Below, piece after piece: positions 1 to 59,983 of a DNA stretch of 59,983 bases. Position 1 is the stretch's first letter. Each line of letters begins with the position of its first letter. The stretch is taken from NCBI GenBank assembly GCA_002729765.1, contig PBYV01000006.1, positions 1 through 59,983 on the forward strand, read 5' to 3'. The notes beneath the pieces were generated by a model. That model made no database searches. It saw only the letters and a list, made by a program, of their open reading frames with translations, and was not told where the DNA came from. The position numbers and the translations under genes were made by a program. This DNA comes from Acidimicrobiaceae bacterium (lineage in GTDB: Bacteria > Actinomycetota > Acidimicrobiia > Acidimicrobiales > MedAcidi-G1).

Positions 1-445
1 GATTTTTGAGAACTTCTTCGATCCCTTGTCCTTCAATTCCCCAGCCGGTGACTGCTTGACTTACAGCGACACCTGTTATTCCAGCATTTCTAGCAGTGAA
101 AGCAGCACCGAGCGTTCCAGAGTGGTAAACGGAATTTCCAACGTTGCTACCGGGATTGATTCCAGAAACGACTAGGTCAAAGGAGTCTTCTAGAACTCCT
201 CGTGTTGCATACATTACGCAAAGAGCAGGTGGTCCACTTATAGCCCAAGATTTTTCAATTTTGTCAATATTGACTTGGTGAACTTCTGGTCTGGAAATGT
301 GAAGTGCTCCTATTGCTGCTCCAGCACCTGAATACTCCTGGTCAGGGGCGGCAATTGTCACCTCTCCGAGGTCAACTAAAGAACGAGCTAAGACGTGTAG
401 TCCTACTGAATCGATTCCATCATCATTAGTGACTAGTATTTTCAC
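1..445 (-). CDS. surE: 5'/3'-nucleotidase SurE (3' end cut by window edge)
   Basis: SurE is a metal-dependent phosphatase that removes phosphate from nucleoside monophosphates. Reading the minus strand from a GTG at 443-445 gives an open frame to the window edge starting KILVTNDDG. D8, D9, S39 (in SGAGAA) and N97 (in SGINPGSNVG) match the metal- and phosphate-site positions of the family. About 148 residues are present, so the C-terminal part is missing. No clear ribosome binding site precedes the GTG. It lies 57 bases downstream of the convergently unrelated ABC-F gene start side, on the same strand. Confidence 0.9.
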   Translation of the reverse strand, partial: MKILVTNDDGIDSVGLHVLARSLVDLGEVTIAAPDQEYSGAGAAIGALHISRPEVHQVNIDKIEKSWAISGPPALCVMYATRGVLEDSFDLVVSGINPGSNVGNSVYHSGTLGAAFTARNAGITGVAVSQAVTGWGIEGQGIEEVLKN

Positions 446-502
446 ACTCAAGACCGTATCTACATCATTGATTGTTTAGGTCAAGACTTTAAGTAAAAGA
501 GA

Positions 503-2419
503 TTAATTGTTTTTCTCTTCTGCTTTTTTTTGGACTCTCAGTTCTTCTTCAAGTGATTCCCACTGGCGCATGAGTTCAGAAGCATTATCTTTAACAGTTT
601 CGTACTCTGCTACTAACGACTCAGCTTCTTTTGGATCTTTGAAAAGATCAGGGTCGTTAAGTTTTTCTTTTGTTTCCAACAGAGAGGCTTCTGCTTTTTC
701 CCATTTTTTCTCCACTCTTGCGAGTTCACGCTTCAACTCACGAATTCCTCCATCAGTTTTCTTTGATTGTTTTTTACCTGTTTTAAATTTCTGAATTGAG
801 GTATTTGTTTTTGTCTCGTTAAATGATGGATTGATTATCCGATCAGGCACACCGGTATGCAGTATGGCTTTTGATTCGCGTACTTCGAGCAGGTCGTCTG
901 CAACAGACCTTATGAGATGTCGATCGTGCGTAATGAGAATTACGGTTCCTGGGTAAGCGCTTATGGCATCTTCAAGTACGTCACAACTAGGTAAGTCAAG
1001 ATGGTTAGTTGGTTCATCAAGGATCAGTAAATTTACAGGCATGCAAAGAGCTTTAGCGAGCGCTAGGCGCGTTTGCTCTCCTCCTGATAGATCTGCAACA
1101 AGTGAGTCAACGGAATCACCTCTAAAGCCGAAAGAGGCAAGGTACGTCCGAAGATTTCTACCCGACTCTTCGACTTGCGGAACAGTTCGTAGTTCTTCCA
1201 AAACAGTTTTTTTAGGGTCAAGTATTTCTGCTTGCAACTGATCAAACCACGACATATCAACATTTTTTCCGCGAAAGATCTTCCCATCAGTTTGTTTAAG
1301 TTCTCCTGTAATCAGCTTGACCAGAGTAGTTTTTCCAGCACCATTGGGTCCGATTACAGCAATATTCCTACCTCTTTCGATTGTGAATGACAGATTCTCT
1401 AAGATCACCTGATTTTCATAACCAGCTTGCACTTCTTCAAATTCAACAACGATTCGAGAAGAGCGACGTGGCTCTGGGAAATTAAACTTGGTTTTAGAGT
1501 TTCCTTCGGCTTCGATTTCGATTTTTTCGAGTTTTTCTAAAGCTTTCACTCGACTTTGCACTTGTTTTGCTTTTGAGGCTTTATATCGAAAGCGTTCAAT
1601 AAATTTTTCCGTGCCAGCTACTTCTTTTGCCTGTTGGGAAGCTAAAGATTTTTGATATTCAATACGTTCTTCTCTAGCTACAACAAATTCTCCGAAACTC
1701 CCAGTGTATTCAGTTGCGCGACCTGCGGAGATCTCAATAATCCGATTCGCTATTCCATCTATAAAGTCACGATCATGACTTACGAATAGCAGTCCGTTAT
1801 TCCATTTTCCTAAATAAGTTTCCAACCATGCAACACTGTCAACATCCAAATGGTTAGTTGGTTCATCAAGAATCAAAAGATCCGGTTTTGACAATAAGAG
1901 TCGAGCCAGAGCAACTCTCATTTGCCAACCTCCAGAAAGCTCACCTATGTCACGGTTATGATCATGAGTTTTAAAACCCAGTCCGGATAGAAGGCGATGT
2001 GCTTCAGCTTCAATTGCGTAACCACCAATTTGCTCAAATCGTGACTGTGCTTCTCCGAACTCGGAAATAAGTTCTGATTTGTCTTCACCGTTTACTTTTT
2101 CGAGTTCTAAGCTCAATTTTTTTAACTGTGTCGCTAACTGGTTAGTGTCTTCTGCTCCTGAAAGGACTTCTTGTAAGACATTTTTACCCTTACTTGTTTG
2201 AAGCTCTTGTGGAAGGTAACCGATCTTCATTTCTTGCGGCTTATGGATCTCTCCTGCATCAGCTTCTTGAAGTCCAGTCAGTATCTCCAATAAGGTCGTT
2301 TTCCCAGTTCCATTGCTGCCAATCAGTGCAATGCGACGGCTAGGCCCTAATTGAAGAGAAACATTTGTGAAAAGTGTTCTAGGCCCAAAAGATTTGGTCA
2401 ATCCAGAAGCGGTCAGCAC
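503..2419 (-). CDS. ABC-F family ATPase (Uup/EttA-like)
   Basis: This is a soluble ABC protein with two fused ATPase domains and no membrane segment, typical of ABC-F factors that act on ribosomes. Domain 1 has Walker A GSNGTGKT (34-41), signature LSGGWQMR and Walker B LLILDEPTNHLD. Domain 2 repeats GPNGAGKT, LSGGEQTR and LLILDEPTNHLD. The roughly 80-residue linker between the domains is rich in charged residues, and the last ~80 residues form a Lys/Glu-rich coiled coil like the C-terminal domain of Uup. The 638-residue length fits. Whether it works in translation elongation, ribosome assembly or DNA-linked Uup functions cannot be told from sequence. Confidence 0.93.
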   Translation of the reverse strand: MLTASGLTKSFGPRTLFTNVSLQLGPSRRIALIGSNGTGKTTLLEILTGLQEADAGEIHKPQEMKIGYLPQELQTSKGKNVLQEVLSGAEDTNQLATQLKKLSLELEKVNGEDKSELISEFGEAQSRFEQIGGYAIEAEAHRLLSGLGFKTHDHNRDIGELSGGWQMRVALARLLLSKPDLLILDEPTNHLDVDSVAWLETYLGKWNNGLLFVSHDRDFIDGIANRIIEISAGRATEYTGSFGEFVVAREERIEYQKSLASQQAKEVAGTEKFIERFRYKASKAKQVQSRVKALEKLEKIEIEAEGNSKTKFNFPEPRRSSRIVVEFEEVQAGYENQVILENLSFTIERGRNIAVIGPNGAGKTTLVKLITGELKQTDGKIFRGKNVDMSWFDQLQAEILDPKKTVLEELRTVPQVEESGRNLRTYLASFGFRGDSVDSLVADLSGGEQTRLALAKALCMPVNLLILDEPTNHLDLPSCDVLEDAISAYPGTVILITHDRHLIRSVADDLLEVRESKAILHTGVPDRIINPSFNETKTNTSIQKFKTGKKQSKKTDGGIRELKRELARVEKKWEKAEASLLETKEKLNDPDLFKDPKEAESLVAEYETVKDNASELMRQWESLEEELRVQKKAEEKNN

Positions 2420-2464
2420 ATGAGTGAGACTACATCCTAGAAAGCAATAGAAGTAGCAGTAGGG

Positions 2465-3400
2465 CTAATTACCAGCAGAATCCCATCTGACAACTGCAGC
2501 GGCTGAGGTCATCCCTGCTCCAAATCCAACTAAAAGTAGTAAGTCGTCTTGTTTAACGCGACCTGAATCTATTGAATCTATAAGAGCTAACGGAATAGAA
2601 GCTGCAGAGGTGTTACCAGTTGTTTCCATTACCAACGCTGCTTTTTCTTTTGCAATTCCAAGCCGTTTCATTGCAGCATCGATAATGCGGACATTTGCCT
2701 GGTGAGGGACAACAAGAGAAATCTCATCACTTGTAACTCCAGCTTTTTCCATAGCTGTATTAGCAGCATTTTCCATAGCTATAACAGCGCGTCGGAAAAC
2801 CTCTTGGCCGTGCATAACAATTTTTCCACCATGTTCGCAGTAGAGAAGATCAGCGGCAGAACCATCAGCCATTAGGTCCCATCCGAGAAAACATGGCTGA
2901 TCTGCAGTTCTTTCGATAACAACTGCTCCAGCACCGTCACCGAAAAGAACACATGTTGTTCTATCTTCCCAGTCTGTGAATGTGCTAAGAGAATCACTTC
3001 CAATAAGTAGAATTTTTTGCATTCCACTATCGGCAAATTGCATTGCGGTAACGAGTCCATAAACAAAACCAGAGCATGCAGCGTTTAGATCGAAAGCACC
3101 GCACGATAAACCAAGATTATTTTGCACAATCGAAGAAGTGGCGGGAACCACCTTGTCGGCGGTCGTGGTAGCAAGGATAAATAGATCTATCTCCTCGGGT
3201 TTCACTCCAGCTTTTTCTAATGCCGCTTTACCCGCATTAGTAGACATTTCACTTACTTTTCCATCAATATGTCGAGTTGAAATTCCACTTCGTTCTCTGA
3301 TCCATTCGTCTGAAGTGTCAACCATCTCTGACAGTTCATCATTTGTAAGGATTCTTTCAGGGAGATCTATAGCCCAGCCTGTAATTCGCCCAAATGTCAT
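2465..3400 (-). CDS. fabH: beta-ketoacyl-ACP synthase III
   Basis: FabH condenses acetyl-CoA or another short acyl-CoA with malonyl-ACP to start fatty acid synthesis. From the chosen ATG, the triad is complete: C109 in NAACSGFVYG, H233 in VPHQANVR and N263 in TTGNTSAAS. The 311-residue length is normal. I chose the ATG at 3398-3400 because GAGGGG lies 8 bases upstream; a TTG 15 bases earlier (3415) is also in frame but would have the Shine-Dalgarno sequence inside the gene. It stands alone, without other fab genes, and is divergent from the following phosphatase gene. Confidence 0.93.
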   Translation of the reverse strand: MTFGRITGWAIDLPERILTNDELSEMVDTSDEWIRERSGISTRHIDGKVSEMSTNAGKAALEKAGVKPEEIDLFILATTTADKVVPATSSIVQNNLGLSCGAFDLNAACSGFVYGLVTAMQFADSGMQKILLIGSDSLSTFTDWEDRTTCVLFGDGAGAVVIERTADQPCFLGWDLMADGSAADLLYCEHGGKIVMHGQEVFRRAVIAMENAANTAMEKAGVTSDEISLVVPHQANVRIIDAAMKRLGIAKEKAALVMETTGNTSAASIPLALIDSIDSGRVKQDDLLLLVGFGAGMTSAAAVVRWDSAGN

Positions 3401-3503
3401 TCTTGAACCCCTCAATAAAATTTTTAAATGACTTCTAACAAAGGTAGCGCTTAAAACCCTAAAGATGTGTTTCTCTCTTTTTTGCGACTAAGGTCAGTCA
3501 GTT

Positions 3504-4241
3504 ATGAACGACCATGAAATAGCAGGTCTTTTAGCAAGAGAAGCTGGAGAGTTGCTTTTAGAACTTCGAAAAAGAGGCTCGGATAAAGGAGTTTCGGGCT
3601 ATCAACTTCAGGTGATGGCAGACCGCGAAGCGCACTTGCATATCAGTAAACGCCTTAGTGAGTTATGCCCCGAAGATTTTTTGCTATCAGAAGAGGGACG
3701 GGATGATAAAGCCCGTTTAGAAGCTGAAAGGGTATGGATTGTTGACCCTCTTGATGGAACACAAGATTTTGGACGTGCAGGAAGCATTGAATGGGCGGTA
3801 CACGTTGCCTTAGTGTCAGGAGGTCAACCTTTGGCTGGAGCAGTTAATTTGCCTGCTATAGGAACTCTTTATGGGACACTTCAAACTCCGACAAAGAAAG
3901 ATTCTGCCAATGATCCACCTGTAGTGATAACTAGTCGTTCTCAATGGGGAGAAGCGGAAGCTGTAGCAGCATCTATAGGAGGAGTAGTTCGTTCAGTTGG
4001 TTCAGCGGGAGTTAAGGCTATGGCCGTTGTAGGTGGAACTGCCGACGTTTATGTTCACCCTTCTGGCCTGTACGAATGGGACGTTTGTGCTCCCGCTGCA
4101 GTGGCTGCATCTGCTGGACTAGATGTCAGTGGAGTGGATGGTTCTTTTTTAACGTACAACAAAGAAAGACCAGTGGTACCCGGACTATTAATAAGTAAAC
4201 CTGAGTTCACTTCTGCAGCTTTGGATGCATTGCATTACTAA
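3504..4241 (+). CDS. inositol monophosphatase-family phosphatase (CysQ-like)
   Basis: A member of the Mg-dependent, Li-sensitive phosphatase superfamily. The metal site is visible as SEEG (62-65) and VDPLDGTQDF (about 80-89), and the C-terminal motif YEWDVCAPAAVAA is present. The 245-residue length and the VDPLDGTQDF form fit 3'(2'),5'-bisphosphate nucleotidases (CysQ), which recycle PAP from sulfate assimilation, but inositol-1-phosphatase or histidinol-phosphatase activity cannot be excluded. No sulfur-assimilation gene is adjacent. The start is an ATG shortly after AAGGTCAG, a weak ribosome binding site. Confidence 0.8.
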   Translation: MNDHEIAGLLAREAGELLLELRKRGSDKGVSGYQLQVMADREAHLHISKRLSELCPEDFLLSEEGRDDKARLEAERVWIVDPLDGTQDFGRAGSIEWAVHVALVSGGQPLAGAVNLPAIGTLYGTLQTPTKKDSANDPPVVITSRSQWGEAEAVAASIGGVVRSVGSAGVKAMAVVGGTADVYVHPSGLYEWDVCAPAAVAASAGLDVSGVDGSFLTYNKERPVVPGLLISKPEFTSAALDALHY

Positions 4242-4271
4242 AAAACTTTAAGAAAGTCATTTTTCACGCTA

Positions 4272-4370
4272 TTCTGGTGTTTCCTACAAAAAGAAGACGG
4301 TTGGAATCCGTCACTGTCCCGCAACTGTGTTCCTCATTGAGGTAAGTCAGACCTAAGAGTAGGAAAAAGC
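4272..4370 (+). promoter_or_regulatory. cobalamin (B12) riboswitch aptamer
   Basis: The B12-box core CCCGCAACTGTG lies at 4318-4329. It is preceded by a short hairpin (GACGG 4296-4300 with CCGTC 4308-4312) and followed by the hairpin CCTC/GAGG (4332-4342) and GTCAGACCT (4346-4354). A closing helix, TTTCCTAC (4280-4287) with GTAGGAAA (4359-4366), encloses the core. This is the arrangement of a cobalamin riboswitch, and it stands directly before the btuF gene. Outer boundaries are approximate. It probably turns off B12 uptake when cobalamin is plentiful. Confidence 0.9.
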
Positions 4371-4419
4371 AAATACGAATAACCATAAGTTCCCGAGGAG
4401 GAACGGTTAAGGAAAGAAA

Positions 4420-4458
4420 TTTTTCTTCTCCCGCCGTCACTTTAAGGGAGGAGAAAGA
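4420..4458 (+). promoter_or_regulatory. ribosome-binding-site-masking hairpin of the riboswitch
   Basis: The arm 4420-4432 (core TTTCTTCTCCC) can pair with 4446-4458 (core GGGAGGAGAAA), leaving a 13-base loop; two of the pairs are G-T(U). The right arm contains the Shine-Dalgarno sequence GGGAGGAG and ends just before the ATG of btuF at 4459. No U-run follows, so a translational switch is more likely than a terminator. A second hairpin, GTTCC (4389-4393) with GGAAC (4400-4404), lies between the aptamer and this stem. Confidence 0.7.
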
Positions 4459-5340
4459 ATGAAGTTTAAAAGCAATCTGTTATTAGTTCTTGGGACTCTC
4501 ACCCTTGCAAGCCTTTCCTGCAGTTCTGATAGCTCTACCGGACAAGTTCCGATTTCGGGTGGAGCTTCCAGCATTGAAACAGCGGAAAGAATAATTTCAC
4601 TTTCCCCTACAGCTACTGAAATATTTTTCGCGTTAGAAGCTGGTAGTCAAGTTATCGCTGTTGACGATCAGTCAAATTTTCCCGAGGATGCGCCTATGAC
4701 TTCGCTTTCTGGGTACACACCGAATATCGAGTCGATTGCTGAATATCAACCTGATTTGGTAGTTGCGTCTTACGACCCAGGCGACTTGGTTGCCGGTCTT
4801 AAAGCATTAGAAGTTGCGACTTTACTTCAACCGGCAGCTTCGTCTATGGAAGATACATATGTGCAAATAAACGAGTTAGGTGTTTTAACTGGGCGCCAGT
4901 CTGAAGCCATCAAATTGATTGAGAGCATCAAATCAGATTTAGATGAAATAGCGTCTAAAAAAGTAGGAGAAGGGCTTACTTATTACCATGAGATTGATAA
5001 CACTTTTTATTCACCGACTTCGAAGACATTTTTAGGCAAACTTTATTCACTTCTTGGTTTATCAAATATTGCTGACCCAGCAATCGAAGGTGGTTTCGGA
5101 TGGCCGCAGTTATCTGCGGAGTTCATCATTGACGCAAACCCTGATCTAATTTTTCTAGGTAACGCTAATTGGGGTGAATCTGCAGAAACTGTTGCTACTA
5201 GACCGGGCTGGGGGTCCATGACAGCCGTAGAGAAAAGTCAAGTTATTCCTGTTGACACCGACACTTCTGGACGTTGGGGTCCACGAGTGGTCGATTTTCT
5301 AAAATCTGTTCGCTCCGCAATTGAAAAAATTTTAAGTTAG
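4459..5340 (+). CDS. btuF: B12 ABC transporter substrate-binding lipoprotein
   Basis: This is the extracellular binding protein that delivers corrinoid to the BtuCD importer. It has an N-terminal signal with lipobox LSLSC and lipid-attachment Cys21, then a serine-rich linker, then a BtuF/FecB-type fold. Family motifs include RIISLSPTATEIFFAL near residue 43 and a central stretch ending GFGWPQLSAE. The 293-residue length fits. A cobalamin riboswitch directly upstream and permease and ATPase genes directly downstream support B12 rather than siderophore as substrate. Translation starts at the ATG preceded by GGGAGGAGAAAG. Confidence 0.9.
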   Translation: MKFKSNLLLVLGTLTLASLSCSSDSSTGQVPISGGASSIETAERIISLSPTATEIFFALEAGSQVIAVDDQSNFPEDAPMTSLSGYTPNIESIAEYQPDLVVASYDPGDLVAGLKALEVATLLQPAASSMEDTYVQINELGVLTGRQSEAIKLIESIKSDLDEIASKKVGEGLTYYHEIDNTFYSPTSKTFLGKLYSLLGLSNIADPAIEGGFGWPQLSAEFIIDANPDLIFLGNANWGESAETVATRPGWGSMTAVEKSQVIPVDTDTSGRWGPRVVDFLKSVRSAIEKILS

Positions 5341-5349
5341 CGAATTAAG

Positions 5350-6417
5350 TTGTCTGCTTCTACCAATGAAAACGATTGTGTAGTAAAACCTGTTTCTCTA
5401 AACAAGTCACAGTTGTGTCTGGCAGTGTTCGCAGTATTGATCACAGCTTTCGCAGGTTTAGTTTTTGGTCCTGCAGATCTTGGGATGAAGGAAGTCATTC
5501 AAGAACTCTTGAATAAATTACCCCTAATTGATTTTGATTCAGGACTGAGTTCAAGACAGCAAGCAATTTTGTTTGAGATCCGTCTTCCCAGAGTAGTTTT
5601 AGGTCTCCTAGTGGGCTCGATGCTTGCAATAGCAGGTGGCGCCTATCAGGGGGTTTTTCGCAATCCACTGGCAGATCCATATCTTCTTGGTGTTGCTGCA
5701 GGTGCGGGATTTGGAGCCACACTGGCAATAGTTTCGGGTATAGGAGACGGTTTGGGTTTTTTCGACCCGGTTCCATTAGCTGCCTTTGCTGGAGCTTTGA
5801 TTGCAGTAGCTTTAACATACACAGTAGGTAGTAATCGTGGCAGATTGGACCAAGTCACGAGCCTCGTTCTAGCCGGAGTTGCAGTAGCAAGCTTCTTTAC
5901 GGCGGTTCAAACGTTTATTCAGCAAAGAGAATCAGAAACCATCCGTCAAGTTTATTTCTTCGTTTTAGGTCAGCTCAGAACAGCTGGATGGAACGAAGTA
6001 ACTCTGTTAGCTCCTTACACTCTTATTTGCATTACTGTGATTTTTTTAACCCGAAGACGCTTAGATGCGTTAGCTGTAGGTGATGAAGAAGCTGGTTCTT
6101 TAGGTCTTGATGTCAGACGGTTGCGTTTAATTACGGTAATTGCTGCTTCGCTCGGAACAGCCGCTTCAGTTGCGGTGAGTGGACTTATCGGTTTCGTCGG
6201 AATAATTGTTCCACATACGATTCGTTTGATTTTTGGAAGCAGTTACAGGGTGATCATACCTTTAACAATTTTTTTCGGTGGAGCGTTTCTAGTGGTAGCT
6301 GATTTGGTCGCGCGATTAATTCTCCAGCCTGCCGAAATACCCATCGGAGTTGTTACAGCTTTTCTTGGTGCGCCTTTTTTTGTTGTAGTTCTAAGAACGG
6401 CATGGAAAAACTCATGA
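5350..6417 (+). CDS. btuC: B12 ABC transporter permease (FecCD family)
   Basis: The membrane subunit of the cobalamin importer. It is a highly hydrophobic 355-residue protein with about ten membrane segments, including the family motifs RLPRVVLGLLVGSMLAIAGG, NPLADPYLLGVAAGAGFGA and the coupling-helix region GIIVPHTIRL near residue 285. The start is a TTG 9 bases after the btuF stop; no ATG or GTG lies nearby in frame and the ribosome binding site is weak, suggesting translational coupling to btuF. A short hydrophilic N-terminal tail precedes the first membrane segment. Confidence 0.9.
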   Translation: MSASTNENDCVVKPVSLNKSQLCLAVFAVLITAFAGLVFGPADLGMKEVIQELLNKLPLIDFDSGLSSRQQAILFEIRLPRVVLGLLVGSMLAIAGGAYQGVFRNPLADPYLLGVAAGAGFGATLAIVSGIGDGLGFFDPVPLAAFAGALIAVALTYTVGSNRGRLDQVTSLVLAGVAVASFFTAVQTFIQQRESETIRQVYFFVLGQLRTAGWNEVTLLAPYTLICITVIFLTRRRLDALAVGDEEAGSLGLDVRRLRLITVIAASLGTAASVAVSGLIGFVGIIVPHTIRLIFGSSYRVIIPLTIFFGGAFLVVADLVARLILQPAEIPIGVVTAFLGAPFFVVVLRTAWKNS

Positions 6418-7184
6418 AGGGGATTGATTGCAGAAATGTTTCCGTAACTCTTGGAGGGCACGAAGTCTTAAAAGGAATTGATCTTGAAGTAGAGGTCGGC
6501 GGTTGGACAACAATTGTTGGTCCTAATGGGGCAGGCAAAAGCACTTTGATAAGAGCCACCGGTGGAATTATAGAATTTTCAGGAAATATAAGAATAATCG
6601 ATAAAAACGTTCAAGATTTGAAACATAGAGAACTGGCCAAATTTGTTGCTGTCGTATCACAAAAGCCGATAATCCCTATGGGGATGAGAGTCATGGATTA
6701 TGTGCTTTTAGGAAGGGTTTCGCATCTAGGCTTTTTCGAATCTGAAGGCGAAAGCGATATAGCAACTGTACTTCTAGCACTTGAATTATTAGACGCGTCA
6801 CACCTGTCAGACAGATTTGTAGGCACTCTATCTGGTGGAGAGAAACAGCGTGTTGTGGTTGCACGGGCATTAGCGCAGAGTTCTCCAGTGATTTTACTGG
6901 ACGAACCTACAACGGCATTAGACATGGGACATCAACAAGAAACCTTAGAACTTATAAATCAACTAAGAATAGAAAGAAACTTGACTGTTCTTTCCACTAT
7001 GCATGATCTGACTCTTGCCGGTAGATACAGCGAACATCTAGCGATGCTTGTAGAAGGAAAAATTGTTGCTGAAGGTTCCGCAGAAGAAGTTCTTACAGAA
7101 GCATTGGTTTCTTCCCATTACGGCGCACGAGTGAAGGTAATTGATGACAAAGATGGGCCAATCGTAGTTCCTTTACCAAACTGA
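6414..7184 (+). CDS. btuD: B12 ABC transporter ATP-binding protein
   Basis: The ATPase that powers BtuC. It has Walker A GPNGAGKS, signature LSGGEKQRVVVARAL, Walker B VILLDEPTTALD and a switch His in STMHDLTLAG. I chose the ATG at 6414 because it overlaps the btuC stop as ATGA and has GGA 7 bases upstream; another ATG at 6402 is in frame but has no ribosome binding site. It is 256 residues long. After its stop there are 57 bases before the dehalogenase, with a small inverted repeat (CGTTC 7211-7215, GAACG 7221-7225) too weak to call a terminator. Confidence 0.92.
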   Translation: MKGIDCRNVSVTLGGHEVLKGIDLEVEVGGWTTIVGPNGAGKSTLIRATGGIIEFSGNIRIIDKNVQDLKHRELAKFVAVVSQKPIIPMGMRVMDYVLLGRVSHLGFFESEGESDIATVLLALELLDASHLSDRFVGTLSGGEKQRVVVARALAQSSPVILLDEPTTALDMGHQQETLELINQLRIERNLTVLSTMHDLTLAGRYSEHLAMLVEGKIVAEGSAEEVLTEALVSSHYGARVKVIDDKDGPIVVPLPN

Positions 7185-7241
7185 TTTCTAAAAAAGTAAT
7201 TCTACGATTACGTTCAATAGGAACGATTTTTAGGAGTAAAA

Positions 7242-8117
7242 ATGACTGGCACTGAAAAGAAAACGGCAGATATTTTTGGTAAAAAGATGTCTTATTTAGA
7301 TATTGGGGAAGGAGATCCGATTGTTTTCTTGCACGGGAACCCCACTTCGTCATATTTGTGGCGGAATATCATTCCTCATGTTTCTCAAATGGGGAGATGT
7401 ATAGCACCTGATTTAATAGGTCAAGGGGACTCAGACAAACTTGATAACTCAGGTCCCAGTTCTTACAAATATGTAGAACATCGCGAATATTTGTTCGAAT
7501 TATTGAAACAAATAGGAGTTGAGTCAGATGCGACTTTTGTCATCCATGATTGGGGCTCTGCTTTAGGTTTCGATTGGGCTATGCAAAATCCCGATTCGGT
7601 TAAGGGAGTTTGTTATATGGAGGCAATTGTGAAGCCATTTGAATCATGGGATGACTGGCCAGAAAATGCTCGTGGCATTTTTCAAGGTTTTCGTTCAGAA
7701 TCTGGCGAAGACATGGTTCTTGAAAAAAACTTATTTGTTGAAGGTGTATTACCGGCATCCATATTAAGAGATTTAGAAGAAGCAGAGATGAATGAGTATC
7801 GTCGCCCTTTTTCTGAACCTGGTGAATCTCGCAGGCCCACGCTTACATGGCCACGTGAAATTCCAATTGAAGGGTCTCCAGAAGATGTCACAGGAATCGC
7901 TACTGCTTATGCGAAATTTATGGAAGATTCAGTATTTCCAAAATTATTTATTAACGCAGAACCAGGAGCAATATTGCGAGGTAAACAAAGAGATTTTTGT
8001 CGCAAATGGCAAAACCAAACAGAAGTCACTGTTGCAGGTAACCATTTTATACAGGAAGATTCACCTGATGAGATTGGTGCAGCATTGAGTTCTTGGTACT
8101 CGAGTCTGCCTAGCTGA
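7242..8117 (+). CDS. haloalkane dehalogenase (LinB/DhaA-like)
   Basis: An alpha/beta-hydrolase predicted to replace a carbon-bound halogen with hydroxyl in haloalkanes. All catalytic positions of the LinB subfamily are present: nucleophile D103 and halide-binding W104 in [12 protein letters not shown], second halide ligand N33 in [10 protein letters not shown], acid E127 in CYMEAI and base H268 in [17 protein letters not shown]. Similarity to LinB runs along the entire 291 residues, including [16 protein letters not shown] precedes the ATG with good spacing. It lies 57 bases after btuD on the same strand and may be read from the same transcript. Its 3' end overlaps the convergent fumarase gene by 8 bases. 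The natural substrate is unknown. Confidence 0.93.
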
Positions 8118-9771
8118 GATTTACTGGTGTAGAAACTTCTGAAAAGAAGTCACCGCCTTTATCATCTATAACAATAAAAGCAGGGAAGTTTTCAACTTCT
8201 ATTTTCCATACTGCTTCCATTCCCAGTTCCGGATAATCAATCACTTCTACTTTGCGAATTGACTCAGTTGTTAAGCGGGCTGCCGGCCCACCTATAGAAC
8301 CAAGATAAAAACCACCATGTAGAGAACAGGAATCAGAGACTTGTTTCGAACGGTTACCTTTTGCGAGCATTATCAAACTGGCTCCTGCAGATTGGAATTT
8401 TTCCACATAGACATCCATTCGTCCTGCAGTGGTTGGGCCAAAGGAACCCGAAGTATAACCTTCTGGAGTTTTCGCAGGACCTGCATAGTAGACAGGATGA
8501 TTAATAAGGTAGTCAGGCATAGGTTCGCCAGAATCAATGCGTTTAGCAATTTCAGCATGAGCTACATCTCTAGCTACCACTAAAGTTCCAGTTAAAGCTA
8601 GACGAGTTTTAACTGGGTGCTTGCTTAATTCAGACCTTATTTCGCTCATAGGCTTGTTCAAATCGATAGGAATGACTTCACCAGAAAGTTCATCTTCAAG
8701 TGTTTCGGGCAGAAAACGAGCGGGATCATCTTCGAGTTTTTCCAAAAAGATACCTTCAGAAGTTATTTTCCCTAGAGCTTGTCTGTCTGCAGAACATGAA
8801 ACTGCCACACCTACAGGATTGGAAGCTGCGTGGCGAGGAAGCCTAATAACTCTCACATCATGGCAAAAGTATTTACCCCCGAATTGAGCACCGATACCGA
8901 ATTCTCTGGTTAAGTCTAAAATTTTACTTTCCCATTCGAGGTCACGAAATCCATGGCCGCTTTCGCTTCCTTCTGTCGGTAGATGATCCAAATAACGAGC
9001 AGAAGCATATTTAGCTACTTTCAGATTAAATTCCGCAGATGTTCCTCCTATCACAACAGAGAGATGATACGGAGGGCATGCTGCAGTCCCTAGAGTCCTT
9101 AACTTTTCGTCTAGGAAACTAATTAAACGATCAGGTTCGAGAAGGGCTCTAGTTTCTTGAAAAAGAAAACTTTTGTTGGCTGAACCCCCACCCTTTGCCA
9201 TAAAAAGAAACTTGTATGAATCGCCTGGAACAGCTTCAATCTCAATCTGTGCAGGCAAATTTGTTTCAGTATTTTTTTCGGTAAACATGTCTATAGGTGC
9301 CATTTGAGAATAACGAAGGTTCGAAGTTGTGTAAGTGTCATAGACGCCTCTAGAAATGGCTTCTTTGTCGTCTGTATCAGTCAGAACCTGCTGGCCTTTC
9401 TTCGCCATGATTAGAGCAGTCCCTGTATCTTGACAAGACGGCAGGATACCTCCAGCAGAGATATTGGCATTATGGAGTAGTTCCAATGCGACGAAACGGT
9501 CGTTTTCCGAAGCTTCTGGATCTTCTAGTATTTCAGCTAGTTGAGATAAATGACTTGATCGAAATAAATGCGCGATATCCCGCATAGCTGTTGAGGTGAT
9601 AAGTCTTAAAGCTTCTTGTTCGACTTTAAGAAATTTTTTACCGTCTGGTCCCTCCACTTCGGAAACTCCTGAATTTCCTAAATGGTTAAATTCGGTTTCT
9701 TCGTACGGGTCGTTTAAGAGTGGTAGAAGATCTGTGTATTCAAATTCGGAAATTTGTTTATCTTCTGCCAT
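8110..9771 (-). CDS. fumA: class I fumarate hydratase (Fe-S, FumA-like)
   Basis: Oxygen-sensitive fumarase of the citric acid cycle, which interconverts fumarate and malate with a [4Fe-4S] cluster. Cluster cysteines fit C113 ([10 protein letters not shown]), C232 ([10 protein letters not shown]) and C326 (AVSCSADRQ); the spacing of the first two equals that of E. coli FumA. The C-terminal half carries the swivel-domain motif [17 protein letters not shown]. The 553-residue length is that of the single-chain enzyme, so both halves are fused. It is a monocistronic minus-strand gene, tail to tail with the dehalogenase. Confidence 0.93.
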
Positions 9772-9831
9772 ATCTCCAAACTACCTCTTCATGAGGCACT
9801 AGTTAGTTGATTAAATAATGAATATTTGACT

Positions 9832-10875
9832 TCAACCGGCTAAAAGGTCAGATGCGATTTTATCCCACATAGAAGAATCGCTATTCGAACCGAGACTATA
9901 GAAAGCCATTCTGTCGACAACATTTCCGTATCTTTCAAGTACACCAGGAGCTATTGCTTCAGGTTCTCCAACAACTGCGAAAGTTTCTAACATTTCGTCA
10001 TCGATGATTGTTCCCATCTCCTGCCATGCTCCCTCTTTTGACATTCTGTTGAGTTCGCTTTGAGCGTCTCCCCATCCGTGTAAATCAAGAACTGGACGAT
10101 AAGCAGGTGTTGAAGCATAGAAAGCTATTTGTTGTCTAATGGCTGTTGAAGAATTTTCGATTGCCTGTTCGTCGTTTCCGGTTACAACAAAACCAGGTCC
10201 TACAATTTCGAAGGAATCTAAACTACGTCCTGATTTATCTAAACCACGTTGCACTGCTGGAATAGTCACCTCTTTTAAGTAACGTTCGGTGCTGAAGGCA
10301 TGACAAATGATTCCGTCACAAACCTCTCCAGCGACTTCAGACATAAGGGGTCCGACGGCAGAAATAAAAATCTTTGGACTTCCGTGATTACTTGGACCTG
10401 GATTGAAAAAAGGTGACATCAAAGTATGTGTATAAAAGTCACCTCTAAAATCTAGCCTTGAGCCATCTTGCCAAGAGTCCCAGATTGCTCTAATAGCAGC
10501 AACCATTTCACGCATCCGTGCTGCTGGTTTTGACCATTCCATCGAAAATCTTTTAGTTATGTGCGGTTTTATTTGAGTTCCAAGTCCCAGAATAAAACGG
10601 CCTTTACTGTAGTTTTGCAGGTCGTAACCAATATTGGCGAGAATCATTGGGTTACGGGCAAAAGCTACAGCAATTGAAGTTCCTAATTCTATTTTTTCAG
10701 TGTGTTCAGCAGCGATCATATGAGGAAAAAATGGGTCGTGGCTTGTTTCTGCTGTCCAAGCACCTGAATAACCCTTGGCTTCAAGTTGTTTAGCTGAATC
10801 AATTATTGGCTGAAATCCACCTTCCAGCGAGGTTGGGAATGCAGCTCCTAGGCCGCCATCAATTTTCATAGACAT
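9832..10875 (-). CDS. LLM-class F420-dependent oxidoreductase
   Basis: A TIM-barrel protein of the bacterial luciferase-like superfamily. Conserved family blocks are visible: GYSGAWTAETSHDPFF near the N terminus, IELGTSIAVAFARNP, SKGRFILGLGTQIKPHI and the region with ISAVGP. The length (347) and these blocks fit the actinobacterial MSMEG_2256-like F420 group, whose substrates are largely unknown. FMN instead of F420 is possible. The start ATG is 74 bases from the divergent Fur-family gene, so both may use one promoter region. Confidence 0.82.
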   Translation of the reverse strand: MSMKIDGGLGAAFPTSLEGGFQPIIDSAKQLEAKGYSGAWTAETSHDPFFPHMIAAEHTEKIELGTSIAVAFARNPMILANIGYDLQNYSKGRFILGLGTQIKPHITKRFSMEWSKPAARMREMVAAIRAIWDSWQDGSRLDFRGDFYTHTLMSPFFNPGPSNHGSPKIFISAVGPLMSEVAGEVCDGIICHAFSTERYLKEVTIPAVQRGLDKSGRSLDSFEIVGPGFVVTGNDEQAIENSSTAIRQQIAFYASTPAYRPVLDLHGWGDAQSELNRMSKEGAWQEMGTIIDDEMLETFAVVGEPEAIAPGVLERYGNVVDRMAFYSLGSNSDSSMWDKIASDLLAG

Positions 10876-10914
10876 GACCGTAGCGCGTGAAATGGAAATT
10901 TTGAAGTTTTAATG

Positions 10915-10930
10915 ATTATTGCTTAATAAT
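10915..10930. promoter_or_regulatory. perfect inverted repeat before Fur-family gene (candidate operator)
   Basis: ATTATT-GCTT-AATAAT is a perfect 6-4-6 inverted repeat in the 74-base divergent region, ending 19 bases before the GTG of the Fur-family gene. AT-rich palindromes at this place are typical of Fur-type operators, so autoregulation is plausible. The site does not closely match a canonical Fur or Zur box, so the assignment is inference. Confidence 0.4.
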
Positions 10931-10949
10931 GTTCTTCTAAACTCTTGAT

Positions 10950-11432
10950 GTGGCAATAGAAAAGAAAATAAGTAATGAGTTGCATCTTTTAGCTGCTCGC
11001 AGATTAAGGGCAGCTGGTATGCGTTACAGCAAATCCAGGAAGGCCATAGTCGAAGTTTTGGCTAGTGCAGGTAGACCTTTAACGCTTGATGAAGTTTTGG
11101 CTTTCAACTCGGATGACAATTTGGCGCAGAGCTCTGTTTACAGAAACTCAACTGAACTTGTAGACGCCGGTGTTGTTAAATGCTTAGCATCAGGGAAGGA
11201 TCACAATCGTTTTGAATTGGATGAGTCAATAATTGGGCATCATCATCACTTCGTATGTTTAGATTGTGGGGAGATAGAGGATTTTGAAGTTCCTGAATAT
11301 TTTGAAAAAGAAATACTTCGGTTAGAAGCGGAACTTGTAGAGAAGGGGCTGTCGGTCGAAGGGCATACGTTAGACATACAAGGACGTTGTCCTAAGTGTT
11401 CGAAGACAATAGTAGGTAATTTTGTTTCTTAA
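10950..11432 (+). CDS. Fur-family metal-responsive repressor
   Basis: A winged-helix repressor of the Fur/Zur/PerR family, 160 residues. The N-terminal half carries the DNA-binding domain (about 15-90, with SSVYRNSTELVDAG as recognition region). The C-terminal half has the metal-binding HHHHFVCLDCGEIEDF and CPKC at the end, giving two CxxC pairs for a structural zinc. The start is GTG. Whether it senses iron, zinc or peroxide cannot be decided. It overlaps the next gene by 11 bases. Confidence 0.88.
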   Translation: MAIEKKISNELHLLAARRLRAAGMRYSKSRKAIVEVLASAGRPLTLDEVLAFNSDDNLAQSSVYRNSTELVDAGVVKCLASGKDHNRFELDESIIGHHHHFVCLDCGEIEDFEVPEYFEKEILRLEAELVEKGLSVEGHTLDIQGRCPKCSKTIVGNFVS

Positions 11433-11919
11433 ACGCAATGCAGCTCGAGTTGTTCTCCTCGATAACAAAAAAAGAATTTTCTTAGTAAATGCTGAGGATC
11501 CGATAGACCCATTTAAACAACCGTGGTGGGAAATTCCAGGTGGAGGTATCGGTAGAGGAGAAGACAGTGCTATTGCTGCAGAGCGTGAATTGTACGAAGA
11601 GACAGGTATCGACTCAATTCAGATGGGGCCAGTTATTTGGACTCAGCATGTTCAATTTACTTTCGGTGGTTATTTCTTCGACAGTTATGAGAAAATTCAT
11701 GTTGCATGGTGTGACGGGGGAGAATACCGTCCTCAGCATTTAGAAGCTTTGGAAGCGGCTGCTTTTCTAGGAGCCAGATGGTGGGATGTTAGCGAACTGC
11801 TCCAATCAGAAGAACCAGTTTTACCAACTTTGCTGAGAGAATATATAACACCAATTGTTTCTGGGGATCTTCCTGAAGAACCAATTGATATTTCTCCGGT
11901 TCAATTGGAAGAAAATTAA
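11422..11919 (+). CDS. Nudix hydrolase
   Basis: A 165-residue Nudix protein with a full box: GGGIGRGEDSAIAAERELYE followed by ETGI, matching GX5EX7REUXEEXGU. Nudix enzymes cleave nucleoside diphosphates linked to another moiety; the substrate here is unknown. The likely start is the TTG at 11422, inside the end of the Fur-family gene, which suggests translational coupling. It overlaps the convergent small membrane-protein gene by 4 bases. Confidence 0.85.
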   Translation: MFLKRNAARVVLLDNKKRIFLVNAEDPIDPFKQPWWEIPGGGIGRGEDSAIAAERELYEETGIDSIQMGPVIWTQHVQFTFGGYFFDSYEKIHVAWCDGGEYRPQHLEALEAAAFLGARWWDVSELLQSEEPVLPTLLREYITPIVSGDLPEEPIDISPVQLEEN

Positions 11920-12179
11920 TTTTGTTCTTTTTCTTCGCGTTCTGCTCCTCTGACTGCATAGTGAAGCAAAATCGATGGAGCTAGGACTATAGATCCAACT
12001 ATTAAAAGAACAGTTAAAGTTTTGGCAACAAGATTATTAAATTCGACAGTAAATCCAATAGCGAAAATAATCAGTGCAAGAAAAAAAATTGAGTATCCGA
12101 TTTTTCGTCCAGTATTAGCTATTAAAGAAGCTTGTTTACGACGGATAGCGAGAGAGTTTGAGTCACTTGAACTTGTCAT
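11916..12179 (-). CDS. small two-helix membrane protein, unknown function
   Basis: An 87-residue protein with two strongly hydrophobic segments (about 28-47 and 53-75), a basic N-terminal stretch RRKQASLIANTGRK and a charged C-terminal tail GAEREEKEQN. I do not recognise the family. It follows the septum-formation-type lipoprotein gene by two bases on the same strand, so the two are probably co-transcribed. Confidence 0.65.
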   Translation of the reverse strand: MTSSSDSNSLAIRRKQASLIANTGRKIGYSIFFLALIIFAIGFTVEFNNLVAKTLTVLLIVGSIVLAPSILLHYAVRGAEREEKEQN

Positions 12180-12181
12180 CT

Positions 12182-12763
12182 CTACTCCTTGGAACCACGG
12201 GCCGTGCCTATAAGTTCTTCACCTTGTTTATATATGTAACAATGAATACCTCTGAATCTAGCTTTTGAATCCTCAAAGTTTGTTCGGTTTGGAGTCAGGA
12301 AACCTATTTTAAGTTTTGATAATTCGTAGATCTCTTCAATAAAATCTTCAAATTCGTCATAACAAACTGAAGTCGCAAAAGTTTGCATTTCTTGATCTCC
12401 AGGCCATGGGGCACCAGGTCCGGCGGGGTGTTCAATTCTGAAAAATATTTCATGTTGGTGTGGACCCTTACAAGAGACTTTTGTATCTATCTCCACCAGC
12501 CGTTCAGCATTTGTCCAAGAGTAATGATTAAAACAGTCGCCAGCGGCAAGATTGTGTACATTAACTACCTCTCCGATCCAGTTAGGTGTGGATTGTGTAG
12601 TCACTGTTGGTTTCACTTCAACGGCGCTAGTTGTGCTGTTTATCGGTGTGGTTTCACTAACGTTTTCAGCAGTTTTTGAACAAGCTATAAAGAGAAAAGT
12701 TGAAGCGAGAAATAAAAGCAATACATCTCTTTTTTTCTTTGAAAAAGACATTAATTTAAACAC
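12182..12763 (-). CDS. lipoprotein with septum-formation-like domain
   Basis: An N-terminal signal with lipobox LFIAC (lipid-attachment Cys28 from the GTG start) is followed by a threonine/serine-rich linker. The extracellular domain has LAAGDCFNHYSW, VSCKGPHQHEIFF, SVCYDEFEDF and RGIHCYIY, with four regularly placed cysteines. This cysteine pattern, with C-PHxHE-F, resembles the actinobacterial septum-formation domain (PF13845); the role is unproven. An ATG at 12751 is an alternative start. It is divergent from ccmA, 47 bases away. Confidence 0.65.
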   Translation of the reverse strand: MFKLMSFSKKKRDVLLLFLASTFLFIACSKTAENVSETTPINSTTSAVEVKPTVTTQSTPNWIGEVVNVHNLAAGDCFNHYSWTNAERLVEIDTKVSCKGPHQHEIFFRIEHPAGPGAPWPGDQEMQTFATSVCYDEFEDFIEEIYELSKLKIGFLTPNRTNFEDSKARFRGIHCYIYKQGEELIGTARGSKE

Positions 12764-12810
12764 AAGACAAGGTTAGGGGTGCTGGGTCGATCTGACGGTA
12801 CCGTGGGCTC

Positions 12811-13479
12811 GTGTCTGTTGTAAAACTTGACGGTTTAGTTGCTTTATTAGAAGGTTTTCCAGCTTTAACAGGAGTTGATCTTTCTGTGGATGCTGGTGAA
12901 ATAGTTTTTGTAAAAGGTCCTAATGGGGCCGGGAAAACAACTTTGTTGCACTTATGTGCAGGACTAATACAACCGAAAGACGGAACAGGTCTAATTTTGG
13001 GGCACGATCTGTCTTCAGAGAGAACTGCAATAAGGAAAAGAGTTGGACTACTTTCACATAGTTCAGGACTATATAGAGATCTCACAGTATTAGAAAATAT
13101 TACTTTCTGGACTCGGATTGCAGGAGTTGAACAATCAGAAATTGATAGCCGTATTTCATGGGCCCTCAAGAGAATGGAATTGGATAATAGATTGCAAAAT
13201 CAGAAAGTCCGTTCTTTGTCTGTAGGTCAAAAAAGAAGAACGTCGTTAGCGGTTTTCATAGTTCGTAGACCAGATTTGTGGCTTATGGACGAACCACATG
13301 CAGGGCTTGACCAAGAGGGAAGGCAGATTGTAGATGACCTTATTGAAGAGTCAGTAGAAGCTGGAGCTACAGTCGTTGTTGCGTCTCATGACTTGGAGCG
13401 TGTTTTAAACATTTCGACAAGAGTAGTGACTCTTTCCGGGGGCGCAGTGGTGGGTGTGGACCATGGTGGAAATAAATGA
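12811..13479 (+). CDS. ccmA: heme exporter ATP-binding protein CcmA
   Basis: ATPase of the CcmAB complex, which releases holo-CcmE from CcmC in System I cytochrome c maturation. It has Walker A GPNGAGKT (36-43), signature LSVGQKRRTSLA, Walker B LWLMDEPHAGLD and a length of 222 residues. The start is GTG. It opens an operon of eight or nine ccm genes and overlaps ccmB by 4 bases. The signature LSVGQ resembles that of CcmA proteins, and the context settles the assignment. Confidence 0.92.
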   Translation: MSVVKLDGLVALLEGFPALTGVDLSVDAGEIVFVKGPNGAGKTTLLHLCAGLIQPKDGTGLILGHDLSSERTAIRKRVGLLSHSSGLYRDLTVLENITFWTRIAGVEQSEIDSRISWALKRMELDNRLQNQKVRSLSVGQKRRTSLAVFIVRRPDLWLMDEPHAGLDQEGRQIVDDLIEESVEAGATVVVASHDLERVLNISTRVVTLSGGAVVGVDHGGNK

Positions 13480-14150
13480 AAAGACTTTTTGCTGACATTG
13501 GGCTTATAACGGGTAAAGACTTGAAGATTGAATTACGTTCAAGGGTTCTCATCAATCAAGTAGCTCCATTTGCTTTAATGATTCTTGTTTTATTTGGTAT
13601 TGCTCTTGACGCAGATCAACAATCGTTGAGGAATTTTGCCTCAGGTCTATTTTGGATTTCAGTTTTGCTTTGTGCCTTAATGGCGATTTCCCGCTCGATG
13701 ACTATAGAGCGAGATGATGAAGCACTGGTTGGGCTAAATCTGTCAGGAGTCGACCCACTCGCTATATTTTTGGGTAAGACATGTGCAATAGCAATACAAT
13801 TGTTGATTCTTGAAATTTTTCTAGGTGTAGGAATAATTTTGTTATACAGATCAGAAGTAGAAGATTTATTGTTACTAGTTTCGACTGGTTTGTTCGCGTG
13901 TATAGCAATATCAGCTTTAGGTACGATTTTTGGATTTTTAGCTTCAGGTCTAGGAGTTCGTGAAACACTTCTACCCATTCTTCTTTTGCCGTTACTTCTA
14001 CCTGTTCTTATAGGCGCAACTCGAGCTTTCGACGATGCCTTAGGTGTTGCTGCTATAAATGGTTGGAACTGGTTTGCTTTCGTAGCAGGTCTGACAGTTA
14101 TCCTCACCTCTGTTGGGGCAGGAGCAAATCATCTTATGGTCGAGAACTAA
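13476..14150 (+). CDS. ccmB: heme exporter permease CcmB
   Basis: Membrane partner of CcmA, 224 residues with about six hydrophobic segments. The N-terminal region (ITGKDLKIELRSR) and the following RSMTIERDDEALVGLNLSGV segment are typical of CcmB. The ATG overlaps the end of ccmA (ATGA). It acts in the inner membrane, forming CcmA2B1C1 with CcmC. Confidence 0.9.
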   Translation: MKRLFADIGLITGKDLKIELRSRVLINQVAPFALMILVLFGIALDADQQSLRNFASGLFWISVLLCALMAISRSMTIERDDEALVGLNLSGVDPLAIFLGKTCAIAIQLLILEIFLGVGIILLYRSEVEDLLLLVSTGLFACIAISALGTIFGFLASGLGVRETLLPILLLPLLLPVLIGATRAFDDALGVAAINGWNWFAFVAGLTVILTSVGAGANHLMVEN

Positions 14151-14170
14151 GAGAAATTGGAAATGGATAG

Positions 14171-14929
14171 ATGACAAGTTCGCTTACAACCGCATCAAAA
14201 GGTTCAAAAATTTTAGGAATGACTTCGATCGTTGGATTTGTGGTTTTAGTACTTTTAGCTTTTTTCGTAACAGATCCAGATATTAGATTTCATCCTGAGA
14301 CAGGTGAAGAGTTTGGACAGTTTGATGCGGTTCGACTTTTATATCTGCACGTGCCCATGGCGATAGTTACATATTTGGCTTTTGTGGTCTGTGCAATAGC
14401 AAGTGCCGGATATTTAGTTAAACGTACATTCTGGTGGGACTCGATGGCTCATGCTGCTGGTGAAGTTGGTACTCTCACTTGCGCTTTAGTTCTTATTACT
14501 GGTTCTATATGGGGTAGACCCGTGTGGAATACATGGTGGGAGTGGGGCGATGTGAGACTGATGAGCACCCTTATTCTTTTTCTTTTATTTCTTGGATATC
14601 TAGCATTACGTGGAGCTTTCGTAAGCCCACAACATGCAGCACGACCTGCTGCCATAGTCGCACTTATTGCAGTTTTGGACATTCCTCTCATAAACCGATC
14701 AGTTGAGTGGTGGGAAAATAGAACACTTCATCAGAAATCAACATTGTCAGAGCTCAAAATCGAAGATTTAACTCTTTTTACATTAGTGTTAGGGATTTTA
14801 GTGTCAGTGCTTGTGGTGTCGTGGTTGATTCTGCATCGATTCAGAGTCGCATGGTTGGAACATGTTGAGTTTGAACAGGGAGTAAAAACTGCGATTGAAG
14901 AGCGTCGACATTTGGGGCACGGGGATTAA
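14171..14929 (+). CDS. ccmC: heme-handling protein CcmC
   Basis: CcmC loads heme onto CcmE. The protein has six membrane segments and the tryptophan-rich heme-handling signature: WGRPVWNTWWEWGDVR at about residues 117-132. Conserved His residues flank it (LYLHVPMA before, and RTLHQKSTL near residue 185). The 252-residue length is normal. It belongs to the ccm operon between ccmB and ccmD. Confidence 0.93.
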   Translation: MTSSLTTASKGSKILGMTSIVGFVVLVLLAFFVTDPDIRFHPETGEEFGQFDAVRLLYLHVPMAIVTYLAFVVCAIASAGYLVKRTFWWDSMAHAAGEVGTLTCALVLITGSIWGRPVWNTWWEWGDVRLMSTLILFLLFLGYLALRGAFVSPQHAARPAAIVALIAVLDIPLINRSVEWWENRTLHQKSTLSELKIEDLTLFTLVLGILVSVLVVSWLILHRFRVAWLEHVEFEQGVKTAIEERRHLGHGD

Positions 14930-14933
14930 CGAT

Positions 14934-15092
14934 ATGACACATTTAGGTTATTTACTTGCAGGTTGGGGTTTGTCTTCTTTCATAGTTTTGCTTTATGCGT
15001 TTCGTCTACTTAAAAGAGGAGCTCAACTGTCAGCTCGAGTTCCATCTGACCAAGCTCGTTGGATGAGCTCGCCAAAACAAAATGGCAGGTGA
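14934..15092 (+). CDS. ccmD: CcmD-like small membrane protein
   Basis: A 52-residue protein with a single membrane helix (about residues 4-24, THLGYLLAGWGLSSFIVLLY) followed by a basic stretch RLLKRGAQ. Size, topology and position between ccmC and ccmE fit CcmD, which helps release heme-loaded CcmE. I chose the ATG at 14934, 4 bases after the ccmC stop. Its stop overlaps a GTG that probably starts ccmE. Confidence 0.8.
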   Translation: MTHLGYLLAGWGLSSFIVLLYAFRLLKRGAQLSARVPSDQARWMSSPKQNGR

Positions 15093-15601
15093 AACCTTTG
15101 GAAGAGTTAACACCCAGACAAGATCGAATTGAAAAGAAAAACTCTGCTCTATTACCAAAATTTGCCGGAGTGTTGCTTTTGGTCATAGTCGTTATTGTTT
15201 TATTTAAGACGTTGGGAAATGCTTCCTTATTTTTTTATCCAGTTGACGAAGCAGTAGAAAAAAGAGTCGAACTTCAAGACAGACGCTTTCGTGTAATCGG
15301 AACTCCACAGCCTGAAATTTTTGAAACCACGTTATCCGGTCGTCAAGTTCTTGTTTTTACTTTATGTACAGGAGATATTTACGCTGACGTAGTTCATGAA
15401 GGCGATCCTGCAGAATTGTTTAATCCAGGAGTTCCAGTAGTTTTACAAGGAGTTTGGAGAGAAATTCAGCCTCCGAGTATGGAAAAACTCCGATATTCAC
15501 CAAATGATGGGTGGCACATAGAAACTGACAGCATGGTGGTTAAACATGACAATGATTACCGGTCAGACCGTGCTGAATTAGAGTCTTGCAGTAGTGAATA
15601 G
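15089..15601 (+). CDS. ccmE: heme chaperone CcmE
   Basis: CcmE carries heme covalently across the membrane to CcmF. It has one N-terminal membrane segment (FAGVLLLVIVVIVLF), an OB-fold region, and the heme-attachment motif VVKHDNDY near the C terminus, so it is the His-type and not the Cys-type variant. I chose the GTG at 15089, which overlaps the ccmD stop as GTGA and has GGCAGG just upstream; a TTG at 15059 would add 10 residues. The Asp/Tyr-following heme motif is intact. Confidence 0.9.
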   Translation: MKPLEELTPRQDRIEKKNSALLPKFAGVLLLVIVVIVLFKTLGNASLFFYPVDEAVEKRVELQDRRFRVIGTPQPEIFETTLSGRQVLVFTLCTGDIYADVVHEGDPAELFNPGVPVVLQGVWREIQPPSMEKLRYSPNDGWHIETDSMVVKHDNDYRSDRAELESCSSE

Positions 15602-15643
15602 CATGCTGTATCTAGCTCTTGATCAACTGGCTAATAAATAATA

Positions 15644-17617
15644 ATGAATACAGATTTAGGAACCGCATTTGTAGCTTTGGGTTTGGCCGCGTCTTTATTA
15701 GCTGTCGGTAATCAGATTTATGGGCTGATCACTAAAAGGTCAGATCTGTTGTCACGGGTTCAAATTCCAGTATTAATTATGGTCATCGCTGCCGTCGGTC
15801 AAGTAGCTGTAATGGAAAGAGCTTTAATAACACGTGATTTCACAGTTGCTTATGTGGCGCAACATGGGAGCACCAGAACACCAGCTTTGTTTAATATTGC
15901 TACTCTCTGGTCAGCGCTTGAAGGCTCAATATTGCTGTGGGTTCTGATCCTTGTGGGCTATCTGGGTTTAGTGGTTTGGAGATTTAAGAGCCGTCTTGAA
16001 GATCCTCTTGTTGCATGGGCAGTAACTGTTATATCTATAGTCTGCATTTTCTTTTTTATATTGTTGATAGGGCCTGCATACCCATTTGGAGAGTTTGACC
16101 CTTGGCCAGGCTTTGATGGACCAGGCCCTAATCCACTTTTACAAAATCATATTTTGATGGCGTTTCACCCTCCAATTTTGTATCTGGGTTATGTGGGAAT
16201 GACAGTCCCTTTCTCTTTTGCTATTGCCGCTTTGATTACCGGAAGAGTAGGAGAGGGTTGGCTTGTGCAGACCAGAAAGTGGACTCTTATTGCATGGGGA
16301 TGCTTGTCGCTTGGAATAATTCTCGGTTCTTGGTGGTCATATGAGATTTTGGGATGGGGTGGCTATTGGGCCTGGGATCCAGTTGAGAATGCTTCTTTTT
16401 TACCATGGCTTACTTCTACAGCTTTTTTGCATTCCGTAATGATTCAAGAAAAGAAAGGGATGTTGAGAGTGTGGAATCTATCCCTTCTTTGTGCAACTTT
16501 CTCATTAACTATCCTTGGTACTTTTATAACCCGATCAGGCGTTCTTGAGTCAGTGCACTCCTTTACAGAATCAGGCATTGGGCCTCTACTGCTCGGATTT
16601 TTTCTTTTGGTAGTAATCACAAGTGTCGGTTTGATTACATGGAGAGGGGAAAGTTTACGAAGCCCTGGTTCGATCAGCTCACCACTATCTAGAACCGGAG
16701 CATTTTTGCTTAACAACCTTTTATTTGGTTGTTTTGCGTTCGTGGTTTTTCTTGGAACAGTTTTTCCCTTGATAGTAGAAGCTTTGAATGGAGACCGAAT
16801 ATCTGTTGGTAATCCTTATTTTGTAAAAATGTCAACGCCAATTGGTTTTGCTTTGCTATTTATGATGGCCATAGCTCCAGCTCTATCATGGGGGAAAACT
16901 GAACTTGAAACCCTTTCAAAACGACTTACACCGTCTGTTGTTTGTGGATCAATAGCGATGCTCGCTGGGGTTGTTGTAGGTAGCAGAGGTTTCGTTCCAA
17001 CTCTGGCTTTGGGTTTTGGAGGTTTTGCGGCTGGTAGCGCTATTAGACAAATTTCATTTGGGTTTAGATCGAGGAAATTTAGGGGATTGCTCGGGAGAAA
17101 TGGTGGCGGGATGGTAGTCCATTTAGGTGTGATAATTCTGGCGGTAGCGTTGGCATGTTCTTCCTCTTTTTTAAGACAGGCCGAGTTTAAATTTGAGCAA
17201 ATTGGTGACCAGGCAACATTAGGCGGTCATGAATTCAAATTTGATGGTATTGAACGTGTGGAGCTTAAGGAAAAGAACAAAATTATTGCGAAAATTTTTA
17301 TAGACGATGAGTTATTCAAACCCTCAATAAACCAGTTTCCATTCGGGGGTAGAAGTATCGGGACCCCGACTACACGTTCAACTTGGAAAGATGACGTTCA
17401 ATTAGCCGTACTGTCCGTTCCAGAAGAAAGTGAACAGAAAAATACAATAATTAGAGTCACGATCCAACCTATGGTTTGGTGGATTTGGTTTGGCGGGGGA
17501 GTGATGGTTTTAGGAACTATTTTTTCTTTATTCTCAAGAAGAAAAACTCTCTCTGAAGAGTCTGTTATATCAAGCAACGAAAATATTCAAGAATTGGAAA
17601 TCAATGAGTCCGTCTAA
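15644..17617 (+). CDS. ccmF: cytochrome c heme lyase subunit CcmF
   Basis: CcmF takes heme from CcmE and attaches it to apocytochrome c. The 657-residue protein has about 15 membrane segments, the WWD heme domain GGYWAWDPVENASFLPWL (about residues 240-257), and a periplasmic domain before the last helix that contains PTTRSTWKDDVQL. Length and layout are those of full-length CcmF. It starts 42 bases after ccmE and overlaps ccmG by 14 bases. Confidence 0.95.
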   Translation: MNTDLGTAFVALGLAASLLAVGNQIYGLITKRSDLLSRVQIPVLIMVIAAVGQVAVMERALITRDFTVAYVAQHGSTRTPALFNIATLWSALEGSILLWVLILVGYLGLVVWRFKSRLEDPLVAWAVTVISIVCIFFFILLIGPAYPFGEFDPWPGFDGPGPNPLLQNHILMAFHPPILYLGYVGMTVPFSFAIAALITGRVGEGWLVQTRKWTLIAWGCLSLGIILGSWWSYEILGWGGYWAWDPVENASFLPWLTSTAFLHSVMIQEKKGMLRVWNLSLLCATFSLTILGTFITRSGVLESVHSFTESGIGPLLLGFFLLVVITSVGLITWRGESLRSPGSISSPLSRTGAFLLNNLLFGCFAFVVFLGTVFPLIVEALNGDRISVGNPYFVKMSTPIGFALLFMMAIAPALSWGKTELETLSKRLTPSVVCGSIAMLAGVVVGSRGFVPTLALGFGGFAAGSAIRQISFGFRSRKFRGLLGRNGGGMVVHLGVIILAVALACSSSFLRQAEFKFEQIGDQATLGGHEFKFDGIERVELKEKNKIIAKIFIDDELFKPSINQFPFGGRSIGTPTTRSTWKDDVQLAVLSVPEESEQKNTIIRVTIQPMVWWIWFGGGVMVLGTIFSLFSRRKTLSEESVISSNENIQELEINESV

Positions 17618-18137
17618 GACTGCATCAACGGTTGTCGCCATAGTCACGGTTTTTTTAGTGATTATTTTCGCCACGAGTGAATCTGGTGAAGAAAGAATGA
17701 GAACCCACCTAGTAGGTGAAGTGGCTCCACCAATCTCGGGCGAAACTATTGATGGTATTTTTTGGGATCTTGATGATGCAAAAGGAAGATGGTTGTTAGT
17801 CAATTTTTTTTCTACAACTTGCATTCCTTGTATAGAGGAACATCCTGAGTTGCTTTCCTTCTCAGAAAATCAACCTATAGATACTGGCGTCAGAGTCGTG
17901 AGTGTTGCTTTTGACGATGACCCTCTTTCGGTAGAAGCTTTTTTTGAGAAAAATGGAGGAGAGTGGCCAGTCTTAACTCGTGATACAGGCCCCATATCAG
18001 TCGACTGGGGAGTTATAGCTGTCCCAGAGTCATATCTTGTTTCTCCTGCAGGATTTGTTTCAGCAAAAATCGTGGGCGGAGTCAAAAGGAATGATATCGA
18101 GAACTTGCTTTTAAGAGCGAAAAGAAAATCTGAATGA
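17604..18137 (+). CDS. ccmG: CcmG/TlpA-like thiol-disulfide oxidoreductase
   Basis: A membrane-anchored thioredoxin-fold protein, 177 residues. An N-terminal membrane anchor (about 8-24) is followed by the redox site C73-I-P-C76 in STTCIPCIEEHP, and by the cis-proline region GVIAVPESYLV. In the Ccm pathway it keeps the cytochrome CXXCH cysteines reduced. It overlaps ccmF by 14 bases and the next gene by 4 bases, so it is in the operon. Confidence 0.9.
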   Translation: MSPSKTASTVVAIVTVFLVIIFATSESGEERMRTHLVGEVAPPISGETIDGIFWDLDDAKGRWLLVNFFSTTCIPCIEEHPELLSFSENQPIDTGVRVVSVAFDDDPLSVEAFFEKNGGEWPVLTRDTGPISVDWGVIAVPESYLVSPAGFVSAKIVGGVKRNDIENLLLRAKRKSE

Positions 18138-19384
18138 AGACTTTTAAGACACACCATTTAATTTGGGTCTTGTTTCTTTCCGTGGCGGTTTTATCCCTCA
18201 CTTTCTCCGTAGTCTCAGAAAGTCCTCCTTTAACAAATTCTGAACGAGTTAGCGATCTTGCAGCTGATTTTGCTTGCCCTGTCTGTGCCGGTCAATCTCT
18301 AGCTGAATCAGATGTTCCAGTAGCGAAAACTATCCGAGCAACTATTTCCACGATGGTAGATGGAGGCTCATCTGATGAAGGTATAAGAAATTTTTTGGTT
18401 TCAAAATTCGGTGAAGATATTGATTACAACCCAAACGGTGATGGGTTAACCGGGCTCGTCTGGGTGATACCTGTAACCGCGGGAATAGCAGCTCTTTTTG
18501 GAACAGTACTAATTCTATTTTCATGGATGGGTAAAGAAAAAAATGTTAATAAATCAAGAGAAAAATTTCCTTTTTTAGTGAACTCATCTAAATGGATGTG
18601 GATTTCTTTGGTTTGTGTAGTAGCGATCGGATCAGGTCTTCTAGTAGCTAAAACAGCAGGTAGCAGGAATTCTGGAGATGCAATATCAGGTGAAATCAGA
18701 ATGTCCCCAAGAACTTTGTTGATCGAAGCATCAGTAGCCCCCAGAGAAGAGGCAATGGAAATTTACAATCAAGTTCTTGAACTACAACCTTCAAATGCCG
18801 AAGCACTTGCTTACAGAGGTTGGATGCTTTGGCTCGGTGGAGAATCAGAAAACTCACTTTCTGATATAGAAAGTTCCATAGTATTTGATCCGGCGTATCC
18901 AGATGCTAGAGCTTTTCGCTCAATTATAAATTTCAGAGAGGGAAAAATATTAGAAGCCTCTGAAGATCTTTTACTTCTAGATTCTTTAAATTCTTCACCT
19001 ATAATCGGGGACTTAATTGCATCTAGTCGCTTCCGTGAAAGTATTTCGAGCGAGCTTGCGCGGAACGGAGATTTACTTTTAGCTTTAGAACTTCTCGATT
19101 CAGGTACTGAAAATGACCCAACAAATTCTTCTCTTTACGCTCATCGCGGTTGGTTGTTGGCTATTTCTGGCGATCCACAGTTGGCAGAACTGAGTTTAAT
19201 CTCTTTGGGTATTTCTCTTGATATCAATCCACAAGATCCATATGCAATAGCTTATAAAGCAGTAGTCGAAGCAAAGATTTTTGAAAAAATGGACAGTTCT
19301 GAAAAATACGTTGAACAGTTCAAAGCGCTTTTTAATCCACCTTCAGAACTTGTCGAGTTGCTGAGACTAGAAGGGCTTCTTTGA
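18134..19384 (+). CDS. ccmH: fused CcmH-CcmI cytochrome c maturation protein
   Basis: The N-terminal ~100 residues are a CcmH domain: signal-like helix, then DFACPVCAGQSLAESD with C48/C51, then the conserved HLLR-like region and a membrane helix (about 102-127). A third hydrophobic segment (153-172) leads into a 240-residue TPR-like region (for example SNAEALAYRGWMLWLGG and PTNSSLYAHRGWLLAISGDP), as in CcmI. In E. coli terms this equals fused CcmH and the C-terminal CcmI/CcmH extension that binds apocytochrome. It closes the operon, 3 bases from a convergent gene. Confidence 0.85.
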   Translation: MKTFKTHHLIWVLFLSVAVLSLTFSVVSESPPLTNSERVSDLAADFACPVCAGQSLAESDVPVAKTIRATISTMVDGGSSDEGIRNFLVSKFGEDIDYNPNGDGLTGLVWVIPVTAGIAALFGTVLILFSWMGKEKNVNKSREKFPFLVNSSKWMWISLVCVVAIGSGLLVAKTAGSRNSGDAISGEIRMSPRTLLIEASVAPREEAMEIYNQVLELQPSNAEALAYRGWMLWLGGESENSLSDIESSIVFDPAYPDARAFRSIINFREGKILEASEDLLLLDSLNSSPIIGDLIASSRFRESISSELARNGDLLLALELLDSGTENDPTNSSLYAHRGWLLAISGDPQLAELSLISLGISLDINPQDPYAIAYKAVVEAKIFEKMDSSEKYVEQFKALFNPPSELVELLRLEGLL

Positions 19385-19387
19385 GGG

Positions 19388-19864
19388 TTAACTCAAATGT
19401 GATTCATGGTAAGAACCACTCTCAATTTTTCCGTTTAAAAAAATTAATTCCCAAATTGATGCTTTAGCAAACCCTTTTCTTTTTGGGGTACTCATCCCGT
19501 TTAAAGTCAGAGATCTTATTAATTCACTAATCACGTCTCCGTGGCTGCAAAGGATTGAGGAAGTATCTGAATTTTTTGTTTGTGCAAGTTCATCGAGTAA
19601 GCCATTTGTTTGGCTAGTAGAGCCTTCTGAAAGCGAGTTTGATAATTCAATCTTGGTATCTGATTGTTGAGCAGTGGGCCAAATTGTTTGCTGACATCGC
19701 ACAGCCGGACTGCAAAAAATAGAAGAAATATTGGCACCTGAAAAGTATTTAGCGATCATTAGTGATTGATTTGAACCTTCTTCATCAAGAGGTCTTTCTG
19801 AGTCATCACCGTTCCAGAAAAACCTCTCAATCGCTGAAGCATGACGAACAACAAAGATTTTCAT
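19388..19864 (-). CDS. SixA-like histidine phosphatase
   Basis: A 158-residue histidine-phosphatase-superfamily protein. The N-terminal RHAS motif contains R7 and H8 (phosphohistidine intermediate), followed by RPLDEEGSNQSLMIAKYF typical of SixA, FCSPAVRCQQT and the second catalytic His in SHGDVISE. Substrates of actinobacterial SixA-like proteins are mostly unknown; they may be phosphohistidine proteins or small phosphoesters. The start ATG lies 48 bases from the next upstream minus-strand stop. Confidence 0.82.
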   Translation of the reverse strand: MKIFVVRHASAIERFFWNGDDSERPLDEEGSNQSLMIAKYFSGANISSIFCSPAVRCQQTIWPTAQQSDTKIELSNSLSEGSTSQTNGLLDELAQTKNSDTSSILCSHGDVISELIRSLTLNGMSTPKRKGFAKASIWELIFLNGKIESGSYHESHLS

Positions 19865-19912
19865 GATGAAAAAAACTGGTAGAGCATATTTAGATAAGGA
19901 GAAAAGACATGA

Positions 19913-20632
19913 TCAAATTGAAACTTCAGTAATGCACACATCGTTACCCATAGGTAAAGAAGAAGTCAGATCAGTTTTAACGTCACCATATAAAATGCTC
20001 AACATCCCTCTAACGAGCCCTCGGTCGACTGCACAAATTACTGGGTGTTCAATTGGCATGCTCCCGAAAGGGCAGTGTTCAGAAAGAATTCTTAGTTGTC
20101 CGTTTTTAGATTGTTCTGCTCGAGCTGAAAATCCATGAGAGATAAGTGCATCTATAATTGCATCTGTAGCCGAACGAAAAGAACGTTGTGTTTCTTTGAT
20201 CCCCAAGGATTCTGCCATGGAGCGTCCGACCTCTGAACCAACTTCTTCTGCTAATTTTTCAGCTTCTTCAGATGGCAGCAAAGACAGGGTTCGAGCTAGA
20301 AGGCTTATAAGAATGGAATCCCTTCTTATATCAAGATTTAACGGTTGATCAGAATTTGAAGCCTTGTATGTTTTTGAAGGTCGACCTGCGGTTGATCCGG
20401 TACTTTTTTTAAGTGAGACTTCAAGATATCCACCTGAAAGAAGTTTGTCTAAATGATGTCTAGCTACGTTTGGATGAAGGCTGAATTTTTCTGCGATTTG
20501 TGATGCATTAGTTCCTTCTTCACATTCGCGTATATGCAAGTAAATTTCTCTTCTAGTGGGATCCCCAAAGGCTCCAGTGATTGCGGTCACTATAGAAGCA
20601 AATTCTGTATGGTCGAGAGATGTATTTCCCAT
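19913..20632 (-). CDS. SufR-like iron-sulfur-type transcription regulator
   Basis: The N-terminal winged helix (about 15-80) has ITGAFGDPTRREIYLHI and NASQIAEKFSLHPNVARHHL, as in SufR/DeoR-like regulators. The C-terminal region has a C-X12-C pair (HCPFGSMPIEHPVIC) and a third Cys near the end (GNDVCITEV), matching the cysteine layout of actinobacterial SufR proteins that bind an Fe-S cluster. It is divergent from an Mrp-type Fe-S carrier gene, which fits control of Fe-S assembly, although no suf genes lie in the window. Confidence 0.72.
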   Translation of the reverse strand: MGNTSLDHTEFASIVTAITGAFGDPTRREIYLHIRECEEGTNASQIAEKFSLHPNVARHHLDKLLSGGYLEVSLKKSTGSTAGRPSKTYKASNSDQPLNLDIRRDSILISLLARTLSLLPSEEAEKLAEEVGSEVGRSMAESLGIKETQRSFRSATDAIIDALISHGFSARAEQSKNGQLRILSEHCPFGSMPIEHPVICAVDRGLVRGMLSILYGDVKTDLTSSLPMGNDVCITEVSI

Positions 20633-20692
20633 ACTTTTATTCTACTTAAACTCTGCCTTTACTCTTTTGTTGGGAAAAATATACCTAATAAG

Positions 20693-20772
20693 AAGAGCAA
20701 TTTTGTCATATAAGACAAGCAAAATCGCTCTTAAAGGAGTACCGGTCAGGTACTTTCTGGAATCCGGAAACT
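20693..20772. promoter_or_regulatory. three inverted repeats between sufR-like gene and mrp
   Basis: The 194-base divergent region holds three adjacent potential hairpins: AAGAGCAATTTTG (20693-20705) with 20720-20732 (one mismatch), GTACC-GGTCA-GGTAC (20739-20753) and TTTCTGG-AAT-CCGGAAA (about 20754-20770). No U-run follows any of them, so they are not obvious terminators. They could be operators or an mrp leader structure; function is unknown. Confidence 0.35.
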
Positions 20773-20826
20773 AATAAGAAATGTTTAGGTATCCAAAAAA
20801 ATAGAGCAGCAGTAGAGTTTTAATTC

Positions 20827-21681
20827 ATGAATGAAGAATCTCCAACAGAGTCGCACCAAGAAAGATCTCATGAAGGAGCTCCTCCTTCTTTTTTTGAATC
20901 CAATGTAAAAACTCGGGTTCTCCTCGTGGCTTCAGGTAAAGGTGGAGTCGGAAAGTCTTCAGTTACAACAAATTTGGCAGTTGCTCTTTCAAATCGCGGA
21001 AATGATGTAGCTGTAATTGATGCAGATGTTTGGGGATTCTCCATTCCGAGAATGTTGGGCATTACTGAACCACCAAGTGTTGTTGATGACATGCTCATTC
21101 CACCTTCTGCGCACGGAGTGCGGTCAATTTCTATGGGATTTTTTGCAGAAGAAGACCAACCTGTAATCTGGCGTGGACCAATGCTTCATAAAGCACTTAA
21201 TCAGTTCTTAACAGATGTTGCTTGGAATGAACCCGATTTTCTACTTATTGATTTGCCGCCTGGAACTGGAGATACTGCTATATCTTTAGCTGGTTTTCTA
21301 CCCGATTCTGAGATGTTAGTTGTGACAACTCCACAAATAGCTGCGCAATCAGTTGCACAGAGGGCGGCTTTTATGGCTGAGAAGGTCGAAATAGAGGTAA
21401 AAGGGGTTATAGAGAATATGTCTTGGTTTACCGGTGATGACGGTCAACGTTACGAACTATTTGGTGAGGGTGGCGGAAGTGCTCTTGCAGAGAAGTTAGG
21501 TGTTCCCTTAGTTGGGCAGATACCTTTAGTAGCGACGTTAAGAGAAGGTTCGGATAATGGAAACCCAGTCGCAGTAGATCCTTCTACCGAAATAGGGTCT
21601 ATTTTTGCCGAGATGGCAAGAGTTGTGGAAGAGGATTTAAAACCTTCTAAGCGACGTCACCGAGAACTTAAAATTAACTAA
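20827..21681 (+). CDS. Mrp/ApbC-type P-loop ATPase (iron-sulfur carrier family)
   Basis: The deviant Walker A motif GKGGVGKSS (37-45) and the later DFLLIDLPPGTGDTAISL are diagnostic of the Mrp/NBP35 family, which moves Fe-S clusters. The usual CxxC after VIENMS is missing: the sequence reads VIENMSWFTGDDGQRYELFG. An N-terminal MIP18/DUF59 domain is also absent. Length is 284. It is divergent from the SufR-like regulator and is followed by the DUF3107 gene 17 bases later. Loss of the CxxC makes a classical dimer-bridging cluster doubtful. Confidence 0.88.
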   Translation: MNEESPTESHQERSHEGAPPSFFESNVKTRVLLVASGKGGVGKSSVTTNLAVALSNRGNDVAVIDADVWGFSIPRMLGITEPPSVVDDMLIPPSAHGVRSISMGFFAEEDQPVIWRGPMLHKALNQFLTDVAWNEPDFLLIDLPPGTGDTAISLAGFLPDSEMLVVTTPQIAAQSVAQRAAFMAEKVEIEVKGVIENMSWFTGDDGQRYELFGEGGGSALAEKLGVPLVGQIPLVATLREGSDNGNPVAVDPSTEIGSIFAEMARVVEEDLKPSKRRHRELKIN

Positions 21682-21698
21682 TAGTCAGGGGATGATAA

Positions 21699-21929
21699 GT
21701 GGATTTACGTATTGGTATTGCACATATGCAGAAGGAAATAAACCTTGAAATGGCGGATGATTTTGACTTGAGTGGTTTTAAATCAAATCTAGAAGAAGCA
21801 TTGAAAAAAGAGACTGGTGTTGTTTGGTTGACTGACATTAATGGACGCGAAGTCGGAATTCCGGGTAACAAAATAGGTTATGCAGAGATTGGTATTCAAG
21901 ACTCAGGCCGTCCTGTTGGCTTTAGTTGA
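21699..21929 (+). CDS. DUF3107 family protein
   Basis: A 76-residue protein of the actinobacterial DUF3107 family: start MDLRIGIAHMQKEINLEM, central GVVWLTDINGREVGIPGNKI and end GYAEIG...GRPVGF. The function is not known; it is often annotated only as ATP-binding. The GTG start is preceded by AGGGG. It lies between mrp and the histidine kinase, probably in the same transcript. Confidence 0.82.
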   Translation: MDLRIGIAHMQKEINLEMADDFDLSGFKSNLEEALKKETGVVWLTDINGREVGIPGNKIGYAEIGIQDSGRPVGFS

Positions 21930-21972
21930 ACCTTCGTGACTAATTGGAAATCAACGTGAAAGACCATTTGAA

Positions 21973-23457
21973 ATGGCATCTCTAGAAGAATTAGCTAAAG
22001 AGAACAGAAATCTCGAAGATGACTTAATTTCTTACTTACAGGATTTAACAAGATCGTGGGGTTTACTGGCAGACCTTTCCTTTTCAGATTTACTTTTATA
22101 TTTACCCAACAAGGAATCGCCAGTTGATTCTTTTGTTCTACTGGCACACGTACGTCCCACGACTTCAACGACTTTGTATAGGGCTGATTTAGTTGGCCAA
22201 AAGTTTGAAGCGCAAAGTCGACCATTGGTATCTGAAGCTTTTTTAAATGCTCAAATATCAAATGGAAAAGTTTCAACGGGTGGCGATCGTGAAATTAGTG
22301 TTATGGCGGTACCAGTTATCTGGAAAGGCAAGACAGTAGCAATTTTAGCTAGTGAAAAAGCTTTCGTCGGAGAAACCCCCAGATCGGAAATGGAAAGAAC
22401 TTATTTAAGTATTTTCGACAGGTTTGCAGCGATGTTTGAACGAGGAGAATTCCCATACGGCGAGGAATCACGTTTTCAGCGTCGAATGCCAAGACTCGGA
22501 GATGGACTGCTTCTAGTGAATGCCGATGGTCAAATAGAGTTTGCTTCCCCAAATGCGGTTTCTTTGTTGCATCGACTTGGTTGGCATCGACCAGTAGTTG
22601 GATCACGATTTGAAGAAACTGGATTAAGTCCAAAAATTCTTAATGAAGCTTTTTCTCTTAAGAGTTCTGTTATCGATGAGTTGGAACGAGAGGATAAAGC
22701 TTTTGTAGTAAGTCATTGTTTTCCACTTTTACATTCAGGTAAAGCAACGGGGGCTGTAGTATTGGTTAGAGATGTAACGGAATTGCGTCGCCGTGACAGA
22801 CAATTAATTTCAAAAGATGCAACGATACGTGAAATACACCACCGAGTAAAGAATAATCTTCAAACCATTTCTTCCTTACTCAGAATTCAAGGTCGACGCC
22901 TGGATTCTGATGAAGCTCAAATGGCATTAAATGAATCGGTGCGCCGGATAGGGGCGATAGCGATCGTGCATGAAACTCTTGCAGTCAGCCAAGAAGGAGA
23001 GGTTACTTTTGGAGAGGTAATGCGACCCCTCGTAGAGTTGGTAAAAGAAGGTTTAAGTTCACCGGTTAAACCTATTTCCATAGAAGTTAGTGGGGACACT
23101 GGTTTATTACCTTCAGAGGTTACGACCACTCTGGCAGTTGTGGTGACTGAGCTGCTACAAAATGCTTTAGATCATGGATTTAAAGCAGCCTTGGGGGAAT
23201 TTGAAGATGGCAGGGTCGATGTTGTATTGAGTAAGAACGAAGAAGCTGTAATGATAGAAGTTTCTGATAATGGGGTTGGACTCCCCGAAGGTTTTGATAT
23301 TGAAAATAATGTCGGACTTGGTCTTACGATAGTGAAAACATTTATCCAACAGGAGCTAGAAGGATCTCTTAATGTGGTTTCAAATGGAACAGGTAAAGGT
23401 GTGGGATTCCAAATTTATTTGCCTTCTGACAAACTTTTTGAAAAAATTGATTTATAA
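21973..23457 (+). CDS. PdtaS-like sensor histidine kinase
   Basis: A soluble HisKA_2-type kinase of 494 residues. An N-terminal GAF-like domain (about 25-155) is followed by a PAS domain (about 175-270), the phosphoacceptor motif EIHHRVKNNLQTISSLL with His289/290, and an ATPase domain with N-box TELLQNALDHGF, G-box DNGVGLPEGF and GLGLTIVKT. Layout matches PdtaS, which pairs with an ANTAR-domain, RNA-binding response regulator (PdtaR). No response regulator gene lies next to it here. Confidence 0.88.
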   Translation: MASLEELAKENRNLEDDLISYLQDLTRSWGLLADLSFSDLLLYLPNKESPVDSFVLLAHVRPTTSTTLYRADLVGQKFEAQSRPLVSEAFLNAQISNGKVSTGGDREISVMAVPVIWKGKTVAILASEKAFVGETPRSEMERTYLSIFDRFAAMFERGEFPYGEESRFQRRMPRLGDGLLLVNADGQIEFASPNAVSLLHRLGWHRPVVGSRFEETGLSPKILNEAFSLKSSVIDELEREDKAFVVSHCFPLLHSGKATGAVVLVRDVTELRRRDRQLISKDATIREIHHRVKNNLQTISSLLRIQGRRLDSDEAQMALNESVRRIGAIAIVHETLAVSQEGEVTFGEVMRPLVELVKEGLSSPVKPISIEVSGDTGLLPSEVTTTLAVVVTELLQNALDHGFKAALGEFEDGRVDVVLSKNEEAVMIEVSDNGVGLPEGFDIENNVGLGLTIVKTFIQQELEGSLNVVSNGTGKGVGFQIYLPSDKLFEKIDL

Positions 23458-23471
23458 GGAAGAGTAAATTT

Positions 23472-24176
23472 GTGAACTTTCAGAAACGCCCTTTGGTAAT
23501 TGCGCATCGAGGAGCTTCAGTTGATTTTCCTGAAAATTCTTTAGATGCTTTTTCGGGTGCCTTTGATCAAGGTGCTGATTGGATAGAACTAGATGTACGT
23601 CGATCAAAAGACGGGGTTTTAGTGGTCCATCATGATGCTCACCTTGCAGATGGCAGTTTAATCAGGGATTTGGATTCGGAATGTCTTCCAGAAGAAGTTC
23701 CAAGTTTAGCTGAAGCTTTTGAGGCGTCAGAAAGCATGGGAATAAACATAGAAATAAAGCACCTTCCTGGTGAACCTGACTTTGATGAAGTGGATCTTGT
23801 TTGTGAAGCGGTAGTAGGACTGGTAAGGGCTTATAGGCCGGTTGACGAAATATTGATTTCGTCTTTTGATATGAATGCTATTAATCGAATTAAAGAAACG
23901 GATCCGTCCATTGCTACCGGATGGCTTGTAGCCGAACGAAGCGATGGCATTCAAATACTAGACCGTGTCAAAGCTCACAATCACACATCAATCAACCCTT
24001 GGGACGATTTAGTAGATGAGTCTTTGATAGAACAAGCACATTCTCGTGGATTAAATGTGAATGTTTGGACTGTTGACGATGAAAGCAGGATTCTTCAGTT
24101 AAGCGAGTGGGGTGTCGATGGGATCATCACTAATCTCCCAGGTCTAGCAGTAGAAGTTCTAAATCAAGAATATTGA
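23472..24176 (+). CDS. glycerophosphodiester phosphodiesterase
   Basis: A GDPD-type TIM barrel, 234 residues, predicted to hydrolyse glycerophosphodiesters to sn-glycerol-3-phosphate and an alcohol. Catalytic motifs are visible: AHRGASVDFPENSLDAF, DWIELDVRRSKDGVLVVHHD and MGINIEIKH, and C-terminal NVWTVDDES. The start is GTG after AGGAAGAG, 14 bases after the kinase. No signal peptide is seen, so it should be cytoplasmic (UgpQ-like). It overlaps the convergent lipid kinase gene by 13 bases. Confidence 0.9.
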   Translation: MNFQKRPLVIAHRGASVDFPENSLDAFSGAFDQGADWIELDVRRSKDGVLVVHHDAHLADGSLIRDLDSECLPEEVPSLAEAFEASESMGINIEIKHLPGEPDFDEVDLVCEAVVGLVRAYRPVDEILISSFDMNAINRIKETDPSIATGWLVAERSDGIQILDRVKAHNHTSINPWDDLVDESLIEQAHSRGLNVNVWTVDDESRILQLSEWGVDGIITNLPGLAVEVLNQEY

Positions 24177-25138
24177 AAGTCGGTTGGCTTTTTTGGCATC
24201 ACCACGTCCAAACAAGATGCTTTATAACGAAATGAAAACTCTTCGAAATTTCCGAGAAAATCACCGTCTACTTGTAGAGGTACCGATTTGTAAGCGACTG
24301 CTTGTGCTTCAGTTAAATCACTTCGCAAATCAACGGCACGACTTGATGAGGTTGTAGATTTTCCGATCCCCAAAGACCCAAAGAGAACTGGAAGTAACCT
24401 TTTCAAAGTCAGATTTTTGAATGTTGCCATGGCTAATGGGGTATCTAAATTTGCATGCGGCGCTAGAGAGATTTTTCTAGTTCCTAGATACGTGTACGGA
24501 TCGGTATTTAAACAGACTGCAAATAAACCTTCTACTCCAGTATTTTCTAGATCACCGATTTCTTCGTCGCCAACCTTCCGGGTTGAGATGCGGAAAGCGG
24601 GACGTTTCTTGTCGTAGTGTTGGAGCCAAGTTCCTACTGCAGCAATAACGAATAGAGGATGGCCAGCGAAGCGTTTTAGAACTCCGCTCCTTTTTTCGAC
24701 TTGTTCGACGACTGCTGCATCAAACCCTATTCCGGCATGAAAAAGAAAGTATCTTCCGTTAACTGAACCTAGGCCTATACGGTGAGTCGATCCAGCTTCT
24801 AGAGAGTCTAATAAGGCTCCTGTAGCTTCAATAGGATCATCAGGGACACCTAAAGTGCGAGCAAAAACATTTGTGGAACCACCGGGAATAGCAGCCATAG
24901 CAGTTCCAGAGTCGACTAAACCATTAGCTACTTCATTTAATGTTCCATCTCCTCCAAGTACTACCACGATGTCTATTCCGTCCTTAGCCGCATTTTGAGC
25001 GATTCGCGTTGCATGACCTCGGTGATTGGTTACTGCTACCTCAAGGCGGTGGTCAGCTGATAGCGCTTTTTGAATAACAGCCCTCGTTCTTCCGGTTACA
25101 GCTGAAGCTAAAGGATTTACTATTAGGAGAACTTTCAT
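24164..25138 (-). CDS. diacylglycerol/lipid kinase family protein (YegS/DagK-like)
   Basis: A protein of the diacylglycerol kinase catalytic family. The nucleotide-binding motif VVLGGDGTLNEVANGL and AAIPGGSTNVFARTLG are clear, followed by GIGFDAAVVE and C-terminal PLQVDGDFLG. I chose the ATG at 25136-25138 (MKVLLIVNPLAS...), which matches the family's usual start; the frame is open a further 37 codons upstream, but these encode a basic sequence unlike the family. About 324 residues. It probably makes phosphatidic acid or a related phospholipid. Confidence 0.87.
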   Translation of the reverse strand: MKVLLIVNPLASAVTGRTRAVIQKALSADHRLEVAVTNHRGHATRIAQNAAKDGIDIVVVLGGDGTLNEVANGLVDSGTAMAAIPGGSTNVFARTLGVPDDPIEATGALLDSLEAGSTHRIGLGSVNGRYFLFHAGIGFDAAVVEQVEKRSGVLKRFAGHPLFVIAAVGTWLQHYDKKRPAFRISTRKVGDEEIGDLENTGVEGLFAVCLNTDPYTYLGTRKISLAPHANLDTPLAMATFKNLTLKRLLPVLFGSLGIGKSTTSSSRAVDLRSDLTEAQAVAYKSVPLQVDGDFLGNFEEFSFRYKASCLDVVMPKKPTDFQYS

Positions 25139-25312
25139 GTTCAATAACAGTAGTTGTGAATTGCTAAAAGATTTGTGTTGAAGCCTAAGTGTTATTGAAC
25201 TATTTGAAAGTGGTTTTTCTCTTTTTCGAAAGGATGAAAAAAATCTCATAAAATCCCATGAAATTGGTCACTTGATGTACCAGTTTGATCATATAAAGGG
25301 CAAAATAGCGAA

Positions 25313-26092
25313 ATGGATGTAGTTGTTTGTGTTAAACAGATTCCGGATCCGGCTGACCCAGGTGAGTTGAATCCAGATACTAAAACTTTAAAGCGTGATA
25401 CCAAATTAATTCTTGATGAGTCTGACTCTTATGGGGTTGAGATGGCTTTACAGCTTGTTGATGCTGCTGGGTCAGGAGAAGTTCGTCTTGTCTCAATGAC
25501 TCCAGGAGGAGAAACCGGAGGTTTGCGTACAGCATTAGCTATGGGAGCTGAAAGCGCAATATTGGTAAGTGATGAAGCACTTGCTGGTTCTGATTCTCTT
25601 TCTACTGCAAAGGTTTTAGCAGCGGCCATAAAACGTTCGAATCCTGACTTGATTCTTACTGCTACTGAGTCAAGTGATGGATACACCGGAACAGTTCCAG
25701 AGCAGATAGCAGAAATTTTAGGTCTTCCGTCTGTCACTTTCGGAAAGGAAGTTTCAGTAGACGGTGAGCTGGCAACTGTTAAACGTCAGACTGAGTCTGG
25801 TTATGACGTGGTTGATTGTCCTCTTCCAGCCGTTATCTCGGTTACAGCTGGCGTAGTAGAACCTCGTTACCCATCATTCAAAGGGATTATGGCGGCAAAG
25901 AACAAACCTGTTGAAGAGCTTGATCTTGCAGCGTTAGAAATTGATCCAGCAACGGTCGGTTGGGCAGGTGCTCGTCAAGAGATAACTGAGATAGTAGATG
26001 CTCCCGCTCGTGAAGCCGGTGAAGTAATTGTTGATGAAGGTGAAGCTCATGAACGGATCATGGCTTTTCTCGATGACCTTAAGGTTCTTTAG
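25313..26092 (+). CDS. etfB: electron transfer flavoprotein beta subunit
   Basis: EtfB, 259 residues, binds AMP and pairs with EtfA to carry electrons from acyl-CoA dehydrogenases to the quinone pool. Start MDVVVCVKQIPDPAD and the internal LTATESSDGYTGTVPEQIAE and LPSVTFGKEV are family landmarks. It precedes etfA by 11 bases. No acyl-CoA dehydrogenase or Etf-quinone oxidoreductase gene is in the window. Confidence 0.95.
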   Translation: MDVVVCVKQIPDPADPGELNPDTKTLKRDTKLILDESDSYGVEMALQLVDAAGSGEVRLVSMTPGGETGGLRTALAMGAESAILVSDEALAGSDSLSTAKVLAAAIKRSNPDLILTATESSDGYTGTVPEQIAEILGLPSVTFGKEVSVDGELATVKRQTESGYDVVDCPLPAVISVTAGVVEPRYPSFKGIMAAKNKPVEELDLAALEIDPATVGWAGARQEITEIVDAPAREAGEVIVDEGEAHERIMAFLDDLKVL

Positions 26093-26103
26093 GAGGCGTA
26101 CGA

Positions 26104-27069
26104 ATGGGATTTTCAAAAATATGGGTCCATGGCGAAGCAAATGAAGGTGTTGTAGCTTCGATCACTCTTGAACTTTTAGCTAAAGCTCGTGAATTGGCAG
26201 ACTCTGTAGAGGTTGTAATTGCAGGTGATGCGGATTCAGTTGCTGCAGAGTTGGGTGCCCATGGAGCTTCAGTGGTTCATTCAATTGGACCACTTGATGG
26301 TGGACTTGCTGGTCCGAGAATTGCATCTGCCATAGCTGATGCGTGTTCACAGGGATCAGGTCCAGATGTTCTGCTATGTGGCACGACTTACGATGGGCGC
26401 GACGTGGCAGGGCGTCTCTCAGCGAAACTTGACACTCCTGTCATAACGAATGTTGTTGATTTGAAACCAGATGGAGACCGCCTTCTTGGTCACGAACCAG
26501 TATTCGGTGGAACTAAAGATGTTTTTACTGGAACTACATCTGAAGGTCTCGACATTTTTGTCGTGCGACCAAAATCTTTCGTAGCAGAATCTACGGGCGG
26601 AGATCCGGCATCTGTATCAGCTCTCCAAGTAGGAGATCTTGGTAGTACCGGAACTGCAGTTGTCAAAGATCAATTCGTTGAGGAAAGCAGTGGGCCACGT
26701 TTGGACGAAGCGACCATTGTCGTATCTGGAGGTCGAGGTCTTGGAGAGCCTGAGAAATACGAAATGATCGAAAAGTTAGCAAGTCTGGTTAAAGGAGCTC
26801 CCGGAGCATCTCGTGCTGTAGTAGATGCAGGTTGGGTGCCTTATTCATATCAAGTTGGACAGACCGGAAAGGTAGTCAAGCCAACGGTTTATCTTGCATG
26901 CGGCATTTCTGGAGCTACACAACATCTAGTTGGCATGAAGGGGTCAGCCAACATTATTGCTATTAACAAAGATGAGGAAGCACCAATTTTTGGAATTGCA
27001 GACCTTGGAATAGTTGGCGACGTACACAAAGTTTTGCCGAAACTAATTGAGGCTCTCGAGGCTCAATAA
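26104..27069 (+). CDS. etfA: electron transfer flavoprotein alpha subunit
   Basis: EtfA, 321 residues. The FAD-binding region is well conserved: [51 protein letters not shown] and [26 protein letters not shown] stands just before the ATG (at 26092-26097), a strong ribosome binding site. It forms the ETF dimer with the preceding etfB product. It ends 10 bases from a convergent gene. Confidence 0.95.
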
Positions 27070-27079
27070 CGGCAGCTTC

Positions 27080-27838
27080 TCAAAGTAGAGGCCAAGGAAC
27101 CTGTCTTCCTGATGGGTCATGAGGCAATGAGCCATTTGCAGTGAGAGCTCTAGTTCTTTGTAAAAGAGCTTCAATTTCATTCTCATTCAATAGTTCTGAA
27201 AATTTTTCTGGTAACCCTCTATCAGTTATTGCAGTCAGATCGGAAACAAGTTGTTTTGGAAGTTCTTCTCCGCTGAAATCCCAAATAACTGTTCGGATTT
27301 TAAATTCTTCGTGAAAACATAGAGAATTATCGATAGCCCAAACCAAACCATCATCTCCCACTAGGACATGGCCTGCTTTTCTATCAGTGTTATTGACTAA
27401 AAGGTCAAAAGTTGCAAGACGGATAAGTTCATTTTTGAACTTTGAGTCTTTATGGATTGTGAAATAATGCTTCTCATAATCACAAGGTATGTAAAGCTGT
27501 AAAGAGCCGACCCCTAAAGGGCCGTCCCTGAGCACAGTCGGAGGTATGAGACCCCAGCCCAAATGATTTGCAAGTTCAAAGGCTGCTACCTCCCTCTTGT
27601 AAATACCTTGAGGAAAATCGTACAAAGGTCGTTCACCTTTTTGGGGTTTATAGATGCCCTGAACATTTAATCCGTCGTTTTCTAAGTTCACTAAGAAAGT
27701 TCCATTTGATGCCCAAGGCATTCGACCAACTATCTCAATTTCTCCGAAGGCCAGTATTTCGAGCGCAAGCTCATTTTTTATAGGTTCACGACCTTTAAAA
27801 GGGTTCTGTTCAGTTTCTGTTTCATCTTCCTCTTTCAA
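27080..27838 (-). CDS. SCO1664-family protein with PI3/4-kinase-like motif
   Basis: A 252-residue member of the actinobacterial SCO1664-like family. Kinase-like motifs appear as FDLLVNNTDRKAGHVLVGDD and VWAIDNSLCFHEEFKI, resembling the catalytic loop and metal site of phosphatidylinositol-3/4-kinase-fold proteins. The activity is unknown. It is the last of three minus-strand genes (MSMEG_4193-like, DUF3090, this one) that keep this order in many actinobacteria; in mycobacteria and others they lie near mycothiol ligase mshC. The last residues (ALTANGSLPHDPSGRQVPWP) include a conserved short block. Confidence 0.8.
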   Translation of the reverse strand: MKEEDETETEQNPFKGREPIKNELALEILAFGEIEIVGRMPWASNGTFLVNLENDGLNVQGIYKPQKGERPLYDFPQGIYKREVAAFELANHLGWGLIPPTVLRDGPLGVGSLQLYIPCDYEKHYFTIHKDSKFKNELIRLATFDLLVNNTDRKAGHVLVGDDGLVWAIDNSLCFHEEFKIRTVIWDFSGEELPKQLVSDLTAITDRGLPEKFSELLNENEIEALLQRTRALTANGSLPHDPSGRQVPWPLL

Positions 27839-27850
27839 AGTATTTTCTTT

Positions 27851-28354
27851 CTAATTGGAACATGGACACCAGCCCGCAGCATCCGGTTCGAGAGGGGAGC
27901 CGCAGTACGGGCAAGGCGGACGACCGCTTGATATTAGTTCTTGGGCTGTTTGAATAAAATGCTCGACTTGAAGTCGACTTAATGACAGTCGAGCTTGTGC
28001 AGGTTCGGAAGCTTCGTCCCGAATAAGTTCTTCTGCTATAAGTATTAGTTGGTCTTCTGATTGTTTATAAATGACTTCAAAATTTCCGATTACCCAATCA
28101 GGTTCCTCTGGTTCTATAAACTTTGTTTCCGCCACAGTGCTATTTGAGAGTTCAGGTTCATCTGTCGGAGGTAGATCATTTAGCATACTTGTTAGAAAAC
28201 CAGCCAAACCAGCCATTTGCTGTTTCTCAACTTTCAAAGAAAGAACTTGATTCCCAAAAGAAGCTTGCAAGAAAAAGACACGTCGACCTTGAGGCCCCAT
28301 CGTGCCTGCAGTAAAACTTTCAGTGTGCTCCCAGTTTATTTCAGGGCGTTCCAT
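27851..28354 (-). CDS. DUF3090 family protein
   Basis: A 167-residue actinobacterial protein of the DUF3090 family. The N-terminal part includes TAGTMGPQGRRVFFLQASFG; the C-terminal end carries a zinc-ribbon-like cluster CPYCGSPLEPDAAGWCPC. The function is unknown. It is 12 bases upstream of the SCO1664-like gene on the same strand and 64 bases downstream of the phosphomutase-like gene, the standard triad arrangement. Confidence 0.82.
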   Translation of the reverse strand: MERPEINWEHTESFTAGTMGPQGRRVFFLQASFGNQVLSLKVEKQQMAGLAGFLTSMLNDLPPTDEPELSNSTVAETKFIEPEEPDWVIGNFEVIYKQSEDQLILIAEELIRDEASEPAQARLSLSRLQVEHFIQTAQELISSGRPPCPYCGSPLEPDAAGWCPCSN

Positions 28355-28418
28355 CGTTATAGACGCTACCTTTCATATCTAAGTTTTTTAATACGAAACA
28401 ATTAATAAGTTAGTGGAT

Positions 28419-29060
28419 TCATGAGCTTAAAGAGCCATTAAAATTTCCATTCGAATTCAAAGTTAAAACTAAAGGCCTTTCTTTTGTGTAAAGAACCACC
28501 GAAGTTGAACAAGGCCCGACAACGATTCTTTGAAAGAGATCCAAGGGTGTCCCAACGGCAGAAGCCAGTATTGCCTTTATAGGGTCAGCATGCGAAACAC
28601 ATACAACTGTTTCTCCAGGGTGCCGTTCAAGTATTTTGTCGACAGTTTTTTGCATGCGATTTTGCATTTCAGTAAATGATTCGCCATTAGGAAATCTGAA
28701 GCTTGAAGGTTGTTTTTGTATGATTGACCAAGATTTTAGTTTTGAGAGATCACGCAATCTGCGACCAGTCCAGTCTCCAAAATCACATTCATTAAGTCCT
28801 TGGAGAGTACGCAACCGTAAATTAAGAGTTTTAGCAATTGGTTTAGCAGTTTCTTGTGTACGTTCCATAGGTGATGCGTAAACAGCTGACACTTTACTGC
28901 CAAGAAAACTGCTTGAAGAGTTCTCGATTTCTTTTGCAACTATTTCTGCTTGCGATTTACCTTCATTTGAAAGATGCAGGTTAGGCGCCCTTCCAGGAAG
29001 TTTGGTTCCTGTCGTAGGAGTTTTCCCGTGACGTACAAAGATAATTAAAGTAGCTGCCAT
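28419..29060 (-). CDS. histidine phosphatase, MSMEG_4193-like phosphomutase
   Basis: A 213-residue histidine-phosphatase-superfamily protein with the catalytic VRHGKTPTTGTKLPGR near the N terminus (H11-type His), YASPMERTQETA, LNECDFGDWTGR and the second catalytic His in VVCVSHADPIKAILA. It fits the actinobacterial MSMEG_4193 group named putative phosphomutase, and is more likely a phosphatase of an unknown phosphoester. It heads the triad with DUF3090 and SCO1664-like genes. Confidence 0.85.
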   Translation of the reverse strand: MAATLIIFVRHGKTPTTGTKLPGRAPNLHLSNEGKSQAEIVAKEIENSSSSFLGSKVSAVYASPMERTQETAKPIAKTLNLRLRTLQGLNECDFGDWTGRRLRDLSKLKSWSIIQKQPSSFRFPNGESFTEMQNRMQKTVDKILERHPGETVVCVSHADPIKAILASAVGTPLDLFQRIVVGPCSTSVVLYTKERPLVLTLNSNGNFNGSLSS

Positions 29061-29085
29061 TAATAGTTCAACCTACCCTTCAGAT

Positions 29086-29760
29086 GTGGATCATGTTCTT
29101 CAATTAGAAGCAATAAAAAAAGAAGTTGTCTCATGTAGGGCCTGTCCGAGGCTTGTTGCATGGCGTGAAAAAGTTGCGGAAGAAAAACGCGCTGCCTATA
29201 AAGATCAGGAATATTGGGGATTGCCGGTACCAGGTTTTGGAGACCCGAAGGCTCGAATACTTATTGTTGGTTTGGCTCCTGGTGCACATGGAGCTAACAG
29301 AACTGGACGAGTTTTTACTGGAGACAGGTCGGGAGACTTTTTATACGCGGCTCTTTATAGAGCAGGGTTAGCAAATCAACCTGAGTCAGTCGGTTTGGAA
29401 GATGGACTGGAACTAGAAAACGTATTTATAACTTCTCCTGTTAAATGTGTGCCACCGGCAAATAAACCAAATCAAAAAGAACGGAATAAATGTCGACCAT
29501 TTTTCGAGAGAGAGCTTTCAGCTTTGGCAAATGTAAAAGTTATTGTTGCTTTAGGTCAGATTGGTTATATGTCAGCAGCCGTTGAGTTTGGTTTAAATCC
29601 AAAACCAAAGTTTTCTCATGGTTTAGAAGTAGCAATTGACTCAAATAGGAAACTTTTATGTTCCTATCATGTCAGTCAACAAAATACTTTTACCGGTCGA
29701 TTAACAGAATCGATGTTCGACACGGTTATTAAACAGGCCAAAATTATAGCTGGCGATTGA
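29086..29760 (+). CDS. family 5 uracil-DNA glycosylase (UdgB-like)
   Basis: A DNA-repair glycosylase of the UDGb (family 5) type, which removes uracil and other deaminated bases. Iron-sulfur cysteines begin with SCRACPRL (16-23), and the diagnostic motif GLAPGAHGANRTGRVFTGD has Ala/Gly positions in place of the Asp or Asn of other UDG families. The C-terminal motif YHVSQQNTFTGRL resembles the HPS-like motif in this group. The start is GTG. Length 224. It is divergent from the histidine phosphatase. Confidence 0.9.
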   Translation: MDHVLQLEAIKKEVVSCRACPRLVAWREKVAEEKRAAYKDQEYWGLPVPGFGDPKARILIVGLAPGAHGANRTGRVFTGDRSGDFLYAALYRAGLANQPESVGLEDGLELENVFITSPVKCVPPANKPNQKERNKCRPFFERELSALANVKVIVALGQIGYMSAAVEFGLNPKPKFSHGLEVAIDSNRKLLCSYHVSQQNTFTGRLTESMFDTVIKQAKIIAGD

Positions 29761-29789
29761 TATTGCTTGTATTACGCTAACCTCACGCT

Positions 29790-30134
29790 GTGGGTAAAAA
29801 TTTTTCAAAGAAGAATTTGTTTGCGGGCATCTTTGTTTGTGCTTTGTTGTTTTCAGGCTGCGCGAATGACGGTAAGCCTAAGACTTGGGAAGATCAAGAC
29901 GGTCTAGTAGTGAGGAATTTCATAGAAGCTTGTCAGGAATCTAATTCTGACATGTCAACATTTAAAGCTAAAAGTTATTGCGAATGTGTGATTAATGGAG
30001 TTAAAGATTCAGTCACATTTGAAAAGTTTAAAGAACTAGATGATTTTATTCGCAAGCACAGAGACGATTTGAACTCTCAAATGATTTCAGAAAATTATGG
30101 ATGGTTGAATGATTCAAGTGAGGCTTGTTCATAA
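29790..30134 (+). CDS. small lipoprotein, unknown function
   Basis: A 114-residue protein with a lipoprotein signal: basic KNFSKKNLFAG, a hydrophobic stretch and lipobox LFSGC (Cys24). The mature part has regularly spaced cysteines (EAC, YCEC, EAC), including the local pair CEC. I do not recognise a family. It starts at GTG, 29 bases after the glycosylase, and ends 10 bases from the convergent FrhB-like gene. Confidence 0.7.
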   Translation: MGKNFSKKNLFAGIFVCALLFSGCANDGKPKTWEDQDGLVVRNFIEACQESNSDMSTFKAKSYCECVINGVKDSVTFEKFKELDDFIRKHRDDLNSQMISENYGWLNDSSEACS

Positions 30135-30144
30135 AGCCAAACAT

Positions 30145-31299
30145 TCACCCTTGATATTGAGGCAATCCGACTCTTGCTGAAGAATTTGCCCATTCGGGCC
30201 ATCTAGACCGACTTTTCGCAGCCAACTTGTGCATTAGCTCGATCGCATCTGGATCACTATCACCCGGCCTACCTTCTATTACGCCTTCTTCAAGCATTCG
30301 CATAATTATCTGACGACCTAACTCTGTGCGAACAACAGTTAATGTCCAATCGTTGTACTTGCCAATACCACCTGTAGATATATCAGCGTGTTCCGCAGCA
30401 AAGTCTGGACAATAGTTGCAACCTTCTCGTGTCCAAGCATGGCATTCTTTAAGGTTGATTTCATGATAGTCACCATTTTTCATCCATATCTGGAAAACGC
30501 CTTTAATGTTCATTTTGGTCATTTCTTCTTTTGGAAGTCTGTACTTTGCCCAAAATAATTCTTCGAAAATTGAATCATCAAAAGATTTCGAACATAACAA
30601 TCCGATGTTTAATTTGATAGGTTTTCCCGCCTTGCCAACCTTACGGTTCCACATGACAGGAGCAATTGAAGTTTGACAGCTCATTCCAACAAGAGCTAAC
30701 GATTCAAGATTCTTTTCACGGGCTTCGGTAATAGCAAGAGTGTTAGCAGAGTAGGTATATCTACTCCCAGCTCCAGCTAAAACAGATTCTTTATCAGTAG
30801 CTAAAGCAGGGATAGCTTTCCAAGAATTTCCATTTTCTTCATCATTTTCGAGATGAGAAGTCAGAGCTCCATCAATAATTCCGTTATTTAAACACCAAAT
30901 GAGTATTGCCGAAACCAGACCTCCATCTTGACCAAGTTCATGAACTGTTGAATCGCTAGCTCGGGTCAGGAGAACGTCTTTATACACTCCGGAAAGCTCT
31001 TCTGGTTTACGGTGACGGTCAAAAAGGTGCATTTCTGCTTCAGTTTCCCAGTCTCTAAACCTTGGACATGCACGAGTGCAGGAAGTGCAACCTTTTTCAC
31101 CATGTACACAGTTGTCCGTTCCTAGTTCTTCTTCTAAATGAAAAGGTTTGTAAGCTCCCGGAGCGTGTTCATATCCAATCACATCATGAGGGCATGAGAT
31201 CACACATCCGGCGCAACCAGTGCAAAGCCCGGTATCTATGACCTCTTCGTAGAGTTCTTTCCATTGGAAAGTCCACCGTGGTTGTTTTTGATTTGCCAT
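30145..31299 (-). CDS. F420 hydrogenase/dehydrogenase beta-subunit-like protein (FrhB family)
   Basis: An FrhB-type flavo-iron-sulfur protein, 384 residues. The N-terminal ferredoxin motifs are CTGCAGCVISCP (C26, C29, C32, C36) and a second cluster C64, C71, C74, C78 (CTSCTRACPR). The central domain (TRASDSTVHELGQDGGLVSAIL, LVGMSCQTSI, KLNIGLLCSKSF) matches the F420H2-oxidising domain of FrhB. In other organisms such subunits exchange electrons between F420H2 and ferredoxin, but no other subunit gene is nearby. It is followed upstream by tRNA-Arg. Confidence 0.83.
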   Translation of the reverse strand: MANQKQPRWTFQWKELYEEVIDTGLCTGCAGCVISCPHDVIGYEHAPGAYKPFHLEEELGTDNCVHGEKGCTSCTRACPRFRDWETEAEMHLFDRHRKPEELSGVYKDVLLTRASDSTVHELGQDGGLVSAILIWCLNNGIIDGALTSHLENDEENGNSWKAIPALATDKESVLAGAGSRYTYSANTLAITEAREKNLESLALVGMSCQTSIAPVMWNRKVGKAGKPIKLNIGLLCSKSFDDSIFEELFWAKYRLPKEEMTKMNIKGVFQIWMKNGDYHEINLKECHAWTREGCNYCPDFAAEHADISTGGIGKYNDWTLTVVRTELGRQIIMRMLEEGVIEGRPGDSDPDAIELMHKLAAKSRSRWPEWANSSARVGLPQYQG

Positions 31300-31377
31300 C
31301 GCTCGGGTAAAACTCTCTTTTTATCTGGGTTCAGACGTAAGCATAGTCTATTCGATTCAATGATCGCCTGTATTCTG

Positions 31378-31449
31378 CGCCCCTGGCAGGAATCGAACCT
31401 GCGCACACGGCTCCGGAAGCCGATGCTCTATCCGCTGAGCTACAGGGGC
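31378..31449 (-). tRNA. tRNA-Arg (anticodon CCG)
   Basis: The minus strand reads GCCCCTG at the 5' end and CAGGGGC at the 3' end (perfect 7-bp acceptor), D arm GCTC/GAGC, anticodon loop TTCCGGA with anticodon CCG, T arm GCAGG-TTCGATT-CCTGC and discriminator G. CCA is not encoded. The anticodon stem has a T-T mismatch at its outer end. Length is 72 bases. It reads CGG codons. Confidence 0.95.
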
Positions 31450-31575
31450 GGGGTTACAACAGGAAGGCTACGACCTCTTTTCACTGGACACATCAATCAA
31501 CGACATTTCCTTATATTGTTTCTCGAAAGAGTTCGTAAAAAAAGTGAAATAATTATTTCTTTTAGAGGAGTAGAC

Positions 31576-32274
31576 ATGGTTGGTGAAATGGTTAATTTTG
31601 AAGCAGGCGACGCTACAGCTGGCGGTTATCTGGCTACACCAGATGGGGCAGGTCAGGGCGTTATGGTTATTCAAGAGTGGTGGGGATTAGCGCCGCAAAT
31701 CAAGTCTGTTTGTGACCGACTAGCGGAAAATGGTTTTGTAGCATTAGCTCCTGACTTGTATCACGGTGAATTAGCTCAACACTCCGAGATGGATAAGGCT
31801 GGGGAGCTCATGAGCACCTTGCCGCCAGATAGAGCTGTTAGAGACATGTCCGGCGCCATCGATTATCTACTAAAAAATCCTAATGTTAATGGGGGAACCG
31901 TCGGAGTAGTTGGGTTTTGTATGGGAGGGATGCTAAGTCTGCTAATTGCAGCCTCAGAAGGTGACCGAATCGCTGCTGTAGCTCCTTTTTACGGAGCCCC
32001 CCTAGGAGACGGTGAGCCTGACTGGACAGATCTGACAGCTCGTGTTGAAGGACATTTCGCGAGTGTTGACGATTTTTTCCCTCCCGATTCAGTCGCTGAA
32101 TTAGAAAACAAACTCAGAGAAATGGGTAAGGACGTGACTTTTAATATTTATCCTGAAACAGGTCACGCTTTTGCCAATGAAGAAAACCCTCTTGGTACCT
32201 ACAACCCTGAAATTGCTGATGTTGCTTGGGGCAGAGTTTTAGAAATGTTTAGTAAGGAGTTGAGTAGCAACTAA
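31576..32274 (+). CDS. dienelactone hydrolase family protein
   Basis: An alpha/beta hydrolase of the dienelactone hydrolase family, 232 residues. The nucleophile is the Cys in GFCMGG, the catalytic His is in TGHAFANE, and PDLYHGE and QEWWGL are family motifs. The true start is the ATG at 31576, preceded by AGAGGAG; the frame is open further upstream but this part covers the tRNA gene. In aromatic degradation these enzymes open dienelactone rings, but many relatives act on other esters. It overlaps the convergent ROK gene by 4 bases. Confidence 0.88.
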   Translation: MVGEMVNFEAGDATAGGYLATPDGAGQGVMVIQEWWGLAPQIKSVCDRLAENGFVALAPDLYHGELAQHSEMDKAGELMSTLPPDRAVRDMSGAIDYLLKNPNVNGGTVGVVGFCMGGMLSLLIAASEGDRIAAVAPFYGAPLGDGEPDWTDLTARVEGHFASVDDFFPPDSVAELENKLREMGKDVTFNIYPETGHAFANEENPLGTYNPEIADVAWGRVLEMFSKELSSN

Positions 32275-33218
32275 AAAAAGTTTGTTGTGGACAGGGCTGC
32301 TCCAATAGCTCCGGCACTTGAACCTAGCTTTGCTAATTTCACTTCAATCTTTGGACGGTGCTCATTTCCTATAAGAGTTTCTTCTATCCATTTCTCAACC
32401 CCATTTCTCAGTGGTTCTCCGATTCCACAAACTCCACCACCTAGTACAACTCTTTCTAAATCTAAAAGTAAAATTAGATTGATTAACCCTTTACTGACTT
32501 CATGACAGAAGTGATCCAGAATTCTCAAAGAGTCCGGTTCTAGCTTTTGTATTCCAGAAGACAAATGTTTACTTGTAACATTTTCCCAGTTGCCTGCTTC
32601 ATTAACTCCCCAAGGGTAGGTTCCTTCCGAGGCTTCTTTTTGGACGATGCGGTTTAAGGCGTTACCAGAGGCAAAGTATTCCCAAGGTCCTCTCTGACCT
32701 GTTATATGGACTGGCCCGTTGACATCTATCGTCATGTGTCCAGCCTCACCAGCGAAACCATTGTTACCGAGCAGGAGGCGGCCATCTATGACAAAACCTG
32801 TTCCGATTCCGGTCCCCAGAGTTACCAAAGCAAAATTATCACTCCCTTTACCTGAACCTATTTTCCATTCTGCGATCGTTCCTACAGTCGCATCATTGCC
32901 TACAACGACAGGAATGCCGAGCTCATTTTCAGTTTCAAGAGTTATAGGAAATTCAACGAGGTCAGGAAGGTTGGGAGAGTATCTGACTGTTCCTGACCTG
33001 TGAGTCAAACCAGCTACTCCTAAGCCGAGTTTTGAGAAAGATTGTTCTGTATTCTTTTCTAGTTTCCTAACGAGAGATTTAATAATTTGGACAAGTTCTA
33101 GTCCGTTATCACTACTTGCTGTTGTGAGTTGGTCTTTTATTTCGAAACTAGATGGATTAAGGACGATAGCTCTGGCCGAGGTGCCACCAATGTCAATACC
33201 GATTACATCCTTTTCCAT
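32271..33218 (-). CDS. ROK-family sugar kinase/glucokinase-like protein
   Basis: A 315-residue ROK protein with ATP-binding GIDIGGTSARAIV at the N terminus and GTGIGTGFVIDGRLLLG. The usual zinc motif CxCGxxGCxE is not there: the place reads HITGQRGPWEYFASG, lacking all cysteines. It is probably an ATP-dependent hexose kinase, but the sugar is unknown. It follows the phosphonate-type transporter genes by 46 bases on the same strand and may be co-transcribed. Confidence 0.83.
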   Translation of the reverse strand: MEKDVIGIDIGGTSARAIVLNPSSFEIKDQLTTASSDNGLELVQIIKSLVRKLEKNTEQSFSKLGLGVAGLTHRSGTVRYSPNLPDLVEFPITLETENELGIPVVVGNDATVGTIAEWKIGSGKGSDNFALVTLGTGIGTGFVIDGRLLLGNNGFAGEAGHMTIDVNGPVHITGQRGPWEYFASGNALNRIVQKEASEGTYPWGVNEAGNWENVTSKHLSSGIQKLEPDSLRILDHFCHEVSKGLINLILLLDLERVVLGGGVCGIGEPLRNGVEKWIEETLIGNEHRPKIEVKLAKLGSSAGAIGAALSTTNFF

Positions 33219-33264
33219 ATTGAAAGGTTAAAGCAGTAAGTATTAAAAGTGGCGATTTACTTTT

Positions 33265-34152
33265 CTAGCTTCTGATTCCAGTTAAGTCTGTAATGGCTTC
33301 AAGAGTGCGTGATTCTTCGTCAGTGGTTTCCGCACCTTTTATAATTCTGCGCCTTACGGCAGCAGAAATGGTATCTATAGTCAAGACCACTGCCATTGTC
33401 ATTATCAAAACAGCGCTAGCAGCAGGGAAGTTCCTAAATGAAAGTTGGGAAACCAGTTCTGAGCCAACTCCACCGGCCCCAATCATTCCTAGAACAGCAG
33501 AAGCCCTGACATTAATTTCAAATCTAAATAACCAGTAAGAACTTATGACTGGCATAACTTGAGGCAGAACTCCCCATCTCATGCCAGTAACCCATTTCCC
33601 TCCACATGCTTTTGTCGCCTCCATCGGCCCTTCGTCAATATCTTCAATTGATTCACAAGCCCATTTGCCGAGAGTGCCGATTGAATGTATGCCAATCGCT
33701 AGAGTTCCTGCCCATGCTCCCAGTCCCGTAACTGGTATTAGGATCACCGCAAGAATCAGTTCTGGCACTGCTCTGATTGCATTAAATAACTGGCGTATAG
33801 GAGATCGGATCCAAAGTGGAGCAACGTTATGAGCAGCTAAGAAGGCCAGAGGAAGTGATACGAAAGCTCCGATGATTGTCCCAATCCAAGCTATGTATAC
33901 GGATTCGAAGATTTTTCCGACTGCGCCACGTTCATAAACTTCACCAAAAGCTGGCGGTATCATTTGCCTTATAATTGACCAAGCGTCACCTGGTGCGGCT
34001 AGCAAGCGTGAAAGAGTTATATCGAGTCCAACAACGGACCAAATAATTGCAACCAAAAATGGGAGCGCAATAAACCAACGATGAAAAGTTTTTGGTTCCG
34101 GGGGTCTCTGCGAGGGAATTGAGGTATCTGAAAGAGTTTCCATGTTAGACAA
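33265..34152 (-). CDS. phnE: phosphonate-type ABC transporter permease (PhnE, second copy)
   Basis: A 295-residue permease with about six membrane segments. The inner-membrane coupling motif EGPMEATKACGGKWVTGMRWGVLPQ and the end region with RASAVLGMIGAGGVGSEL are typical of PhnE. It overlaps the first phnE copy by 8 bases. The two permeases differ in length and sequence and may form a heterodimer in the importer. It is the last transporter gene before the ROK kinase. Confidence 0.88.
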   Translation of the reverse strand: MSNMETLSDTSIPSQRPPEPKTFHRWFIALPFLVAIIWSVVGLDITLSRLLAAPGDAWSIIRQMIPPAFGEVYERGAVGKIFESVYIAWIGTIIGAFVSLPLAFLAAHNVAPLWIRSPIRQLFNAIRAVPELILAVILIPVTGLGAWAGTLAIGIHSIGTLGKWACESIEDIDEGPMEATKACGGKWVTGMRWGVLPQVMPVISSYWLFRFEINVRASAVLGMIGAGGVGSELVSQLSFRNFPAASAVLIMTMAVVLTIDTISAAVRRRIIKGAETTDEESRTLEAITDLTGIRS

Positions 34153-34945
34153 GTCTCTTTCTTAACGAGACGCTAATTTGTTCTATCACCCATACAATTC
34201 CAAAAATGATTATTAGCAATCCCAATATGCGATCGAATCGGAAGAACTGACGTTGAGTTTCAATAACCCTACCTACACCACCGGCTCCAACGAGACCAAG
34301 TACGACCGATGCTCTGATATTAAGTTCGAAAATATATAGAGAATAAGCAACGTAGGAAGGGAAAACAGTCGGGAAAACACCTGTTTTAACAGCAGGTAGA
34401 TGTCGAGCTCCTGAAGAGCGGGCAGCTTCGAGAGGTCTAGGGTCAGCTGCATCTACCGTTTCGCTAAAAAGTTTTACCATCACTGCTAAAGAAAAAATTG
34501 AAAGCGACCATGCTCCCGCAAAAGCTCCAATTCCTATTGCGGTTACAAGCAATTTCGCCCAGAAAAGGTCTGGTACAGCACGTACTAGGTTCATAATAGT
34601 TTTACTGATGAAGTAGACAACTTTATTGGGCGTCGTCAGCGAGGACATCGCAAAGCTAACGGGAAGGGCGACTAAGCAACCGAGAAGAGTTGATGCCACG
34701 GCGATTTGCAGAGTTTCAATCAAGGGATCAAACGTGTTTTCCTTTGTAAAAACCCAATCCCAAGGAATAGGCCAAAATTTACTCCATATTGGATTTGACC
34801 AAACTTCCCAAAAAGTAGAGAGGTCGAAGGAAACTCTGACCGCTGCCCAAAAAGTCAAAACTAAAAGTACTAAAGCGATTAAAAACGAGCGTGCACGTGG
34901 TTTCGGTTTTACTGGCCTCTCAGAAGTCTTTGTGGAGTCATTCAT
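34145..34945 (-). CDS. phnE: phosphonate-type ABC transporter permease (PhnE, first copy)
   Basis: A 266-residue permease with the motif DPRPLEAARSSGARHLPAVK in the coupling region and RASVVLGLVGAGGVGRVIE near the end, as in PhnE. The start overlaps the phnC stop by 4 bases (ATGA). It pairs with the second phnE gene directly downstream; together with PhnC and PhnD they make up an importer for phosphonate, phosphite or related phosphorus compounds. Confidence 0.88.
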   Translation of the reverse strand: MNDSTKTSERPVKPKPRARSFLIALVLLVLTFWAAVRVSFDLSTFWEVWSNPIWSKFWPIPWDWVFTKENTFDPLIETLQIAVASTLLGCLVALPVSFAMSSLTTPNKVVYFISKTIMNLVRAVPDLFWAKLLVTAIGIGAFAGAWSLSIFSLAVMVKLFSETVDAADPRPLEAARSSGARHLPAVKTGVFPTVFPSYVAYSLYIFELNIRASVVLGLVGAGGVGRVIETQRQFFRFDRILGLLIIIFGIVWVIEQISVSLRKRLV

Positions 34946-35742
34946 TTACCATTGCCGATACTTTGTTGCTGTTCTTCATTCATAGCGTGAAGATCTTCTG
35001 AAGTAATAGCTCTTCCATAGATTTCTCGGAAAGTTTCGTCAGTTACTTTGTTTATATCACCGTCATAAACCAACACGCCATCACGTAAACCAATTAGACG
35101 TTTCCCATATTCCTTAGCTAAGTCTAAAAAATGGAGGTTTACGAGAGTAGTGATTCCTAATTCTCGGTTAATTTTTTGCAAATCACCCATAACTTGACGG
35201 CTTGTTACCGGATCTAGTGCAGCTACAGGTTCATCTGCAAGCATGAGTGAAGGTTCTTGAGCTAAAGCTCTGGCGATCCCGACTCTCTGCTGTTGACCTC
35301 CTGAAAGGTTTGAAGCACGTACATAAGTCTTGTCTACGATTCCGACTCTTTCTAAGGCGAGCATTGCTGCCTCTTTATCCTCGGCCGGCCAAAGCCCTAA
35401 AGTAGATCGCCACGAAGGAACATTAGCAAGGCGACCCATTAGCACGTTGTTCAAAACCGTAGTTCTATTCACAAGATTGAATGTCTGAAAGATCATCCCA
35501 GTCTTAGAACGGACTTGTCTTAGTGTATGAGAATTAGCGTTTACCACTTCAGTTCCGTCAACGATAATAGACCCCGATGTTGCAGGAACGAGTCCGTTGA
35601 GCACCCGAAGCAGTGTTGATTTCCCTGCTCCGGAAAGCCCAACTATGACAACAAACTCGCCATCTTCTATCTCAATATCGACGTTTTTTAGAGCCTCAAC
35701 GCCACCCGGATAGGTAACTGAGACACGTTCGATTTTTATCAC
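34942..35742 (-). CDS. phnC: phosphonate-type ABC transporter ATPase PhnC
   Basis: An ABC ATPase of 266 residues with Walker A GLSGAGKS (35-42), signature LSGGQQQRVGIARAL and Walker B SLMLADEPVAALD, followed by a switch His in LVNLHFLDLAKEYG. The phrase LVNLHFLDLAKEYG is typical for PhnC. The start is GTG, 42 bases from the phnD stop. It couples to the two PhnE permeases. Confidence 0.9.
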   Translation of the reverse strand: MIKIERVSVTYPGGVEALKNVDIEIEDGEFVVIVGLSGAGKSTLLRVLNGLVPATSGSIIVDGTEVVNANSHTLRQVRSKTGMIFQTFNLVNRTTVLNNVLMGRLANVPSWRSTLGLWPAEDKEAAMLALERVGIVDKTYVRASNLSGGQQQRVGIARALAQEPSLMLADEPVAALDPVTSRQVMGDLQKINRELGITTLVNLHFLDLAKEYGKRLIGLRDGVLVYDGDINKVTDETFREIYGRAITSEDLHAMNEEQQQSIGNGK

Positions 35743-35784
35743 GCGTTTTCCCTAAATTATTTGATGAACGCTGGGGTTCGAGTT

Positions 35785-36840
35785 TTAGTCGTTAACTCCT
35801 AGTTTTTCATTTGCCTCACGAACAACATCAAAGTCGGAGTCTTTGGCTACCTGCATGTCAGTCCAACCAAATACTTCGTCAGAAACCGCTTCGCCTTCTT
35901 CAGTTTTCAAGTAAGCATCCATGTTGTAATAGATGGCACCCTTCAAACTGTCTGGCAAGTCGGTTCTTACAGCTATTACGTCATTAGGAATTTCCGCAGT
36001 GAGGTTGAAGACAATTACTTTGTCGCCTACATCCGTGTTCGTCTTCCTCATTGTTCGACGTGCATCGTCATAGGCAACACCAAAGTCTGCATCACCGTTG
36101 TAAACAGCAGCAACGGCACCATCATGCCCACCGGCAAAAACTTTTCCGTACTGGTCATCTTCGATTCCTGCATTTCGAAGTTGCAACGTTGGGTACTGGT
36201 AGCCAGATGTTGAACTTTCGTTGGTAAATGCGACAGTCTTTCCAATCACATTACTTATATCTGCCATGCAGGACATTCCAGGAGAGACGCTTCCTGCATC
36301 AACTGTTTCTGCAAGTTCTTTGCCTGAGTCTCCAAAGGAAACACCTACTTGCAAGGCGACTGCATCAACTGCACCGACTTGTTCCATACCATCTGACCCA
36401 TTTATTAGAGCTGTTCCTGACTTAAGCGTGCCTGGTTCACAGATACTTGAGTCATTTGTCATCCATTGACCATGATATGTAGGTGCTCCATAGCGAATTG
36501 CTTGAGCCATAACACTCATATTTCCAAATTCTTTTTGAGCCATTACGAACCCAGCAGGTCCAAATGCACCAAGATCTGCTTTGCCGGTTCCCATTGCGGT
36601 TCCGAGTCCCACGAAGTCAGTAGTTACAATACCTTCTACTTCGATTCCTAGTTTTTGTGATAGATGATCCACCATGGGTTTGATGTCATCTTGTAGTTGG
36701 TCTTGTTCTTGGCTCGGAACAAAACCGAAGACAATCTTGTCTGGCCATTCCTCACCTGACTGTTCGGATTCTTCACTTCCGCAAGATACGACCAAAAGTG
36801 ATAGTGCTAAGACTGCAGCAACTCTTTTAATTATTTTCAT
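35785..36840 (-). CDS. phnD: phosphonate-type ABC transporter substrate-binding lipoprotein PhnD
   Basis: A 351-residue lipoprotein: signal with lipobox LVVSC (Cys20), then KIVFGFVPSQEQDQL, the standard PhnD start. The core has GKADLGAFGPAGFVMA and TNESSTSGYQYPTLQLR, matching the phosphate/phosphonate-binding PhnD/THI5-like fold. Substrate may be phosphonate, phosphite or phosphate ester; sequence does not decide. It opens the phnDCEE operon. GGAG precedes the start ATG. Confidence 0.88.
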   Translation of the reverse strand: MKIIKRVAAVLALSLLVVSCGSEESEQSGEEWPDKIVFGFVPSQEQDQLQDDIKPMVDHLSQKLGIEVEGIVTTDFVGLGTAMGTGKADLGAFGPAGFVMAQKEFGNMSVMAQAIRYGAPTYHGQWMTNDSSICEPGTLKSGTALINGSDGMEQVGAVDAVALQVGVSFGDSGKELAETVDAGSVSPGMSCMADISNVIGKTVAFTNESSTSGYQYPTLQLRNAGIEDDQYGKVFAGGHDGAVAAVYNGDADFGVAYDDARRTMRKTNTDVGDKVIVFNLTAEIPNDVIAVRTDLPDSLKGAIYYNMDAYLKTEEGEAVSDEVFGWTDMQVAKDSDFDVVREANEKLGVND

Positions 36841-37029
36841 TCAAATCTCCAATTTTGAATTTAAAAAGCTACAAATTTATGTGTAGCGAAACATAACGCA
36901 ACAATAGTAAACAAATTAGCAACTTGCACCTTCGGCAAAATTAACTTTTTATAACCATTTCAAATTATTTGTTAAAGCCCCTATTCGAGATTCAAATTGG
37001 TTCTATTGTTCAGGAATGAGAATTTGTCG

Positions 37030-37929
37030 ATGAATTTGCCTCACCTGGGACGCGTTGCAGCAGTAGTTGCAGTTATTTGTTGGTCGACTGGAAATATTAT
37101 TGTCGCGCGCCTTGATTTATCAGGTATTGAAATTGCATTTTGGCGCCAGTCTTTGGGAGTGGTCGTTTATGGTGTGGTCTTTTTTGCTATAGGTAAAAGA
37201 ATTACATGGGAGCAGATAAAAATCGCATTTCCTGTTGCAGTGCTTTTTTGTTCTGAAATAGTGGTTTTCTTCTCAGCCCTTAACATCACAACTGTTGCAA
37301 ATGCAACGATTATCGGTGCTTTGCAGACAATCGTGTTGATATTTGTTGCTGGCGGGAAGTTCGGAGAAATTATTACCAAGAGGTTGGTCGGAATTTCTAT
37401 TTTTGCTACAGGGGGTGTGGCTGTAGTCGTTTTAGGCTCAAGCAGCGAAATTTCATGGAGTCCATTAGGAGATTTACTTGCTTTATTGGCAATGATCTTA
37501 TTTTCAGCTTATTTCGTTGCTGTCAAATCAGTTCGTTCGAGAATAGACACTTTTACTCTTCAGACATTGGCAATGCTTATAGGTTCACTGGGACTGTTAC
37601 CTTTCTTAGTAATTTTTCAAAGTTCAACATCAGGTTTCCCTGACCTAACCAGAAATGAGTTTCTCTGGATTTTGGTTTTGCTGGCGATACCAGGAAGCGG
37701 TCATTTTTTAATGAACTGGGCTCATTTACATGTTTCTTTAAGCCTTACGGGTCTACTGATGCTTGCCATTCCAGTATTTTCTGCAGCAGGAGCTTGGATT
37801 TTTCTTGAACAAAGTGTTTCGCTTTTGCAGATAGTAGGAGGGGTGATTGTTATAGCGGCTTTAATAATTGTGACGAGAGATGACGCAAGTTCCTCAAATG
37901 AAGAAAATGAGATAGCTCTAGAGAGTTAA
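37030..37929 (+). CDS. EamA/DMT family transporter
   Basis: A drug/metabolite-transporter-superfamily protein with two EamA repeats, about ten membrane segments and about 300 residues from the chosen ATG (37030). Family marks are VICWSTGNIIVARL and FWRQSLGV in the first repeat, and the C-terminal SLLQIVGGVIVIAALIIVT. A TTG at 36997 would add 11 residues. Substrate is unknown. The 189-base region upstream (36841-37029) holds nothing I can assign. Confidence 0.83.
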   Translation: MNLPHLGRVAAVVAVICWSTGNIIVARLDLSGIEIAFWRQSLGVVVYGVVFFAIGKRITWEQIKIAFPVAVLFCSEIVVFFSALNITTVANATIIGALQTIVLIFVAGGKFGEIITKRLVGISIFATGGVAVVVLGSSSEISWSPLGDLLALLAMILFSAYFVAVKSVRSRIDTFTLQTLAMLIGSLGLLPFLVIFQSSTSGFPDLTRNEFLWILVLLAIPGSGHFLMNWAHLHVSLSLTGLLMLAIPVFSAAGAWIFLEQSVSLLQIVGGVIVIAALIIVTRDDASSSNEENEIALES

Positions 37930-38032
37930 GTTGTAAATTGTCAATCAATTAAAAGTTGATCCCGTATGGGACAATTGAAAGTTTTTGATCTACGTTTATG
38001 CGAGTAGCGACAACAATCAATGGAGGAAAAAA

Positions 38033-38329
38033 GTGAGTGCTGACGGTACATGGAATGTAACACTTAACAGCCCTATGGGAGCCCAAGCAGGAACCCTCGA
38101 GCTTACTTCTGATGGAAATACCCTTACGGGTACTATGTCAGGACCACAAGGGAGCATGGAATTAGAAAATGGCACTGTAGATGGAGACAACCTTTCATGG
38201 ACAGTAAATATGACGCAACCAATGCCAATAACAATTGATGCCACAGCAACCATTGATGGTGATCAGATTAGTGGCGAAGCCAAACTGGGTGCTTTTGGAA
38301 CGGCGACGTTTGAAGGGTCAAGAGCCTGA
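38033..38329 (+). CDS. small beta-strand-rich protein, unknown function
   Basis: A 98-residue protein starting at GTG 38033, with GGAGG 7 bases upstream. It is made of short alternating segments (GTWNVTLNSPMG, GTLELTSDGNTLTGTMSGP, MELENGTVDGDNLSWTVNM, TATIDGDQISGEAKLGAFGT), resembling the lipocalin-like or FABP-like small beta barrels. No signal peptide. The frame is open 48 bases further upstream but lacks a ribosome binding site there. Function unknown. Confidence 0.75.
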   Translation: MSADGTWNVTLNSPMGAQAGTLELTSDGNTLTGTMSGPQGSMELENGTVDGDNLSWTVNMTQPMPITIDATATIDGDQISGEAKLGAFGTATFEGSRA

Positions 38330-38402
38330 AGTAACCGTTTGACTTTGTTAAGTTGATTTATTAACAATTAAGCGTTCTTTAATAAAAGTCTTTCATTAGA
38401 CA

Positions 38403-38454
38403 AGGACATGTCCTGTAATATCTTGGAGGACCCATAACGCCTCAAAGGTGTTAT
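38403..38454 (+). promoter_or_regulatory. palindrome and hairpin before the argS operon
   Basis: AGGACATGTCCT (38403-38414) is a perfect 12-base palindrome. Twenty bases on, ATAACGCC (38434-38441) can pair with GGTGTTAT (38447-38454) with one G-T(U) pair and a five-base loop. The hairpin ends 21 bases before the argS ATG and is not followed by a U-run. It could be an operator plus a leader hairpin for the argS-lysA-hom-thrC operon. Function is inference. Confidence 0.35.
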
Positions 38455-38475
38455 AAAATTTCACCGGGGTGGATC

Positions 38476-40113
38476 ATGGATGTTCGCGAAAGTATTAAGA
38501 ATCTGATACGAGAAGCCCTGTTAAGTTTGGGTCTTGAAACGCCGGCCGAGATTCATTTAGAAAGACCAGCAAATGTTGAACATGGAGACTGGTCAACGAA
38601 TGTTGCTTTAGCTTTGGCTAAAAAAGCAGAATCGAATCCACGTGATCTAGCGGGGCAGTTAGCAACAACTCTTGAAAGTTTTCCGTCAGACCATGTAGCC
38701 AGATTAGAGGTTGCCGGGCCTGGATTTTTAAATTTTTATTTAAACAAAGCTTGGCTTTATGACGTCTTGTTGCAAGCAGTTGATGCTGGTTCTGAGGATT
38801 GGGCGCGTTCGGAAGAAGGAGCAAACAGGAAAGTAATTGTTGAATTTGTAAGCGCGAATCCGACTGGACCTTTACACGCTGGGCATGGAAGAGGGGCGTG
38901 TTACGGAGATTCGGTTGCCAGATTATTGGAAAGGTCAGGTTATTCGGTTTCGCGAGAATTCTATGTAAATGACCGAGGGACACAGATGAATTTATTTGCC
39001 GCTTCTTTGGCTGCCTGTGTTGCAGGAGAAGACATTCCAGCAGATGGATACCACGGGGCCTACATCAAAGAATGGGCTACTGAGATACCTGAAGACGAAG
39101 ATCCGCTTGATTGGGGTAAAAAACGAGCTTTATCTAGTCACAAAGAAGTTCTTAGCGACTTGAACATAGAATTTGATTCTTGGTTCAGCGAAACTTCGAT
39201 GGTTGACTCAGGTTCAATTGAAAAGACCCTCTCAATGCTCGAAGAGGCAAGTGCCTCTTATGAAAAAGATGGGGCTATTTGGTTAAAAAGCACAGAATAT
39301 GGTGATGACAAGGATCGAGTATTAGTTAAATCAGATGGAGAGTACACATACCTATTACCGGACGTTGCATATCATCTCGACAAATTAGTTAGAGCTGAAC
39401 GTCTTGTAAATGTTTGGGGCGCTGATCATCATGGGTACATCCCACGCATGAAAGCAGCGATTGAATCTTTAGGGTATGAAGCTGAAAGGCTAGAAGTAGA
39501 AGTTACTCAAATGGTAAATCTTCAGCGTTCCGGAGAAGAAGTAAAACTTTCAAAACGAACTGGAGACATAGTAGAACTTTCAGAAGTTGTAAAAGAAGTT
39601 GGACCTGATGCTGCACGTTTTACTTATCTACTTCAATCCATTGAAACAACTCAAACATTTGATTTGGATTTGGTCTCTAAAAGAGTAAATGAAAATCCGA
39701 TTTTTTATGTTCAATATGCATATGCCCGAATCCGGTCAATGATGAAAAAAGCTGATCAAATCGGTTTCAAGCCGTTGCCTCTTTCTGAGGTTGACCTGTC
39801 GGAACTTCAGCATCACAGAGAACTGGTTTTGATCCGGTCGCTGCATGAATTACCAGATGTTGTTGAGCGAGCTAGTCGCGAGCTGGCACCACATCAAATA
39901 ACAACATGGTTGAGGGAATTTGCCGGAGATTTACATGGCTTCTATCACGACTGTCGTATTCTTGGTGATGATGTAGAACCTTCTTTAACGCAAGCCCGTT
40001 TTCTGTTAATGAGGGGAGTTTTAGTCGGACTTGAGGTAGGAATGGAATTGTTGGGCGTTAGCGCTCCTGTAGAGATGTGGCGTGATGACCTTGTTGAAGA
40101 GGGGGATGGCTGA
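38476..40113 (+). CDS. argS: arginyl-tRNA synthetase
   Basis: Class I aminoacyl-tRNA synthetase of 545 residues that charges tRNA-Arg. The HIGH motif is HAGH (134-137) in NPTGPLHAGHGRG, and the KMSKS-like motif is VKLSKRTGD. The N-terminal ArgRS-specific domain (VEHGDWSTNVA) and the C-terminal anticodon-binding region are complete. It starts the lysine/threonine operon with a one-base stop-start overlap (TGATG) with lysA, an arrangement common in actinobacteria. Confidence 0.97.
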   Translation: MDVRESIKNLIREALLSLGLETPAEIHLERPANVEHGDWSTNVALALAKKAESNPRDLAGQLATTLESFPSDHVARLEVAGPGFLNFYLNKAWLYDVLLQAVDAGSEDWARSEEGANRKVIVEFVSANPTGPLHAGHGRGACYGDSVARLLERSGYSVSREFYVNDRGTQMNLFAASLAACVAGEDIPADGYHGAYIKEWATEIPEDEDPLDWGKKRALSSHKEVLSDLNIEFDSWFSETSMVDSGSIEKTLSMLEEASASYEKDGAIWLKSTEYGDDKDRVLVKSDGEYTYLLPDVAYHLDKLVRAERLVNVWGADHHGYIPRMKAAIESLGYEAERLEVEVTQMVNLQRSGEEVKLSKRTGDIVELSEVVKEVGPDAARFTYLLQSIETTQTFDLDLVSKRVNENPIFYVQYAYARIRSMMKKADQIGFKPLPLSEVDLSELQHHRELVLIRSLHELPDVVERASRELAPHQITTWLREFAGDLHGFYHDCRILGDDVEPSLTQARFLLMRGVLVGLEVGMELLGVSAPVEMWRDDLVEEGDG

Positions 40114-41384
40114 TGGCAGGTCCAATATCGCGTGATTTGTTGCCAGACACTACAGATATTTCATCTGGAGAACACACTCTTGTAGGAGGTTGTGACTTAT
40201 TAGAGCTTGCTCATGAATTTGGTACACCACTTTTCGTTTATGATGAAACACATTTGCGATCAAGATGTCGTGAAGCGGTGGAAGCATTTGATGGCAATGT
40301 CGCATACGCCACAAAAGCTTTTCTTTGCACAGAGATGGCAAGACTTGCTTATCAGGAAGGCATGAATCTTGACGTTGCAACTGGTGGAGAATTGTACATA
40401 GCTCGAAAAGCTGATGTTCCTGGCGAACGAATAGTAATGCATGGAAACAACAAGAGTTTCGAAGAACTCGACATGGCTCTCAGGGAGAACGTAGGACGTA
40501 TAGTCGTAGATTCTTTTAATGAACTTGATCGTTTAGAGGAATTGTGTGCAGACCTTAATAAGTCAATCAAAGTTCTTCTAAGAGTCACTCCCGGAGTGGA
40601 AGCGCATACTCATGAATTCGTTTCGACAGGACAAGAAGATTCAAAATTCGGATTTACAGTTAAATCAGGTGTAGCTGAAGAGGCCGTTGAGAGAGCTAGA
40701 AGTTCGAAACATTTGGAATTACTAGGATTACATGCCCATATTGGCAGTCAGGTTTTTGATGTCCAGCCATTCGCGAAAGCAGTCGGAGTATTAGCAGAAT
40801 TTGCAGCTCCGTATGATTTCCCTGAGTTGGTTGTTGGAGGAGGCTTAGGGGTCCCTTATGTCGAAGGAGAATCTGCTCCTTCCATACAAGAGTGGGCAGA
40901 CGCAATTTTCGATGCTTGTGCAAAGGCTGGAGTTAAATCTTCAGTTGGTTCAGAGCCGGGGCGTTCCATAGTCGCTAGCGCAGCCGTAACTCTCTACACA
41001 GTAGGAACAATTAAAGAAGTTCCTGGTCATAGGACCTATGTTTCGGTTGATGGCGGAATGAGTGATAATCCTAGACCAGCTCTTTACGGGTCCGGTTATG
41101 AGACTTTTCTGCCAAGATCAAATCAAACGGAACGGCAAAGCTCAGTACGTCTTGTAGGTAAACATTGCGAATCTGGAGATGTTCTTATAAAAGAAGCATG
41201 GGTTCCTGAAGATCTCTCAGTAGGAGATATTCTTGCCACACCTGTAACGGGTGCTTATGGTCACTCAATGGGTTCGAATTACAATCAAATGCTTAGGCCA
41301 GCAGTCGTTTTCGTATCAGATGGATCTCCACGACTGGTTGTAGCAAGAGAATCATACGAAGATTTAGTAAGACGTGACATTTAA
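40113..41384 (+). CDS. lysA: diaminopimelate decarboxylase
   Basis: PLP enzyme for the last step of lysine synthesis, meso-diaminopimelate to lysine. The PLP lysine is K68 in AYATKAFL. Other landmarks are HAHIGSQV, VVGGGLGVPYV, GSEPGRSIVA and the substrate site HCESGDVL, where the Cys is donated across the dimer. The 423-residue length is normal. It follows argS with a 1-base overlap; the next gene hom starts 53 bases later. Confidence 0.96.
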   Translation: MAGPISRDLLPDTTDISSGEHTLVGGCDLLELAHEFGTPLFVYDETHLRSRCREAVEAFDGNVAYATKAFLCTEMARLAYQEGMNLDVATGGELYIARKADVPGERIVMHGNNKSFEELDMALRENVGRIVVDSFNELDRLEELCADLNKSIKVLLRVTPGVEAHTHEFVSTGQEDSKFGFTVKSGVAEEAVERARSSKHLELLGLHAHIGSQVFDVQPFAKAVGVLAEFAAPYDFPELVVGGGLGVPYVEGESAPSIQEWADAIFDACAKAGVKSSVGSEPGRSIVASAAVTLYTVGTIKEVPGHRTYVSVDGGMSDNPRPALYGSGYETFLPRSNQTERQSSVRLVGKHCESGDVLIKEAWVPEDLSVGDILATPVTGAYGHSMGSNYNQMLRPAVVFVSDGSPRLVVARESYEDLVRRDI

Positions 41385-41402
41385 CATATTAAAGAAGTTA
41401 AA

Positions 41403-41437
41403 ACAGTACCTGACTACGGTCTTTCGCCAAGTACTGT
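41403..41437 (+). promoter_or_regulatory. inverted repeat ending at the hom start codon
   Basis: ACAGTAC (41403-41409) and GTACTGT (41431-41437) are perfect 7-base inverted copies separated by 21 bases. The second arm abuts the ATG of hom at 41438, and no clear Shine-Dalgarno sequence is visible before that ATG. A hairpin here could reduce hom translation or be a repressor site. No ligand or factor can be named. Confidence 0.35.
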
Positions 41438-42742
41438 ATGAGTATGGAATTAGCTAATGTCAACATAGGACTTCTAGGCTGCGGAACGGTCGGAGCCTCT
41501 TTGTGTAAATTAATCGATGAGCAGAGCGAAGCTATTGCCGAACGCACAGGACTAACACTCAATGTTGTCATGGTGGCTGTCCGCGACGTTTCGCGATCGC
41601 GAGATGTTCCTATAGATCCTTCTGCATTTACTGACGATTCGAATTTAGTTATTGAGAGTCCTGACGTGGACGTTGTCGTTGAAGTGATGGGAGGAATTAA
41701 TCCATCTAAAGAACTGATTCTAAAAGCTCTTGAACTTGGGAAACCTGTAGTTACAGCAAATAAGGAACTTTTGGCTACTCATGGAGATGAGTTGTACTCT
41801 TCAGCTAAACAATCTGAAGTTGATCTTTTATTTGAAGCTGCTGTTGCAGCTGCGATTCCAATCATCCGTCCGTTGCGCGAATCTTTAGTAGGTGAACCAA
41901 TTACACGAGTGATGGGAATAGTAAATGGAACCACAAATTTCATTCTTACGAAAATGACTGAAGAGAATATGCCATACGCAGACGCTCTCGACGAAGCGCA
42001 AAAACTTGGTTATGCAGAAAGCGACCCAACAGCTGATGTTGAAGGTCATGATGCAGCTGCGAAAGCTGCAATAATTGCAAGTCTTGCATTCGGAGGTCAG
42101 GTCACACTCGGTGACGTCCATGTTGAGGGGATCACAAAGATAACTCCTGAGGACATAGATTTTGCTCATCGTTTGAATCATTGCATAAAGCTTTTAGCAA
42201 TCGCAGAAAAACAAAAAATTGATGGTGAAGATGCCTTATGCGTTCGCGTTCACCCAAGTATGGTCCCTTTAACGCACCCTTTAGCCACAGTTCGAGAAAG
42301 TTTCAACGCCATTTTCGTCGAAGGTGATGCAATGGGAGAGTTGATGTTTTACGGAAGAGGCGCTGGAGGTGAACCTACAGCATCAGCAGTACTTGGCGAC
42401 TTGATCGACGCTTCTTGTAATTTAAAAAGATCTAATAGTGCTTCAATTGGCGAATTCAAACCTATGAGAATTTCACCAATTGCAGAGCTAGAAAGTCAGT
42501 ATTTCCTAGAAGTGGAAGTTGATGACCAACCAGGTGTGCTTGCACAAGTGGCTACTGTTCTCGGAGAACACCACGTCTCAATAAGGTCGATGGAACAAGA
42601 GGGTCTTGATAGTGAAGCAAGACTGATTTTTATTACGCATAAAGCTTTCGAGAGTGATTTTCAAGCCGCGACCGATGCTTTGAATGAGCTAGAAACAGTT
42701 AGAAGTGTAGGTACTGTGCTCAGGGTTATTGGCATCGATTGA
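41438..42742 (+). CDS. hom: homoserine dehydrogenase with ACT domain
   Basis: Reduces aspartate semialdehyde to homoserine. N-terminal NAD(P)-binding motif GLLGCGTVGASL, then the active-site region ANKELLATHG and GIVNGTTNFILTKM. The C-terminal ~80 residues form an ACT domain (YFLEVEVDDQPGVLAQVATVL) for feedback control, probably by threonine. Length 434. A second ATG at 41444 is possible. It overlaps the thrC frame by 4 bases if thrC starts at the TTG, but more likely is separated from it by 14 bases. Confidence 0.96.
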   Translation: MSMELANVNIGLLGCGTVGASLCKLIDEQSEAIAERTGLTLNVVMVAVRDVSRSRDVPIDPSAFTDDSNLVIESPDVDVVVEVMGGINPSKELILKALELGKPVVTANKELLATHGDELYSSAKQSEVDLLFEAAVAAAIPIIRPLRESLVGEPITRVMGIVNGTTNFILTKMTEENMPYADALDEAQKLGYAESDPTADVEGHDAAAKAAIIASLAFGGQVTLGDVHVEGITKITPEDIDFAHRLNHCIKLLAIAEKQKIDGEDALCVRVHPSMVPLTHPLATVRESFNAIFVEGDAMGELMFYGRGAGGEPTASAVLGDLIDASCNLKRSNSASIGEFKPMRISPIAELESQYFLEVEVDDQPGVLAQVATVLGEHHVSIRSMEQEGLDSEARLIFITHKAFESDFQAATDALNELETVRSVGTVLRVIGID

Positions 42743-42756
42743 GTCAAGGGGTTCGA

Positions 42757-44154
42757 GTGAAGTACGTAAGTACAAGAGGTTCAGCGCCAGAAAAAAACTT
42801 TAGTGGAGCTTTGCTGACAGGTCTCGCCGATGACGGAGGTCTATACGTTCCAGACGAATGGCCAACATTAAAAGGTTCAGGTAGTGGCGACTATTTAGAA
42901 ACAGCCTTTGAGGTTATGAACCTTTTTACAGCAGAAAGTCTTAATCAAGAAACGTTAAAAAAAATTATAGATGAAGCCTATAAGTCTTTCGATGCGCAGG
43001 AAGTTGTTCCTTTAATCGAATTAGATGAACAACTTTTCTTGATGGAATTATTCCATGGGCCCACTCTTGCATTCAAAGATATAGCCCTCCAACTGGTTGG
43101 TGGGCTATTTGATTACGAATTAAATAACCGAGGAGAGCATCTTACGATCGTAGGGGCAACTTCTGGGGATACAGGTTCTGCGGCAATTGAAGCTTGTAAA
43201 GATCGTCAGAATCTAGACATCGTGATTCTTCACCCTTCGGACAGAGTTTCTGAAGTGCAACGGAGACAGATGACTACAGTCGATTCTTTCAATGTTCATA
43301 ATGTTGCGATTGAAGGAACTTTCGATGATTGTCAAGACTTGGTTAAAGCGATGTTTAATGATCTTGAATACAGAAACAAATTGAGATTAGGTGCTGTTAA
43401 TTCAATTAACTGGGCGAGGGTCATGGCTCAGATCGTTTATTACGTGGTGGCTTCAGAAAGATTGGGTTCACACGATCAGCCAGTAATCTTTTCAGTCCCA
43501 ACTGGAAATTTTGGAAATGTATTTGCTGGCCACGCGGCGCGAAATTGTGGTCTAAACATTCCCAAATTATTGGTTGCAAGCAATAAAAACGATATTCTCA
43601 CTCAATTTTTTACTTCAGCTGAAATGAAAATTGACGAAGTCATACCAACCCTTTCTCCAAGTATGGATATTCAAATCTCATCTAATTTAGAAAGACTCAT
43701 TTTCGAATTATTTGAAAGAGACGGGACGAAGGTAAAGAACCTTTTAGAAAAGTTCCGAGCCGATGGAAGCGTTAAAGTCGACTCTGATACCGAAGCCAAG
43801 TTCTCCAATAGTTGGGCAGCGTACAGTTTCGATGATGAAGAAGTAATCAAGTGCATTTCTTCAGAATCAGAAAGATCAGGCGTTATTCTCGACCCTCATT
43901 CTGCAATAGGGGTTTTAGCTGCCCGTTCTCATCGAGATAAACAAATCGATCCTGAAATTCCAATTGTTTCTTTGGCTACGGCACATCCAGCTAAATTTCC
44001 CAAAGCAGTCGAAAGAGCATTGGGGGACTGTCCACCTCTTCCAGATCGTCTAGCGGATTTACACGAGCGTCCTGAGTTCTTTACCCGACTGCCGAATGAT
44101 TTAGAAATCGTGAAAGATCACGTGACCAGTTGCTCCAGAATAGATGAAAAATAA
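42757..44154 (+). CDS. thrC: threonine synthase
   Basis: PLP enzyme that turns O-phosphohomoserine into threonine. PLP lysine K107 in HGPTLAFKDIALQ, then VGATSGDTGSAAIEAC and VPTGNFGNVFAGH. The 465-residue length is that of the long (E. coli/yeast-like) type. I chose the GTG at 42757 because AAGGGG lies 5 bases before it; a TTG at 42739 overlapping the hom stop would add six residues. Its substrate must come from a homoserine kinase, but no thrB of the GHMP type follows. Confidence 0.95.
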   Translation: MKYVSTRGSAPEKNFSGALLTGLADDGGLYVPDEWPTLKGSGSGDYLETAFEVMNLFTAESLNQETLKKIIDEAYKSFDAQEVVPLIELDEQLFLMELFHGPTLAFKDIALQLVGGLFDYELNNRGEHLTIVGATSGDTGSAAIEACKDRQNLDIVILHPSDRVSEVQRRQMTTVDSFNVHNVAIEGTFDDCQDLVKAMFNDLEYRNKLRLGAVNSINWARVMAQIVYYVVASERLGSHDQPVIFSVPTGNFGNVFAGHAARNCGLNIPKLLVASNKNDILTQFFTSAEMKIDEVIPTLSPSMDIQISSNLERLIFELFERDGTKVKNLLEKFRADGSVKVDSDTEAKFSNSWAAYSFDDEEVIKCISSESERSGVILDPHSAIGVLAARSHRDKQIDPEIPIVSLATAHPAKFPKAVERALGDCPPLPDRLADLHERPEFFTRLPNDLEIVKDHVTSCSRIDEK

Positions 44155-45340
44155 TGAAGATGAAAAAGATTCTTGTCAGGATCAGAAAAGTATGAAATAT
44201 GTGATTTGCGTGCCAGACGGTTGTGCTGACTTACCAGTTCCGGAACTCGACGGAAGGACTCCTTTAGAGGTAGCTAATATGCCAAATCTTGACTCTCTTG
44301 CTGCTAAAAGCATTTTAGGCAGGGCAGAAGTAATTCCAAGTGGCATGCCTCCGGGAAGTGATGTAGGCAACATGTCGATTTTTGGCTACGACCCAAGTCA
44401 ATATCACACAGGGCGAGCCCCGATCGAGGTTGCTGCGCTTGGAATCAAATTAAGGCCAGATCAAACGGCGTTCAGGTGCAATTTTGTGAAAGTAGTTGAT
44501 GGAGTGATGATTGATTATGCAGGCGGAAACCCTTCTTCAGATGAAGCTGAGAAGGTTATTGCTCAATTAAATCGAGAATTAGGAAATCCTGACGAGGGTA
44601 TTTCCTTTTTACCAGGTGTCAGTTTTCGAAACGCAATGATCGCCCCTATGGATTTCGTTGATGCGGTTTGTGTACCCCCACATGATTTAACAGGTGATCC
44701 AGTTGTATTGCCTTCTGGGAGATCAGGACAAAAAATTTCTGACCTTATGGCTGCATCTGAAGAAATATTGGCCGCATCTAATTTAGAGGCAACGGGGATT
44801 TGGTTATGGGGTCAGGGAACGCAACCCCAATTGCCATCATTTAGTGAAGTCAATGGAGTGAATGCAGGTTTAGTCACAGCAGTTGATCTTGTTAGAGGTA
44901 TTGGGAAGTTAGCCGAAATGAAAGTATGCGATATTCCGGGTGCAACCGGTTGGTATGACACAGATTATGAAGGGAAGAGAGATATGGCTCTAAGAGAGTT
45001 GGAGGGCGGTTTAGACTTATTCATAATTCATGTTGAAGCTACTGATGAAGCTGGTCACGCTGGAAATGTTGAAGCTAAAGTCGAATCTCTCGAAAATTGG
45101 GATAGCCGGATTTTGAAAGGGTTGATTTCCGGCTTAGAGGATTTAGGACCATGGAGAATGTTGATGCTTCCTGATCATGCAACTCCTTTGACGCTTCGGA
45201 CGCATACGCCTGATCCCGTTCCTTATCTCCTGTTTGATTCAGAAAAAGATTCGGATGGTGGTGTTTTCACTGAGATTGGCGTTTCGGAGATGCCTTTGAC
45301 TCAGGGGTATCAGCTTATGAAAGCTCTTTTAGCCAACTAA
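44144..45340 (+). CDS. ApgM-like phosphoglycerate mutase homolog, proposed homoserine kinase
   Basis: A 398-residue alkaline-phosphatase-superfamily protein of the archaeal cofactor-independent phosphoglycerate mutase type. Metal-site motifs are visible: CVPDGCADLPV, PSGMPPGSDVGNMSIFGYDP (Ser of SDVGN), FIIHVEATDEAGHAGNVEAK and LMLPDHATPLTLRTH. A subgroup of this family found beside thrC has been proposed as homoserine kinase. It overlaps thrC by 11 bases if translation starts at 44144; an ATG at 44192 is a likely alternative. A terminator follows. Confidence 0.8.
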   Translation: MKNNEDEKDSCQDQKSMKYVICVPDGCADLPVPELDGRTPLEVANMPNLDSLAAKSILGRAEVIPSGMPPGSDVGNMSIFGYDPSQYHTGRAPIEVAALGIKLRPDQTAFRCNFVKVVDGVMIDYAGGNPSSDEAEKVIAQLNRELGNPDEGISFLPGVSFRNAMIAPMDFVDAVCVPPHDLTGDPVVLPSGRSGQKISDLMAASEEILAASNLEATGIWLWGQGTQPQLPSFSEVNGVNAGLVTAVDLVRGIGKLAEMKVCDIPGATGWYDTDYEGKRDMALRELEGGLDLFIIHVEATDEAGHAGNVEAKVESLENWDSRILKGLISGLEDLGPWRMLMLPDHATPLTLRTHTPDPVPYLLFDSEKDSDGGVFTEIGVSEMPLTQGYQLMKALLAN

Positions 45341-45347
45341 ATAAAAG

Positions 45348-45380
45348 GTTTTTGCAGAAAAAAAAGCAAAAACTGTTTTT
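45348..45380 (+). terminator. rho-independent terminator after the thr operon
   Basis: GTTTTTGC (45348-45355) pairs perfectly with GCAAAAAC (45366-45373), with a 10-base loop, followed by TGTTTTT. The stem is GC-poor but perfect, the U-run is adjacent, and it lies 7 bases after the ApgM-like stop. It closes the argS-lysA-hom-thrC operon just upstream of rho. Confidence 0.7.
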
Positions 45381-45395
45381 AACTAAGGTTTTGCG

Positions 45396-45424
45396 TTGTT
45401 GACTAGTTGCGCTTCGCATACAGT
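45396..45424 (+). promoter_or_regulatory. putative promoter of rho
   Basis: TTGTTG (45396-45401) and TACAGT (45419-45424) are 17 bases apart, acceptable -35 and -10 boxes for the housekeeping sigma factor. They lie in the 214-base stretch after the terminator. The match is moderate and the site is predicted by eye only. Confidence 0.45.
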
Positions 45425-45447
45425 ACTAGGTGTCGTTAAGGCCAAGG

Positions 45448-45594
45448 GCCTGATTGACATTCATCAGGTCTGATGGTTACACGAGTGTACGACCCAGAGC
45501 GTGTTTCGTTTTAACGGCAATTCAATTTCGGTGTTAAACCAATTTTCTAGAGGGGTTTAACCCAACAACACACAGAACACAGAGGTGTTTAAGT
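45448..45594 (+). promoter_or_regulatory. structured 5' leader of rho
   Basis: The leader between the putative promoter and the rho ATG is about 165 bases long. It holds potential hairpins GGCCTGAT/ATCAGGTC (about 45448-45471), TACAC-GA-GTGTA (near 45480) and GTTAAACC (45533-45540) with GGTTTAAC (45554-45561). AGAGGTG precedes the ATG. Rho often represses its own leader, so this could be a site of autogenous control; no direct sign of a rut site is claimed. Confidence 0.4.
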
Positions 45595-47262
45595 ATGGAC
45601 TCGACTGAGTTACAAAGCGATTCATTGGAAGCCAAAGGGCGAGATGAACTTATTACAATTGCCACGGCTTTAGGAGGGAAACCTGCTTCACGTGCCAGAA
45701 AAGCGGAGATAGTTGAGTTGATCCTTGATTTGGCTTCTGGAGGTACTTCCTCTTCGACTTCAAAAACTGAAGAGTCGGAAAAAGAGACAACTGCAAGTGA
45801 TCAAGAAGCAACCACTACAAAAGATCAAGAAGAACCGCCAGCTGATTGGGAGGTTGCTCTCAAGAGTGAGAATGAAGTTGAGGAAGAGATCAAGGACGAC
45901 GATTCCAGCAAAGACGACGATTCCAGCAAATCTGTGAAACCTGAAACTTCGAGTAATGCTAGTAGTAGCAGAACATCTTCAAGTAGAGATTCTGAATCAA
46001 GAAGTTCTAGCAACAATCGAGAAAAACGTAGTAATGAATTCACGGAACCAGGAAACCGCCGCCGCCGCCGCCGTGGTAGGCCAGATGGCCAAGATGATTC
46101 CTGGGATGGTGAACCTGTTTCGATAGAAGGTTATTTGGACTTACGTAATGAAGGTTATGGCTTTTTGAGAACAACAGGATTCCGCCCTTCAAAACAAGAC
46201 GCTTATGTATCCGTGAAACAGGTCAAGCAATTTGATCTTCGACGCGGAGACTACTTGGTTGGTAGGGCAAGGCCGGCAAATAGAAGTGAAAAAAACCCTG
46301 CTTTGTTGAGATTAGACACTGTAAATGGGAACCCGCCCGAAGATGCGCTGAAACGTCCTCATTTCGAAGATCTGACACCTCTCTTTCCAGATGAACGGTT
46401 AAACCTCGAATTAGCTGCTGACCCATCTAATATGACTGCTCGCATCGTTGACCTGTTATCCCCAATAGGTAAGGGACAAAGGGGCCTTATCGTCTCACCG
46501 CCGAAGGCTGGTAAGACAACAATCATGAAACAAATCGCTAGATCAATAGAGACAAATAACCCTGAAGTTAAATTGATTGTATTACTAGTTGACGAAAGAC
46601 CTGAAGAAGTCACTGATATGAAAAGGTGGCTTATGAAGGGTGAAGTTGCCGCTTCAACTTTTGATAGACCGGCTGAAGAGCACACTGCTATTGCCGAAGT
46701 AACCATAGAAAGAGCTCGAAGACTTGTTGAATATGGTGAAGACGTAGTGATCATTCTTGATGGAATCACACGATTAGCTAGAGCATATAATTTGGCCGCT
46801 CCAGCGACAGGCCGAATCATGTCTGGTGGTGTTGATAGTGGGGCTTTGTATCCGCCAAAGAAATTTTTTGGTGCTGCTAGAAATGTTGAAGAAGGTGGCT
46901 CTTTGACTATTTTGGCCACAGCTTTAGTGGAAACAGGATCAAAGATGGATGAAGTAATTTTCGAAGAGTTCAAAGGAACAGGAAACATGGAGCTTCGTTT
47001 GGACCGAAGAATAGCTGAAAGACGCGTGTATCCCGCTATTGACGTGAATGCCTCATCAACTCGTCATGAAGAACTCTTATTTGATCGCAAGCAATTAAAC
47101 CAAGTGTGGAAATTAAGACGAGTTTTAAATGGTTTAGCATCTGACGGGGATAATGGTTCAGGCGCAGGCCTGGAGCTACTCATCGATCGACTAAAGACTT
47201 TTCCTAATAATGACGAATTTTTGGCAGAAGTTGCTAAAGGTCCGTCAATTGAAGCTTCTTGA
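45595..47262 (+). CDS. rho: transcription termination factor Rho
   Basis: RNA-dependent helicase, 555 residues. N-terminal [17 protein letters not shown] resembles the Rho N domain. Residues about 52-172 are a hydrophilic insertion: Ser/Thr/Asp/Glu-rich, with a DDDSSK repeat, then a stretch of six arginines ([10 protein letters not shown]). The RNA-binding domain follows with [18 protein letters not shown]. The ATPase core has Walker [10 protein letters not shown] (301-309) and Walker [18 protein letters not shown]. Actinobacterial Rho proteins commonly carry such insertions. Confidence 0.96.
45895..45930 (+). repeat. perfect 18-base tandem duplication inside rho
   Basis: GACGACGATTCCAGCAAA occurs twice head to tail (45895-45912 and 45913-45930), encoding DDDSSK twice in the hydrophilic insertion of Rho. 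The copies are identical, which suggests recent slippage; the reading frame is kept. Confidence 0.9.
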
Positions 47263-47312
47263 ATTTAAATGAAGGTTGCTAATAGTAAACAATTCCAACA
47301 GACTGGACTGCT

Positions 47313-47573
47313 ATGAGATCTGAAATACATCCTGAATATAGAACGGTTGCGTTCCAAGACACTAGTGAAGGAACCACCTTTTTGATTCCTTCAACAGCTG
47401 AGACCGCAGAAACAACACTTGTTGACGGGGTTGAGTACCCGTTGGTCAAAGTTGAAGTTTCATCTGCGAGTCATCCTTTCTTCACCGGCAAAATGCAGAT
47501 TATTGATACAGCTGGTCGAGTTGAAAGATTTGAACGTAGGTACGGCAAAGGTCGTAAAAAGGGTTCTGAGTAG
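47313..47573 (+). CDS. rpmE2: ribosomal protein L31 type B (zinc-free)
   Basis: An 86-residue L31 of the type B form. It starts [20 protein letters not shown] and has [14 protein letters not shown]; it lacks the CxxC zinc motif of type A L31. The ending [17 protein letters not shown] is typical. It follows rho by 50 bases, the conserved rho-rpmE order. Zinc-free L31 paralogs are often zinc-regulated, but here it occupies the standard position. Confidence 0.93.
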
Positions 47574-47603
47574 AAACCAGCTACAGATAATACTTGTAGA
47601 AAA

Positions 47604-48593
47604 TTGCCTTTAGACGAAGAACAACGGTTATCTCTAAACCGAAGTAAATTACGAAAAATTCTTTCCGGAGAAAAGAGTCAAGAACTCGGAAATTTGACTG
47701 ATGCCTCTGGAAATGGAATTCGGAACAATTCGACCTTATGGATAATAGCTGACGAAGAAACCCCAGAAAGCCTGTTGGGTGCCTCTCTCCTAGAGTTAAC
47801 CACTCAGGGTGAACTTGACTTGATTATCTTTTTTGAGAACTTGCAAAACGCTCAAATAACACAAAGACGGGCGAGTATTTTGAATCCACCACCCAGCATT
47901 TTCTTCCTTTCTGATGGAGAGCCTATTTCTGTGGAACCTATCGCTATCGAAGCTAGAGACAGTGTGCAAACTGCGCCTTCTGAGTTTGACGAACTATGTT
48001 TGAAATTTGGACTGCAATCAATTTGTGAGTGTGGGACATGGAAGGGTGAGATTTTAGGACTTGAAGTAATGAGAGTTACCAATGGGGAAATTGAAGTGGG
48101 AGTTGGGAAGTTCGACCGCGAAGCTAATTCACTAATGGGTAGCGGCAGACCTTTATCAGAAGTTCTTGCATCAGCAGTAGAAATTGTGAGTTCTTCTCGA
48201 AATCCAGAGTCTGGGTTCCATCCACTATCGAGACTCGCGCGAGAAAGATGGCTTAGAGCAGATGCCTTAGCTGATCCAGAAATGTTCGGTTTTGAAAATT
48301 TGACTTGCGTTGACCCACCCAGAGAAAGGGAGTCATTACGTGAGACAATGCCAGCAGCAGCAATCGGTATTGACAAGATGGGCGAAAGGGTTCTTATTGT
48401 TTTCTCAGTTGGTGTTGATATTTGCCTGGTTTCATTTATTGCAGATCTAATTTTGATTGAACGACCGGACCGTGTTGAAGTGGTACTTCCTGAGAAAGAT
48501 ATTTTAGTTCCGGTGGAAAAATGCCTTAGCTATTTAGATGTTCCTTTAAGTATTAAAGGGGTTGCAGGAGGATGGGAAACACCAACTGTTTAA
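47604..48593 (+). CDS. unrecognised protein between rpmE2 and prfA
   Basis: A 329-residue soluble protein I cannot assign to a family. The start is TTG, 30 bases after rpmE2. The second half has HPLSRLARERWLRADALADP, DPPRERESLRETMPAAAIGI and the hydrophobic strands RVLIVFSVGVDICLVSFIADL, suggesting an alpha/beta domain; the protein ends SYLDVPLSIKGVAGGWETPTV. No signal peptide, membrane helix or known catalytic motif is seen. Its location in the rho-rpmE-prfA-prmC series suggests a link with translation, but that is inference. Confidence 0.7.
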   Translation: MPLDEEQRLSLNRSKLRKILSGEKSQELGNLTDASGNGIRNNSTLWIIADEETPESLLGASLLELTTQGELDLIIFFENLQNAQITQRRASILNPPPSIFFLSDGEPISVEPIAIEARDSVQTAPSEFDELCLKFGLQSICECGTWKGEILGLEVMRVTNGEIEVGVGKFDREANSLMGSGRPLSEVLASAVEIVSSSRNPESGFHPLSRLARERWLRADALADPEMFGFENLTCVDPPRERESLRETMPAAAIGIDKMGERVLIVFSVGVDICLVSFIADLILIERPDRVEVVLPEKDILVPVEKCLSYLDVPLSIKGVAGGWETPTV

Positions 48594-48657
48594 ATTGTTT
48601 TTTGTGTAAAAGTAGAATGCGATATTGCAGCAAGTCACATACCGGTACCCTGAATTA

Positions 48658-49725
48658 ATGATCGATCAAGTAAAAGCTTTGATTTCCGAGTTTGAAGATG
48701 TTGAAAAACGACTAGCTGAACCTGAGGTTGTTTCTGACCCTAAGTTATTAGAAACTCTTGGTCGAAGGCATAAAGAGTTAGGAAATGCTCTTTCAGCTGG
48801 ACGACCTCTTCAAGCCGCATATGAAAATCTTGAGACCGCAAAAGAATTGATGGATGTTACTGAAGGTGATGAACGTGATCAGCTTCAAGAGGAATTAACA
48901 GAATTAAAGACTGAGATTGCAGAATTAGAAACCCAGTTACGCGTTTTCTTGTTGCCACAAGACCCGAATGACGGGAGAACAGTAATCATAGAAATTAGAG
49001 GTGCAGAGGGTGGAGAAGAAGCTAATCTTTTCGCACGCAATCTGAGAGACATGTATGTAGCTATTGCCACCACCAAAGGGTGGACCGTCGAACCTCTTGA
49101 GAGCAAAGAATCTGATATGGGTGGATTCACAGAAGTGGTGTTTTTAATTCGAGGTGAAACAGCTTGGACTAACTTAAAACACGAAGGAGGAGTTCATCGT
49201 GTTCAAAGAGTGCCCGTCACTGAGACTCAAGGGCGCGTGCATACATCATCTGCAACTGTGACCGTCTTGCCGGAAGCAGATGAAGTAGAGATAGCTATAG
49301 AAGAAAAAGATTTACAGGTGGATGTTTATAGGTCGTCTGGTCCCGGTGGACAGTCGGTCAACACTACAGATTCAGCTGTTCGTATTACTCACCTACCAAC
49401 CGGTTTAGTTGTAACTATGCAAGATGAGAAAAGTCAACTTCAGAACAAAACAAAAGCTTTACGTGTTCTAAGAGCCAGATTGTTCCAGATCGAACAAGAA
49501 CGTCAACAGTCAGAGGCGGCATCAGCTAGACGAGATCAAGTAGGTGGTGGCGGAAGATCAGAAAAAATAAGAACGTATAATTTTAAAGAAAATCGGGTTA
49601 CTGATCATCGAATAGGGCTTACGCTGCACCGCTTGGACAGGATTCTCGCAGGAGACCTTGATGAGGTTGTCGAAGCTTTACTCATAGCAGAAAGAGATCG
49701 ACAACTAGCTGAGAGTTTTGATTAA
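48658..49725 (+). CDS. prfA: peptide chain release factor 1
   Basis: RF1 terminates translation at UAA and UAG. The catalytic GGQ is in SSGPGGQSVNTTDSAVR, and the codon-reading tripeptide region is VPVTETQGRVHTS. The 355-residue form from the ATG at 48658 (MIDQVKALISEFEDVEKR) matches the usual start; a TTG at 48625 would add 11 residues. It is followed directly by prmC, whose product methylates the GGQ glutamine. Confidence 0.95.
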   Translation: MIDQVKALISEFEDVEKRLAEPEVVSDPKLLETLGRRHKELGNALSAGRPLQAAYENLETAKELMDVTEGDERDQLQEELTELKTEIAELETQLRVFLLPQDPNDGRTVIIEIRGAEGGEEANLFARNLRDMYVAIATTKGWTVEPLESKESDMGGFTEVVFLIRGETAWTNLKHEGGVHRVQRVPVTETQGRVHTSSATVTVLPEADEVEIAIEEKDLQVDVYRSSGPGGQSVNTTDSAVRITHLPTGLVVTMQDEKSQLQNKTKALRVLRARLFQIEQERQQSEAASARRDQVGGGGRSEKIRTYNFKENRVTDHRIGLTLHRLDRILAGDLDEVVEALLIAERDRQLAESFD

Positions 49726-49737
49726 TCGGCAGCATCA

Positions 49738-50628
49738 ATGGATAGAGAGTTTTTTAGTCAAGATGCGTCGGTGAATTGGGAGGAATTACTCTTTGAAACA
49801 GGGCGAACACTTAATGGCGATAATGCTGAACTTGAAGCGAAATGGATGATTGAGGAAGTTTCCGGAGTAAAAGATTCAGATGACTATAAAGAACAGGCTA
49901 AACCTATTCAGTTAAAAAGATTGAATAGTTTGATTGAGAGGCGAGTAGCCGGTGAACCTCTTCAATATGTTCTTGGAAGGTGGCAGTTTAGAGAACTCGA
50001 TTTATTTGTAGACGACAGGGTTCTGATACCACGGCCAGAGACCGAAATTTTAGTTGGCTACGCATTGGAAGAATGTGCGAGCAAGAAGAGTGATTTAGAT
50101 TTAACGCAATCTCTAAACGTCGTAGATTTAGGTTGCGGTTCAGGTGCTATAGGACTTTCGATAGTTAGAGAGACCCAAAATGTGTCCGTGTGGTGTACAG
50201 ACATTTCAGAAGGAGCTATTTCAGTGACTCGTGCCAATCTCGCAGGCTTAGGAATGGCAGGTCAAAGAGTTTCGGTTAGTCAAGGATCTTGGTTTGAAGC
50301 TTTGCCAGAAGAAATGTTAGGAAAATTTGACATTATTATTTCCAACCCTCCCTATATAGGTGACAGCGAAGAATTGCCAATAGAAGTAAGTGAATGGGAA
50401 CCTTCTTCCTCTTTACGCTCTGGACCTCTAGGGACAGAGGATTTAAGTTTTCTATTAAATAATTCGATTGAGTGGATGTCTACAGAAGGGCTATTAATTT
50501 TAGAATTAGCGCCTATGCAGGCAGATGCAATGGTTAAAGAGGCTAAGAATCTAAATTATAGAGAAGTTCAGTTGCAGCATGACTTAACAGGTAGAGAGCG
50601 TGTTTTGATGGCAAAAAAACCGCTATGA
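49738..50628 (+). CDS. prmC: release factor glutamine methyltransferase
   Basis: SAM-dependent N5-glutamine methyltransferase acting on the GGQ of RF1 and RF2. SAM motif VVDLGCGSGAIGLSI and catalytic IISNPPYIGDSEE are intact; the N-terminal helical domain with PLQYVLGRWQF and VLIPRPETE is present. The 296-residue length is normal. It starts 13 bases after prfA and overlaps the tsaC start by 4 bases. Confidence 0.95.
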   Translation: MDREFFSQDASVNWEELLFETGRTLNGDNAELEAKWMIEEVSGVKDSDDYKEQAKPIQLKRLNSLIERRVAGEPLQYVLGRWQFRELDLFVDDRVLIPRPETEILVGYALEECASKKSDLDLTQSLNVVDLGCGSGAIGLSIVRETQNVSVWCTDISEGAISVTRANLAGLGMAGQRVSVSQGSWFEALPEEMLGKFDIIISNPPYIGDSEELPIEVSEWEPSSSLRSGPLGTEDLSFLLNNSIEWMSTEGLLILELAPMQADAMVKEAKNLNYREVQLQHDLTGRERVLMAKKPL

Positions 50629-51254
50629 ATTATTTCTTAGATTTAGATTCAGATTTTGAGTTAGCAGTTTCTGAGGCTTCTCAAGTATTGAAAGAGGGGA
50701 GATTAGTTCTATTTCCAACTGACACAGTTTATGGAGTGGCGGCCATCCCGACTAATAAGAGTGCTGTTGAAGAGATATTTCAACGCAAAAATCGTTTAGA
50801 TGATCAAGCGTGTGCTGTTCTGGTTTCAGAGGCTTCGCAAGCTTCAGAGCTTGTTGTTTCTTCAGCAGAGTTTGAACTTTTATCTCAAAAATTTTGGCCA
50901 GGGCCACTCACAGTTGTAATTGAACGAGCAAAACATTTGGATTACTTCTTAGGTGGTGATGAAAGCTCGATAGGAGTTAGGTGCCCTGATCATGATTTTG
51001 TTCGATCCTTAACAGAGGTTGTAGGACCTTTAGCTGTTACGTCAGCAAATAGTTCAGGTGTAGAAACGCCAGAAAACGCTAAGGAAGCAGCAGAACAATT
51101 AGGTGAAAATTTGTTGGTCGTAGATGGGGGGAAGTGTAAAGGCAAACCATCAACCGTTGTTAATTTATTGGCAAATAAAACTGAGATTCTTCGAGAAGGG
51201 GCTTTAGGTTCAGAAGATCTAATCGCTGCAGGTCTTCGGCTGCATGAAGGCTAG
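50625..51254 (+). CDS. L-threonylcarbamoyladenylate synthase (Sua5/YrdC family)
   Basis: Makes threonylcarbamoyl-AMP for the t6A modification of tRNAs that read ANN codons. Landmarks are FPTDTVYGVAAIPTNKSAVE, FWPGPLTVV, GVRCPDHDFVR, VTSANSSGVETP and PSTVVNL. It is 209 residues long, so it is the single-domain TsaC form without the C-terminal Sua5 extension. It overlaps prmC by 4 bases. Confidence 0.93.
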   Translation: MNYFLDLDSDFELAVSEASQVLKEGRLVLFPTDTVYGVAAIPTNKSAVEEIFQRKNRLDDQACAVLVSEASQASELVVSSAEFELLSQKFWPGPLTVVIERAKHLDYFLGGDESSIGVRCPDHDFVRSLTEVVGPLAVTSANSSGVETPENAKEAAEQLGENLLVVDGGKCKGKPSTVVNLLANKTEILREGALGSEDLIAAGLRLHEG

Positions 51255-51263
51255 TCTATTGTC

Positions 51264-51707
51264 ATGAAAGTAATAGCAATTGGGTGTGATCACGCAGGTT
51301 ATGAGCTTAAAGAACGTCTGAAGAGTGAACTCAGTGAAATGGGTCATGAAGTTATTGACTGTGGTACGGACTCAACCGAACGAGTTGATTACCCTGATTA
51401 CGGATTTGCAGTTGGCAGCAAGGTTTCGGAAGGTCCCGCAGATTTAGGAGTTGCGGTTTGCGGTTCTGGTATAGGAATTGGAATAGCAGCAAACAAAGTT
51501 TCTGGTATCAGAGCAGCGACTGTAAATGATGTCGAAACCGCAAAGTGGGCGAAGGCTCACAATAATGCAAATGTTCTCTGTTTTGGAGAACGTCTGATTG
51601 ATCCAGAAGTTGCTGTTGAGGCATTGAGTGCGTGGTTAAATGAAGAATTTGAAGGCGGACGCCACGAAGCACGAGTGGCCAAGCTTGACTCCAAGATCGA
51701 CCCCTAA
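51264..51707 (+). CDS. rpiB: ribose-5-phosphate isomerase B
   Basis: A 147-residue RpiB that interconverts ribose-5-phosphate and ribulose-5-phosphate. Start IAIGCDHAGYELKE, then IDCGTDSTERVDYPDYG and the active-site Cys66 in AVCGSGIGIGIAANKV. It follows tsaC by 9 bases and completes the rho-to-rpiB run. Confidence 0.95.
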   Translation: MKVIAIGCDHAGYELKERLKSELSEMGHEVIDCGTDSTERVDYPDYGFAVGSKVSEGPADLGVAVCGSGIGIGIAANKVSGIRAATVNDVETAKWAKAHNNANVLCFGERLIDPEVAVEALSAWLNEEFEGGRHEARVAKLDSKIDP

Positions 51708-51721
51708 AGGCTGGTTTATAA

Positions 51722-52945
51722 ATGGCATTTGTGAACAGCATTCGTTCTGTTGTCAAGTTGCGGAAGTTGGAGATCAACAGAACAAAACGACTTCTTAGAA
51801 AAGTTGCAAACGTTGAAGATCTGAGGAAATTGGCTAAACGGCGTCTCCCAATAGGAGTTTTTGACTATATAGACGGTGGCGCAGAAGATGAAATCACGTT
51901 GCGAAAAAATGTCGAAGCTTACAGAAAGGTTTCATTCAAACCCAGAGTGTTAAGAGACATGGCGAATATCGATACGTCCACTTCTTTGTTCGGCCGTAAG
52001 CTAGCTTTCCCTCTTGTTCTGGCACCAACAGGTTTCACTCGAATCGCACATTCTGAAGGAGAATTAGCGGTTGTTAAAGCAGCAACTCGGGCGGGTATTC
52101 CATTTACCTTGTCAACAATGGCCACACGTTCCATAGAGGAATGTGCTTCAGTAGCCGAGAGCGATACTCGTCTTTGGTTTCAGATATACACGTGGAGGGA
52201 CCGATCTGTTGTTAAAAACCTTGTTGAAAGAGCCGACGCTGCAGGTTTTGAAGCAGTGTGTCTCACCGTTGACACTGCAGTTCTTGGACGCCGAGAGCGT
52301 GATGTGCGACGAGGATTTACTTTGCCACCTGAAGTCGGTCTTGGAACGATCATTGATGGTGTGAAAAATCCGGGCTGGACATGGGATTTTTTAACAGCAG
52401 ATCCGATTCGTTTCGCAAATGTTGAAGGCCTCACTTCTATTGATGGTTCAACAGCAGTTGATCTTGCAGAACATATGAAATCCCAGTTCGACCCCGGCCT
52501 TTCTTGGAAGGACGTGGAATGGCTTAGATCGATTTGGAAAGGTCCAATTTTGATCAAAGGAATCCAAACTGTCGAGGATGCTTTAATTGCCGTTGATTCA
52601 GGTGTGGAGGCAATTGCAATCTCTAATCATGGAGGAAGACAACTAGATGAGGCGCCTGCACCATTCGATCTACTACCAGAAGTTGCTGAAGCGGTTCAAG
52701 ACCGTTTAGAGATTATTTGTGATGGCGGGGTTCGTAGAGGTTCGGACATAGTGAAGGCGATTTCGCTAGGAGCTAATGCAGTCATGGCTGGAAGACCTTA
52801 CCTTTATGCTCTAGCAGCATGTGGTGAAAGGGGAGTTGACCATGTTCTAGATTTGCTTCACGAAGGAGTTGAAAGAACAATGGCTTTAACCGGAGCTGCT
52901 TCAGTAAACGATTTATCGGAAGAATTGATTAAGAGAGCAGACTAA
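51722..52945 (+). CDS. FMN-dependent alpha-hydroxy acid dehydrogenase/oxidase (LldD-like)
   Basis: An FMN-binding TIM barrel of 407 residues. The N-terminal region has VFDYIDGGAEDEITLRKN, followed by APTGFTRIAHSEGELAV, LWFQIYTWRDRS and the catalytic region AIAISNHGGRQLDEAPAPFD, then ICDGGVRRGSDIVKAI and MAGRPYLYALA. It is probably an L-lactate dehydrogenase; glycolate or other 2-hydroxy acids remain possible. It ends 13 bases from the convergent TetR gene. Confidence 0.88.
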   Translation: MAFVNSIRSVVKLRKLEINRTKRLLRKVANVEDLRKLAKRRLPIGVFDYIDGGAEDEITLRKNVEAYRKVSFKPRVLRDMANIDTSTSLFGRKLAFPLVLAPTGFTRIAHSEGELAVVKAATRAGIPFTLSTMATRSIEECASVAESDTRLWFQIYTWRDRSVVKNLVERADAAGFEAVCLTVDTAVLGRRERDVRRGFTLPPEVGLGTIIDGVKNPGWTWDFLTADPIRFANVEGLTSIDGSTAVDLAEHMKSQFDPGLSWKDVEWLRSIWKGPILIKGIQTVEDALIAVDSGVEAIAISNHGGRQLDEAPAPFDLLPEVAEAVQDRLEIICDGGVRRGSDIVKAISLGANAVMAGRPYLYALAACGERGVDHVLDLLHEGVERTMALTGAASVNDLSEELIKRAD

Positions 52946-52958
52946 AACAGTCTCATTC

Positions 52959-53576
52959 TCATTGATCAGTAGGAGCTTCGAGAATCCCTACAAGCATGTC
53001 AATCAAATTTTCTTTATATTCTGAATTATTCAACAACATTTGCAACCCAGCTTCTAAAGAACGAGCCCTTTCTGAAAGAGATGACGTCATTAATTGCATC
53101 ATTGCAATAAGACGTTCCTGCCTAACAGGGATCGGTAAGTACACCGGTCGATTTTCGAGCAACTCTAAGGCTTTAGCGAGATGAGGTGAAGAAAGATTTC
53201 CTGAAAGATTCCTCCAGTTTGAGAATTGATCTGATAACTGGGAAATTATTTGAAGGTAACGACACCCGCTTTGAGTCTCCAGGCAACTAACCATCGGAAC
53301 CACTAGAGAGCCCACTAGTGCTCTAGTGGGGGATTGTTCATCAAGCGGTAAGAGAAGTTCTCCTCTGTGTTCATCTATGGGTTGACCGTGTGAAGTGAGG
53401 ATGCCTTCAAGTAGACCCTCTCTTGAACCAAAGTGGTACGTAACAGCAGAGGTATTTCGTTGGTCAGCAGCAACTACAATTTCTTGAACTTGAACTTGCC
53501 AAATCCCTTTTAACGCAAAGAGCCTTTCAGCTTCTAATAGCAGTTGTTCGCGTGTTTTGACGCTACTTCTAGGCAC
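52959..53576 (-). CDS. TetR-family transcription regulator
   Basis: A 205-residue regulator with a TetR-type HTH at the N terminus (REQLLLEAERLFALKGI, then NTSAVTYHFGSREGLLEGIL). The C-terminal ligand domain is unassigned. The GTG start touches the stop codon of the luciferase-like gene upstream, so the two are one transcript. It probably represses that operon and perhaps the divergent plus-strand genes. Confidence 0.85.
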   Translation of the reverse strand: MPRSSVKTREQLLLEAERLFALKGIWQVQVQEIVVAADQRNTSAVTYHFGSREGLLEGILTSHGQPIDEHRGELLLPLDEQSPTRALVGSLVVPMVSCLETQSGCRYLQIISQLSDQFSNWRNLSGNLSSPHLAKALELLENRPVYLPIPVRQERLIAMMQLMTSSLSERARSLEAGLQMLLNNSEYKENLIDMLVGILEAPTDQ

Positions 53577-54788
53577 CTATCCGAGTGGCAATAGAGCATT
53601 TGAAGGTAGAACTGAAACCGATATGTCTTCTGGAAGTTCATATTGGAAGTCAGGAAATCTCCTTTGTGCTTCTGCTCGATAGTGGTCTGTTGAATGAATA
53701 GGATCCTTATCGAATTCAGGGATTACACGTTGTCCAAAAACTTCTAGCATTTCTAGCACTTGCTCATGAGCCATTCCTTCGATTGGCAATCCGAACACAA
53801 CTTGATCACAACCTACTTCTTGATAGCGAACTACTTGTTCACAAACTTCTTCAGGTGTTCCACAAAGTATGTATCCCTCATCAATTGCCCAATCGAGCAT
53901 TTCATCGGTCCAGTTCGGGTCTATTGGGGCATCAGGCCAAACCACAGCATCGGGGGATTTTGGCATCGTGTCGTGATACATGTTGACCATGGTCACTAAG
54001 TAGCCCCTACCTTTTGTTTTAGCGATCGCTCTTGCTTCATCTCGATTTTCAAGGCAAATAACAGCATTGGTCATCATGACATTGTCATTTTTAAACTGAC
54101 CAATTTGCTCTACGGGATCTTGAATTGCTTCCTTGTATGTGTCAACACGTCCTTTGAGGTTATGAATAGGTTCGAAGTTGAAAGCTATGGCACCTATACC
54201 AAGTGACCCTGCTTTTGCAAATGTTGATGGGTTTCCGCAAGCCACCCAAAGAGGGGGGTGTCCTTTGCCGTATGGTTTTGGAAGGATATTGTGTGGAGTT
54301 GGAACAGTAAAAAATTCTCCTTTGAAGTCGTAATCTCTCTGTTCCCACATACGGGGTATTTCACGAATAACTTCATCCCATTGCGCCTTAGTTTCACTTG
54401 GATCAGCAACATTAAAACTCAGAAGTTCATGGCTTCCTGCGCCACGTCCTGTTCCAAATTCAAAGCGATTTTCTGTTACGTGGTCAAGCATCGCGGCTCT
54501 TTCGGCAATACGGACCGGATGTTCTTTATTTGTCGGCAAGCTTGTGATCGCTGAACCAAGATGTATGTAGTCTGTTTGCGCTGCCACCCAACCCATTAAT
54601 GGTGAGGGAGCGGACATGTGGCTGTATTCAGTAAGAGCATGATGCTCACCAAACCACATATATTTCCAGTTGTTTTTATCAGCGACGACTCCGTAACTTG
54701 CTTCGCGCATTAGTTCGGTGTGTTCTGATTCTGTGTCGTGGGCGGCAGGTCCAGGTATGTAACCGTTACTAAAAATTCCGAATTCCAT
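53577..54788 (-). CDS. LLM-class flavin-dependent monooxygenase
   Basis: A luciferase-like TIM barrel, 403 residues. Conserved blocks: KYMWFGEHHALTEYSHM, IHLGSAITSLPTNKEHPVRI, ENRFEFGTGRGAGSHEL and the later PLWVACGNPSTF. These favour an alkane/aldehyde or related flavin monooxygenase; a flavin reductase would supply reduced FMN. The substrate is unknown. It is followed without a gap by the TetR gene and is divergent from the acyl-CoA ligase. Confidence 0.85.
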   Translation of the reverse strand: MEFGIFSNGYIPGPAAHDTESEHTELMREASYGVVADKNNWKYMWFGEHHALTEYSHMSAPSPLMGWVAAQTDYIHLGSAITSLPTNKEHPVRIAERAAMLDHVTENRFEFGTGRGAGSHELLSFNVADPSETKAQWDEVIREIPRMWEQRDYDFKGEFFTVPTPHNILPKPYGKGHPPLWVACGNPSTFAKAGSLGIGAIAFNFEPIHNLKGRVDTYKEAIQDPVEQIGQFKNDNVMMTNAVICLENRDEARAIAKTKGRGYLVTMVNMYHDTMPKSPDAVVWPDAPIDPNWTDEMLDWAIDEGYILCGTPEEVCEQVVRYQEVGCDQVVFGLPIEGMAHEQVLEMLEVFGQRVIPEFDKDPIHSTDHYRAEAQRRFPDFQYELPEDISVSVLPSNALLPLG

Positions 54789-54804
54789 GGAAACCCCTTT
54801 ATTT

Positions 54805-54819
54805 AATGGCTTCCATTAG
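54805..54819. promoter_or_regulatory. palindromic candidate operator in the TetR/ligase divergent region
   Basis: TAATGG-CTT-CCATTA is a perfect 6-3-6 inverted repeat 16 bases before the start of the luciferase-like gene. Another repeat, TTGAC (54832-54836) with GTCAA (54843-54847), lies nearby. The 117-base region feeds both directions. TetR proteins bind such palindromes, so the local TetR is the likely partner; not proven. Confidence 0.45.
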
Positions 54820-54905
54820 TATGTCTGATTTTGACTGTTATGTCAAGGCCAATGGTGTGGTTGCTTGTATGTTCAAAATGTAAGAAACAATATTGAGAAA
54901 TTTAT

Positions 54906-56402
54906 ATGAGAACTCAACTTGTAATATCAGGCCAAGAATTACGGATATCTGATGAAGAAACCCTTGTAGGTTCTTGGAAAAAAAGTTTAGAAAAAGAGCC
55001 AGAACGAAAACTGTTTTCTTTCAATGGTCGTGAAATAGACCGAGGAACTTTTTTAGATCTGACTTCCAAAACAGCATCGGATTTAGCTAATTCCGGTCTT
55101 ATTCCTGGGGATCGAATTCTAATTTCCGGAGAAAATTCACTGGATTTAGTCATTGCCCACGTTGCGTGTTTAAGACTCGGTCTCATCATCGTGCCTGTTA
55201 ATAGCTCTTACAGGGAGGCCGAACTGAAATTTCTTATTGAAGATGCTAGACCACGTGCAGCCTTAGTAGATCAGAAAGAATGGCACAAACTTTTAAATTC
55301 AATAGATTCTGATTTATTTATTTCACCTACAGCAGTTGAAACAAGAAGTGGTCGTATGCCAGATTTGGATCTCGCTAAACCAGAAGATCCAGCTTTGATT
55401 GCATACACATCAGGGACTACAGGTAAACCAAAAGGAGCTATCCATAGTCAGAGATCCTTATTAGCTGGAGCCCTTTCAGTTGCTCGAGCATGGGAATGGA
55501 CAGAATCAGATTGTCTCTTATTGTGTCTCCCTTTATTCCATATTCATGGAATGGGTATTGGTTTACACGGGACATTGCTTGTTGGAGGCTCAGCGGTTTT
55601 GCAGAAAGGTTTTGACAAAGATTTGGTCTTTTCTGAGATGGCCGCGAATAATTGTTCAATGTTTTTTGGGGTGCCAACCATGTACCACAGGCTTGTTGAA
55701 GATGAAAGAGTCAGTCAACTAGCTTCATTACGCTTATGTATTTCTGGCTCTGCACCTTTACCAGCAGATCTGCATCAACAGTTAAAAGATAAAGGAGGAG
55801 TTGACGTACTGGAACGTTACGGAACCACTGAGACGATGCTGACGATTTCTAACCCGTATTCAGGTGAGCGACGTGCCGGTTCAGTTGGATTCCCTCTGCC
55901 CGGTGTAGAGATTCAAATAGATCCAGAAAGTAAAGAGATACTAGTTCGTGGTGAATCTGTTTTTAAAGGGTATTGGTCGAAAGAGCAGGAAACTAATGAG
56001 TCTTTTAAAGAAGGGTGGTTTAAAACAGGTGACGTAGCAGAGATTGCTGATGATGATTACGTATCAATTAACGGTCGCATTAAAGAGATGATAATTACTG
56101 GTGGTTTAAATGTTTACCCTCAAGAAGTTGATGAAGTAATACAGTTGCATCCCGATATTGCTGAAGCGGCAGTGTCAGGGATGGAATCTAAAGAGTGGGG
56201 AGAGGAAGTTGTAGCTTGGATCGTAATGGAAGAAGGAGTTGACAGTATTAATATCGACGAAGTCAGAAAATATGCCTCACAATATTTAGCTTCTTACAAA
56301 ATTCCTAAAAGATTAGTAATTGTGAAAGAATTGCCTAGGAACTCACTTGGTAAGATTTTGCGACACGAGTTAAAAGAAAAAGGGGTTATTGATGGAAAGT
56401 GA
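54906..56402 (+). CDS. acyl-CoA synthetase (malonyl-CoA synthetase-like)
   Basis: An AMP-forming CoA ligase, 498 residues. The nucleotide motif AYTSGTTGKPKGAIHSQRS (about 167-185), then LPLFHIHGMGIGLHGTLLVG, VPTMYHRL, SGSAPLP, ERYGTTETM, GWFKTGDVAEI and the C-terminal catalytic Lys in NSLGKILRHELK. The PLFHIHG and TMYHRL wording is typical of malonyl-CoA synthetase (MatB), but other short dicarboxylate or branched substrates are possible. It overlaps the following DsbA-like gene by 11 bases. Confidence 0.87.
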   Translation: MRTQLVISGQELRISDEETLVGSWKKSLEKEPERKLFSFNGREIDRGTFLDLTSKTASDLANSGLIPGDRILISGENSLDLVIAHVACLRLGLIIVPVNSSYREAELKFLIEDARPRAALVDQKEWHKLLNSIDSDLFISPTAVETRSGRMPDLDLAKPEDPALIAYTSGTTGKPKGAIHSQRSLLAGALSVARAWEWTESDCLLLCLPLFHIHGMGIGLHGTLLVGGSAVLQKGFDKDLVFSEMAANNCSMFFGVPTMYHRLVEDERVSQLASLRLCISGSAPLPADLHQQLKDKGGVDVLERYGTTETMLTISNPYSGERRAGSVGFPLPGVEIQIDPESKEILVRGESVFKGYWSKEQETNESFKEGWFKTGDVAEIADDDYVSINGRIKEMIITGGLNVYPQEVDEVIQLHPDIAEAAVSGMESKEWGEEVVAWIVMEEGVDSINIDEVRKYASQYLASYKIPKRLVIVKELPRNSLGKILRHELKEKGVIDGK

Positions 56403-57075
56403 AAATAGTCCGAGTCATGTGGCATTTCATTTTGACGTCATGTGTCCATGGGCATATCAAACATCGATTTGGATGCGTGAAGTTAGAGACAGGTTAAACA
56501 TAGAAGTTGACTGGTGTTTTTTTAGTCTCGAAGAAATTAATAGAGATGAAGGTAAGAAACATCCATGGGAACGTGAATGGTCTTATGGATGGTCAATGAT
56601 GCGAATAGGAGCGTTTCTTAAAAGAATTGACCCAGCTCTAAATGATGCTTGGTATTTGAAATCCGGAACAGCTCTCCATATAGAGGGACGTAAACCTCAT
56701 GATCCTGATGTAGCTCGCTTGCTTCTGACAGAAATGGATCAAGACCCACAGATAGTTGAAGAAGCACTTACCGACCTGACAACACATGATGATGTGAAAA
56801 GAGATCACGAACTCGTCGCATCTTTAGGGGGTTTCGGCGTTCCAACACTTGTCTTTAGCAACAATGAAAGGATCTTTGGACCGGTATTAATAAATCCTCC
56901 AACAGGTGAAAAGGCGGAAAAATTATGGCACTTAGTAACTGGATGGCTGGAATTTCCTCATTTGTACGAGATGCAAAGACCTAAAATGCCTCTTGATCTT
57001 GAAATAATAAGCGACACATTCAACCCTTATGTTGAAGCAAGAGATTGGGAAACAAGAGCGAATCCAACACCGTAA
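56392..57075 (+). CDS. DsbA/GST-kappa-like thioredoxin-fold protein, single-cysteine
   Basis: A 227-residue thioredoxin-fold protein of the DsbA/2-hydroxychromene-2-carboxylate isomerase group. The active-site motif is C18-P-W-A21 in FDVMCPWAY, so the second Cys is Ala; this is typical for a glutathione- or mycothiol-type transferase/isomerase and not a disulfide oxidase. The helical insertion (GAFLKRIDPALNDA) and C-terminal GGFGVPTLVF with cis-proline are present. Start ATG at 56392 after AGGGG. Probably translationally coupled with the CoA ligase. Confidence 0.8.
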   Translation: MESENSPSHVAFHFDVMCPWAYQTSIWMREVRDRLNIEVDWCFFSLEEINRDEGKKHPWEREWSYGWSMMRIGAFLKRIDPALNDAWYLKSGTALHIEGRKPHDPDVARLLLTEMDQDPQIVEEALTDLTTHDDVKRDHELVASLGGFGVPTLVFSNNERIFGPVLINPPTGEKAEKLWHLVTGWLEFPHLYEMQRPKMPLDLEIISDTFNPYVEARDWETRANPTP

Positions 57076-57087
57076 ATAGGAGTGAAA

Positions 57088-57903
57088 ATGAGTATAAACA
57101 AAACCCAGATTGTTGAAGGACTCAATCAGATTTGGGGAAAATGGAGTCATTTCGGCTCAGAATTGAATGAAGACCAGTGGCAAACATCAAGCCGTCTTCC
57201 TGGTTGGACTGTTAAAGACAACTTGTCTCACATCGTCGGAGGTGAATATATGTTGAGTGGCCGAAAACTGCCAGAAGCAGAAATATCGGCTGAGCATGTA
57301 AAAAATCCGGTAGGAGAGGCAAACGAAAAAGCACTTCATAGTTTCCGTGAAAAACAAGGTAATGAGGTTCTCACTTTGTTCAATGAAATAACAGCTGAAC
57401 GATTTCAAGTCTTGTCAGAAATGAGTGAAGAAGAATTTCAAGCTGTTGGGTGGACACCTGCTGGAGAAGCACCATATGGAAGGTTTATGCAAATCAGAGT
57501 CTATGATGCATGGTTGCATATGCAAGATTGTAGGGAACCTCTAGGCCTTCCTGGAGATGAGGATGGTTTACCGGCCGAAATCGCAATTGATGAAGTTTCT
57601 TCCGCTGCTGGATACATAGTCGGCAAAAAAGGCGGAGCCCCAGAAGGCAGCCGTGTTCAAATCCTTATTTCAGGACCTGTTGAGAGAACTCTAAGAGTTG
57701 AAGTGAAGGAAGGGCGGGCATCACTAGTGGAAACTTTCGACGAAGACCCAACTAGTACTTTGACATTGTCATCATTAGATTTCACCGCTTTAACGGGAGG
57801 ACGTGACGATTCGACAATGTATATAGAAGATGGTCGGGTAGTCCTAGGTGGTGACCTGGAAGTAGCGAGACGAATAGCAGAAAACCTTGCTTATACGATT
57901 TAG
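57088..57903 (+). CDS. mycothiol-dependent maleylpyruvate isomerase/DinB-type protein
   Basis: A 271-residue protein with an N-terminal DinB-like four-helix domain: RLPGWTVKDNLSHIVGGEYM carries the metal His, and a second His lies in AWLHMQDCR. The C-terminal part (VRIAENLAYTI end, with SLDFTALTGGRDD) fits the MDMPI C-terminal, SCP-like domain. Proteins of this type use mycothiol in actinobacteria. Start ATG with AGGAG 5 bases upstream; a GTG 6 bases earlier is weaker. The true substrate is unknown. Confidence 0.8.
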   Translation: MSINKTQIVEGLNQIWGKWSHFGSELNEDQWQTSSRLPGWTVKDNLSHIVGGEYMLSGRKLPEAEISAEHVKNPVGEANEKALHSFREKQGNEVLTLFNEITAERFQVLSEMSEEEFQAVGWTPAGEAPYGRFMQIRVYDAWLHMQDCREPLGLPGDEDGLPAEIAIDEVSSAAGYIVGKKGGAPEGSRVQILISGPVERTLRVEVKEGRASLVETFDEDPTSTLTLSSLDFTALTGGRDDSTMYIEDGRVVLGGDLEVARRIAENLAYTI

Positions 57904-57915
57904 GAGGATTTAAAG

Positions 57916-58548
57916 ATGTCTTTTCGTCAAAAGTTTTTAAACATACCTGAAATTGAAGATTCCCTGCCTGGACGCTCAACGCCGATCTCTATATCAGGCG
58001 TACATGCATTAAATGGCAAAACGATTACGCCACCTTTTTCGGAAGAAATGGATTCATTGGTAGTTGGAATGGGTTGTTTCTGGGGAGCGGAAAGAGTTTT
58101 TTGGCAACTGGATGGGGTATGGGTTACGGCAGTTGGATACAGCGGTGGACATACACCTAATCCGACTTATGAAGAAGTTTGCTCAGGGTTAACTGGACAT
58201 GCAGAGGTTGTGTTGGTGGTCTTCCAGAAAGAATTGCTTGATTTAGAAGATCTATTAAAGATTTTCTGGGAAAGTCATGATCCAACTCAAGGGATGAGAC
58301 AAGGAAATGACATCGGCACACAATACAGGTCAGGAATTTGGGTGACGGATCAAGATCAGTTAGTCAAGACTGAAAAAAGTCTAAAAGCCTATGAAGAATC
58401 ATTACTTGTTTCTGGTTTTGAGGAGATCAAAACCACGGTAGAAATTCAAAAAGATTTTTACTATGCGGAGGAATACCACCAACAATATTTACATAAGAAC
58501 CCGAATGGATACTGTGGCATTGCTGGAACAGGTGTGCTTTGCAAGTAG
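57916..58548 (+). CDS. msrA: peptide methionine sulfoxide reductase MsrA
   Basis: Reduces methionine-S-sulfoxide. The catalytic motif is MGCFWGAERVFW with Cys54. Later marks are AVGYSGGHTPNPTYEEVCSG and TGHAEVVLVVF, GNDIGTQYRSGIW and the end YCGIAGTGVLC. An N-terminal extension of ~48 residues precedes the core, like the longer E. coli-type MsrA. GGAGG stands before the ATG, 12 bases after the DinB-type gene. Confidence 0.94.
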   Translation: MSFRQKFLNIPEIEDSLPGRSTPISISGVHALNGKTITPPFSEEMDSLVVGMGCFWGAERVFWQLDGVWVTAVGYSGGHTPNPTYEEVCSGLTGHAEVVLVVFQKELLDLEDLLKIFWESHDPTQGMRQGNDIGTQYRSGIWVTDQDQLVKTEKSLKAYEESLLVSGFEEIKTTVEIQKDFYYAEEYHQQYLHKNPNGYCGIAGTGVLCK

Positions 58549-58632
58549 ATAATCAAAATTTCGGACACAGCCATTCGATCTTTAAAAAGTCTCACTTATG
58601 TCTTTGTGATTTAGGCTTCCGTGTAGGGGGAA

Positions 58633-59901
58633 ATGATGAGTGAATTTTTACTCGATCAAAAATTGGTTGATCGATTAGTCGCAGATATGGAGTATGAGTT
58701 AGACAGGAAAGCTCCACCAGAAAATTTCCCTAAGTTCCCCGATATTCCTTCAGCGCGCTATACGAATGAAGATTTTTATGATTTAGAACAAAAATATTTA
58801 TGGAATAACAGTTGGTTGGTAGCGGGCCGAGTTGAAGACATACCTGATTCGGGAAATTATTTTCTATTCGAAGAGACCGGAATCCCATTAATAGTGGTGA
58901 GAGGGAATGATAATAAAATTCGTTGTTTTTCAAATACATGCACACATCGCGGAGCGCCAGTAGTACGAGAGAAAGAAGGAACTATACGCCATTTGCAGTG
59001 TCAGTATCATTCGTGGACATTCGGAATAGACAACGGAGAACTTTTGGCGGTACCAGACGAAAGGGATTTCGTTGATCTTTGTAAGGAAGATCGAGGATTG
59101 CCGGAAATAAGTTGTGACACTTGGGGAGGATGGATTTGGATAAATGTAAATCCAGATGCATCTCCTTTAATTGATTTTTTAGGAAAGATTCCAGAAGAAA
59201 TGGAACAGTATCAATGCGAGAACCTTCGTTTAGTGGGTACAGATCACCGCGAAGTCAATTGCAATTGGAAAGTCGCAATTGAGGCATTTCAAGAGGTCTA
59301 CCATTTCCGTTTCATACATGATCGCGGGGGATGGACGAGCCTCGATTCGCGTGGAGGAACAATGGGCCTCCTGAAACATGGCAATTCCAGAATGGTCGTT
59401 CCACGTTCAAAACAAATGGTAGAGAAGCTTGAAATGGAATCATGGAAAGATTTTAAGATAGTGAAAGATCCATTAGGACTTGAAAATATCTCTACAGTGC
59501 ATCCCATAGTCCATTGCACTAGCTATTCATTTACTATTTTTCCAAATTTCATTACACCCTTAGCAGCAACAGGCTTTCCCGTGATGCTCTTTTTCCCTGC
59601 AGGTATCGATAAAACTAGGATCCGCATATATCACTACGCTCCAGATTGGGGAGATGGAGACCCTCCAGAAGCATGGAAACAACGAATAGCTGAATTTGGT
59701 GTAGTGATTGATGAGGATGTTTGGAACCTTGATGCAATGCAGAAAGCTATGGAATCTCCAACTTATGACGGAACACCATTGTGTTATCAGGAAAGACGGA
59801 TATATAACATGCAAGAAGTAATTGATCGTGTCATAGGGGTTGAAAGAATTCCAACAGATATGACTGTTGCTCAGCTTTTAGACAAATTTATTGAGGAATA
59901 A
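58633..59901 (+). CDS. Rieske-type aromatic ring-hydroxylating oxygenase, alpha subunit
   Basis: A Rieske non-heme iron oxygenase, 422 residues. The [2Fe-2S] ligands are C103 and H105 (NTCTHRGAPVV) with C123 and H126 (LQCQYHSWTFG). The catalytic domain has mononuclear-iron His224 and His229 in EAFQEVYHFRFIHD and a likely Asp ligand in IDEDVWNLDAMQ. No beta subunit, ferredoxin or reductase gene is in the window, so it probably uses a partner encoded elsewhere. Preceded by a GGGGG run; 84 bases separate it from msrA. Confidence 0.9.
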   Translation: MMSEFLLDQKLVDRLVADMEYELDRKAPPENFPKFPDIPSARYTNEDFYDLEQKYLWNNSWLVAGRVEDIPDSGNYFLFEETGIPLIVVRGNDNKIRCFSNTCTHRGAPVVREKEGTIRHLQCQYHSWTFGIDNGELLAVPDERDFVDLCKEDRGLPEISCDTWGGWIWINVNPDASPLIDFLGKIPEEMEQYQCENLRLVGTDHREVNCNWKVAIEAFQEVYHFRFIHDRGGWTSLDSRGGTMGLLKHGNSRMVVPRSKQMVEKLEMESWKDFKIVKDPLGLENISTVHPIVHCTSYSFTIFPNFITPLAATGFPVMLFFPAGIDKTRIRIYHYAPDWGDGDPPEAWKQRIAEFGVVIDEDVWNLDAMQKAMESPTYDGTPLCYQERRIYNMQEVIDRVIGVERIPTDMTVAQLLDKFIEE

Positions 59902-59903
59902 AT

Positions 59904-59983
59904 TTAGGGACTAATTATTCCCGTTTTTTTGAGATTCTCTAATTCTGTTTCGCTGAGCCCAAGTTCTTCAGTAAGAACCTCAT
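59904..59983 (-). CDS. C-terminal fragment, probably CaiB/BaiF-type CoA-transferase (cut by window edge)
   Basis: The minus strand ends in an open frame of 26 codons reading EVLTEELGLSETELENLKKT then GIISP and a TAA at 59904-59906. This pattern, with a helix ending in G-I/V-I at the C terminus, is typical of the class III CoA-transferase family (CaiB/BaiF). Only the tail is visible, so the call is tentative. It is convergent with the Rieske gene, 2 bases away. Confidence 0.45.
   Translation of the reverse strand, partial: EVLTEELGLSETELENLKKTGIISP

Follow-up and report, generated by a model that had tools for sequence, protein, structure and literature searches.

An ApgM-family gene beside thrC in Acidimicrobiia is a strong candidate for ThrB2, the proposed replacement of homoserine kinase

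We analysed a 59,983-nucleotide stretch of DNA from an Acidimicrobiaceae bacterium (contig PBYV01000006.1), referred to here as the window, in which argS, lysA, hom, thrC and an ApgM-family gene follow one another on the forward strand, with rho downstream (Table 1). A preliminary description, made from the letters of the sequence, had read an argS-lysA-hom-thrC operon with an ApgM-type gene after thrC and without a GHMP-type thrB; profile matches and open reading frames confirm this arrangement, and no thrB lies within the operon of the window. No Rfam elements were found in the operon, and a consensus search found no terminator between the ApgM-family gene and rho. On the reverse strand of the window (35785-36840) there is also an ORF whose product looks like a substrate-binding lipoprotein, from an ABC transporter for phosphate or phosphonate.

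Table 1. Genes of the operon, its downstream neighbour and sequence motifs of the ApgM-family gene (window positions)
Feature	Position	Strand	Basis and remarks
argS, arginyl-tRNA synthetase	38476..40113	+	ORF reading and synteny in 15/15 same-family loci; one-base overlap with lysA
lysA, diaminopimelate decarboxylase	40113..41384	+	TIGR01048, 449 bits
hom, homoserine dehydrogenase	41438..42742	+	PRK06349, 545.1 bits; 4-base overlap with thrC
thrC, threonine synthase, long type with Thr_synth_N domain	42739..44154	+	TIGR00260, 272.7 bits; PF14821, PF00291, PF24857
Proposed thrB2, ApgM-family gene	44192..45340	+	Conserved start gives 382 aa; the longest ORF begins at 44144
Ser56 codon, predicted phosphorylated nucleophile (PPGSDVGN)	44357..44359	+	Residue comparison; nearby N60 replaces His of phosphoglycerate mutases
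DYAGGN, residues 108-113, replaces DRRAGR of phosphoglycerate mutases	44513..44530	+	Residue comparison
IWLWGQG, residues 203-209, window-type hallmark	44798..44818	+	Residue comparison; Trp for Arg206 of phosphoglycerate mutases
HVEATDEAGH, residues 280-289	45029..45058	+	Residue comparison; metal ligands D285 and H289 kept, E282 for the Lys of phosphoglycerate mutases
PDHATP, residues 327-332, retained motif of the metal site	45170..45187	+	Residue comparison
rho, downstream neighbour conserved over the class	45595..47262	+	ORF reading, class loci

The ApgM-family gene is an intact ORF (44144-45340, forward strand) of 398 aa in its longest reading. In a genome of the same genus (G160, locus L220; protein 97% identical) the ATG equivalent to 44144 reaches a stop after four codons, and the ATG-AAA-TAT at 44192 is conserved and preceded by CAGGA in the window and in most genus relatives. 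Since the upstream ATG is not conserved and the downstream one is, translation probably starts at 44192, which leaves a gap of 37 nt after the thrC stop. The gene had been described as either overlapping thrC by 11 bases or starting just after it; the overlap was dropped because the upstream ATG lacks conservation, and the start just after thrC stands.

The order argS-lysA-hom-thrC-apgM was seen in all 15 same-family loci examined, every one of which retains hom and thrC next to the gene. Across the class the order hom-thrC-apgM-rho recurs, in some loci with inserted genes, and the thrC of other families within the class is of a short, unlike type (~353 aa), with apgM still nearby. In the class loci L075-L106 the ThrC between hom and the ApgM gene has been exchanged, long (471 aa, with Thr_synth_N) against short, and the neighbours are unchanged; to judge from these gene orders, the thrC-apgM pairing is one that outlasted the replacement of thrC by an unlike type. 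Among 59 loci outside the class, which come from Omnitrophota, Nitrospirota, deltaproteobacterial lineages, Planctomycetota and others, 43 have hom, thrC or lysC near the ApgM gene, often as hom-thrC-apgM-lysC-cimA, and besides these three genes no further neighbour was constant across the phyla of the out-of-class loci. The closest named relatives are marine or aquatic Acidimicrobiia-type MAGs (MedAcidi-G2B, Microthrix-like, Ca. Poriferisocius). Two records titled Bifidobacterium breve (L148) and Acidobacteria (L143) carry an Acidimicrobiia-type argS-lysA-hom-thrC-apgM-rho block with an ApgM protein 59-64% identical; the organism labels of both look wrong.

A genome of the same order without the ApgM-family gene (G075, locus L126) has the arrangement hom-thrC(long)-thrB-rho, where thrC and thrB overlap by one base. 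Its canonical thrB occupies the slot between thrC and rho, which is the slot of the ApgM gene in the window; it scores 135.6 bits against TIGR00191, under the cut-off, yet no family fits it better. GHMP-type ThrB (TIGR00191) and the window protein would share an expected product, and share the thrC-rho slot of G075, but their folds are unrelated and their sequences do not match, and no GHMP kinase domain was matched in the window protein by NCBIfam or Pfam profiles. Another genome (G055, locus L115) has hom-thrC-thrB-lysA-rho.

As a check on the idea of a missing homoserine kinase, the preliminary description had pointed to a search of the genome for thrB. No recognisable GHMP-type thrB (TIGR00191) was found in the source genome, and an APH-type thrB (TIGR00938) was absent there. 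GHMP kinases of this genome were rejected as thrB: two best match D-glycero-D-manno-heptose 7-phosphate kinase, and one is ispE. Because the source genome (1.89 Mb in 82 contigs) is 79.6% complete, absence there alone proves little. Of 24 further genomes from the family of the source genome, 13 reach a completeness of 91% or more; 22 of the 24 carry the ApgM-family gene and none has thrB (TIGR00191; best match only E = 2.7e-7). Most genomes of the same order that lack the ApgM-family gene have thrB.

The same relation holds across the class, which we sampled with 158 genomes from 50 families, counting a match of E < 1e-25 as a strong thrB. By genome, the window-type gene stands alone in 33 and thrB in 75, the two occur together in 7, and both are missing from 43; by family the corresponding numbers are 18, 24, 2 and 6 (Fisher p 1.3e-6, with families not fully independent). 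The window-type gene and thrB nearly exclude each other across the class. The main exception is the seven genomes with both (G020, G084, G107, G111, G123, G131 and G142, of families f22 and f35), where the window-type gene sits in the threonine locus and thrB elsewhere; in the six of the seven thrB loci that were read, no threonine genes were detected beside thrB. The two genes may be redundant, or one of them may have changed its function. The genomes with neither include the 34 of family f16, which are very small (~0.6-1.1 Mb, for example G005 and G011) and have either a threonine requirement or a third route. Seven genomes that are at least 93% complete (G031, G091, G122 and G153 of family f2, and G184, G189 and G192 of the same order) likewise lack both a strong thrB and the window-type gene.

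By profiles, the window protein (Pfam domains PF10143 and PF01676, the latter at 130.5 bits) passes the broader subfamily model TIGR00306 apgM (401.2 bits, cut-off 320). It narrowly misses PRK04200 (422.4 of 426 bits) and clearly misses PRK04024 (228.6 of 489) and PRK04135 (174.9 of 468), all three being equivalog models for ApgM phosphoglycerate mutase. Against TIGR02535, 'proposed homoserine kinase', it reaches 413.5 bits and so falls short of the curated threshold, 446.3. Two deeply placed members of its class clade, however, score 455.9 and 457.1 bits against TIGR02535, and members from other phyla 510-574, so the window sequence is no outsider to this clade but one of its diverged branches. 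A quickly built tree splits the window type (81 rows, including other phyla) from the phosphoglycerate mutase (PGM) types (9) with full support, the two groups being set apart by long branches. Given the missed TIGR02535 cut-off, we limit the claim to this: the window protein most likely works like ThrB2 and lies in the ThrB2 clade, and it is not a curated TIGR02535 member. PhpG, a CMP-5'-phosphonoformate--3-phosphoglycerate phosphonoformyl transferase (NF038358), is an ApgM-family protein named for a transfer other than mutation; the window protein matches its model with 163.7 bits, far under the cut-off of 545, and PhpG belongs to another pathway.

That a subgroup of the family near threonine genes had been proposed as homoserine kinase, as the preliminary description stated, agrees with the literature on TIGR02535 and ThrB2 (PMC7311316, PMC9026213). 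The TIGRFAM curators' idea was that TIGR02535 proteins stand in for homoserine kinase, with PEP, for example, as the donor (as cited in PMC7311316), and the name ThrB2 was given to the family from co-occurrence and co-localisation in gut genomes (PMC9026213). Homoserine kinase was the second most common amino-acid pathway annotation gap in a survey of 148 prototrophs; the gap concerned 29 organisms, of which 15 have a TIGR02535 member (PMC7311316). Mutants in BT2402 of Bacteroides thetaiotaomicron require threonine (PMC7311316). Complementation of an E. coli thrB mutant, a check that the preliminary description had named, failed with BT2402 (PMC7311316). The ThrB2 proposal is already published, and we found in the literature no biochemical proof of homoserine phosphorylation by any family member. 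The window gene resembles BT2402 in its profile family, in having hom and thrC as neighbours, in its complementarity with thrB and in its metal site, the zinc sites being kept in BT2402 (PMC9765024). It differs in the score below the TIGR02535 cut-off, in the actinobacterial argS-lysA-hom-thrC-rho setting and in the long-type ThrC.

The genetics of BT2402, with a need for threonine in the mutants yet no rescue of E. coli thrB by BT2402 alone, would also fit a protein that serves threonine synthesis in some other way, for instance as one part of a two-protein homoserine phosphorylation or through a different intermediate, and that is needed without being the sole phosphorylator. This is unlikely, as no gene other than hom, thrC and lysC is constant near the locus across phyla and thrB alone fills the slot in G075; the failure in E. 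coli can, we infer, stem from poor expression or from metal or donor supply.

The family name carried by PRK04200, the fold, and the best solved relatives, which are archaeal phosphoglycerate mutases, would instead suggest a glycolytic cofactor-independent phosphoglycerate mutase whose place beside thrC is incidental. We consider this very unlikely, given the conservation of the thrC adjacency over many phyla, the thrB in the same slot of G075, and the evidence on mutase supply and active-site residues that follows. The source genome has a gpmA (contig 14; TIGR01258, 322.5 bits, cut-off 81.7), as do 22 of the 25 family genomes, and lacks a bacterial gpmI; these were the other mutases for which a search had been suggested. 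His_Phos_1 genes of the source genome comprised this gpmA and one other that was checked (L010), which falls under every cut-off. The preliminary description had stated that a canonical thrB elsewhere, with the window gene as the only phosphoglycerate mutase of the genome, would refute its proposal; the outcome favours the proposal, as no thrB was found and gpmA is present.

Within the class, a second, distinct ApgM serves where gpmA is absent. A distant PGM-type ApgM (loci L095, L096, L097, L098, L100, L127 and L128), with 96-123 bits to the window protein, occurs in seven class genomes, and the two tested pass PRK04135. All seven genomes lack gpmA, and six of them also carry the window type. 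In this sample, a PGM-type ApgM distinct from the window type appears where gpmA is gone. In these seven genomes the PGM-type ApgM replaces gpmA, a second non-homologous replacement, here in glycolysis.

Residues were compared between 94 window-type homologues and nine PGM types (seven from the class and two with solved structures), in the numbering of the window protein. D9, S56, D285, D328, H329, T331 and H338 are common to both, and the window protein keeps the PF01676-type catalytic serine and metal motifs (D9, S56, D285, D328, H329, H338). Five basic residues found in all nine PGM types are replaced in the window type: R206 by W and K282 by E without exception among the 94 homologues, and nearly always H60 by N, R113 by H (N in the window) and H145 by Y (F in the window), so that the window protein itself has N, N, F, W and E at positions 60, 113, 145, 206 and 282. 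The DRRAGR motif of the PGM types becomes DF-A-GH or DYAGGN. A role of these five residues in substrate binding may be inferred from the comparison, and the loss of so many basic residues disfavours a phosphoglycerate substrate. A profile alignment to bacterial iPGM aligned the C-terminal metal motif only, and the substrate pocket did not align.

The predicted structure of the window protein (pLDDT 96.9) best matches archaeal ApgM 2zkt (2zkt_B; TM 0.78, 27% identity). With the archaeal enzymes (2zkt from Pyrococcus horikoshii; 3idd and 3kd8 from Thermoplasma acidophilum) it shares the fold, the catalytic serine and the metal motifs; it differs from them in sequence (~27% identity), in the replacement of DRRAGR, H60, H145, R206 and K282, and in falling into a separate clade. 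That homoserine phosphorylation has been lost and threonine is taken up, the gene being a leftover or serving an unrelated task, would accord with the 43 of 158 class genomes that lack both genes, 34 of them from the one small-genome family, but is extremely improbable, because the gene is still accompanied by hom and thrC in 15/15 same-family loci examined and the gene retains all invariant catalytic residues.

The window gene therefore remains a strong candidate for the already proposed replacement enzyme. The preliminary idea of an ApgM-like enzyme as the missing homoserine kinase is supported by the lack of thrB, the separate gpmA, the locus, the mutual exclusion, the slot in G075 and the lost basic residues. 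The clade split from the PGM types, the restriction of PGM-type ApgM to gpmA-less genomes and the threonine requirement of BT2402 mutants also count in favour of ThrB2. Weighing against ThrB2 are the failed rescue by BT2402, the seven genomes with both genes, the missed TIGR02535 cut-off and the incomplete genome. On balance, the window gene probably encodes ThrB2, a non-homologous replacement of homoserine kinase that would supply O-phosphohomoserine.

As an ApgM-branch member of the alkaline phosphatase superfamily, ThrB2 would act as a metal-dependent phosphotransferase, and it may have taken over from a GHMP-type homoserine kinase in this lineage. Homoserine from Hom would be converted by it to O-phosphohomoserine, the presumed product, for use by ThrC next door. 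Phosphate is predicted to pass through Ser56, and E282 and the WLWGQG loop may have supplanted the basic residues of the phosphoglycerate enzymes and recognise homoserine; the glutamate standing in place of lysine could meet the ammonium group of homoserine.

ATP as a donor would be unusual for the alkaline phosphatase superfamily fold. ATP dependence is not implied by the ApgM fold, and the donor need not be ATP. A non-ATP homoserine phosphotransferase, passing phosphate from PEP or another central metabolite via Ser56 to homoserine, is a possibility that we put forward tentatively. If true, threonine would be made by undescribed chemistry in many Acidimicrobiia and in members of many other phyla.

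To the ThrB2 proposal the case contributes an actinobacterial lineage, a relative with canonical thrB in the same slot, a residue signature, and a control by paralogues within a single class. The same-order genome with canonical thrB in the slot, and the genomes that carry the candidate together with a true ApgM mutase, serve as natural controls that point to the residues and to the protein pair worth comparing. Confirmation would correct the annotation of such genes as phosphoglycerate mutase.

The two GHMP kinase genes of the source genome that resemble D-glycero-D-manno-heptose 7-phosphate kinase (L001:351-1971 and L002:1273-2710, on contigs C81 and C54) are themselves of note in an actinobacterium, and next to each lies an ORF for what looks like a SIS-domain phosphoheptose isomerase.

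Follow-up and report, generated by a model that had tools for sequence, protein, structure and literature searches.

The window analysed here, a 59,983-nucleotide stretch of an Acidimicrobiaceae genome, raises the question of what is encoded by an open reading frame lying between the genes for ribosomal protein L31 and release factor 1 (RF1), and of what its position says about its function. A first-pass annotation had described it as an unrecognised gene in a fixed-looking place and had guessed at a lineage-specific translation factor. The gene (47604..48593, + strand; hereafter X) comprises 329 codons plus a stop and encodes a protein with three predicted domains and no family name. Its TTG start is the sole listed start codon at or upstream of the homologous region and lies 30 bases past the L31 stop (47573), and its stop lies 64 bases before the likely RF1 start. 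The neighbours were as annotated: rpmE, encoding a type B 50S ribosomal protein L31 (47313..47573, + strand; NF002462, 116.8 bits, cut-off 86), and prfA, encoding RF1 (48658..49725, + strand; TIGR00019, 474.5 bits, cut-off 423). The listed prfA frame begins with a TTG at 48625, and the ATG at 48658 is, from the sequence, the likelier start. The most constant neighbour of X, rho (45595..47262, + strand), lies upstream, and prmC and a threonylcarbamoyladenylate-synthase gene are found past prfA. Elsewhere in the window, positions 44144-45340 encode a phosphoglycerate-mutase-like protein (TIGR00306 above its cut-off; TIGR02535, "proposed homoserine kinase", below its cut-off), which occupies the place in which one might expect a homoserine kinase; we take the adjoining frames to be homoserine dehydrogenase-like and threonine synthase-like. 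Comparison of X with four close relatives gave dN/dS values of 0.27, 0.13, 0.18, and 0.17, indicating purifying selection, and prfA gave about 0.04 for three of the same four relatives (start located by script). X is thus not a chance reading frame, given dN/dS of 0.13-0.27 and homologues in 43 of the 48 genomes of the family (single-sequence search); it is a genuine gene, evolving faster than RF1.

The lack of any known motif was borne out by the searches. X had no match at E ≤ 1 in Pfam or NCBIfam, none at E ≤ 10 among PDB sequences, and none at E ≤ 0.001 in a viral structure library; a profile search of the PDB returned only unrelated proteins, at E 0.52 and 0.85. When 53 relatives were compared with Pfam, PHROGs, PADLOC, and NCBIfam, nothing convincing was obtained: the few matches (best E 0.0023) hit one member each, except for one PHROG that hit two, and none of the relatives matched PF01939, the NucS family, at E ≤ 0.1. 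Pfam found no RF-1 domain in X, and prfA, used as a comparison, matched RF-1 at 2.9e-42. Literature searches returned nothing jointly covering Acidimicrobiia, rpmE, and prfA, nothing jointly covering MedAcidi-G1 and "hypothetical protein", and, for an EndoMS pseudonuclease, a single listed paper, on Can2. Judged by sequence, the family is described by none of the libraries searched. The comparison behind this statement covers those libraries; PMC5962788 names, as accessions, 26 proteins that mark the class or subgroups within it, one of them 351 aa long.

Relatives of X were found mainly in one order, so the gene is lineage-specific, as had been proposed. Among 148 genomes drawn from the order, 84 carried a relative by single-sequence search and, likewise, at least 84 by profile search. 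Wider profile searches gave matches in at least 49 of 197 genomes sampled from the class (mostly with a completeness of 90% or more), the listed matches falling in the same order with two exceptions, and in at least 16 of 296 genomes from the phylum, where all the matches listed came from that order; the profile-search counts for order, class, and phylum are lower bounds that may miss distant relatives. One of the two exceptions (G256) proved to be a threonine synthase (TIGR00260, 304 bits) and was rejected, as were weak matches in several non-carriers to frames in the vicinity of hom/thrC (two of these frames matched thrC). Two relatives from other orders are credible, one with the gene order L31-X-prfA (G223) and one about 1.9 kb upstream of prfA (G254). 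Among 159 relatives from named genome records, the best 80 were retained; these were mostly titled Acidimicrobiales, Acidimicrobiia, or other actinobacterial names and included the marine actinobacterium MedAcidi-G1. Three contigs with an Acidimicrobiales-type X operon are labelled Bifidobacterium breve (L106, L136) or Acidobacteria bacterium (L130) in their records, and these labels look wrong. Viral contigs gave 39 pattern matches, none of them a relative. The family has apparently been inherited vertically and occurs mainly in one actinobacterial order (Acidimicrobiales in named records). Neither of the two findings that would have spoken against the first-pass annotation was made: no family gave a confident match, and the gene is present in close relatives.

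The surroundings of X were surveyed in the same best 80 of 159 named loci, and the place of the gene was indeed largely fixed. L31 adjoined X in 77 loci (69 with L31 within 400 bases upstream and eight in which the chosen X start overlapped L31). The three misses comprised a contig end (L091), an L31 gene 4 kb away (L110), and a locus in which 2.6 kb yielded no L31 (L125). Downstream, prfA lay within 400 bases in 67 loci; the other 13 included three contig ends, four with prfA farther off (433-1593 bases), and six (L094, L119, L122, L124, L128, L129) with ATP-synthase genes instead, namely atpA in five and subunit A in L119. In these six, rho was still upstream, and the 4.5-5 kb available downstream of X yielded no prfA. 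In the order, rho and X shared a contig and strand in 75 of 84 carriers, and in 72 of these 75 X began within 1 kb of the end of the rho match; in the other three, it was 4-11 kb away. The remaining nine carriers had no rho match (four), rho on another contig (four), or rho on the opposite strand (one). Six genomes had rho followed by X with no L31 found between them. Among the genomes of the rho survey without X, 49 of 56 had L31 and prfA in the stretch, with match starts less than 450 bases apart in 43 of the 49, which leaves no room for X. X is thus a cassette that is either present in or absent from a conserved operon, and its closest tie is to rho. It is probably expressed as part of the rho operon.

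This arrangement bears on two readings of function. The first casts X as a partner of the transcription termination factor Rho or as a modulator of it, a role that the close adjacency, kept without an intervening L31 or a following prfA, would suit, as would the signature insertion that the accessible part of PMC5962788 reports in the Rho of this class. However, 56 of 64 X-lacking genomes had a rho match, so Rho does without X; the three distant carriers and the one with opposite strands also speak against a partnership, and operon order may last without functional coupling. We consider this reading improbable. The second is the lineage-specific translation factor of the first-pass annotation, for which the position of the gene in most carriers, flanked by L31 and RF1, would speak. 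In raw counts, type B L31 was also commoner in carriers (41 type A and 28 type B, against 42 and 10 in non-carriers; Fisher p 0.017). On a rho tree, however, X showed no association with L31 type (likelihood ratio 4.6, p 0.33; a control pair), and the raw association illustrates how large an effect kinship by itself can have. The tie to L31 and prfA is loose rather than obligatory, X was not found in 64 of the 148 order genomes (at least 84 being carriers), rpmE usually leads directly into prfA where X is lacking, no release-factor match was obtained, and the predicted fold, described below, is of the EndoMS type. This proposal finds little backing other than the position of the gene, and we regard it as very unlikely; a site between L31 and RF1 need not imply a role in translation. 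Among the rho survey loci (L222-L356), L31 was cysteine-bearing in 83 genomes and cysteine-poor in 38.

With no confident family match, structure prediction was the more informative approach. AlphaFold gave a confident three-domain model (pLDDT 91.6, pTM 0.90) from an alignment, A2, of 79 rows, comprising the window sequence and 78 of the 80 loci (two were removed by a length and coverage filter). The N-terminal domain (about residues 1-111; 47604..47936, + strand) has a weak PD-(D/E)XK-like fold, with the best match at Z 6.9 (2okf). Several PD-(D/E)XK proteins matched it at Z 5.5-6.9, which may amount to no more than a common arrangement, and EndoMS/NucS, which has a DNA-binding domain at its own N-terminus, was absent among the structural matches listed for these residues. 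The middle domain (about residues 112-211; 47937..48236, + strand) consists of a helix, four strands, and two helices and has no clear known fold. Predicted alone, it reached pLDDT 84.1 and pTM 0.75; its best structural match was at Z 5.7 and its best Foldseek match at E 0.37. The C-terminal domain (about residues 212-329; 48237..48590, + strand) adopts an EndoMS/NucS-type PD-(D/E)XK fold in the model. An hhalign comparison of the N- and C-terminal domains gave a probability of 5.9%, and the possibility that they arose by duplication is suggestive only, as far as the sequences go.

The C-terminal domain provides the clearest connection to a known protein. Residues 213-324 of the predicted model aligned to EndoMS (5gkj_B) with Z 11.2 and rmsd 2.4 over 101 residues at 18% identity. 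The three best structural rows were all EndoMS/NucS (Z 11.2, 10.0, and 9.8 over 98-102 residues), followed by the first unrelated row at Z 7.5, and EndoMS was also the top Foldseek match for X, with a probability of 0.94 and an E of only 0.045; Foldseek rows for HIV integrase and reverse transcriptase were dismissed for low probability and large rmsd. Comparison of the C-terminal domain with NucS by hhalign fell in the structural register without being significant (probability 0.8%, E 0.073); the full-length X profile settled on a different short stretch (0.9%), and the middle domain gave 2.0%. Common descent of this domain and NucS is therefore likely but unproven, and we conclude from the model that it is related in fold, and probably through descent, to the EndoMS/NucS nuclease domain. 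In EndoMS, the metal is coordinated by Asp165, Glu179, and Lys181, according to the accessible text of PMC7680126. The corresponding stretch of X (48357..48407, + strand), mapped from the structural range, the hhalign register, and the EndoMS sequence, has A252, V266, and S268. Asp or Glu at 252 or 266, or Lys, Arg, Gln, or Glu at 268, occurred in none of the 53 rows of a second alignment, A1, and in none of the 79 rows of A2, one of which was unreadable there. Given this mapping, X is without the metal-binding triad and, consequently, most likely does not cleave DNA as NucS does.

Residues elsewhere in X were strongly conserved. A1 was made from 53 of the 57 best loci (four were dropped before alignment), gathered without the GVGxxDREA pattern. 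The A2 rows were collected with a pattern covering it, so their conservation at that motif is partly a product of selection. In A1, the invariant positions were E142, E149, G152, L153, E154, R157, G166, V167, G168, D171, R199, H206, W216, R218, P225, G270, and P296. The core signature spans residues 154-174 (48063..48125, + strand) and reads E-x2-R ... GVG-x2-DREA, preceded by G152-L153. E142 and E149 were lost in the most divergent relatives (G128, G254, G223), all three of which keep ten residues, G152, E154, G166, D171, R172, R199, H206, G270, D272, and D299, and have E or D at position 214. Conserved sets of charged residues of this kind are typical of catalytic or ligand sites. X might be an active enzyme in which E154, D171, R172, R199, H206, E/D214, D272, and D299 form a new active site between the middle and C-terminal domains, with the nuclease fold merely a scaffold. 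This is a serious alternative that we nonetheless find rather doubtful, in view of the lack of a convincing family match for X.

The likeness to NucS led to the question of whether the two genes occur together. NucS (PF01939) was present in 80 of the 148 order genomes, including that of the window, where it is on another contig and X is in the rho operon. Both genes were found in 65 genomes, X only in 19, NucS only in 15, and neither in 49, so that 34 genomes depart from the pattern (Fisher odds ratio 11, p 4e-11, which ignores kinship). Nine of the 11 NucS-bearing surveyed genomes without X had a cysteine-poor L31. On the rho tree (132 tips), which is a gene tree that includes some Rho copies only about 50% identical to that of the window, dependent evolution of X and NucS was favoured over independent evolution with a likelihood ratio of 17.8 (p 0.0013). 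The value depends on the fit: 17.8 came from a longer optimisation, and the short fit used for simulations gave 10.2, which was reached in 0 of 111 simulations of independent evolution. Two genomes (G079, G162) were scored as carrying X from position and gap length. Neither was found by the filtered profile search (E ≤ 0.01) or with the divergent relatives, although the G079 frame reached E 4e-4 in an unfiltered profile search; without the two genomes, the short fit gave 22.6. The stricter independent-pairs test had only 3-5 supported pairs, too few for adequate power. NucS and L31 type also showed a weak correlation on the tree (9.65, p 0.047), so lineage effects exist. The co-occurrence suggests, short of proof, that X and NucS share a process.

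MutS (TIGR01070) matched none of the 148 order genomes and 11 of 14 control genomes. At the thresholds used, 68 of the 148 showed neither NucS nor MutS, the search being confined to these two mismatch-repair enzymes. As given in the accessible text of PMC5290159, Ilumatobacter coccineus (Acidimicrobiia) is among three NucS-bearing species outside the class Actinobacteria within the phylum. Given this background, X could be a second component of MutS/MutL-independent (NucS) mismatch repair, an EndoMS-derived protein with a dead nuclease that regulates NucS, targets it, or partly replaces it where it is missing. We rate this specific version as a slim chance. If X does aid or replace NucS, it would bear on the low mutation rates of bacteria without MutS/MutL.

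The reading we tentatively favour, at somewhat less than even confidence, is broader: X may be a retooled, non-cleaving, NucS-fold accessory protein that acts on nucleic acid. Judged from the model, a helper acting on nucleic acid is a likelier role for X than a translation factor, because its predicted C-terminal domain resembles a mismatch nuclease without the cutting residues. Two PD-(D/E)XK-like domains would flank a middle domain without a clear known fold, and the retained NucS-like scaffold would grip nucleic acid or a nuclease partner. E154, D171, R172, R199, H206, E214, D272, and D299 would make up the working surface, and X would probably serve alongside NucS as a genome-maintenance accessory factor. 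X then represents a family without a name, open to structural work, whose members have apparently converted the fold of a repair nuclease into a non-cleaving module.

Among known systems, the N-terminal domain of X resembles the fold of other PD-(D/E)XK proteins (XisH, PaqCI, Can2, and Card1) at Z 5.5-6.9, and with Z below 8 this likeness may be only a common arrangement. The middle domain has a weak likeness to YdhG/DUF1801 proteins (2oc6 and 9t2w, Z 5.7 and 5.3), with an identity of 7-8% that is too weak for a claim of kinship. EndoMS/NucS (PF01939; PDB 5gkj, 5gke, 2vld) differs from X in its catalytic D/E/K, which X does not have, and in lacking the two further domains of X; there is no significant sequence-profile match between them, 65 of the 84 carriers of X also encode a separate NucS, and NucS copies from the order keep visible catalytic motifs, unlike X. 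What the two have in common is the fold of the C-terminal domain, over about 100 residues at Z 9.8-11.2, and, in a helix, the E-x10-P spacing, in which E132 and P143 of EndoMS correspond to E214 and P225 of X with identical spacing.
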